From IMG/VR virus record IMGVR_UViG_3300031576_000241, positions 1 through 28,656 of that record: a DNA stretch of 28,656 bases; one strand, given 5' to 3'. A program made the translations under genes and the position numbers. The stretch's first letter is position 1. Every line of letters starts with the position of its first letter. This document shows positions 1-28,656 of the stretch, piece after piece. This stretch comes from a virus. The notes under the pieces were generated by a model. That model searched no databases and was not told where the DNA came from. It worked only from the letters and a program-made list of their open reading frames with translations.

Positions 1-104
1 CTTTGATAAATCATCATTTCCATTTGTTTCTGACTAAGTAAAGAAACCCTTAAATTCAAAGAATCTGATTCACTCCTAGTTACTTCTATTTTTTCTTCAT
101 TCAT
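1..104 (-). CDS. Hypothetical protein, C-terminus cut by window edge
   Basis: The reading frame opens at ATG 104 after an AGGAGAAA ribosome site and stays open to the edge of the window (about 34 residues visible). The visible part begins MNEEKIEVTRSESDSLNLRV and continues as a charged, glutamine- and methionine-rich helix (LSQKQMEMM). No family is recognised. It is the last visible gene of the run of small genes downstream of the tail fibre, so a virion or accessory role is possible but unproven. Confidence 0.6.
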   Translation of the reverse strand, partial: MNEEKIEVTRSESDSLNLRVSLLSQKQMEMMIYQ

Positions 105-114
105 GAATTTTCTC

Positions 115-288
115 CTAGCTATATCCTTTAGTGATTAAATTTGCTTCAATCTGTGTAGCAATGGAAGCATCCGTTGTCCCTGTCAGGAAAACATATTGTT
201 CCCTCACGTAAGCACCATCCTTGAAAACCTTGTACACACAAATATCCCCAGTATCGACATCCGTTTCTTTTTCAAATGTGATCGTCAT
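115..288 (-). CDS. Small hypothetical protein downstream of tail fibre
   Basis: This encodes 57 residues when started at the ATG that overlaps the upstream stop codon as ATGA, the coupling style used throughout this genome; an upstream in-frame ATG at 303 would add five residues. The protein is beta-rich and acidic at its start (TFEKETDVDTGDI), with no cysteine motif or membrane segment. No family is recognised. Its position in a run of small genes after the fibre suggests a fibre-associated or virion surface role, which is inference only. Confidence 0.6.
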   Translation of the reverse strand: MTITFEKETDVDTGDICVYKVFKDGAYVREQYVFLTGTTDASIATQIEANLITKGYS

Positions 289-557
289 GCTGTCACCATC
301 CATTCCACATCTAACGTTACAGGGAGCGTGAATTTAACTTTAGCCCCAACAAACAATGATCCTGACTTGACGTATTCAACTCTTGCTGCTGGCACTGTGG
401 TCGTGTCAGAAACAGTAAAAGACACATTCGGTCTTATGGTAAATGATCGTTGCTGACCATTCGATTCATCAATAAAATAAAACGTCGCCGTCTTCGAATT
501 GACAAGACTTATGCTTCCTTTTATCGAATTCACTCCTGTTGCCAAATGTTCAGGCAT
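285..557 (-). CDS. Small beta-rich protein, possibly virion-associated
   Basis: The product is 90 residues and predominantly alternating beta-type sequence (ATFYFIDES, SFTIRPNVSFTVSDTT, AKVKFTLPVTLDVEW), which reads like a single beta-sandwich domain such as those found on phage fibres and decoration proteins. Its ATG follows directly on the stop codon of the upstream gene (TAAATG), indicating translational coupling. No named family is recognised and no catalytic motif is visible. Confidence 0.65.
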   Translation of the reverse strand: MPEHLATGVNSIKGSISLVNSKTATFYFIDESNGQQRSFTIRPNVSFTVSDTTTVPAARVEYVKSGSLFVGAKVKFTLPVTLDVEWMVTA

Positions 558-734
558 TTAAACCCCCAAGTCCAAAGTTGATATAATCCCTAGATTGCTA
601 ACTGTTATCTTCCATCTATGCCCATCGGGAGACTCAATAATGACCGCTTTCTTGCAGTCTACAAAGTCACCGCTTTGTGCGATCTTGCCTTGCCCAGTTT
701 CCTTATCAATTCCCACAGCTATTATATCCGCCAT
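558..734 (-). CDS. Small hypothetical protein (58 aa)
   Basis: This short gene starts at an ATG preceded by a strong AGGAGG site (TAGGAGGATCG) and ends flush against the next start codon. The protein begins MADIIAVGIDKETGQGKIAQ and later reads IIESPDGHRWKITVSNLGII, that is short beta strands with turns and no cysteines. A similar pattern of a small protein giving a generic DGHRWKITVSN segment occurs in phage fibre-adjacent genes, but I cannot name a family. Ribosome site, spacing and composition make it a convincing gene. Confidence 0.7.
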   Translation of the reverse strand: MADIIAVGIDKETGQGKIAQSGDFVDCKKAVIIESPDGHRWKITVSNLGIISTLDLGV

Positions 735-745
735 CGATCCTCCTA

Positions 746-1138
746 TTAAACAAAGTATCCAAACAATTCTATCGCCAAGGTCACAAGGGCTCCACCAAAA
801 GGCGTACTAATGTTTATCTTGTATCCGTTACCTGGAATCATTGTTTGTCTCGTGCCTTGAGCGACAAATTCAAACAATTCTGTTGTGGCATTAAAACCTG
901 TCAAAGTGGTTGAGGGAAACAAAACTGTTTGATCCGTATTGTCCCCAATACTCATAGTTATAGAGCCAGTAAGACCAGAGGCTGCTGTCATCCTGACAAC
1001 TGCCCCAGTAACAATTGCTATCTTTCCAGTCGGGATTATCCCATTAAGATTAACTCCCGCTGCTACCAATCCGTTTATGCCTGTCGTCGAGGAAAGAATT
1101 GTAAGCGCGTAATTTTCCAAGTCAAATTTATGAGACAT
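746..1138 (-). CDS. Beta-sandwich virion protein, putative
   Basis: The product has 130 residues rich in Gly, Thr, Ala, Ile and Val with repeated short strands (IAIVTGAVVRMTAASGLTG, SITMSIGDN, YKINISTPFGG), typical of phage beta-sandwich surface proteins or fibre-tip domains. There are no cysteines or catalytic motifs. The start has an AAGGTGATCT ribosome site. It lies two genes downstream of the tail fibre in the same tight operon, so a role on the fibre or as host-binding tip is plausible; this is inferred from composition and position. Confidence 0.6.
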   Translation of the reverse strand: MSHKFDLENYALTILSSTTGINGLVAAGVNLNGIIPTGKIAIVTGAVVRMTAASGLTGSITMSIGDNTDQTVLFPSTTLTGFNATTELFEFVAQGTRQTMIPGNGYKINISTPFGGALVTLAIELFGYFV

Positions 1139-1146
1139 AGATCACC

Positions 1147-1332
1147 TTAAGTTACCGAAATGGTAATGTTTGCAGGATCAGTCACAACTACTGCTGATAA
1201 TGCATCATATCTTTTCTTTGAGTCTATTGAACCACAAAGAAACAACTTCAATTCTGTTTCCGGTGCTGGATGAACTTCCCTCAACTTCGCATCATCTGCA
1301 TCCGTCAAAACAATTGTGTACGTCTTAGCCAT
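1147..1332 (-). CDS. Small hypothetical protein after tail fibre
   Basis: A 61-residue protein starting MAKTYTIVLTDADDAKLREV after a near-ideal AAGGAGG site. It has an N-terminal strand, a charged helix and a C-terminal strand (VVVTDPANITISV). No family is recognised. It lies 10 bases downstream of the tail fibre stop and is presumably co-translated with it. Small proteins at this position may help fibre folding or attachment, but nothing in the sequence proves that. Confidence 0.65.
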   Translation of the reverse strand: MAKTYTIVLTDADDAKLREVHPAPETELKLFLCGSIDSKKRYDALSAVVVTDPANITISVT

Positions 1333-1342
1333 ATATTCCTCC

Positions 1343-3439
1343 TTAAATTATGAACCATGCTGCCCCACTACAAATAAGTGTGGCAGACCCAAAATTTGTG
1401 TTAATCACTTTTGTTGCAGCTCCATCAATTGTCTCAGCACCATTCCCGTCAATCGTGATATTGTTAGTGCCAGCCGTTCCAGATTCATCTTTGATAATAT
1501 AAACTTTTCCAACAGCTGCTGTCGCTACTGCTGGTAATGTCACTGTGTCCCCACCGCCTGTTATTCCAGTCTTACCAATATAATAATCAGTAACAAGAAC
1601 TGTATAGGCTCCTGCTGCTGATGCTGTTCGCTTAACTGTCTGAGAACCATTAACATGTAATTCAGAAGAAGGTGTCGATGTGCCAATACCAACTTTTCCA
1701 ATTGTACCTACTCCCGAACCTCCACCAACAAACAGGGTGGCAATCGTGCTATTAAAGCCAACCATCAAACATTGTGATGTTGTATTTTCCAATCGATCAG
1801 TTGTGCTAACCCCAACTCCAATTGTCGCATTACTGAAATCAACTCCAGAATTGTTTCCATTGGTTAGGAACTTTCCTAACATATAAACAAACTGACCATT
1901 TCCACTCAAATCATTTCCGATAGCTACGGATCCTGCTCCAATGGCTGCCGCTGTATTTCCTAGCGCTACAGTTCCAGTACTTGATGATGAATTTGAAAGA
2001 CCCAATGATACCGATCCATTGCCACTGGCTGTTGAAGTGCCTCCAGCAAATGAATTAATGCCACTGGCTGTTGATTGTAGACCACAAGCAAAAGAATTGG
2101 CTCCACTCGCTGTTGTATCCCGACCAAACGCTACTGATTCTATACCGACGCTTGCATCATTCCATTGAGTGCCACTTACTTTACCCGCCCTAAATGCTGC
2201 TTTTTCAGGAACCCACATCAGTCTTGTTCCAGCACCAGAAGCAGGTGTTCCACCTGTAGTTCCTTCAGATAGAATCGCACCATTTTGGACATGCAATGAA
2301 ACAGGGAATGTGATAGTAGCATTCGTTCCAGCGACAGGTGATCCAGAGATTGCAAAGGTAGAAGCTGTGGTGATTGTCGATGCTGCAACAAAGGCATGAG
2401 TGGGAGGTTGAATAAGGAATGACCGTTGCGTTGTAATAGCACCTGTGGCGTGCTGTTTTGTTTGTGACAAATTGACATGAAAATCTATAACTTCTGTTGA
2501 TGCTGTCAGACCTGTATCTGCGGCACCAGTGAATAAGAATGATGTTAATGAGCCGCTTGTATTGGCAACTGTTTTATTGAATGTCTGTGAATTTGCGAAA
2601 CTATGGGTAGTACCAGTGGTTGAAGATATTGAAACAGTGTCCTGCAATGAAATAGCCGCTGTAAAAATTCTCCAACTGCCTGCCACCAGATCAATCGATC
2701 CCGTCGTGGAAGTTATCTGATTATTGCCTGTTGATTGTACGTTGGATGTTGAACCTGCAACCATACTGAATGAAGTAGTCGCTGTTATTCCCAAACTGCT
2801 ACCAGCGCCAAACGACATCGTGGTCCCTGTTGCAAGACCTCCACTAGTCGGACTATTGAACGACCATACCCCCAATGAATGATTCAAAAACCCAAATACA
2901 TTTACTGCGGCAATGGCAGAATGACCAATGTTCACCACTGAAGTTCTAGTTGAGATTGTGCCAATAGACAGATGCGGTGTCGTTGGGGTTTGTAATCCCA
3001 GGCCACCATCAAGGCTCAATGACCCGCCGTTGCCTTGTCCGGCACCACCATCTGCGCCTGCATCACCTGCACGCACATGCAAGTCTCCACCATTCCCCGA
3101 CACGTCAACACCAGTACCTGCGGCACCTTTGCCGCTCAAATAATCAACGATCACACCTATAGTGCTTATTCCGGTTGTTTGCTTTGGTCTTATAATAGCT
3201 TGTGAATTATCTTTAGAAAATTCAAGAAATGAAGCGCCACCAGTTAAACTTATTTCAATAATATTTGACCCATTACTGGAAAATAAATGTGGCACCCCTA
3301 AAGGAGTATTAAACTTTAAACTTAAGTCTCTTACGATGCCATAATCTGTGGCAACGATGGAACTCTCGGAGAGAAAAGTCAATTTCTTGTCTATCCTAAA
3401 AAATGGTGCGAATACTGACGAATGATCAATATTAGACAT
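1343..3439 (-). CDS. Tail fibre with beta-roll head repeats
   Basis: This 698-residue protein is the largest fibre-like gene here. Residues about 110-150 are Gly- and Asp-rich (GNGGDLHVRAGDAG). Residues about 430-520 carry repeats of the type S-x-A-x-G-x-x-S-x-A-x-G (SGANSFACG, SGINSFAGG, GTVALGN, GAGSVAIGN), the left-handed beta-roll unit of trimeric autotransporter heads and many phage fibres. Then comes the common fibre phrase VGIGTSTPSSELHVNGS and a C-terminal beta domain with NNITIDGNGAETIDG. No chaperone-of-endosialidase domain follows, so the trimer is not expected to be self-cleaved. The role is host recognition; the receptor cannot be told from sequence. Confidence 0.85.
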   Translation of the reverse strand: MSNIDHSSVFAPFFRIDKKLTFLSESSIVATDYGIVRDLSLKFNTPLGVPHLFSSNGSNIIEISLTGGASFLEFSKDNSQAIIRPKQTTGISTIGVIVDYLSGKGAAGTGVDVSGNGGDLHVRAGDAGADGGAGQGNGGSLSLDGGLGLQTPTTPHLSIGTISTRTSVVNIGHSAIAAVNVFGFLNHSLGVWSFNSPTSGGLATGTTMSFGAGSSLGITATTSFSMVAGSTSNVQSTGNNQITSTTGSIDLVAGSWRIFTAAISLQDTVSISSTTGTTHSFANSQTFNKTVANTSGSLTSFLFTGAADTGLTASTEVIDFHVNLSQTKQHATGAITTQRSFLIQPPTHAFVAASTITTASTFAISGSPVAGTNATITFPVSLHVQNGAILSEGTTGGTPASGAGTRLMWVPEKAAFRAGKVSGTQWNDASVGIESVAFGRDTTASGANSFACGLQSTASGINSFAGGTSTASGNGSVSLGLSNSSSSTGTVALGNTAAAIGAGSVAIGNDLSGNGQFVYMLGKFLTNGNNSGVDFSNATIGVGVSTTDRLENTTSQCLMVGFNSTIATLFVGGGSGVGTIGKVGIGTSTPSSELHVNGSQTVKRTASAAGAYTVLVTDYYIGKTGITGGGDTVTLPAVATAAVGKVYIIKDESGTAGTNNITIDGNGAETIDGAATKVINTNFGSATLICSGAAWFII

Positions 3440-3447
3440 AAATCACC

Positions 3448-3867
3448 TCATGTTAAAGCAAGTCTTGAAATGCCATCCGGTGCTGTTCCATTAATAAAAA
3501 CTGTCGATAAATCAGCATTTTCAAGAGTCACTCCCCTTCCCGGTTCTAAAATCAAACCGTTCGCAGAAGTCACCGTTGATGGTCCAAGAAATATATTATT
3601 TCCGTTTGTAATGTTTGCGATAATATGTAGCAAATCAACTTGTGTAGCAACACCTGCCAAAGCAACTGCTGTTCCAGTAACAGCTATATTTACTTGAGCA
3701 GAAGATGGCGTTAAAGCTGGGAGGCCACCCCCAATCGATACTGCAATTGCTCCACCTCCAGGCCCGACTATTGTCATTGCTGCCTGTCCTGGAACGCTAG
3801 TAGATTCTACCAAGGCTGCATGCAATCTTGAATTTAAATCTTGCTGTGAATCAAAAGGCTGTGACAT
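3448..3867 (-). CDS. Putative virion protein upstream of tail fibre
   Basis: A 139-residue protein with a helical start (SQQDLNSRLHAALVESTSVPG) followed by beta-rich Ala/Val/Gly/Thr sequence (IVGPGGGAIAVSIGGG, VNIAVTGTAVALAG). It has a good AAGGAG site and sits between the adaptor-type gene and the fibre gene. Position and composition suggest a head-tail or fibre-attachment protein; no named family is recognised. Confidence 0.55.
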   Translation of the reverse strand: MSQPFDSQQDLNSRLHAALVESTSVPGQAAMTIVGPGGGAIAVSIGGGLPALTPSSAQVNIAVTGTAVALAGVATQVDLLHIIANITNGNNIFLGPSTVTSANGLILEPGRGVTLENADLSTVFINGTAPDGISRLALT

Positions 3868-3876
3868 AAAATCTCC

Positions 3877-4563
3877 TTAAGGATAATAATTACTTGAGTC
3901 TTCAGACCCCCAACTTTCAGTATATCTACGCATTTCAGTTCTTTGTTCCATCGCTTCTTTAATATTTTGTTCCCATGAAGTAAGCAACATTCCTAAAGAA
4001 CCCAAGTCGGTTCCTGTATTTGCGACTGCTTCTTCTTTCATCTTAGCCGAAATGGCCGCACGAATCACGATCGGTTCTTCCCACATCTCCAAATAGCCAG
4101 CATCAGGAATAGACGTGTCTAAAGTCATTTGTGTTGCAAATGGAACGTATTCTAAGCGTATTCCGTCAGTAATGTTGCTATCAGGGGTAGGTTCTAGAAC
4201 AATGTTCTGACCTTCAAATCGATAGGTGGGTAGGTAAAGGTTGCTAAAGTTAGAATTGGAAGTAATGTTTGCCGATTCCATCCGATCATAAACACGGAGT
4301 GGAACTGTGAAAGTATCATAAACCCTTTCAACTAACCTCACTTTAAAAAAATCAGATGGAACTAAATATTTAGCTTGTCCCGCAACGATACTTACCAAAG
4401 TGTCTTTAGTAAAATAGCCATCAAACGTTTGGACAACCCACATGTAATAGTAGAAGTACGCTTGGTTGATCCAACTGTTTAATTCTGTGTCAGTCCAGTA
4501 AGCTTCAGAAGTCTCATCCAGATACTGACGCACTCTCGTTCGCAATTGTGCCCTTGTTGACAT
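3877..4563 (-). CDS. Head-tail adaptor (portal-ring connector) protein
   Basis: The 228-residue product starts with the helical pattern usual for phage adaptors (RTRVRQYLDETSEAYWTDTELNSWINQAYFYYY), followed by beta strands that recur in this group (YLVPSDFFKVRLVERV, YRFEGQNIVLEPTPDS, IRLEYVPFATQM) and a C-terminal helix pair that scans as a sub-unit contact. Proteins of this kind bind below the portal and complete the head before tail attachment. Order downstream of portal, scaffold and capsid genes supports this. The start lies inside the previous gene (50-base overlap), so the exact N-terminus is less certain than the family. Confidence 0.75.
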   Translation of the reverse strand: MSTRAQLRTRVRQYLDETSEAYWTDTELNSWINQAYFYYYMWVVQTFDGYFTKDTLVSIVAGQAKYLVPSDFFKVRLVERVYDTFTVPLRVYDRMESANITSNSNFSNLYLPTYRFEGQNIVLEPTPDSNITDGIRLEYVPFATQMTLDTSIPDAGYLEMWEEPIVIRAAISAKMKEEAVANTGTDLGSLGMLLTSWEQNIKEAMEQRTEMRRYTESWGSEDSSNYYP

Positions 4564-5047
4564 AAGTTTCCACTTTCACATTACGAGCAGGACGCCCCCT
4601 ACGTTTTAAAGCAAAACTTGTTTCTTTCTTTACTTCTTCCTTAATTTCTTTCACTCCATCTTCTTCTTTTTTAAGTAAAGCTTCAACTTCTTTTACCTTA
4701 TTTTTAAAAAAAGGCACACGAGTCGTGCCCAATTCCACTTCTCCACCATTCTTGTGCTGCACTTCCCTTGGAAACATTTGTTCCTGCATTAAACATTGAT
4801 CCAAGAATGCCTTATAACTCGCAAGACCTTCTTTCTTCTTAGTCTTCGTAAATTCTTTTAAAGAACCAAACTTCGCTTCTTCTTTCACTCCATAGTCTAA
4901 ACTTACTAAACCGTACATTCCCATTCTTCTTACCAAGTGCTTGCCAGCATCATCAGATACTGACTTGGTTTGATCCGGGCCTATTATATAAGAAAACCCA
5001 TTAAACATGTCTTCAATGACATCAAGGGTTGGATTATACAGATTCAT
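4514..5047 (-). CDS. Hypothetical virion-region protein, lysine-rich C-terminus
   Basis: A 177-residue protein with a strong AAAGGAGAAAATC ribosome site. The N-terminal half is compact (IEDMFNGFSYIIGPDQTK, HLVRRMGMYGLVSLDYG); residues about 115-150 form a charged coiled-coil segment (KNKVKEVEALLKKEEDGVK), followed by a basic GRPARNVK stretch. The 3' end overlaps the adaptor start by 50 bases. Its place between capsid and adaptor genes suggests a head-completion or assembly role. No family is recognised. Confidence 0.6.
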   Translation of the reverse strand: MNLYNPTLDVIEDMFNGFSYIIGPDQTKSVSDDAGKHLVRRMGMYGLVSLDYGVKEEAKFGSLKEFTKTKKKEGLASYKAFLDQCLMQEQMFPREVQHKNGGEVELGTTRVPFFKNKVKEVEALLKKEEDGVKEIKEEVKKETSFALKRRGRPARNVKVETYVNKGTIANESASVSG

Positions 5048-5489
5048 GATTTTCTCCTTTTAAAGTTGGGATTGAATAAACTTTAGTTTCTTTTTCTTTT
5101 GGAATGTCAAGAATACCCCTTTGAGCATTTTCTATTGCTTGTTTCCATTCGGTTTTATGTTCTTTATGCCACCATTTCATGTATTCTTGCCTTAAGTCCT
5201 TTTCTTTAAGTTCGTGACGAAAGTTCTTTTCTTGTATGAATCTATGATAATCCCCTGGCTTATCGAAATGACGCCAAATATCACATTCATAAATTTCTTT
5301 TATCACACGATCATCTAATTGTCTAAACGATCCATCTTCATTCTGAACATAGAAGATATGGAATACTTGCCCATCTTCTGCTCGCCTTTTAAGTGCCCAT
5401 CTTTCTAAGTTCACATCCCATTCTACAAAAAGACGATCATCATAGTTTTTAATTCGTTTCAAAACAGCTTTATCTAATGCTGGTCTCAT
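5034..5489 (-). CDS. Hypothetical protein downstream of major capsid gene
   Basis: A 151-residue, tryptophan- and charge-rich protein (WDVNLERWALKRRAEDG, EYMKWWHKEHKTEWKQAIENA). Its N-terminal half is likely beta strands and its C-terminal half helical. No clear ribosome site precedes the ATG; the upstream sequence is the 3' flank of the capsid-gene hairpin, so expression may be lower than that of the capsid protein. It overlaps the next start by 14 bases. Proteins of this look occur after the capsid gene in several podovirus-like genomes, but the function is unknown. Confidence 0.65.
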   Translation of the reverse strand: MRPALDKAVLKRIKNYDDRLFVEWDVNLERWALKRRAEDGQVFHIFYVQNEDGSFRQLDDRVIKEIYECDIWRHFDKPGDYHRFIQEKNFRHELKEKDLRQEYMKWWHKEHKTEWKQAIENAQRGILDIPKEKETKVYSIPTLKGENHESV

Positions 5490-5505
5490 ATAAATTGAAC
5501 TACTA

Positions 5506-5543
5506 GGAAGGAAGCTTGAGGTTCTGGATTCAAACTTCCTTCC
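5506..5543 (-). terminator. Stable hairpin after major capsid gene (attenuator or RNA-stability element)
   Basis: GGAAGGAAG (5506-5514) pairs perfectly with CTTCCTTCC (5535-5543); after one mismatch TTGA (5516-5519) pairs with TCAA (5530-5533), leaving a 10-base loop. On the minus strand the stem is followed by TAGTAGTTC, with no T run, so it is not a classical terminator in the direction of the genes. It more likely protects the capsid mRNA 3' end or partly reduces read-through. On the plus strand a T-rich stretch follows at 5544-5558. Confidence 0.6.
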
Positions 5544-5577
5544 TTTCGTTCATTTTTTCCTACCGATATCTTTCAAC

Positions 5578-6792
5578 TTAGAAAGTCGGTACCACTAAGT
5601 TCTCCAACCGTGCCAATGCATTCGGTCGTTGAGAACCTAGATTCCCGTAGTATTTGAGATACGCAATAAAACTATCAAATCCAGGGTTCCACTTAAGAGT
5701 AGACCCTGATTGATCATCAAGCTTTAAGCTATGAACCTCATATTTACGGAAATAAGTTCTATTCAAGAAGTATACCACGTCAAAAGGACAATCGGTATCT
5801 TCCATCCAAGGACGACCATTCCATTCTAGAGAAGTATATCCACTATCCAAGGTTTGAGTTTTATCAAACCGTTTCAGTGGAGTAACAATATCTAGATATT
5901 TTCTGGTCTGCTGAGGATGCGCGATCAAGAAATCAGGGTCAGGCGCTCCTGCTACCTTCATTCTCATAATTGTCCGCTGAAGAAGATCGTTGGTTAAGTT
6001 AACCGCTCCAGCATTTACGATAGTCCCTCTCCAGTTAGGAAAAGAACCTGAACCAGTTCGCGCAATACCTTCATAGGTTGCAGAAACTGTTCCATCATCT
6101 ACAGCAAGGTCTAGACCACCCAATTCCTTACCGTCAGTGGGCGCACCATCATGAACATTTTCACGAAACACGAACGCGTTATCATCAACTGTAACTGCCA
6201 CACTCAAAGTAATCGTGTTTGTGGTTACATTGATATCAATTACCTGAACGCTATCCGCTTGCTTAATGGTGTTTGTAGCTGCGTCAAAAATATCAAGCTT
6301 CATAAACTGCTTAATATATTGAACACTGTCTAAAACCACAGTCGCAGATGCTACAACTGCGCCATTTACAAGAGTAAGCGTTCCTTGTCCGTCCCTAAAC
6401 ACTTGACCATTCAATTCCTTAAAAGAATCCCTTAAAGCTTCATCGGTCTGGAAAGTGAGGTTGTTTGCAAACGCTTCCTCATTTCCTTTTGCGATCTCTA
6501 AAGAAAGTCCTGAAAATTGAACTGTATCGGTTAAGATTTTAGGACGAATAACGTACTGTTCTGGACGTTGCTGACCAGAATTACGAAGAGACTCAAGCTC
6601 ATTTTGTGAGCCCAATCCTTCCTGGTTACCTGCCAAAAGAACAGACCCGAAAAATCCTAAGCCTGTAGGACGTCCAGGAGCTGTATCTAATTTGGGCCAG
6701 GTAATATAAAGTCTATTCTGTTGATCCTGAATCGCTTCAGGTGAATAAACTCTTTTTAAAATTCCACTAATAGTACCTGAATCAACTGCCAT
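5578..6792 (-). CDS. Major capsid protein (HK97-type fold)
   Basis: The 404-residue protein follows the scaffold gene and has the features of an HK97-fold shell protein without a delta-domain fusion: an N-terminal arm, an E-loop-like stretch with the glycine-rich turns, a beta-rich insertion (residues about 140-210, VVLDSVQYIKQF ... TITLSVAVTVDDNAFVF), and an A-domain style C-terminal part (PDFLIAHPQQTRKYLDIV, EWNGRPWMEDTDCPFDVVYF). The ending RLENLVVPTF is typical. It should form the icosahedral shell around the scaffold. The ribosome site AGAGGTGAAAT is good. Assignment rests on gene order, length and pattern rather than a catalytic motif. Confidence 0.85.
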   Translation of the reverse strand: MAVDSGTISGILKRVYSPEAIQDQQNRLYITWPKLDTAPGRPTGLGFFGSVLLAGNQEGLGSQNELESLRNSGQQRPEQYVIRPKILTDTVQFSGLSLEIAKGNEEAFANNLTFQTDEALRDSFKELNGQVFRDGQGTLTLVNGAVVASATVVLDSVQYIKQFMKLDIFDAATNTIKQADSVQVIDINVTTNTITLSVAVTVDDNAFVFRENVHDGAPTDGKELGGLDLAVDDGTVSATYEGIARTGSGSFPNWRGTIVNAGAVNLTNDLLQRTIMRMKVAGAPDPDFLIAHPQQTRKYLDIVTPLKRFDKTQTLDSGYTSLEWNGRPWMEDTDCPFDVVYFLNRTYFRKYEVHSLKLDDQSGSTLKWNPGFDSFIAYLKYYGNLGSQRPNALARLENLVVPTF

Positions 6793-6801
6793 ATTTCACC
6801 T

Positions 6802-7605
6802 CTATTGGTTAGCTGCTTTTAGCATCTCCGCAACGAGAGAAACTCGCTCATCTTGAGTTCTCATCTGTGGCTGAACTCTCCCAGGAGATCCGCTCGCTGA
6901 AGTCGATGCGGGAGTTTGATTATTCTTCTTTTCAGCAACATATGAGGAAAGCTGACTTCTTTGTAATGCCTTTGCTTCCTGGTCAACTGCATCAAAAGCC
7001 TTATCCAGCAATGTTTGATCATAACCTGTAAGCGCATTAGGATTCATTCTAGACACTTGTGTTTCCACTTGCCTTTGATAATAGTTTTTCCAAGGTTCAG
7101 GAACGTTCAAAGAAGACACTTTTTCATTAAATCGCCCCATATATTGCTGATACACCGCTGATTGATGAGCAACTTGATTCTGATAAACCAAAGCTTGCAC
7201 CTGTTGCTCCAAGATAGCGGTTTTCCTTAAAGGGTCTGCAATTTCCTGAGGATATTGAGCTAGAGGATCGGGCTGTTGCTGTTTTTGTTGCTGCTGCGCC
7301 TGGTTGTAATAACCTTGCACAGTTTTAACAAAATGGTCAGCAAAGCCAGAATCATTATCAAGCGCTTCTTTAAGGCGCTGATAACCCAACCAATCCTGAG
7401 ATTCTTGCAGATCTTTAAGCTTACCATTCACCTCCTGAAACCGTGCGTAAGGCACAGCTTCTTCATGAGGCCTTTCCTCAACTTGCTGAGTGGTGTTTAA
7501 CGTCTCCCCAGACGATGATTCAGGCTGTTGAGGTTGTTCGGGTGCAACATTGGACGATTCTGCTGCCACGTTAACGTCCGGTGTTACTTGTTCCATCATT
7601 GCCAT
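6802..7605 (-). CDS. Capsid scaffold protein
   Basis: A 267-residue, hydrophilic, Gln/Glu/Ser-rich protein lying between portal and major capsid genes, the usual scaffold position. It starts with a disordered low-complexity region (APEQPQQPESSSGETLNTTQ), then a coiled-coil-like helical stretch (PYARFQEVNGKLKDLQESQDWL), a Q-run (residues about 105-115) and a helical C-terminus ending in RVSLVAEMLKAANQ, where scaffolds usually contact the coat. No protease domain is visible, so it is probably removed intact or by an unlinked protease. Confidence 0.8.
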   Translation of the reverse strand: MAMMEQVTPDVNVAAESSNVAPEQPQQPESSSGETLNTTQQVEERPHEEAVPYARFQEVNGKLKDLQESQDWLGYQRLKEALDNDSGFADHFVKTVQGYYNQAQQQQKQQQPDPLAQYPQEIADPLRKTAILEQQVQALVYQNQVAHQSAVYQQYMGRFNEKVSSLNVPEPWKNYYQRQVETQVSRMNPNALTGYDQTLLDKAFDAVDQEAKALQRSQLSSYVAEKKNNQTPASTSASGSPGRVQPQMRTQDERVSLVAEMLKAANQ

Positions 7606-7676
7606 AAGGTGTCCTTTCTTCCATTAACGCTTATTTTACGCCCAGCGAAGGCGAGGAAGAATAATAAACAAAACCT

Positions 7677-9866
7677 TTATTGTACGAACTCAGGAGGAAC
7701 CTGCCCCTCAGCTTCAGGAGAAAGTCCTGCCGCTTTTTGTTCCATCCCTGGCGCCATTGCTCCAGGCAAATTTCCCTGCATCAAAGCATTCTGCTGAGCC
7801 ATCTGCATTTGTTGCTGCTGCAGAATTGCGTCATGCTGATCAACATGTTGCTGATAAGCCTGCTTAAGTTGTGAAGGCAATGACATGAACATTGGCTCTT
7901 TCATGCGATTCATATGGATTGTCTTATGGATCGTATGATTTTCAAAAGGGAGTACCAGGATGCTTTCAAGATTGCCGTTATCAAGCATTTCGTTTTCCCA
8001 CTGAGCTCGTTTAACATCGACTTCTGAATTAACATCAAAACCTCGCACTCCTAGTCTTTCTAGGAATTTCTGTTTTCCAACAGGATCGTTAACAAGATCA
8101 CCCAACACCCCAGTCTTGGCTAAATCCATCAACTGCTGCTGTTGAGCAGCATTGGATCTAGGAATAGTTGATCCCGCTTCAATTCTAACGCTGCAATTGT
8201 CCCTTAAGTCCGCCCCAATAAAGTTCACAATTTCAATGTCCGAAATGTCCTTATTAAGTGACCTAAGTTTGTTGATAAATTCAGGCCTGGGTTCACGATA
8301 AAAGTGAGCAATCAGTTTCAATTTTTTAGTCGTTCCTTTTTCAATGAACTTTTCCCATCGTTGAATCGTAGGAGCAAACGTAGAAAAAGACTGTTCTAAA
8401 AGTAACTGGAGACCTGCATAAGTGTTTACACCTGTAGGCCTAATTCCTTGAAGCACCTCATTCGTTCTAGCAATCTGATACAATTCCGACTTGGTTACTT
8501 CCCTTTCCTGATAAACCGTTCCAGGCAAAGGTATTCCTGGTATAATTTCTGGCTTTGCCCCGTTTGCCCCGACGGGTCTATATTGAATCTGAAGACCAGG
8601 CGCACCATTCCAGTATCCTTCAGGAACTCCTGATCCATGAGGCACCAGCCTTTGAGGAGAAACCATTGTTTTACGGTTATAAATAATAAGCGAATCAATT
8701 GCGTTAATTCTACGTTGAGGTTCAATCAAATCTTCTAATAGCGACTTGCCCCAAAATCTTCCAGGAATGGTTTCATAACGAAACACAGTGTAAGGATTCC
8801 AAGAGTTAGGAGCGCCATCATAATATGGAGAATTCCCTTGATACAGAATCTTACCACCAGCAGAAATGATCATCTGGCCTTTAGGATGATTCTTGGTCGG
8901 ACGAATATAAAGCTCTTTAACAATCGCAGCACCTTTAATGGATGTCTCATGACCTCCAGAGGATCCAGCATAACCGCCTGATCCTTTTACAGAGATTGTC
9001 TTAAGCCTTTGACTCAGCTGAAGGAGAGTAGACAAGCTCTGTTCTTCTTTTACATCCTTGGCAAAGCCTGTATAACCATTTCCTTCCTTATCGAAATTCT
9101 CCCTGATCCAAAAAAGTTTTTGAATTGATGTTTCCATGATCCAATTCATGGAGTCTTCACTAGAAGCATTGGGATCAACAATAATTCTGAATGGATCAAT
9201 GATTTCTACTGCGTTATCCCCTAATGGAATCTCGTCAAACATCGGAGATCCCTTTTCATCAAAGACTGGCTTTTCTTCAGTAGAAAATTGCATCTGACCC
9301 ATCTCATCCAAGTATGGTTTCTGCATAGTTTCCATCATTGGAATGCGTACAATCTTTCCATAACTGGAATCCCAGTAATCTTTACGAAATACTGTCCCGC
9401 ACACGATCGCCCATAATGCAGCTTCGGATAACTTTTCTTGTTCGTTATCATCTTCCCATTTTACATCCTGAATCTTTTTTGCGAGTCTGGCCGCAGAGAT
9501 GTCTTTCTCATTAGGAGAGTTTGGAATCACGTCTGCATTAGGCTTATTACGAATCAAATTCGAAACCATTGTGGAAGTAATGGGCTGAATTAAATTCGTT
9601 GAAGGACGTGGAACAAAATCGTTGTGACGCGTTGTAGGAAGCAATTCGAATTGACGCGATATTTGATTGTAGTAAATATGCTGATCGCCCAATAGAAAAT
9701 GAATGTTCTGCATCCAAACATAAGCCATTCGTTGCTGATAGAATGGTGCGACACGATAAACCTGATCGATCTCCTGGGCTACAGAACTGTAGGTTTCAGG
9801 CTTTCCAGGCTCTTCGGCTTGTTCCATCTTATCTAGTTTTTCCAGGTCAAGATCGTAGAATGACAT
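7677..9866 (-). CDS. Portal protein, large P22-like type
   Basis: The 729-residue length matches large podovirus portals rather than the 400-500 residues of siphovirus portals. The N-terminal region includes YVWMQNIHFLLGDQHIYY and the typical RPSTNLIQPITSTMVSNLIR stretch; the middle holds beta segments (DNAVEIIDPFRIIVDPNAS) and the FRYETIPGRFWGKSLLEDLI segment that is characteristic of this family. The last 80 residues are Gln- and Met-rich coiled coil, comparable to the barrel of P22 portal. It forms the dodecameric DNA channel at one capsid vertex and docks terminase. Its ATG overlaps the previous stop. Confidence 0.9.
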   Translation of the reverse strand: MSFYDLDLEKLDKMEQAEEPGKPETYSSVAQEIDQVYRVAPFYQQRMAYVWMQNIHFLLGDQHIYYNQISRQFELLPTTRHNDFVPRPSTNLIQPITSTMVSNLIRNKPNADVIPNSPNEKDISAARLAKKIQDVKWEDDNEQEKLSEAALWAIVCGTVFRKDYWDSSYGKIVRIPMMETMQKPYLDEMGQMQFSTEEKPVFDEKGSPMFDEIPLGDNAVEIIDPFRIIVDPNASSEDSMNWIMETSIQKLFWIRENFDKEGNGYTGFAKDVKEEQSLSTLLQLSQRLKTISVKGSGGYAGSSGGHETSIKGAAIVKELYIRPTKNHPKGQMIISAGGKILYQGNSPYYDGAPNSWNPYTVFRYETIPGRFWGKSLLEDLIEPQRRINAIDSLIIYNRKTMVSPQRLVPHGSGVPEGYWNGAPGLQIQYRPVGANGAKPEIIPGIPLPGTVYQEREVTKSELYQIARTNEVLQGIRPTGVNTYAGLQLLLEQSFSTFAPTIQRWEKFIEKGTTKKLKLIAHFYREPRPEFINKLRSLNKDISDIEIVNFIGADLRDNCSVRIEAGSTIPRSNAAQQQQLMDLAKTGVLGDLVNDPVGKQKFLERLGVRGFDVNSEVDVKRAQWENEMLDNGNLESILVLPFENHTIHKTIHMNRMKEPMFMSLPSQLKQAYQQHVDQHDAILQQQQMQMAQQNALMQGNLPGAMAPGMEQKAAGLSPEAEGQVPPEFVQ

Positions 9867-10144
9867 TATAAATCCTTCACAATATCTTCGATCAATTGAA
9901 TCAATTCTTTTGAATCAGATATTGTAATTAACTTTTTATTAATCAAAGTTTTTACAATATTAACTGACTGCTTATGCTTGCTATCATCAAAATGATTATA
10001 ACAATCACGAGTTGTAGTAATGGTGTAAGGATATATTGGTCCCAATTCCTGTACATTTGGATAAACTTTTACATTATACATTCTGTTAATGTTGGGTGGT
10101 GTTTCAGTTTGATATAAACTCCTGCCATTTTCATTTTGATACAT
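9866..10144 (-). CDS. Hypothetical protein upstream of portal
   Basis: A 92-residue protein with a strong GGAGG site. The N-terminal part is Asn- and Tyr-rich (NENGRSLYQTETPPNINRMY), the middle is beta (VKVYPNVQELGPIYPYTITTT) and the C-terminus is helical (SDSKELIQLIEDIVKDL). No conserved motif is recognised. Its stop overlaps the portal start, so it is coupled to portal translation. Confidence 0.6.
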   Translation of the reverse strand: MYQNENGRSLYQTETPPNINRMYNVKVYPNVQELGPIYPYTITTTRDCYNHFDDSKHKQSVNIVKTLINKKLITISDSKELIQLIEDIVKDL

Positions 10145-10156
10145 TTGAATAGCCTC

Positions 10157-10333
10157 CTACTTTTTTGACTTCTGCTTGGCTTTCAACATCTTTGCTACCT
10201 TAGCAGCCCTACCTTCTGTTCCAAATTCTTCACGGACAACTTGTTTCTTGGACTCCCCCTTATGTTCAGGCTCTTTCAATTCTTCTTTCAGAAACTCTTC
10301 CATGTTTTCATTCTTCATTTTTTTCTTAACCAT
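10157..10333 (-). CDS. Small lysine-rich protein
   Basis: The 58-residue product is very basic and charged, starting MVKKKMKNENMEEFLKEELK and ending in KVAKMLKAKQKSKK. It looks like a small helical nucleic-acid- or virion-binding protein. Similar lysine-rich endings (MMKDLKAKKKGEA) occur in the neighbouring upstream gene, suggesting the two are related or arose by duplication. It is 12 bases upstream of the next gene. No family is recognised. Confidence 0.6.
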   Translation of the reverse strand: MVKKKMKNENMEEFLKEELKEPEHKGESKKQVVREEFGTEGRAAKVAKMLKAKQKSKK

Positions 10334-10334
10334 A

Positions 10335-10538
10335 TTAAGCTTCTCCTTTTTTCTTTGCTTTTAAATCTTTCATCATCTGCGCTATCATTGCGGCACGTTC
10401 TTCATCGCCCAACATCTTCTTATGCCCTTCCCAATCCTGATCCGATGAAGACTTTTCATTTCCAATCAATGCACTTTCATTGATAGTAGTCCTACATATT
10501 GGGCAAAAATATTCTTTATACTTATTCGTTGATGCCAT
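10335..10538 (-). CDS. Small single-knuckle CxxC protein
   Basis: A 67-residue protein with one CPIC knuckle near the N-terminus (EYFCPICRTTINES), then a hydrophilic linker and a helix (DEERAAMIAQMMKDLKAKKKGE). A single CxxC is half a zinc ribbon, so zinc binding would need a dimer or a partner. The ribosome site AAAGGATAAATT is good. It lies in a run of four small genes between large terminase and portal. Function unknown. Confidence 0.6.
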   Translation of the reverse strand: MASTNKYKEYFCPICRTTINESALIGNEKSSSDQDWEGHKKMLGDEERAAMIAQMMKDLKAKKKGEA

Positions 10539-10550
10539 AATTTATCCTTT

Positions 10551-10949
10551 CTATTTCTTCATCATTCCAACCATGATTCCCATACGGTTCATTGACTTTT
10601 CTTTCGACTCCCAAGCGTTACAACATCCGTTAGGTTTAATATCGCCTTCTACTCGAATACATTCTTTTTCTTCCGACATAAAATGCCTACATCGCTTACA
10701 GCTAAATCCTTCCGGCTGAAACTCATACAAAGATTGATGCTTATCTAAACGATGAGGGTTGATGTTTTCTATTGATGCATTCTTTCCCCGCTTGTAATAG
10801 ATGCATCCGCCTTTCTCATCGATGTAGCCTTCTACTGCTGTGCATTCATTCCGGTCCTTAATGAACATCATGCAGGATCCACAAAAGTAGTCTCCATCAG
10901 GATCGTCTTCTACATAGACTGCATGTGCTTTTGAAATCTTATGACTCAT
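10551..10949 (-). CDS. Cysteine-rich protein with internal duplication
   Basis: A 132-residue protein made of two related halves: YFCGSCMMFIKDRNECTAVEG-type and FSCKRCRHFMSEEKECIRVEG-type, both followed by an (I)-x-x-x-G-x-C motif (DEKGGCIYYKRGK and KPNGCCNAWESKE). Each half thus has the pattern C-x2-C-x8-C-x8-10-C, able to bind a metal or iron-sulfur cluster. The halves are separated by about 30 residues. The pattern resembles small high-potential-iron-sulfur-like or rubredoxin-like phage proteins, but no exact family is claimed. The ATG overlaps the stop of the upstream gene. Confidence 0.7.
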   Translation of the reverse strand: MSHKISKAHAVYVEDDPDGDYFCGSCMMFIKDRNECTAVEGYIDEKGGCIYYKRGKNASIENINPHRLDKHQSLYEFQPEGFSCKRCRHFMSEEKECIRVEGDIKPNGCCNAWESKEKSMNRMGIMVGMMKK

Positions 10950-11125
10950 TTGTAGTACTTGCTCTTTCCTGCTTTTTTTAAAGCAATGGCGACCATTTGT
11001 GATCTTGCTTTCTCAGCAGACTCAGGCTTACTGGTCCCAATAGAACCTTTCTTCTTGTACGATCTAGTCATCTCACTGATATTTTTACTAATTGTCTTAC
11101 TAGACTTACCTACTTTTAATGGCAT
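10946..11125 (-). CDS. Small basic protein, DUF6496-like
   Basis: A 59-residue basic protein starting MPLKVGKSSKTISKNISEM. The C-terminal part (PESAEKARSQMVAIALKKAG) resembles the repeated phrase of small phage proteins of the DUF6496 type, where a Glu/Lys-rich loop is followed by an AIAL-x-x-AG helix. The likeness is from memory and needs a profile search. It overlaps the next start by four bases (ATGA). Function unknown; such proteins are often found next to head genes. Confidence 0.65.
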   Translation of the reverse strand: MPLKVGKSSKTISKNISEMTRSYKKKGSIGTSKPESAEKARSQMVAIALKKAGKSKYYK

Positions 11126-11127
11126 AA

Positions 11128-11379
11128 TCAGTATCCTATAATTTCATTCACTACATTCACTTCTTTCACTTCATCCAAATCTTCTAGTACATTGGTTTCT
11201 TGGGTTTCTTTTTCTTCGTTGTCTTTGCCATATTGAACCAACTCTCCTTTCTCATTAATGGAAATCGGTTTAAATTGAACTTCTGATACCTTGTATGGTC
11301 TCACCAAATCCTGCACCATTGCTCGCAAATATTGAATCTCACTATCCCTTGCCGAACATCCTTGACATTTCAATTCCAT
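11128..11379 (-). CDS. Small CxxC protein with acidic tail
   Basis: An 83-residue protein beginning MELKCQGCSARDSEIQYLRA: one CxxC close to the N-terminus, a helix that may dimerise (SEIQYLRAMVQDLV), then an acidic tail (NEEKETQETNVLEDLDEVKE). The start lies ten bases inside the upstream gene. CxxC plus a helix followed by an acidic tail is common in small phage proteins placed next to terminase, but a function cannot be assigned. Confidence 0.55.
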   Translation of the reverse strand: MELKCQGCSARDSEIQYLRAMVQDLVRPYKVSEVQFKPISINEKGELVQYGKDNEEKETQETNVLEDLDEVKEVNVVNEIIGY

Positions 11380-11723
11380 ATTAACTTTCCATCTTCTGCA
11401 TTCGTGTAATGAATCGTTCCTAACTTTTCAAAAGACTGAATTTCTTGCTGTATCATTTTATTGATACACACTTCAGCCCTTTCCGATCCCAATTGATTCG
11501 GAACAGAATGTCTCAAATATATGCACAATCTATCTTTAAAAGCTTCATGCATTGAACTGTTCCAGGCATTGTAACAATCTAAACACAATGGCATAACCAT
11601 CCGTGTTCCATCTGCGAGAATAAATCTCATCTCCCTAAAGTTACCCATAGGACGATCTAGTTTCCCATGTCGGATCTTAAAGATCGGTGTATCACAATTA
11701 GGACATTCCCCTAAGATGGCCAT
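11370..11723 (-). CDS. Zinc-ribbon-type hypothetical protein after large terminase
   Basis: A 117-residue protein with a likely zinc site: CPNCDTPIFKIRHG near the N-terminus and CLDC around residue 50 (MVMPLCLDCYNAW), so four cysteines in two CxxC knuckles. The rest is helical (MHEAFKDRLCIYLRH, AEVCINKMIQQEIQSFEKLG). Its start overlaps the terminase stop by 13 bases, so it is probably translated with it. A DNA- or terminase-binding role is possible but unproven. Confidence 0.65.
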   Translation of the reverse strand: MAILGECPNCDTPIFKIRHGKLDRPMGNFREMRFILADGTRMVMPLCLDCYNAWNSSMHEAFKDRLCIYLRHSVPNQLGSERAEVCINKMIQQEIQSFEKLGTIHYTNAEDGKLIWN

Positions 11724-13135
11724 GATTCAGATCCTCCCAAATCGAAAGTATCATAGTTATCGTAGCCTTCATCGATCCCAAATAGAAGCGTCTCACGGGG
11801 TAGCAGTATATCATTGACTTGCTTAGGCATATCATTATAATGCGCCCTCCAAAATATTTCTGACGCAGGATCTAAGCCTTTATATTTTTCCTTCTTGGCC
11901 GTCTTTCCTAAAGGCCGCGTCATAATCAAATACCTTAAACTATCAACCGCATGATCGTCCTTCTTTAAAGGTTTAGGTCTCGCGTCAGTCCCAAGCCTTG
12001 TATGACTAGGCTCCCATTGATACTGCTCAATTTCTTGTATGAGTTGAGAACAATGCTCTAATATCTTGATCTTATCTTCTAAAAGATATTGAGCTACTAG
12101 GTTGATCCCAATATTGACGTCATTGATTCTGCGGGTGGTATCAGGGTTATAAGAATGAAAGTAAATTCCGTACTGACCAAACTCTCTCGCTTGAGCTAAC
12201 GCAGACGGATCAATGACCCATGAATTCAACTGATCAAAGTCTGCCCTTGTTTTTAAGATGTCCGCCCATTGAGAGACCGTCTTTCCTGAATCGTAGAGCA
12301 TGTCATACACATAAACTTTTCCTTCAGGATTGATCGCTGCGAAAAGAATCGATGTTGCATTTCGTGATCCCCAGTCCATTGCAACTACTCGATCCCAGTC
12401 TTGAGGAATTTCTCTTGGTTGAATCACGTGAAGAGAACGTTTAAACATGGGATAGATTGATCCTGTCAGTTGTTCGAATGAAGCCTCATACTCTTGACGA
12501 AAGATTACAGGGTTCGTTTTATCCTTAAGCTGTTCTATCTCTTTTTTGTTCACATAAGGATTATCTAGCGTTTTAAATCGAAACGACTCAAACTCAGGAT
12601 CACCGGAAAAACCTTTATCATAGAGAACTTTAAAGTGATTAAATCCTGATGGAGTACCTATAAAAAGAGCTCTAGAGCCCTTCACATCAACCATGGAAGG
12701 ACGTATAACCTCATCCCACACAGTAGGTCTCATGCTCGCATACTCGTCCAATACAACGAATTTAAGCTTTGCACCTCTAAGAGAGTCTTGAGAATCAGCT
12801 CCTTTAAGTTCAATCATGGTTCCATTCTTAAGCCGGATCGACAATTCAGCCTCGTTCACCTGCTCTATCACTTGTTCAGGGACGATCTCTTTGATCATTT
12901 CCCAAGCGACTGTTTTTGCCTGACGATAGTTAGGAGCAACGTACCAACATCTAGCCAATCGATCATCATTATCCCAAGCTTCCATGTAGAGCTCTTGTAG
13001 AGCTAAAAGCGTCTTTCCAAATCGACGCCCACAAACACATACACGAAACCTAGCTTCACAATCGTGAATCTGATCCTGAGCCGGATGTGGCTCATAACCG
13101 TTAATTAATTCTCCATCGACAATCTTTCCTAACAT
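11711..13135 (-). CDS. terL: Terminase large subunit (packaging ATPase-nuclease)
   Basis: The 474-residue protein has both domains of a phage packaging motor. ATPase: Walker A GRRFGKT (residues 36-42), Walker B FVVLDE (126-131) and coupling motif TPSG (161-164). RNase H-like nuclease: D254 in VAMDWGS, D309 in WVIDPS and D394/D398 in DDHAVDSL. It pumps DNA into the procapsid through the portal and cuts the concatemer, guided by the small subunit encoded at 15196-15621. No strong ribosome site is seen; the start is four bases after the upstream stop, so coupling is likely. Gene symbol is by function. Confidence 0.95.
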   Translation of the reverse strand: MLGKIVDGELINGYEPHPAQDQIHDCEARFRVCVCGRRFGKTLLALQELYMEAWDNDDRLARCWYVAPNYRQAKTVAWEMIKEIVPEQVIEQVNEAELSIRLKNGTMIELKGADSQDSLRGAKLKFVVLDEYASMRPTVWDEVIRPSMVDVKGSRALFIGTPSGFNHFKVLYDKGFSGDPEFESFRFKTLDNPYVNKKEIEQLKDKTNPVIFRQEYEASFEQLTGSIYPMFKRSLHVIQPREIPQDWDRVVAMDWGSRNATSILFAAINPEGKVYVYDMLYDSGKTVSQWADILKTRADFDQLNSWVIDPSALAQAREFGQYGIYFHSYNPDTTRRINDVNIGINLVAQYLLEDKIKILEHCSQLIQEIEQYQWEPSHTRLGTDARPKPLKKDDHAVDSLRYLIMTRPLGKTAKKEKYKGLDPASEIFWRAHYNDMPKQVNDILLPRETLLFGIDEGYDNYDTFDLGGSESWPS

Positions 13136-13138
13136 AGG

Positions 13139-13522
13139 CTACCAATAGAAGGTGCGTATCGTTGTTGTCGTTAACCAGTCAGCCAAAGTTCCAGCTTGTA
13201 ACGAAGTATTCTTCTCCAAGAAGTACCTTAACTCATCAGTATCTACACAGCTTCGCTCAGTGTCAGCAAAACTAACTACCTGGTTATTGTACGTAACCGT
13301 CTGCGCGCTCCCACTCACGTTCTTCATGAACTTACGCTTTGTATTCAGGTAGGCTTGAGCCGTTGCATCCCCACCATCCGCTAGTTCCTGAATTCGACCA
13401 ATGATCGCCCTTATACCCGTCTGCATCAAATCAGTCTGAGCTTGATCAAAATTGTTGAGCTCTCTTAACGATATCAAGCTGTCTGCCGCTGTTCCATATT
13501 CTGCCGCTGTTGGCGCTGCCAT
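13139..13522 (-). CDS. Hypothetical protein upstream of large terminase
   Basis: A 127-residue protein with an excellent AGGAGGT site, starting MAAPTAAEYGTAADSLISL. The first two thirds are helical (DQAQTDLMQTGIRAIIGRIQEL), the rest more beta (TYNNQVVSFADTERSC), ending LTTTTIRTFYW. No family is recognised. It is in the block of virion-like genes between the noncoding locus and the large terminase, and its strong ribosome site suggests a protein made in quantity, possibly structural. Confidence 0.6.
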   Translation of the reverse strand: MAAPTAAEYGTAADSLISLRELNNFDQAQTDLMQTGIRAIIGRIQELADGGDATAQAYLNTKRKFMKNVSGSAQTVTYNNQVVSFADTERSCVDTDELRYFLEKNTSLQAGTLADWLTTTTIRTFYW

Positions 13523-13551
13523 AAAAACCTCCTGTTAAAGTTTAACAATTT

Positions 13552-14304
13552 TTACAAACCAATTGCTTGAAATTCTATATCACTAAGCGCTGATAAATTC
13601 GTGCCGTTCGCTATCTCCACAGCCGCCCCTCCAGAAATAGGAGTTCCTGTAAACGTTGGCTGGCTTACTGTCCCTGTCGGTGTAAACGATACTGAAGTTT
13701 CAGAAGTAATATCTATCCTTAATGCATTCACGATAGCTGCAGTGACCGCATCAGCCGCATTGAAAGTTAACTTCGTTAAGTCTGTAGAAACCTCGTAACT
13801 CACAGAAACCTGACCAGCAGCAGGAGCCGTTAAGTGACCCACCATCTGCTTCGGTCCAATAGACGCTCCAACAGTCGCTTCAACCATGAACACAATCGCA
13901 GGAAAGAATCCAATATTGCCCACATTGGCCGCAACGACTACAGGCCGCTCCTTCATTACAAGAACCCCACCCTGTCCAAAAAAATTAACTATAAAATCAT
14001 GATCGTTGTTGATGCTTTGAAAATTTCCAGCAAAAGTAGGCTGGCTAACCGTCCCAGAAGGAGTCACACCCCCACTCCCAGCGAACACTTTTAACTTCTG
14101 ATTCACATAGTCATACTCAAACAAAAAACCCTTCTCCTCCCCATCTATATTAAGCGATTCTAATCGCGCTAATCCTATCGTGTCCGCAGTAAGTTCCTCA
14201 CCACCAGTCGTGTAAGGACCTACAAAGGATAGACGCCCTAGCATCTTCCACTTGCTACCATCAGACATCCGCTGAATATCATTCAAATCTATCGTGATTG
14301 GCAT
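13552..14304 (-). CDS. Probable virion surface protein with duplicated TVSQPTF motif
   Basis: A 250-residue beta-rich protein. The phrase P-S/T-GTVSQPTF-x-G occurs twice (TPSGTVSQPTFAG near residue 82 and TPTGTVSQPTFTG near residue 210). Such GTVSxPTFTG units are common in phage fibre and capsid-fibre proteins. The region between the copies is a beta sandwich with hydrophobic strands (PAIVFMVEATVGASIG, VSVSYEVSTDLTKLTF). A fibre or decoration role on the head is likely. Its ATG directly follows the stop codon of the upstream gene (TAGATG). Confidence 0.6.
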   Translation of the reverse strand: MPITIDLNDIQRMSDGSKWKMLGRLSFVGPYTTGGEELTADTIGLARLESLNIDGEEKGFLFEYDYVNQKLKVFAGSGGVTPSGTVSQPTFAGNFQSINNDHDFIVNFFGQGGVLVMKERPVVVAANVGNIGFFPAIVFMVEATVGASIGPKQMVGHLTAPAAGQVSVSYEVSTDLTKLTFNAADAVTAAIVNALRIDITSETSVSFTPTGTVSQPTFTGTPISGGAAVEIANGTNLSALSDIEFQAIGL

Positions 14305-14577
14305 CTATAACCCCACTGCTGTCCACTGCCCATCCTCGTCAGCGTTAGTAACTATCGTGACATCCCCAAACTGGTTGAGAACAGGAAACGTCTCATTCAC
14401 TACCGACTCACTCGCTAGTATCGATGTGTTTGTAGGACTCAAATCAAGTCGCTCTACAGTGCTAAGGCTAGTACGAACGTCCCCACCAGTACTACCTCCA
14501 GTGTTCTCATAAGTGCCGTTAATCACACGCTTGTTACCCATAACCGTTGTTCCAGTTATCGTAGATGTAAATGCCAT
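14305..14577 (-). CDS. Small beta-rich virion protein, decoration-like
   Basis: The 90-residue protein starts MAFTSTITGTTVMGNKRVIN after an AAAGGAGATGGTTT site. A longer in-frame start at 14685 would lie inside the plus-strand HTH gene and its control region and has no ribosome site. This family, beginning MAFTST-type and then GNKRV-x-x-G-T-(Y/F), is known among marine and uncultured phages as a hypothetical virion protein. Length, strand-rich sequence (SVVNETFPVLNQFGDVTIVT) and position fit a capsid decoration or stabilising protein. Confidence 0.65.
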   Translation of the reverse strand: MAFTSTITGTTVMGNKRVINGTYENTGGSTGGDVRTSLSTVERLDLSPTNTSILASESVVNETFPVLNQFGDVTIVTNADEDGQWTAVGL

Positions 14578-14595
14578 AAACCATCTCCTTTTTAC

Positions 14596-14632
14596 TTGAA
14601 AAGTACCGTTATACGTCGTAAAATGGTACTTT
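14596..14632 (+). promoter_or_regulatory. Promoter and inverted-repeat operator of plus-strand HTH gene
   Basis: TTGAAA (14596-14601) and TAAAAT (14619-14624) are separated by exactly 17 bases, each one base from the sigma-70 consensus. The ATG of the plus-strand gene begins at 14633, nine bases after the -10 box, so the transcript would have almost no leader. The boxes are spanned by a perfect 8-base inverted repeat, AAAGTACC (14600-14607) and GGTACTTT (14625-14632), with the left arm on the -35 box and the right arm on the start site. A bound dimer would block the promoter; self-repression by the encoded protein is the simplest guess. Confidence 0.6.
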
Positions 14633-14815
14633 ATGCCTAAAGTTAAAAGATCTACTACCCGTAAAACCAAAATCCTCCTAATCAAAGAACTAGCCGACTA
14701 CTTTAACATCAACCGTAAAACTGTCAGAACTTACCTCAAAGCTACTAATACAAATCTCAAAAACATCAACGAAACCATACGCTTCCTAATCTACATGCAC
14801 AGCATCATCAACTAG
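14633..14815 (+). CDS. Small helix-turn-helix regulator, only plus-strand gene
   Basis: This 60-residue basic protein begins MPKVKRSTTRKTKILLIKEL. Residues about 16-40 read as a helix-turn-helix (IKELADYFNINRKTVRTYLKA): helix, N-I-N turn, then recognition helix RKTVRTYLK. The C-terminal 20 residues are hydrophobic helix, likely a dimer contact. It is the only gene of this orientation in the window, with a sigma-70-type promoter at the right distance and no ribosome site, which points to a leaderless message. A self-regulated switch protein for the packaging/virion operon is inferred. The family is not named. Confidence 0.6.
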   Translation: MPKVKRSTTRKTKILLIKELADYFNINRKTVRTYLKATNTNLKNINETIRFLIYMHSIIN

Positions 14816-14824
14816 TTATCCACA
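14816..14824 (+). promoter_or_regulatory. Consensus DnaA box (TTATCCACA)
   Basis: The nine bases TTATCCACA, immediately after the stop codon of the plus-strand HTH gene, are the perfect consensus for host DnaA. A single box is weak evidence on its own, but it opens the repeat-rich noncoding stretch 14816-15195, which is a candidate origin or packaging locus. Confidence 0.4.
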
Positions 14825-14861
14825 ACCGGCATTCCAGGGAATTTCATAAAACCTACCGGGG

Positions 14862-14968
14862 CTGTTAGCCTGGGTCCTTTCTAGAAAACTCTCATTTTTC
14901 TCACCCCAGTCTGTCAGTTAGGGTCCTTTCTACCAGGATTCCCGGTCTCTGAGTCAGGGTCCTTTCTA
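14862..14968 (+). repeat. Three 22-base direct repeats next to small terminase gene
   Basis: The core GGGTCCTTTCTA is present without change at 14872-14883, 14921-14932 and 14957-14968. Each is preceded at the same distance by a related heptamer (CTGTTAG, CTGTCAG, CTCTGAG) and three variable bases, giving a 22-base unit CT-x-T-x-AG-N3-GGGTCCTTTCTA. Starts are 49 and 36 bases apart, so the copies are not on one face of the helix in a simple way. No reading frame covers them. Likely protein-binding sites: small terminase (cosB/pac type) or a replication initiator. Confidence 0.75.
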
Positions 14969-14999
14969 AATCATATGCTTCGTCTCAACTTCACCACAG

Positions 15000-15148
15000 A
15001 CCCCCAGGGGGGATACAAATCCTACTCCCCAAACTAACCTCCCTAAACCCAATATGCCCTAAAACTAATTTAAATGACTTATAGGACCTTTACTCACCTC
15101 ACCCCTTGCCTTGGTATTACTTTGCTATCCTATCGTCCTATAAGTCAT
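15000..15148. other. GC-rich dyad and 14-base inverted repeat in noncoding locus
   Basis: At 15001-15012 there is a C5-A-G6 dyad, unusual in this AT-rich genome. At 15074-15087 and 15135-15148 lies a perfect 14-base inverted repeat (ATGACTTATAGGAC and its complement) with a 47-base loop that itself contains partial extra copies (TATCCTATCG). The region 14969-15195 has no credible gene. Dyad symmetry with GC-rich core next to the small terminase gene resembles cohesive-end cutting sites, but an origin or long-loop RNA structure are alternatives. Confidence 0.55.
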
Positions 15149-15195
15149 CCTCATGCTTTACAGAGGCATGCCTGTCTTCGGCTGCCTACCTAAAT

Positions 15196-15621
15196 TTACT
15201 CTTTCGCCTTCTCTTCTCTCTTCTTTTTCCTAGTGTTCCAGCCAATAGCCTTAACCTTTTCAAGCACATGCGTATGATCTACCTTGTCTGTGAACATTTT
15301 TAAGTACTTTCCTATCAGCTCCAAAGACTTTGTTCTCACAATAGGCTCATTTCTATTCTGAGAGTCTTCTAACAAATTTGTTATTACATATTCACTAGTT
15401 GCATCAGCAGCAGACAATTTATCAGCCAAATAATTAGCTACCCTTAGCTTTCCTAAGTTTTGACTTGCCATAGCGTCAGCCACGTCTGCAGTCGTGTTAT
15501 AACCTGCTTGTAATATAGCTTGAGTTCCGTTTCCTTTATTTTCTATGTAAATGTCTGCAAATGCTTTTTCTTTGAAGGAAAGACCGAAAGGGTTAGTTGG
15601 AGTTACTTTGATCTTAGGCAT
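15196..15621 (-). CDS. terS: Terminase small subunit
   Basis: A 141-residue protein. The N-terminal part (NPFGLSFKEKAFADIYIENKGNGTQAILQAGYN) matches the DNA-binding helix-turn-helix of the small terminase family: a KEKxFAxxY helix, then GNGTQAxLxAGY, then a run like ASQNLGKLRVANYLADKLSAAD. The C-terminus is highly charged (TRKKKREEKAKE), as expected for contact with DNA or the large subunit. It recognises the packaging site and hands it to TerL. The gene lies about 2.1 kb upstream of TerL, with the noncoding repeat locus directly downstream. It overlaps the preceding gene by 8 bases. Confidence 0.8.
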   Translation of the reverse strand: MPKIKVTPTNPFGLSFKEKAFADIYIENKGNGTQAILQAGYNTTADVADAMASQNLGKLRVANYLADKLSAADATSEYVITNLLEDSQNRNEPIVRTKSLELIGKYLKMFTDKVDHTHVLEKVKAIGWNTRKKKREEKAKE

Positions 15622-15868
15622 GGTAGATAGAGTTAATATCTATATTTTCTAGAAAGCTTTTATAGAAAGCCATGTCTAGTTTTTCTTTTACTTCCTTTGA
15701 AAGTTCTTTAGTTAGCTTTTCTATTTTTTCTACTTTTAGTTTCTTTTGGGCGAGACAGTTATAACAAACTGTGTACCCAATTAGAAAACCTATCCCTAAA
15801 CATAATCCAGTCATCGCACCAAATGTAATAACTGAAATTAACATCTTTCTTTTAAACTCACTTTTCAA
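15614..15868 (-). CDS. Small membrane protein with coiled-coil tail
   Basis: An 84-residue protein starting probably at TTG immediately after the upstream stop, with GGAAGG about ten bases before it. Residues about 9-35 (MLISVITFGAMTGLCLGIGF) are a hydrophobic membrane segment followed by CYNCLAQKK and a charged coiled-coil (KVEKIEKLTKELSKEVKEKL). The topology is like a small bitopic protein, such as a spanin subunit or immunity-type protein, but no family is recognised. An alternative start is the ATG at residue 9, which would leave no positive N-terminus. Confidence 0.55.
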   Translation of the reverse strand: MKSEFKRKMLISVITFGAMTGLCLGIGFLIGYTVCYNCLAQKKLKVEKIEKLTKELSKEVKEKLDMAFYKSFLENIDINSIYHA

Positions 15869-16177
15869 CTAAGCAGGCCTTCCTTCAATCGTGTATGTTC
15901 CAGTATCGTTGATCGTCCCTGTTATTCTTAACCGACTCGCAGGACTGAACGTCGCAGGACGTAAGTTAAACAAAATGTCGTTGTTCCCATCGCTTGCTAA
16001 AGTAAAATCTTCAATCTCACGAATACTTGCATTAAACGCTGTCGAACTTGGAGTCGTTGTAGCCGCTTCAGGAATTATATCCCCTGTCGTCACTGCTGCT
16101 AAACTCCACGTTCCCTTCTCAACCATTACACCACCTGCCTTTAAAAACTTGTCCGTCGATGTCTTTATGAATGCCAT
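15869..16177 (-). CDS. Small beta-rich virion protein
   Basis: A 102-residue protein starting MAFIKTSTDKFLKAGGVMVE after an excellent AAAAGGAGACGTGTT site. The rest is strand-rich and low in charge (LAAVTTGDIIPEAATTTPSS, LRITGTINDTGTYTIEG). The MAF-start and beta composition match the protein at 14305-14577 and suggest a decoration or fibre-associated role. It lies upstream of small terminase, next to a palindromic AT-rich region that may carry the promoter for this gene group. Confidence 0.55.
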   Translation of the reverse strand: MAFIKTSTDKFLKAGGVMVEKGTWSLAAVTTGDIIPEAATTTPSSTAFNASIREIEDFTLASDGNNDILFNLRPATFSPASRLRITGTINDTGTYTIEGRPA

Positions 16178-16275
16178 AACACGTCTCCTTTTATTTAAAA
16201 AATAAGTTAAACTTTACGAAATAAAACTTAATTAAGTTAAGTTTATAGAAATAATTTATACAAATCAAGAATAAA
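16178..16275. promoter_or_regulatory. AT-rich intergenic region with 14-base palindrome
   Basis: AACTTAATTAAGTT is a perfect 14-base palindrome near 16226-16239, flanked by AAGTTAAGTTT, so larger arms can also form. On the minus strand there is a TATAAA upstream of it with a weak TTGATT at 15 bases. This is the boundary between replication genes and the packaging/virion group, so a promoter or attenuator is plausible here. No confident promoter is called. Confidence 0.35.
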
Positions 16276-16668
16276 CTAGATGTTTTCCCATCTTCCACCA
16301 GACTTTTTAAAAACGATAAGGGGACTAAGCGGATGCGTCTCGTCAAACAACTTCCTCATCCGCTTAAAGTCTTGAGTCGCAAATCCCTTTACTTCAATCG
16401 CTTCCACATGTCCCACCTCTTCGCCCGTTTCCCCTACCGAAACTGTCTTCTTCCAAACTAGAAAATCAATACTAAACCTTAACCCCCCTGGCAATGTCAC
16501 CGGTACATGACAATCAATGTGAAGCGTCGCTACATCCGCCTTCAGCAACTGATACATCTCCGCCTCACTCTTCGAATCAAACCGTATTCCATCAATCGTC
16601 ACCGATATTGCATGATACTTGTTAACGCCCACATTTGCCCTAGGATACGGTATTGACCATGCAGCCAT
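16276..16668 (-). CDS. DUF1064 family nuclease (PD-(D/E)XK), possible Holliday-junction resolvase
   Basis: The 130-residue protein matches the DUF1064 pattern: K-YHAISVTIDGIRFDSKSEAEMY at the N-terminus, then PVTLPGGLRFSIDFLVW, then VEAIEVKGFATQDFKRMRKLF. These give the E (in SKSEAE), D (SIDF) and ExK (IEVKG) of a PD-(D/E)XK active site. Members are annotated as phage endonucleases, and some as recombination or packaging-related junction resolvases. Location just downstream of helicase and primase suggests it cuts branched DNA before packaging. Confidence 0.8.
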   Translation of the reverse strand: MAAWSIPYPRANVGVNKYHAISVTIDGIRFDSKSEAEMYQLLKADVATLHIDCHVPVTLPGGLRFSIDFLVWKKTVSVGETGEEVGHVEAIEVKGFATQDFKRMRKLFDETHPLSPLIVFKKSGGRWENI

Positions 16669-16669
16669 T

Positions 16670-16972
16670 TTATGAAACCTTTCTTCTTTGTTCTAATTCT
16701 TCTTGAAAACGTTTTTGAATATTTCCGTTCAAATTATCTTTCCCCCAATTCAAATAATCTAAAGGCATTTCTAAAATACTCATTCCTTTGTGCTTACCAA
16801 ATGGCATTATAAATTCCGAATTCGTCTCTTTCAAAATTCTGCCGTAGTTAATTCCACAGTTTTTATTCATGCATCGCTTTTCTCTTCCTCCACTAATGTA
16901 AAATAAACCCAACCTTTCATTGCAAGTTTGACATAATTCATTCTCAACGTATTTTTGAAATGTATCAGACAT
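16670..16972 (-). CDS. Zinc-finger plus DUF3820-like protein
   Basis: A 100-residue protein in two parts. Residues about 10-40 contain CQTCNERLGLF and CMNKNC, a four-cysteine zinc ribbon. Residues about 55-85 hold MPFGKHKGMSILEMPLDYLNWG, the signature of DUF3820 (FGKxKG ... P-x-x-YLxW), a small domain linked to DNA or exonuclease proteins. The combination suggests a DNA-metabolism accessory factor; exact function is unknown. It sits between helicase and DUF1064 nuclease in the replication operon. Confidence 0.75.
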   Translation of the reverse strand: MSDTFQKYVENELCQTCNERLGLFYISGGREKRCMNKNCGINYGRILKETNSEFIMPFGKHKGMSILEMPLDYLNWGKDNLNGNIQKRFQEELEQRRKVS

Positions 16973-16978
16973 AAACTT

Positions 16979-17950
16979 TTAACTCGAATGAGCCCAATTA
17001 GGATAATCAGAATATTCCAATGGTTCTAATTTGTCTTTCTTGATTTGATAAAGCGTATAAGAATTATTGTAGTGATTGAGTTTCAAATTAAAATAAACAC
17101 ACCCAATATATTTTTTAGAAACTCCCATTCGTGATTTAGTAATTCTAAATAATGTCGCTGATAATTCTCCTGAATCTAATTCAGGCCATGAAGAAATCGT
17201 GATACACGTTGAAGCAATCTTGGGAATATTTGAAGTTCCGTGAAAGTCTTCGTTATCAGGAAGAAGAGATCTGTCTTTCGTTTTTTTTCTCAAGTGAGAA
17301 ATCACCACAATCGGAATTCCGTGAACTTCAGTCATGTCTTTTATCGCTCTCATCACTTCCGTTAACTGATTATGCTCAACACCATCCTCCAAACTTAAAT
17401 AATGCAAATGATCAATGACAATTAAATTTGCATTCTCAATCCTGGAAATCTTTTCTGAAAGCGCATGAATATCTAAAGTCATCTTTCGATCAAAGATATT
17501 TAAGTTAGTTCCTAATTGCATCATCCTAGTTTTAAAACTTTTATCGTAATTTTCTATTTCTTCAATTTGATTCATTAAATATTTTTGATAGTTCATCTGT
17601 TTCCCATTCGGGTTTTTATAATATTCATGACAAATACTTTTCCACCTCGCTCTTGCAATCACTTCGTTTTTATCACCTTCAAGAGAAAATAAATAAACTT
17701 TCTTTCCGAGATGCGCATTCTGAAATGCTAAGTCATTTGCAATTTGTGTTTTACCTATTCCTGTATCAGCTCCAATCACGATTAATTCGGAAGGAAGTAT
17801 TCCATAGCAAGCATCATCCAAAAACTTAATTCCGTATCGAGGCATATTTTTAATATCACGAGACCTCCTTTCTTTTTCTTCCTCCTCACTTGCCTCTAAC
17901 GCTGTTAGAAAACCACTCTTCAACTTTAAGAACTTCTCAGTGGATTCCAC
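16979..17950 (-). CDS. Replicative DNA helicase, DnaB-type RecA domain
   Basis: Starting at GTG 17950, eight bases after a strong AAAGGAGG site and 14 bases after the primase stop, this is 323 residues. The product has a single RecA-like ATPase: Walker A GADTGIGKT (residues 60-68), a DnaB-style LEGDKNEV segment, Walker B NLIVIDHLHYL (about 175-185) and IPIVVISHLRKK. There is no N-terminal DnaB domain, as in many phage helicases. It unwinds DNA at the fork with the primase next to it. An upstream ATG exists inside the primase gene but lacks a ribosome site. Confidence 0.9.
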   Translation of the reverse strand: MESTEKFLKLKSGFLTALEASEEEEKERRSRDIKNMPRYGIKFLDDACYGILPSELIVIGADTGIGKTQIANDLAFQNAHLGKKVYLFSLEGDKNEVIARARWKSICHEYYKNPNGKQMNYQKYLMNQIEEIENYDKSFKTRMMQLGTNLNIFDRKMTLDIHALSEKISRIENANLIVIDHLHYLSLEDGVEHNQLTEVMRAIKDMTEVHGIPIVVISHLRKKTKDRSLLPDNEDFHGTSNIPKIASTCITISSWPELDSGELSATLFRITKSRMGVSKKYIGCVYFNLKLNHYNNSYTLYQIKKDKLEPLEYSDYPNWAHSS

Positions 17951-17964
17951 AAGTCGTTCCTCCT

Positions 17965-18831
17965 TTAGTTTTTTATAAAATGCTCTTGCATAATCTGTTT
18001 TACTTTTTTGTAATCCCGATAATACCAATGCAACCATTGCCACAAAGAAGGACCGCCTTTATCGTGCGATCCAATCATTCCGTTTTTATCAATCCAACAA
18101 GATGAAGATTTACCATTCACCCAAATTTGTTCCGTCCCATTATGATTTCTTCTGAAAGTAAATTCGTCTCCATTTACCCAGTGAGTTCCGGAAAGAGATG
18201 ATAGCCCTTGCTTGCAATGAATGTTTTCTAAGTCTGAAATGAAAGGCTTCGATTCTCGAGTTACTTTTCTTGTTTGTTTTCTCGGAGCAGAAAAAAGCTT
18301 TAGCATTTCTTCTTCGCTATAAGTTTTAGGATTCCAAAAAACTATTTCAACAGGGAAAGGATTTTGAGGATCTTTCATGTGTAAAAATTGTGGTAGTCTT
18401 AAAACACGGCATAAATCTTTAGCGTTCGGATCAGCTCCAAAGAATGGAACCAATCGATTACCTACAATTTCTTCATAACCTTCTTTCGTTGCTCCTTCTT
18501 TCGCCGCCCACCAAACATGATATCCTCCTTTCGTTTCGATAATCATCGTAGGCGTTACATTCGCTCTTTCAATTCGTTTCTCTTGTTCTTGCTTTGTTCC
18601 TTGATCCAAATCAATAGCCCAAGCGTTAATGTTTACTAAGTTGTCTTTCACTCTCCTTTCTTCGAAACCATTAATCGTTACAAAAATTCCAAATCCTTTT
18701 TTGTTAAGTTCTTTAGCTTCTTGAAAAGAAACAATTCGAGGATTCTTTTTCACATCAGGTTGATCTTCCATTGCGACGATCAACGATTTATAAAACAATT
18801 TATCCGAGTATGGATTTGTAAATATTTCCAT
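17965..18831 (-). CDS. DNA primase, archaeo-eukaryotic / RepB-like type
   Basis: The 288-residue product has the three motifs of AEP primases: NAWAIDLDQG (D74 and D76, metal binding), TKGGYHVWW (H105, nucleotide binding) and RVLRLPQFLHMKDP (basic motif III). The C-terminal part (FTFRRNHNGTEQIWVNGKSSSCWIDKNGMIGSHDKGG) is an extra domain with no clear family. This primase type combines with a downstream helicase (16979-17950), as in phage replication modules. The ATG chosen is just after the TGA of the initiator gene; an earlier TTG is two codons upstream. Confidence 0.85.
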   Translation of the reverse strand: MEIFTNPYSDKLFYKSLIVAMEDQPDVKKNPRIVSFQEAKELNKKGFGIFVTINGFEERRVKDNLVNINAWAIDLDQGTKQEQEKRIERANVTPTMIIETKGGYHVWWAAKEGATKEGYEEIVGNRLVPFFGADPNAKDLCRVLRLPQFLHMKDPQNPFPVEIVFWNPKTYSEEEMLKLFSAPRKQTRKVTRESKPFISDLENIHCKQGLSSLSGTHWVNGDEFTFRRNHNGTEQIWVNGKSSSCWIDKNGMIGSHDKGGPSLWQWLHWYYRDYKKVKQIMQEHFIKN

Positions 18832-18833
18832 GA

Positions 18834-19655
18834 TCAATCCAAAAAGGGTTGAGGGTTAAATATAATATTCGCTTCAGGCTTAACTTCTTTTTCTTCTTTT
18901 ATTTCATCTTCCCATCTTTTTCCGTTCAACCAAGAAGAAGCATAAGGAATATATTTTCCATTTTCTTTTATCCAATCTTCAGTTTTTTTAAATTTCTCTA
19001 ACGAGATTAAAATCTTTTTAAAAAGTTCCAAATCGGGCTTTAGTTTTTTCCAAACTTTAAAAGCGTAATCCTTGTTTAATTTTTTTGGATACAATTTCCA
19101 AAACTCAAGAAATGTTTCCTCTAAGTTTTGACGCAATGAGTCATTCGCAAGCCTTGAAGTTTTATTTTTAAAATCATTACTAGTTTGTGTATTAGTAGTA
19201 ATAATATTTGAGCATATATTAGTTTCTGTATCTGTATCTGTATCTGTATATGTCCACAGTGTCCTCTTTTGTCCACAATTGTCCACAAGCTTGTCCACAT
19301 TTCGATATTCCCTTTGCTTGATTGTTTTATATTGCCTTCTTTCATCTTCATTCATCTTTCGTGAGTAAAGTTCACCATTTAGGATCAACCATCCGCCATC
19401 TACTTTCTCAATTCTACGACCCTCAAAGGCTTCACTTCTGGAGTAAGGATCAGGGGATTGAAATTTGATAAGATATTTTTCACATTCTTCGATAGGGATG
19501 TTGCTTAAATTAGCTAAAGCTGGGATTGTAGCATCACAAATTTGTTTACTGTTTTTTAAAGCTAACATTGTTATCCATAGCACCCTGCAATTGTTAGGTT
19601 CTTGCCAAATTGTCGATGTAATAATGCTCTGAAATAACTTAGTATATCCAATCAT
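18834..19655 (-). CDS. Replication initiator / helicase loader (O- or DnaT-like)
   Basis: A 273-residue protein. Residues 1-105 are a winged-helix-type N-terminal domain (YTKLFQSIITSTIWQ, RVLWITMLALKN) like phage replisome organisers. A low-complexity linker (TYTDTDTDTETN) follows, and residues about 180-255 hold the conserved helical domain FWKLYPKK-x8-VWKKLKPD and YIPYASSWLNGKRWED seen in phage O-like and DnaT-like proteins. The N-domain should bind origin repeats and the C-domain recruit helicase. TTGTCCACA boxes lie in its linker DNA and its promoter. The ATG is at the predicted transcription start. Confidence 0.8.
   Translation of the reverse strand: MIGYTKLFQSIITSTIWQEPNNCRVLWITMLALKNSKQICDATIPALANLSNIPIEECEKYLIKFQSPDPYSRSEAFEGRRIEKVDGGWLILNGELYSRKMNEDERRQYKTIKQREYRNVDKLVDNCGQKRTLWTYTDTDTDTETNICSNIITTNTQTSNDFKNKTSRLANDSLRQNLEETFLEFWKLYPKKLNKDYAFKVWKKLKPDLELFKKILISLEKFKKTEDWIKENGKYIPYASSWLNGKRWEDEIKEEKEVKPEANIIFNPQPFLD
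19225..19248. repeat. Hexamer microsatellite, four TCTGTA units
   Basis: TCTGTA repeats four times in tandem within the initiator gene. It codes the TDTDTDT part of the linker between the two protein domains. It adjoins the TTGTCCACA cluster and may add flexible or easily melted DNA to the origin, and its copy number is likely to vary between isolates. Confidence 0.7.
19250..19299. repeat. Iteron / DnaA-type box cluster, candidate origin in initiator gene
   Basis: TTGTCCACA occurs at 19269-19277, 19279-19287 and 19291-19299, and ATGTCCACA at 19250-19258. Starts are 19, 10 and 12 bases apart. The motif differs from the DnaA consensus TTATCCACA only at the third base and equals the actinobacterial-type DnaA box. 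A further copy (19675-19683) is in the gene's promoter. Iterons inside the initiator gene, between DNA-binding and helicase-loading domains, are the arrangement of lambda ori. Confidence 0.65.
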
Positions 19656-19690
19656 ATTTTATATGTAGACATTTTTGTCCACATTGTCAA
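19656..19690 (-). promoter_or_regulatory. Self-controlled promoter of replication initiator
   Basis: On the minus strand TTGACA (19690-19685) and TACATA (19667-19662) are 17 bases apart, and the initiator ATG starts 6 bases later at 19655, so the transcript should begin at the start codon. No ribosome site is present. Between the boxes lies a TTGTCCACA copy (19675-19683) that together with TGTAGACA (19664-19671) forms an imperfect palindrome (7 of 8 positions) across the -10 box. Binding there would block transcription. The -10 box is weak. Confidence 0.55.
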
Positions 19691-19710
19691 AATGTTTCAT
19701 ATAACATATG

Positions 19711-19834
19711 CTTAAAAAAGAAGACCACGCCCTTCAAGGTGAAGGTAGGCACGTAGAACTCCGCTAAGAGATAGACGTGTTACGTGGTCTTTCAAATTCT
19801 TTTAATTGAAGCTAGCGGAGTTCTTTTCATTTGA
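19711..19834 (-). ncRNA. Structured noncoding RNA with interlocked stems
   Basis: On the minus strand, a 12-base stem joins 19813-19824 to 19755-19766 and a 9-base stem joins 19783-19791 to 19721-19729. The second stem begins between the two arms of the first and ends beyond it, which is pseudoknot topology. Smaller hairpins add CACGT/ACGTG (19750-19754 with 19775-19779) and CCTTCA/TGAAGG (19731-19745). The RNA ends in TCTTCTTTTTT, a terminator-like T run. No reading frame covers it. A promoter is predicted just upstream. It precedes the replication initiator. No known RNA family is recognised. Confidence 0.65.
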
Positions 19835-19840
19835 ATCAAA

Positions 19841-19869
19841 ATGATAATAAAATCACTCAATTTTGTCTA
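19841..19869 (-). promoter_or_regulatory. Candidate promoter for structured RNA
   Basis: TAGACA (19869-19864) and TATCAT (19846-19841) are 17 bases apart on the minus strand, giving a start near 19834, just before the first arm of the RNA structure. The -35 is 4 of 6 and the -10 is 5 of 6 against consensus. It overlaps the 3' end of the phosphatase gene. The call depends mainly on spacing and on fitting the 5' end of the structure. Confidence 0.4.
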
Positions 19870-20152
19870 TAAAATTCTTCCAAAAACTAGGCTTTAGTTT
19901 AGTAGCAGGAAGTGTAATGGTTTCGTAAGCATCGTCGATAATCATAGCAGGCTTATCTAGGAAATAATCAAAGAAGCCTTCAATCTTTTGTTTCTCGCAC
20001 ATCCTTCTTGCATACTCCATACCACCACCAGACCAACAGATAAGCCGATACCCTTTTTCTTTAAGATGGCGAAGTCCTTTAGCTACTCCAGGATAAAGGT
20101 TATCATCATGATCAATCATCGTTAAATCAACATCAATGTAAGCTGTCCCCAT
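19853..20152 (-). CDS. Small HAD-superfamily phosphatase
   Basis: The 99-residue protein has the HAD motifs in a minimal layout: AYIDVDLTMID (D7 nucleophile, D9), CWSGGG with the motif II serine, K at DKPAMIIDDAYE (motif III lysine and the IDD acid pair). Start chosen at the ATG 20152, following AAGGAAG; a TTG precedes it. HAD proteins this small in phages are usually nucleotide or polynucleotide 3'/5' phosphatases. Substrate cannot be told. It directly precedes the structured RNA. Confidence 0.8.
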   Translation of the reverse strand: MGTAYIDVDLTMIDHDDNLYPGVAKGLRHLKEKGYRLICWSGGGMEYARRMCEKQKIEGFFDYFLDKPAMIIDDAYETITLPATKLKPSFWKNFIDKIE

Positions 20153-20176
20153 CAAGTCATTCTTCCTTAAGATAAA

Positions 20177-20473
20177 TTAAACTTTATAAGCAATCTGTTC
20201 AAAAAATGATTCGTTATCACTCCAAGTAGCCACAAAAGCCTGACTACCTTTTACATGAAATCTAAAGACTTTACCGTTCAACTTTTCTAAAGGGTAAAAT
20301 ATTTTCCATCCTGACACACGTTCATATTTATAACGCTCCAGCTTAGCTTCAGCTGCGTCTAAATCATCCGAAGCAGGACTTATAGTTTCCAAACAACCCT
20401 TCGAGCCTATAAGCCGTTTATTTCGTTTTGATCCCTTTTTAGGACCACGCTTTTTTCCTTTAATCCATCCCAT
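20177..20473 (-). CDS. Hypothetical protein with very basic N-terminus
   Basis: A 98-residue protein starting MGWIKGKKRGPKKGSKRNKR, a strongly positive tail suited to DNA or RNA binding, then an acidic linker (SPASDDLDAAEAKLERYKYE) and a beta-rich C-terminal part (WKIFYPLEKLNGKVFRFHVK). The AAGGGGGAT ribosome site is strong. It overlaps the upstream gene by 14 bases. A small nucleic-acid-binding protein is plausible; the family is not known. Confidence 0.65.
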   Translation of the reverse strand: MGWIKGKKRGPKKGSKRNKRLIGSKGCLETISPASDDLDAAEAKLERYKYERVSGWKIFYPLEKLNGKVFRFHVKGSQAFVATWSDNESFFEQIAYKV

Positions 20474-20786
20474 TTAAATCCCCCTTTTTTATTTTGTTAA
20501 TATCAAGCCCCAGCTTTAAAAGCTCTTCAGCTATAAATTTAGTATTTCTTAATTCAGTCGTTCTTGTTTTATAATGTTCTTTGCCTTTTTCTTCCAACCA
20601 TTCAGCAAGAACATCTACATCACTTTTCATTTCCTCAAACCAATCATGAGAATTTTCTACAATGTCTCTAGGGAATCCAATATAACGTGAATCATCCAAT
20701 CGGCAGAAATATCCCTTTTCTGTTTCTTTGAACATTCTACCAGGACTACAACCAGGAATGTGTTTGATAAGCTTATAGACTTTCAT
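20460..20786 (-). CDS. Hypothetical early protein
   Basis: A 108-residue protein (VYKLIKHIPGCSPGRMFKET; DDSRYIGFPRDIVENSHDWF) with a beta-rich first half and helical second half (DVDVLAEWLEEKGKEHYKT). One cysteine and several aromatic residues, no catalytic motif. The ATG overlaps the preceding stop by four bases. No family is recognised; probably an early host-takeover or unknown protein. Confidence 0.6.
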   Translation of the reverse strand: MKVYKLIKHIPGCSPGRMFKETEKGYFCRLDDSRYIGFPRDIVENSHDWFEEMKSDVDVLAEWLEEKGKEHYKTRTTELRNTKFIAEELLKLGLDINKIKKGDLNGMD

Positions 20787-21145
20787 TTTATAAACTTTTC
20801 CAAATACTCAACCCAATCTTCTGAATCGATCATTGCGTGGCGATGTAAATCACAAGATTTAGCTTCAAAATAATAGCCACCCTCATCAGTAACAACTTCA
20901 ATGGATGGGAATGGATCGGAAATATTATCTTCATTGATTGCATTTCCCCAAACAATTCTCGCATTCTCTTTAGCTTGTTCATGAATCCCAACGAAGTCTT
21001 CTAAACAAAAAGCTTCTGGATGATTTGCAAAATTAGAATCTCCAAGATGAGCCGGAGAATTACCACCATACCAAAAGAATTGGCACTCACTTATACATCC
21101 CATCTTGATTAGTTTTTTACACAAGTTTTCAGGAAGGAATTTCAT
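20783..21145 (-). CDS. Hypothetical early protein, cysteine/histidine-containing
   Basis: A 120-residue protein beginning MKFLPENLCKKLIKMGCISE, with CQFFWYGGNSPAHLGDSNF and DLHRHAMIDSEDWVEYLEKF. Possible metal ligands are C9, C17, C21 and H113-type residues, but no clear zinc-ribbon spacing is seen. The fold looks alpha/beta. Ribosome site is weak (GTAAAGA). No family is recognised. Confidence 0.55.
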   Translation of the reverse strand: MKFLPENLCKKLIKMGCISECQFFWYGGNSPAHLGDSNFANHPEAFCLEDFVGIHEQAKENARIVWGNAINEDNISDPFPSIEVVTDEGGYYFEAKSCDLHRHAMIDSEDWVEYLEKFIK

Positions 21146-21163
21146 TCTTTACAGTCTCATTAG

Positions 21164-21307
21164 TTAATAGCAACGCCAAATTTTATTAATTGAACAACAA
21201 GTGATGATGTTGCCTTTAACGAAAATAGTCTTGCATTCGGCTTTCGCTATCTGAGAAATTAATAATAATCCCAAACTAATTGTTAATAACATCAATGTTT
21301 TTTTCAT
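21164..21307 (-). CDS. Secreted cysteine-rich mini-protein with signal peptide
   Basis: A 47-residue protein: positive start MKK, hydrophobic core TLMLLTISLGLLLISQ and an AKA-E cleavage-like site, predicting Sec export. The mature part (about 24 residues, ECKTIFVKGNIITCCSINK then IWRCY) has four cysteines, able to form two disulfides. Similar C-x-TIFVxG-x3-TCC-type mini-proteins are remembered from phage and bacterial genomes. It starts after AGAAGGGAAT and overlaps the preceding gene by ATGA. Role unknown: envelope-acting toxin, superinfection exclusion or receptor masking are options. No lipobox (cysteine after the AKA-E) is evident. Confidence 0.65.
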   Translation of the reverse strand: MKKTLMLLTISLGLLLISQIAKAECKTIFVKGNIITCCSINKIWRCY

Positions 21308-21501
21308 ATTCCCTTCTCGTAAGAATAAATAATCATTGCAGTATAAGATTCCATCTCATTCTCATTACCCCAACCACTAGCTGAATATTTTATATCCACA
21401 ATTTCAGTTGGAGATATATCTTCTAAAAAATTATTTACTTCTAATTGAAAATCCGCTGATTGGGTAAAAGGTCCAATATGTTCTATTTTTAATATTTTCA
21501 T
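21304..21501 (-). CDS. Small Cse60-like protein
   Basis: A 65-residue protein starting MKILKIEHIGPFTQSADFQLE, with VNNFLEDISPTEIVDIKYSA and YTAMIIYSYEK. The pattern (E-x-x-VNxFL-x-x-x-x-EIVDIKYSAS and YTAMIIY) matches the small sporulation-family Cse60/DUF2758 fold, known from Firmicutes and phages as a protein of unknown action. Ribosome site AAAGGATAATT is good. The likeness is from memory. Confidence 0.65.
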   Translation of the reverse strand: MKILKIEHIGPFTQSADFQLEVNNFLEDISPTEIVDIKYSASGWGNENEMESYTAMIIYSYEKGI

Positions 21502-21519
21502 AATTATCCTTTAAAATCC

Positions 21520-22482
21520 CTAATCTATTCTTGAATTGGATGAATTTAAAATGATTCTCTTCTTTTCAATAAGAGGTAGTTTTTCTAGGCCTTTCACGTA
21601 ATCTTTAACCCAAGTAAAATCGTTAATATTATAATTCCCTGCTCTATCTTTCCCTATTCGATCTATCTTTCTCCAATGCCCCATCACTCTCCATCTATGA
21701 GACCAATCGATAGATTGGCCTATTAAAGAATCTTTAATTTTCGCTTTTCTAGGGCAAACATAAACAATATCTTTAATTGAATGGAATTTCTTTTCCTTAG
21801 AAATTCTATCTTTATATTTTATTTTGTATTTCTGTTTAGATAATCCAAAATCAAAGTTTTTAGAAAACAATCTTTGTAAAACAATTTCTTTAAATTTAGA
21901 TTCCAAAGTATTTTTTCTTTCATTGTTATAATCAATTAATCGATATGAACTATAATAAATTTTATCTTTATAAATTAATTTATTAATCTTAGATGTAAAA
22001 TTAAGAGGATTAATATAAAATTGCTTGGTTATTCTTTCTATATCTTTAAATATCATATTAACTAAGCAAAAAAGTCTGATTTTACATGGTTTTGTTTCTA
22101 TTGCTAGAATAGCTTCAATATGATGCCCACAAGTTAAATCATTAGGATTTGTTATTGTTTCAGTTATGTCTTTAAAAGTAAAAATAGTTCTTCTTTCATA
22201 AGCAAAAAAGCATGATCTGAAAGGCAAAGAAGTATCCCAAGTAGGAGGTAAAATTTCATGAGTGTTTATAATTTCATTTAAATTAGGCTTCCAATTTTCA
22301 GGAAAAACAAAATAAAAATGTTTAGCTTCAAAGATTGATTTTTTAATTAAATTAAAATCTTCTTGATTACTAATAACAGGGACCAAATAATCATTTTTTT
22401 CATCTAAAATTCTAACATCATAAAATTCTTCTTCTTCAACAAGCTTACAAAATATTTCAAATTTTTGTCTACAATCTAACAT
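21520..22482 (-). CDS. AT-rich 320-residue protein with C-terminal SHRW-GHWR domain
   Basis: The first 200 residues are a lysine/isoleucine/asparagine-rich unknown domain with few recognisable motifs (HHIEAILAIETKPCK). The C-terminal 60 residues contain IDWSHRWRVMGHWRKI, DFTWVKDYVKGLEKLPLIEK: a module seen, from memory, in many uncharacterised actinobacterial and phage proteins (x-HRW-x-V-x-GHWR ... W-I/V-x-x-YVKG-x4-P). The gene is markedly AT-rich, suggesting recent transfer. Ribosome site is weak. Function unknown; a toxin or defence-linked role is only one guess. Confidence 0.7.
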   Translation of the reverse strand: MLDCRQKFEIFCKLVEEEEFYDVRILDEKNDYLVPVISNQEDFNLIKKSIFEAKHFYFVFPENWKPNLNEIINTHEILPPTWDTSLPFRSCFFAYERRTIFTFKDITETITNPNDLTCGHHIEAILAIETKPCKIRLFCLVNMIFKDIERITKQFYINPLNFTSKINKLIYKDKIYYSSYRLIDYNNERKNTLESKFKEIVLQRLFSKNFDFGLSKQKYKIKYKDRISKEKKFHSIKDIVYVCPRKAKIKDSLIGQSIDWSHRWRVMGHWRKIDRIGKDRAGNYNINDFTWVKDYVKGLEKLPLIEKKRIILNSSNSRID

Positions 22483-22489
22483 ATGAAAT

Positions 22490-22846
22490 TCAACCTTTGA
22501 AATTTCTAACCTCTTCCCTTCTCGTGGATATCAAAGTCCTTAAGACTTCTATCTTCAATCGATCCATTTCGTATTTAACCTGAGCAATTAGATAAGCTTT
22601 TCTTGCCTCTCCCAATCCATTCAAGTATTGCCCATATACTGGCTCTGCTAACGCTTGTTGTTCCTTTGCTGCTTGAGATCCTTCATGAGGCATAAGCGAT
22701 GCCAAGTAAGACTTTCTTTTATCCTCAAGGTCTTCGTATAAAGCCTTAGCATTTGCCCATTCTTCTCCTGACTTCTCCGCTTTATTCACGTGCTCAATAA
22801 TGCTTTCTTCCAATTGAGCTATTGTTAAATTATTCTTCGTTTCCAT
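22490..22846 (-). CDS. Helical coiled-coil protein of early region
   Basis: Taking the ATG 22846, the protein has 118 residues, mostly helix: LTIAQLEESIIEHVNKAEKS, LYEDLEDKRKSYLASLM and YEMDRLKIEVLRTLISTRRE. It includes hydrophobic heptads and could dimerise. A longer TTG start at 22891 would add 15 residues without a ribosome site. It overlaps the preceding gene. Position near exonuclease and SSB-like genes suggests a recombination accessory, not proven. Confidence 0.6.
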   Translation of the reverse strand: METKNNLTIAQLEESIIEHVNKAEKSGEEWANAKALYEDLEDKRKSYLASLMPHEGSQAAKEQQALAEPVYGQYLNGLGEARKAYLIAQVKYEMDRLKIEVLRTLISTRREEVRNFKG

Positions 22847-23075
22847 CTTCTTTATTTTGATCTTCGAATGAAGAATTAGTTCCGTTTTCAATCCAGTTTA
22901 AAATCTCATTGATACATTCCTGACAAAGATCATAAGCATATGATTGAATATAATTACATTGAGATAGTTCCGATGGATTTGAATAAATAATAATATTGTG
23001 CTCATCAAAAGGCGCATTACACATAGATCTACACCGAGCACACAATCCAAATTGAGTTATTTTAATCTCTTCCAT
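22830..23075 (-). CDS. Zinc-ribbon-like early protein
   Basis: An 81-residue protein with CARCRSMC near the N-terminus and CQECINEI around residue 50, giving a CxxC-x3-C and CxxC arrangement likely to bind zinc. The C-terminus is acidic and disordered (NGTNSSFEDQNKEDGNEE). It begins after AAAGGATAAAT. No family is recognised. One of several small zinc proteins in this operon. Confidence 0.65.
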   Translation of the reverse strand: MEEIKITQFGLCARCRSMCNAPFDEHNIIIYSNPSELSQCNYIQSYAYDLCQECINEILNWIENGTNSSFEDQNKEDGNEE

Positions 23076-23084
23076 ATTTATCCT

Positions 23085-23438
23085 TTAAGGAAATGAAATA
23101 TCCGAATCTTTAGTAAGCAAAGACTTCACTTCTTTCATTTGGTCTTCTAGTTGATTCAGCTTCTTATAAAGCTCTCTTAATGCGTCCATAACTTCATTCT
23201 TCACTTGATCCTGTTTAGTAGGAAGTTTGAAGTTCCAATACTTTCCGTTCTGAGAAATCTCCAATTCTAACGAAGATCCCTCTTTCCATTCATCAGAATT
23301 GAATGATTTCAATGGAACCCAACCTGAAACAGTTCGGTCTCCTCCTTCCATTGCTTCTCTAAACACAATCCTTTTTTGAGGACCGTACTTACCTTCTGTG
23401 TCTTCTATTGTTTTAATCTCTGCTATCTTTACTTTCAT
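23085..23438 (-). CDS. Single-stranded DNA-binding (SSB-like) protein, putative
   Basis: The 117-residue protein has a beta-rich N-terminal domain of about 75 residues (KIAEIKTIEDTEGKYG, RIVFREAMEGGDRTV, SLELEISQNGKYWNFKL) that looks like an OB-fold and a helical linker, and ends with KDSDISFP. An acidic-hydrophobic tip of the form D-x-D-x-x-F is the partner-binding tail of SSB proteins. It is the second gene downstream of the homing endonuclease and close to the exonuclease, so recombination or replication SSB is likely. Similarity outside the tail is not certain. Confidence 0.6.
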   Translation of the reverse strand: MKVKIAEIKTIEDTEGKYGPQKRIVFREAMEGGDRTVSGWVPLKSFNSDEWKEGSSLELEISQNGKYWNFKLPTKQDQVKNEVMDALRELYKKLNQLEDQMKEVKSLLTKDSDISFP

Positions 23439-23752
23439 ATATTCTCCAATAACTTTAAAAGTTTAGTTTTTACTTTTTTGTCAATCTGTTCAAGCAAATC
23501 CACATGCTTTCCATGGAAAATCCATGAATCAATATCTAGATCAGTTATGATTTTGTTAGCTAAAGCCTTAGAAAATTCTAAAGCGAAAATGTCACTGTGA
23601 ATAATTTCGTTCCATGAATTGAATATGAGATCATCAAATTCTTCAGTAGTTTCTTCTAAAATTTTTTTCCTTTCTATTAAAACGTCCCAAAATGCTTTAG
23701 CTATCTCATGAATTTTTTCATTTATAATTGCACTTGTTTTATTAGAATTCAT
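23435..23752 (-). CDS. Hypothetical helical early protein
   Basis: Started at the ATG with the AAAGGAGAG site, this encodes 105 residues, mostly helix (INEKIHEIAKAFWDVLIERK, FALEFSKALANKIITDL, LEQIDKKVKTKLLKLLENI). Another in-frame start nine codons upstream has no ribosome site. The stop overlaps the next start by four bases (ATGA). It lies between the SSB-like protein and the homing endonuclease. No family is recognised. Confidence 0.55.
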   Translation of the reverse strand: MNSNKTSAIINEKIHEIAKAFWDVLIERKKILEETTEEFDDLIFNSWNEIIHSDIFALEFSKALANKIITDLDIDSWIFHGKHVDLLEQIDKKVKTKLLKLLENI

Positions 23753-23789
23753 ATTGCTCTCTCCTTTAACCAAGGCCATTCTTTCTTGT

Positions 23790-24269
23790 TTAAACTTTAT
23801 TTAAATAAGCAAATTCTTTATGATAAATTAAGGCTGCATTATTGTAAGCTTTTGCTGCATCAAATTCTTTTTCAAAAGCTCCAAGAAAAACTTGTTTCCC
23901 ATTATTACTAATAATCGAATACCATTTATTTATTTTTGGAATCCAATAAACGCCTTTATATTTATTGGTATAACCATTTTTACCTCTCTGGTTTCTTGAA
24001 TTTTCAGACGGGGTACAAAGTCTTAAATTTAATTTTCTATTATCTAATCCATCATGATTGATGTGATCTACTTGCAAATAGTCTGGAGCATTCAAAATCA
24101 ATCTATGCATTTGAATTTTTAAATATTTTTTAAACTTAATAGTAATTGTAGTTCTTGCGTAATTAACAGTTTTTCTTTTATGTAAATGCCATTTGTATTT
24201 ATTTAAAATATCAAAATCTTCATCATCTACTATTGCATAATAGTTTTTGGATAAATGGATCTTTTTCAT
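23790..24269 (-). CDS. HNH homing endonuclease with AP2 DNA-binding domain
   Basis: A 159-residue protein with two clear domains. The HNH nuclease region (about residues 55-95) contains MHRLILN and QVDHINHDGLDNRKLNLRLC (DHIN-H-x8-N pattern; catalytic His/Asn). The C-terminal AP2 domain reads YKGVYWIPKINKWYSIISNN with GKQVFLGAFEKEFDAAKAYN. Free-standing genes of this kind cut DNA in phage relatives lacking them and spread by repair. It overlaps the exonuclease stop (ATGA). The gene is AT-rich, fitting mobility. An earlier TTG two codons upstream is possible. Confidence 0.9.
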   Translation of the reverse strand: MKKIHLSKNYYAIVDDEDFDILNKYKWHLHKRKTVNYARTTITIKFKKYLKIQMHRLILNAPDYLQVDHINHDGLDNRKLNLRLCTPSENSRNQRGKNGYTNKYKGVYWIPKINKWYSIISNNGKQVFLGAFEKEFDAAKAYNNAALIYHKEFAYLNKV

Positions 24270-24976
24270 ATACAAATTTCCAATGTTTTTTCATGAAGCC
24301 ATGGCCATTCTTTTTTAGTTAGTTTATGAAAATATAATCCTTTAAATAATTCCAATGCACAAAGAAACTTTTGAAAACAGAAGTTAACATGTTCGTATTT
24401 AAAGGTTTTAATTTCTGCTGTTTCTCTGTTAATTTGCACACCCATCATTCCACAATCCTTAGAAATTAAGCCGCTTTCTATAGCCATTTCTCTATAAGCT
24501 GAAATCTGATAACCATTTGTTATTTTATATCTAGTAGAAGTTTTCCAATCTATTATCGTCTCTTCACCATTTACAGTGCCTATAAAATCGGTTGTCCCGG
24601 CTATGCCTAACTTTTCTGATATCATTGTCTTTTCACAATGATCCGCTTTGACATTGTTATCTATTACCCACTTCATAAACGCAGCTATATGAGTATTAAA
24701 AGGATTGTAAATATTCCCAGGCTCAGAAACTTTTTCAGGATCAAATTTTTGACCTGTTAGAATATTTGCAATGTGCTCATGAAGAGCTGAACCAAAGTTG
24801 GCAGTCCTAGTTTTAACTTCTTCTATCTTCTTCTCGGAATTCTGTTTATACCATTGAGCTAGCTTAGGATTGGCTACAGTGTTCTCAAGAATGGTTGTGA
24901 TTGACACTTTATTACCGTACCATCTCCATCCATCCTCATCGGTATAAACCTCTAAATTAGTTTCTAATTGTGTCAT
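24266..24976 (-). CDS. RecB/Cas4-type PD-(D/E)XK exonuclease
   Basis: A 236-residue protein with the full motif set: FGSALHEHI (H66, E67), GIAGTTDFIG (D130), TIIDWKTS (D143, K145) and NGYQISAYREM (Q157, Y161), as in phage PDDEXK_1 nucleases. It likely degrades DNA ends to make recombination substrate, paired with the SSB-like and HJ-type proteins of this operon. Its start overlaps the preceding gene by 20 bases. No single-strand annealing protein of RecT or Erf type is recognised in the window. Confidence 0.9.
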   Translation of the reverse strand: MTQLETNLEVYTDEDGWRWYGNKVSITTILENTVANPKLAQWYKQNSEKKIEEVKTRTANFGSALHEHIANILTGQKFDPEKVSEPGNIYNPFNTHIAAFMKWVIDNNVKADHCEKTMISEKLGIAGTTDFIGTVNGEETIIDWKTSTRYKITNGYQISAYREMAIESGLISKDCGMMGVQINRETAEIKTFKYEHVNFCFQKFLCALELFKGLYFHKLTKKEWPWLHEKTLEICI

Positions 24977-25163
24977 TTAATGGCCTTTCTATATTTAAAG
25001 TTTCTAGTAAGTTCTCCAACTCTTCTAAAGCGAAATAAGCGTTAGAAGCAAACTTCTCAGCATCATTAATAGCTTGTCTTACTTTCCTTATCTTAAGGGC
25101 GAGTTCATTTCTTATCTTCTCCGACTCTGCAATTAAGGATTCTAAATTGAGAATGCTATTCAT
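24957..25163 (-). CDS. Small coiled-coil early protein
   Basis: The ATG with AAGGAG six bases upstream gives 68 residues; an earlier ATG at 25181 lacks a ribosome site. The protein is one long helix (LESLIAESEKIRNELALKIR, YFALEELENLLETLN), likely a dimer-forming coiled coil. Its stop overlaps the exonuclease start, suggesting cotranslation and possible partner role. No family is recognised. Confidence 0.65.
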   Translation of the reverse strand: MNSILNLESLIAESEKIRNELALKIRKVRQAINDAEKFASNAYFALEELENLLETLNIERPLNDTIRN

Positions 25164-25173
25164 AGTAATCTCC

Positions 25174-25359
25174 TTATTCATATTGAAACCCCACGGTTTG
25201 ATCTTCAGAAATAGGCGTGTCTTGATCGTAATATTCTATAAGACAAGCCTCGCATATCCATTGATCAGGCCAAAGCTCTTGAAATGATTCTTGATGGGTT
25301 AAACAATATTCTGTGTTGACAGCGGGTATCTGTGAAGATACTATGAAGTTGCGTTTCAT
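25174..25359 (-). CDS. Small C-x2-H / CxxC metal-binding protein
   Basis: Started at ATG 25359 seven bases after AGGAGG, the product has 61 residues. It contains YCLTHQESF and WICEACLIEYYD, giving C-x2-H ... C-x2-C, a likely zinc knuckle of treble-clef or C2HC style. An earlier TTG would be one base from the ribosome site and is unlikely. Part of the early small-protein group. Function unknown. Confidence 0.65.
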   Translation of the reverse strand: MKRNFIVSSQIPAVNTEYCLTHQESFQELWPDQWICEACLIEYYDQDTPISEDQTVGFQYE

Positions 25360-25382
25360 TCTCAATCCTCCTTTGTGGGTTT

Positions 25383-25419
25383 AAGGCCTTCAGTCCTTCC
25401 GAGACTCGAAGGCCTTTTT
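25383..25419 (+). terminator. Hairpin with T run pointing against the operon
   Basis: AAGGCCTT (25383-25390) pairs with AAGGCCTT (25409-25416), with inner AGTC (25392-25395) and GACT (25403-25406). On the plus strand the stem is followed by a T5 run (25415-25419), so it fits a Rho-independent terminator for antisense transcription. On the minus strand only A residues precede the stem and no T run follows. The stem ends about 12 bases before the ribosome site of the next gene. Confidence 0.6.
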
Positions 25420-25600
25420 AGTTCTTAAGAAAGTAAACTACCATACAACTAATAAAACCTCCGAACATCATTCCGATCATAAACCACATATACCGATCAT
25501 TCTGCTTAACGTAACTTTCGATTGCTTTATCAGTCTTTTCTATCTGCTTCTTAGATAAGTACTCTATCGCTGGCTTTAGTTCTTCGTAAGTTCGATTCAT
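25418..25600 (-). CDS. Small tail-anchored membrane protein
   Basis: A 60-residue protein with a charged helical N-terminal half (ELKPAIEYLSKKQIEKTDKA) and one C-terminal membrane helix (YMWFMIGMMFGGFISCMVVY) with LKN end. This is tail-anchored topology with the N-terminus in the cytoplasm. The ribosome site AAAGGAGG is strong. Such early membrane proteins often mediate superinfection exclusion or host takeover; the role here is unknown. Confidence 0.65.
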   Translation of the reverse strand: MNRTYEELKPAIEYLSKKQIEKTDKAIESYVKQNDRYMWFMIGMMFGGFISCMVVYFLKN

Positions 25601-25783
25601 TTAAATAACCTCCTTTCCGCTTTCTGGACATTCGTTATGAAAAAACTGCAATTCACCATCTTCATCCTCATCAAAATCGTAATCATCACCTTCCTCGAAA
25701 TCGATCCCACATCGACAACAGTCTCTATTGTCTTCCCAAGGAGCATCAAAGAACCATTGCCCATTCTCTTTCTTTGGTCTCAT
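25601..25783 (-). CDS. Acidic small zinc-binding protein
   Basis: A 60-residue protein with CCRCGIDFEEGDDYDFDEDE and FFHNECPESG: cysteines C22-C25 (CCRC) and H-x2-C, likely a zinc knuckle, in a strongly acidic chain that could mimic DNA. AAGGAGG ribosome site. Its stop overlaps nothing; the next gene start follows by one base. No family is recognised; DNA-mimic inhibitor is a speculative option. Confidence 0.6.
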   Translation of the reverse strand: MRPKKENGQWFFDAPWEDNRDCCRCGIDFEEGDDYDFDEDEDGELQFFHNECPESGKEVI

Positions 25784-25965
25784 GATTCCTCCTTTTTACT
25801 TAGATTAACTTTTTCTAAAGAAATCAAACGGCAACCTTCACCTATCGAAGAACCAAAAACCTTCTTACAATAATCTACTAACCTCTTATATTGAATCGCC
25901 GTAAGCCTAAACCCTACCCAGTGATTCTTCTTCTCCGTCACCTTTCGATCTTTCTTAATGTTCAT
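25780..25965 (-). CDS. Ribbon-helix-helix-like regulator, first early gene
   Basis: Chosen start ATG 25965 gives 61 residues: a basic arm, then HWVGFRLTAIQYKRLVDYCK and GSSIGEGCRLISLEK. This is the strand-helix-helix layout of Arc/CopG/MetJ proteins (beta strand WVGFRLT, helix A, Gly-Ser turn, helix B). A start ten codons upstream would include the promoter -35/-10 and is rejected. With the promoter at 25974-26002 the message would be nearly leaderless. It is the first gene after the tandem operators, so it may repress the early promoter. Family assignment is by pattern. Confidence 0.6.
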   Translation of the reverse strand: MNIKKDRKVTEKKNHWVGFRLTAIQYKRLVDYCKKVFGSSIGEGCRLISLEKVNLSKKEES

Positions 25966-25973
25966 ATTTGTTA

Positions 25974-26002
25974 CTTGTATGAGTTTTGTTTTCATTTGTC
26001 AA
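25974..26002 (-). promoter_or_regulatory. Early promoter giving near-leaderless mRNA
   Basis: Minus-strand TTGACA (26002-25997, perfect) and TACAAG (25979-25974) have a 17-base spacer. The regulator ATG begins eight bases after the -10 box, so at most about two leader bases are expected. No Shine-Dalgarno sequence precedes the ATG. The -10 box matches 4 of 6 bases. Confidence 0.6.
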
Positions 26003-26180
26003 CAAGAATAAATAAACAATTATTCAATAAGATAAGAGAAATATAAGTACATCCTTATTTATCAGATATTTAGATGTTAAATTATTTTTAGAACAAGATA
26101 AGATAAAACTTATTATCTTAAAATACGCATCTACCTAATTGGTCGAAAATAAGATGTCTCTTTATTTTCCGCTTTCCCCA
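26003..26180. other. AT-rich noncoding stretch with AAGATAAGA repeats
   Basis: No gene is seen. AAGATAAGA is present at 26029-26037 and 26095-26103, and AAGATAA (26100-26106) pairs with TTATCTT (26113-26119). A weak inverted pair ACATC/GATGT lies around 26050-26076. This may be an easily melted region, a second origin candidate, or an untranslated early control region. I see nothing stronger here. Confidence 0.4.
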
Positions 26181-26185
26181 AACTT

Positions 26186-26222
26186 GCTACAAACAATGTA
26201 GCTTTGCTACAAAACGTGTAGC
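26186..26222. promoter_or_regulatory. Two tandem 17-base palindromic operators
   Basis: GCTACA-N5-TGTAGC occurs twice, at 26186-26202 and 26206-26222, separated by TTT; centres are 20 bases apart, nearly two helix turns, so two dimers could bind side by side and cooperate. The spacers differ (AACAA, AAACG), which shows selection on the palindrome arms. The site is between the holin terminator and the early promoter. A repressor encoded elsewhere or one of the two regulators here may bind. Confidence 0.7.
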
Positions 26223-26225
26223 AAA

Positions 26226-26270
26226 TAAAAAGGGCCAGCGCAGAAAGCTAAAAGCTTCCCATGCTGGCCC
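26226..26270 (-). terminator. Strong Rho-independent terminator closing the holin gene
   Basis: GGGCCAGC (26232-26239) pairs with GCTGGCCC (26263-26270) and AAGCT (26245-26249) with AGCTT (26253-26257). On the minus strand the stem is followed by TTTTTATTT, a classical terminator. It ends transcription of the lysis end and insulates the early control region. On the plus strand only CAGTCTTAAA follows, so action is mainly leftward. Confidence 0.85.
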
Positions 26271-26295
26271 AGTCTTAAACGCATTTAAAGCCCTT

Positions 26296-26469
26296 TTAAG
26301 ACGACTTCATGCCCTTCCTAAGGAACATGAAGGCTAAACCGTTTAGAACGGTTGTAATGGCATCCATGGCGCTCAAACCCCCAGACAAATAACCCCCTGC
26401 TGCTGTTAATGCAATGCCAGCTCCAACAAGATAGGTTTTTTTACCAGGTAGAAAATTTAATGGGTTCAT
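26296..26469 (-). CDS. Holin-like small membrane protein
   Basis: Started at the ATG with a TCAGGAGG site, the product has 57 residues. Two hydrophobic helices: TYLVGAGIALTAAGGYLSGG and MDAITTVLNGLAFMFLRKG, separated by a short Ser/Asp turn, with a basic C-end. This two-helix layout with KKTYLVG-type start is common to class II-like phage holin candidates. Upstream in-frame extension (to 26712) covers the small RNA and lacks any ribosome site, so is rejected. The lysin partner is not seen nearby except the M15 domain protein. Confidence 0.65.
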   Translation of the reverse strand: MNPLNFLPGKKTYLVGAGIALTAAGGYLSGGLSAMDAITTVLNGLAFMFLRKGMKSS

Positions 26470-26496
26470 AAATACCTCCTGATAGATAGTATAAAC

Positions 26497-26610
26497 TAAA
26501 AACCCCGGCCAAAGCCAGGGTTTTCTCTTTACATTATCTTTTGAACAACATAAAGTTCTCGGTATGCAACGAGAGGGTTCAATCTTATCCAAAGAGTGCT
26601 GGTTAGTCAA
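26497..26610 (-). ncRNA. Three-hairpin small RNA with own promoter and terminator
   Basis: Minus-strand TTGACT (26610-26605) and TAAGAT (26587-26582) are 17 bases apart; transcription should start near 26575. The RNA then folds into consecutive hairpins with almost no gaps: CGAGA/TCTCG (26570-26574 with 26557-26561), CTTTATGTT pairing with AATGTAAAG (26547-26555 with 26527-26535, two G-U pairs), and a terminator stem (26499-26509 with 26514-26524) ending in a T5 run. The transcript would be about 78 bases. No gene lies inside. Target unknown; the terminator sits 30 bases before the holin gene. Confidence 0.65.
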
Positions 26611-27042
26611 GTCTAACAATTTAAAACAGGCTCGTTCAAAAGCTCTTATCAAAAAGATTTCTCTTCCCGACAGCTTTATACTGGCCCGGAAGATGGTTCG
26701 GCACATAGGCACCTACCGAGTGTAGCCACGTGAAAATCCACGTAAGCGGGTAATCAGCAACCTGCTTGGACAAACTAAAGTCGGCTATTCCTAAATAGCT
26801 ACCATGAGCTGATCATTAAAGTTTAATTTACTCTCATTAATAATGGGGGGTAGGGGGGCAACTCTTCTCTAACCCTCTAGCATTACCTAGCCTGGGCAGT
26901 TGATTAGTAGTTAGGTAATGCAGACATGACTAGTTAGCTATAAGTGTGTTAAAATAAATTAAACCGAAAATTTTTGAAATTTAAATTATGAGTATTTTAC
27001 TTTGGATATTACTAGGCTTCATTATCACAATTGTTTGGAAAG
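26611..27042. other. Noncoding stretch with inverted repeats and G-runs
   Basis: No convincing gene is seen. Elements include GCTATT/AATAGC (26784-26789 with 26794-26799), AAGCGGG/CCTGCTT (around 26744-26767, one wobble on the plus strand), ACGTG/CACGT (around 26729-26744), a GGGGGG-TA-GGGGGG motif at 26845-26858, and a perfect 10-base inverted repeat GCATTACCTA (26880-26889) with TAGGTAATGC (26912-26921). A 21-codon plus-strand frame at 26988-27053 lacks a ribosome site. Structured RNA or a protein-binding locus are both possible. Confidence 0.45.
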
Positions 27043-28656
27043 CTATGGAGTAGGTTGCTGCATTCCAGTACGAATTACGGCGGGAGCTAATCTAGCAGTT
27101 GGACCAAAAGCTCCTAATAAATTCATAATGTTCTTTAACGCAATAGCACTCCCTGTAGTAGCTCCAGTAGTACCAGCAAGTCCTGAACCTAAAGCTGCAC
27201 CTATTCCAGGCTGACCTCCAACCCCTAATCCAAGAAGCATGCTTCTATAAGGCACAATTGGTTTACCACGCCCTCGCATTTCAGTAGCTTCTAAAGCATC
27301 AGCAAGTCTTGCAAAAAAACCAAGCTGTTTATTAATTTCAGCGGTTTCAGGAGATACCGCTTCTACCCCTTTTCTTATTCCCCTTGCCATTGACATTTCA
27401 GCTTCAGCTTCAGCAGGCAAAACGTCAGAACCGTAATATTTCTTTCTTAATTCATATACTCCTTGCTTAATTTCATTAGCTTCAGGAGCCTTAATTTTAC
27501 CCCTTGTTCGATAGTCTTCCATAATTCTTCTAACCCTTTTAGCATCCCTTCCACGCGTAGGAATCTTTTCATAAAAGTTAGCCAATTCTTGCATTTCATT
27601 CAAAACTGTACTTTGATCTATTTCGCCTTTGCCCTTTAATGCTTTAGCCAATTCGTCAGTATATTGGGAAATGCCTTTTTCAGCTTCTTTCATTAAACCC
27701 TTTTGAGTTCCCCACATGCCTTTTTCAACCATTTCCATGGCTATATCCTTCCCCATCTTAAGTTCTTTAGTAGGGCTTTTTATTACCGTTTCCATTAATC
27801 TAGTTGCCACCGGAACTGCTGCTTTTCTTGCTATCTGAAAAGGTAATTCAACCAATGGTCCAGCGGCACCACCTAAAAACTCACTAGCAGTCCTTTCTAT
27901 TCCTTCCCTTGTTGTTGGTAATTCTTCCCTTTGAGCCAATCCCAATAAAGACGCCAATCCACCCAAGGTTCCCATCTTGGGCAATAATCCTGGAATTTTA
28001 GTCAAAGCCCCACCAGGAGCAGCGAGTTGTGCAATGGTTCCAGCTCCAGTCCCTAATGCAGTAGCTAAAGGAGCTTCCTGCTCAATTCTTTGAGGTAATC
28101 CTTTTAAAGCTTGAAATCGTTCAGGCAATAAAGGCAATATATATTCTTCTAATAATCTTTGCCTTGTTTCCGGGAATGGCATTGCTTTCTGCAAACCAAT
28201 TCCCACTCCACCAGCTTGTCTTGCAATTCTAGTTAACAAATCTTCTGGAGGTTGTTCGGAAGGTTCTTGTGGAACAAACCTTTTTCTTTCTTCTAAAAGT
28301 CTTTTCTTTTCCTTCAGAAGTTCGCCTTTTGACATTTCTTGATAAGATTTAGGAGTTGCCATTTTATTTCCTGGTTCTATATGCCAATGATCCCCTTCAT
28401 CAATTATTTGATATCCTTGACCTTTAAAATAATCTTTAACCGTACTTCCTTTACCAGTTTTTCTAAGATCAATAGCTTGTCCGGTTAGATGATAAGATTC
28501 AGGCACTCCACCCACCATTACGTTTTCTTCTGGAGTTCTTGCCCCACTAGTAACAAATAAAGATTCAGGTGATCCTTCAACCGCTCTCCTTAATTGAGGA
28601 GCCACTTGCTCATATTGAGACCTTACTTGTGGGTCTTTAAATTGTATTCTTTGTTT
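27043..28656 (-). CDS. M15 peptidase-domain virion protein, N-terminus beyond window
   Basis: The frame stays open to the right edge, reading RIQFKDPQVRSQYEQVAPQL before the GTG at 28605, so the true start is outside. The first 80 residues after that GTG form a VanY/M15 carboxypeptidase domain: SYHLTGQAID (H39, D46) and GDHWHIE (H75), the three zinc ligands, with VTSGARTPEE before. The remaining ~440 residues are helical, Ala/Gly/Lys-rich with hydrophobic Gly-rich segments and end in GLGVGG and MQQPTP. Peptidoglycan hydrolase fused to an internal/ejection-type virion protein is the best reading. Confidence 0.85.
   Translation of the reverse strand, partial: KQRIQFKDPQVRSQYEQVAPQLRRAVEGSPESLFVTSGARTPEENVMVGGVPESYHLTGQAIDLRKTGKGSTVKDYFKGQGYQIIDEGDHWHIEPGNKMATPKSYQEMSKGELLKEKKRLLEERKRFVPQEPSEQPPEDLLTRIARQAGGVGIGLQKAMPFPETRQRLLEEYILPLLPERFQALKGLPQRIEQEAPLATALGTGAGTIAQLAAPGGALTKIPGLLPKMGTLGGLASLLGLAQREELPTTREGIERTASEFLGGAAGPLVELPFQIARKAAVPVATRLMETVIKSPTKELKMGKDIAMEMVEKGMWGTQKGLMKEAEKGISQYTDELAKALKGKGEIDQSTVLNEMQELANFYEKIPTRGRDAKRVRRIMEDYRTRGKIKAPEANEIKQGVYELRKKYYGSDVLPAEAEAEMSMARGIRKGVEAVSPETAEINKQLGFFARLADALEATEMRGRGKPIVPYRSMLLGLGVGGQPGIGAALGSGLAGTTGATTGSAIALKNIMNLLGAFGPTARLAPAVIRTGMQQPTP

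Follow-up and report, generated by a model that had tools for sequence, protein, structure and literature searches.

What does the gap directly upstream of the replication initiator of this phage contain, and how could it act on the initiator? The window that we analysed is the whole 28,656-base stretch of viral DNA. Nearly all of its genes lie on the minus strand, in the order early genes, gap, initiator, primase-like, DnaB-like helicase, resolvase-like, terminase, portal and capsid, the last three being labelled by similarity and order. The gap covers 197 nt (19656-19852), with a HAD-like ORF on one side and the phage replication initiator on the other, and the element sits within it. The initiator begins at ATG 19655 without a Shine-Dalgarno sequence, whereas most genes of the window have one. 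The features around the element are as follows.

18834-19655, minus strand: replication initiator, 273 aa, matching phrog_9474 (5.5e-24) and phrog_270 (1.4e-23)
19853-20155, minus strand: upstream HAD-like ORF terminating at the gap edge (PF00702, 4.4e-5, under the curated cut-off)
19251-19299, plus strand: four iterons TGTCCACA in the initiator gene, from the sequence a probable replication origin
19676-19683, plus strand: single iteron TGTCCACA between element and initiator, from the sequence a probable operator
19656-19690, minus strand: possible initiator promoter TTGACA-17-TACATA, read from the sequence, with an iteron copy in the spacer; its second hexamer is weak and the promoter scan did not call it

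The octamer TGTCCACA was found in five copies in the window against 0.61 expected. All five iterons fall within the initiator gene or just ahead of it, which makes a role of the gap in replication control probable, and their placement would fit a probable origin inside the initiator gene combined with an autoregulatory operator copy ahead of it. The TTGACA-17-TACATA sequence would put the transcription start at the initiator ATG, resulting in a leaderless message. In the iteron region (19251-19299 / 19676-19683), TTGTCCACA differs from a DnaA box by one base. Elsewhere in the window, a 60-aa HTH-like ORF at 14633-14815 on the plus strand overlaps the region in which a minus-strand ORF begins, and a DnaA-box match, TTATCCACA, is found right after it (14633-14824).

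The original prediction had described an RNA pseudoknot beside a replication initiator, made of two perfect stems with two smaller hairpins inside and covered by no protein frame, and our analysis bears out the stems with their coordinates and interlock, the smaller helices and the position beside the initiator; that the element is made as RNA is probable only from its sequence. Both stems are 100% complementary. In plus-strand letters, P1 pairs AGAACTCCGCTA (19755-19766) with TAGCGGAGTTCT (19813-19824) over 12 bp and P3 pairs AAGACCACG (19721-19729) with CGTGGTCTT (19783-19791) over 9 bp, while the smaller helices pair CCTTCA (19731-36) with TGAAGG (19740-45) and CACGT (19750-54) with ACGTG (19775-79). 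A weak third hairpin, TCAA (19792-95) with TTGA (19806-09), was also seen. In the order of the minus strand the helices are the following.

19813-19824, minus strand: 5' arm of stem P1, AGAACUCCGCUA, perfect 12-bp complement of 19755-19766
19792-19809, minus strand: weak A+T hairpin P2 between the 5' arms of P1 and P3, seen in the sequence, not in the MFE fold
19783-19791, minus strand: 5' arm of stem P3, AAGACCACG, perfect 9-bp complement of 19721-19729
19750-19779, minus strand: stem P4, CACGU (19779-19775) with ACGUG (19754-19750) in the minus reading, in the MFE folds of both strands
19755-19766, minus strand: 3' arm of stem P1, UAGCGGAGUUCU, within the loops of P4 and P3
19731-19745, minus strand: hairpin P5, CCUUCA-CCU-UGAAGG, in the MFE folds of both strands
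19721-19729, minus strand: 3' arm of stem P3, CGUGGUCUU, from complementarity and sequence, with CUUUUUU directly after

Read along the minus strand, the first half of the element runs P1 5' arm, P2, P3 5' arm, UAA, P4 5' arm and CUAUCUCU, and the second half P1 3' arm, P4 3' arm, CCUA, P5, G, P3 3' arm and CUUUUUU. P4 closes the loop that contains the P1 3' arm, P1 and P3 interlock with loops of 46 and 53 nt, and P4 and P5 complete a three-way junction. There are no ORFs of at least 60 aa over 19656-19852; two tiny frames are present, one of 12 codons on the minus strand from ATG 19830 and one of 19 codons on the plus strand from ATG 19707. These features support the prediction of a compact, non-coding and pseudoknot-capable element. 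An imperfect inverted repeat closing the ends (19716-19737 / 19806-19827, 73%) gave a weaker fold (-25.6) and was dropped. A comparison by hand with the HDV-like ribozyme topology gave a misfit, the P4 helix spanning the P1 3' arm.

When the whole window was shuffled 300 times with its dinucleotides preserved, only 2 of the shuffles contained a pair of interlocked perfect stems of 12 and 9 bp or more within 135 nt, and 1.13 Mb of other phage DNA contained a single comparable interlock. The GC content is 0.45 in 19721-19824 and drops in the flanks to 0.24 (19656-19710) and 0.11 (19835-19852). The z-scores of the nested fold, -3.3 for the minus and -2.9 for the plus strand, would not alone single out the element, because several coding stretches reach lower values; the interlock, unlike the z-score, does single it out. 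It might nevertheless have no RNA role, the fold being due to chance or the element serving the origin region as DNA. The iterons do adjoin the element, and for the STAXI motif, which occurs near DNA-handling genes, a single-stranded DNA form has been considered possible (PMC2864571). However, loops as long as those of P1 and P3 make cruciforms unlikely and the interlock is rare compared with the shuffles, and we consider this explanation very improbable. The element resembles STAXI in being a pseudoknot near genes of DNA-handling proteins, but STAXI is arranged in tandem, as two or three copies that often have UUCG loops (PMC2864571), and the element was unmatched in the Rfam search.

On the minus strand, the nested fold has a predicted energy of -33.2 kcal/mol, the fold with P1 enforced -31.7 and that with P3 enforced -32.2; the P3 domain with the P1 arms left free gives -26.3 and the P1 duplex -19.5 kcal/mol. 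With an assumed pseudoknot penalty of 6-9 kcal, a pseudoknot containing both P1 and P3 is estimated at about -37 to -40 kcal/mol. The nested P1 and P3 folds are thus near-equal (-31.7 versus -33.2), yet mutually compatible as a pseudoknot. In prefix folding of the minus strand, all 12 P1 pairs were present once the 3' arm had been made (from 19755), and P3 took over only after the U-run had been transcribed.

From which strand would such an RNA be transcribed? The T-rich end of the minus strand and the promoter-like site with 17-base spacing, both noted in the original prediction, are present, together with comparable signals on the other strand.

19841-19869, minus strand: promoter-like TAGACA-17-TATCAT, 10/12 matches, predicted start about 19834
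19711-19720, minus strand: T-rich run past P3, CTTTTTT directly after the stem, candidate terminator tail
19684-19712, plus strand: promoter-like TTGTCA-17-TATGCT, 9/12 matches, facing into the element, predicted start about 19719

Neither promoter-like site is evidence by itself, because the 2.3-kb region holds 6 such sites against 8.0 expected in shuffles. The strand is ambiguous, since both strands have a promoter-like site before the first arm and a T-rich run after the last, and the perfect stems give no G-U asymmetry. A functional plus-strand RNA would be transcribed from 19684-19712, divergently from the initiator, starting near 19719 in the 9-bp stem and ending near 19830. Its promoter-like site overlaps the TTGACA of the initiator side, its fold is about as stable as that of the minus strand, and the RNA could add three G-U pairs, two of them at P4 and one at P3, where the minus strand could add two. 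On the other hand, the run that follows its last arm, TTTCATTT, is a weaker T-run than the CTTTTTT of the minus strand, nearly all genes are on the minus strand, and a transcript of such kind is not known; we regard a plus-strand product as rather unlikely. The better tail and the gene direction favour the minus strand. A discrete minus-strand RNA is plausible rather than established, because the plus-strand signals are comparable and promoter-like matches are not enriched.

A standard terminator scan, covering loops of 3-8 nt, called no intrinsic terminator at the element, where the 9-bp stem followed by CTTTTTT closes a branched loop of 53 nt. This bears on the suggestion that the element, as a passive operon-end terminator or insulator, does no more than keep transcription of the early genes from entering the replication operon, the interlock being incidental. 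T-rich runs on both outward sides, the end of the HAD-like ORF at 19853 and the possibility that the initiator has its own promoter would all suit such a role, but a plain short hairpin would suffice for it, no such terminator was called, and an interlock of 12 and 9 bp with a three-way junction is rare. We therefore give this explanation little weight.

Most likely, the element controls the amount of replication initiator made. The pairing, its rarity, its location, the iterons and the consensus-like sites are all observed, and the form of control that we prefer, tentatively, is a minus-strand leader that acts as a pseudoknotted attenuator or terminator before the initiator and may, in the manner of pT181, be joined by a counter-transcript of the plus strand. 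That the leader is transcribed, terminates and switches, and that a counter-transcript is made at all, we infer from the sequence. The minus transcript would start at the promoter-like site ending at 19841, or come from the early genes upstream, and P1 would fold as soon as its own 3' arm emerges. The three-way junction of P3, P4 and P5 might then enclose the 3' arm of P1, so that a pseudoknot arises in which P3 lies directly against the U-run. Once P3 had formed, the polymerase would leave the template near 19714, and a stable RNA of some 120 nt would remain; should P3 fail, or be delayed by P1, read-through into the initiator at 19655 could follow. Perhaps control arises from the competition between P1 and P3. 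A counter-transcript from the plus site at 19684-19712 would be complementary to the whole leader and may provide a further control input, and the iteron copy at 19676 may add self-repression by the initiator. Counted against the leader, P3 with its branched loop of 53 nt is unusual as a terminator. Also, the initiator lies 65 nt beyond the element and may have its own promoter, so that the leader need not belong to the initiator message.

The same minus-strand signals could instead mark out an autonomous small RNA gene that has a promoter and a terminator of its own and extends over about 120 nt, from 19834 to near 19714; its product would act in trans or on a protein. The structure is framed by the promoter-like site with 10/12 matches and the U-run tail, and the fold is compact and without an ORF. 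However, when duplexes of the RNA with all phage translation starts were predicted, the best were no better than those of shuffled RNA, and the initiator start was absent from the six best. In addition, the collections that we searched yielded no homologue, and the promoter matches are at chance level. An autonomous RNA is to our minds unlikely, if still worth considering. Thus, the part of the original prediction that proposed a folded control RNA is consistent with a compact non-coding element flanked by signals, while the antisense part, as far as action in trans is concerned, is not supported beyond the level of shuffled RNA.

RNA control of initiators is classical in plasmids and, to our knowledge, has rarely been described for initiator genes of tailed phages. 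Plasmid pIP501 uses a counter-transcript-driven attenuator of rep mRNA, and in IncI-type plasmids the repZ pseudoknot is located at the ribosome site of the initiator. In phages, the P4 CI RNA and the c4 antisense RNA act as control RNAs in operon leaders, ahead of replication or antirepressor genes; they differ from the element in that c4 is in Rfam, where we found no match, and that trans-complementarity here is not beyond chance. The rep mRNA of pT181 is likewise controlled by a counter-transcript-driven attenuator (Novick 1989, as cited in PMC10724649). The element resembles the pT181 and pIP501 systems in having a structured leader, a terminator-like stem before the initiator gene and promoter-like sites of both strands flanking the leader; these sites are consensus-like and not above shuffle expectation. 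In contrast to those plasmid systems, we have here a phage and a pseudoknot, known from sequence alone, and a counter-transcript, if made, would extend over the 3' arm of the terminator-like stem as well. A pseudoknot switch has been described for repZ (repA) of IncIalpha/IncB/IncL-M (Asano and Mizobuchi 1998, as cited in PMC10724649). The element shares with it an RNA pseudoknot upstream of the initiator and a tiny frame overlapping the first arm. Here, no arm adjoins a ribosome-binding site of the initiator: the U-run and 65 nt intervene before ATG 19655, and the initiator has no Shine-Dalgarno sequence.

Does the element have relatives? The original prediction had recognised no RNA class in it, and accordingly the Rfam 15 covariance models gave 0 matches over the window at the gathering cut-off, the sub-threshold matches in 19600-19950 having E values of 0.57 or worse. 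BLAST against phages and plasmids gave no credible match; the best phage match of the RNA, TS-12 (38 nt, E 3e-3), lies in coding sequence and is without the stems. Scans of viral contigs and of genomes found no locus with the element region, and no homologous locus was reached with the initiator and helicase as queries in viral contigs or by scanning bacterial genomes via the neighbouring proteins. Queries with portal, capsid and terminase gave L002, L003, L004 and L095 as relatives, or only distant terminases; these four nearest phages are structural-half fragments whose contigs stop before the element region. Viral contigs were also scanned with RNA patterns (the 12-bp stem core, the loop pattern, and the 9-bp stem with a T-run), and the candidates failed by pairing or were coding. 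In L188 and L201, P4 and P3 were matched, but inside a 264-aa ORF.

Parallel layouts were found in unrelated phages. The single strong interlock in the 1.13 Mb, L116 281-376, has stems of 9 and 13 bp and ends 15 nt before an HTH_36 initiator-like gene; TTGACA-16-TATAAT precedes it and a 36-codon frame spans the pseudoknot (271-391). In L195 (1249-1347), a promoter-like site, an interlock of 8 and 19 bp, a T run and a Shine-Dalgarno sequence are followed by a helicase-DNA methylase gene, and this leader had no credible Rfam match. This parallel across phages may be a coincidence, because a gap upstream is missing from most of the homologues of the L195 gene that we fetched, and the three gaps tested showed no interlocked element; a conserved link between such an element and the methylase gene was thus not seen in these homologues. 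L079 (5309-5440) and L045, both fetched by the stem pattern, have an interlock of 12 and 10 bp (5309-5415) before a DNA methylase-like gene. Their first-arm AGACGCA recurs just before the Shine-Dalgarno sequence, so that the loop could pair with either copy, suggesting a possible translational switch. L130 presents a weak parallel, also before a DNA methylase. All of these layouts have the order arm1-arm2-arm1'-arm2' with an early DNA-metabolism gene directly after, some with a T-run, but they have no sequence similarity to the element. We treat them as leads, not homologues, and hypothesize that they could belong to a common class. Stems anchored by a T-run whose loop pairs upstream over at least 8 bp numbered 8 against 1.9 expected, a count to which the present window contributes two cases and which also takes in a locus selected by pattern and some coding stretches. 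If what defines such a class is base-pairing between a 5' arm and the loop of a terminator-like stem before early DNA-metabolism genes, the element might, within it, represent a new RNA family, a pseudoknotted two-strand attenuator (leader and counter-transcript) of a phage initiator, which we consider doubtful.

Should the preferred leader be real, plasmid-style copy-number logic would have been carried into a phage, and interlocked terminator-like leaders would be worth seeking in phage early operons, since nested-fold scans and Rfam miss them.

Two other structures were observed. In the window, positions 26490-26960 on the minus strand form a non-coding, strongly folded stretch of about 470 nt (MFE -136.6, z -3.5) upstream of a holin-like ORF, ending in the terminator-like CCCTGGCTTTGGCCGGGGTTTTT; it had no Rfam match above the cut-off and is a candidate large structured phage RNA. 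In two phage groups (L207/L219/L221 and L209/L220), a hairpin, GACCACGG...CCGTGGTC, is located directly after a gene with an SSB-like acidic tail, and its inner GCCGATTAGCC is common to both groups.
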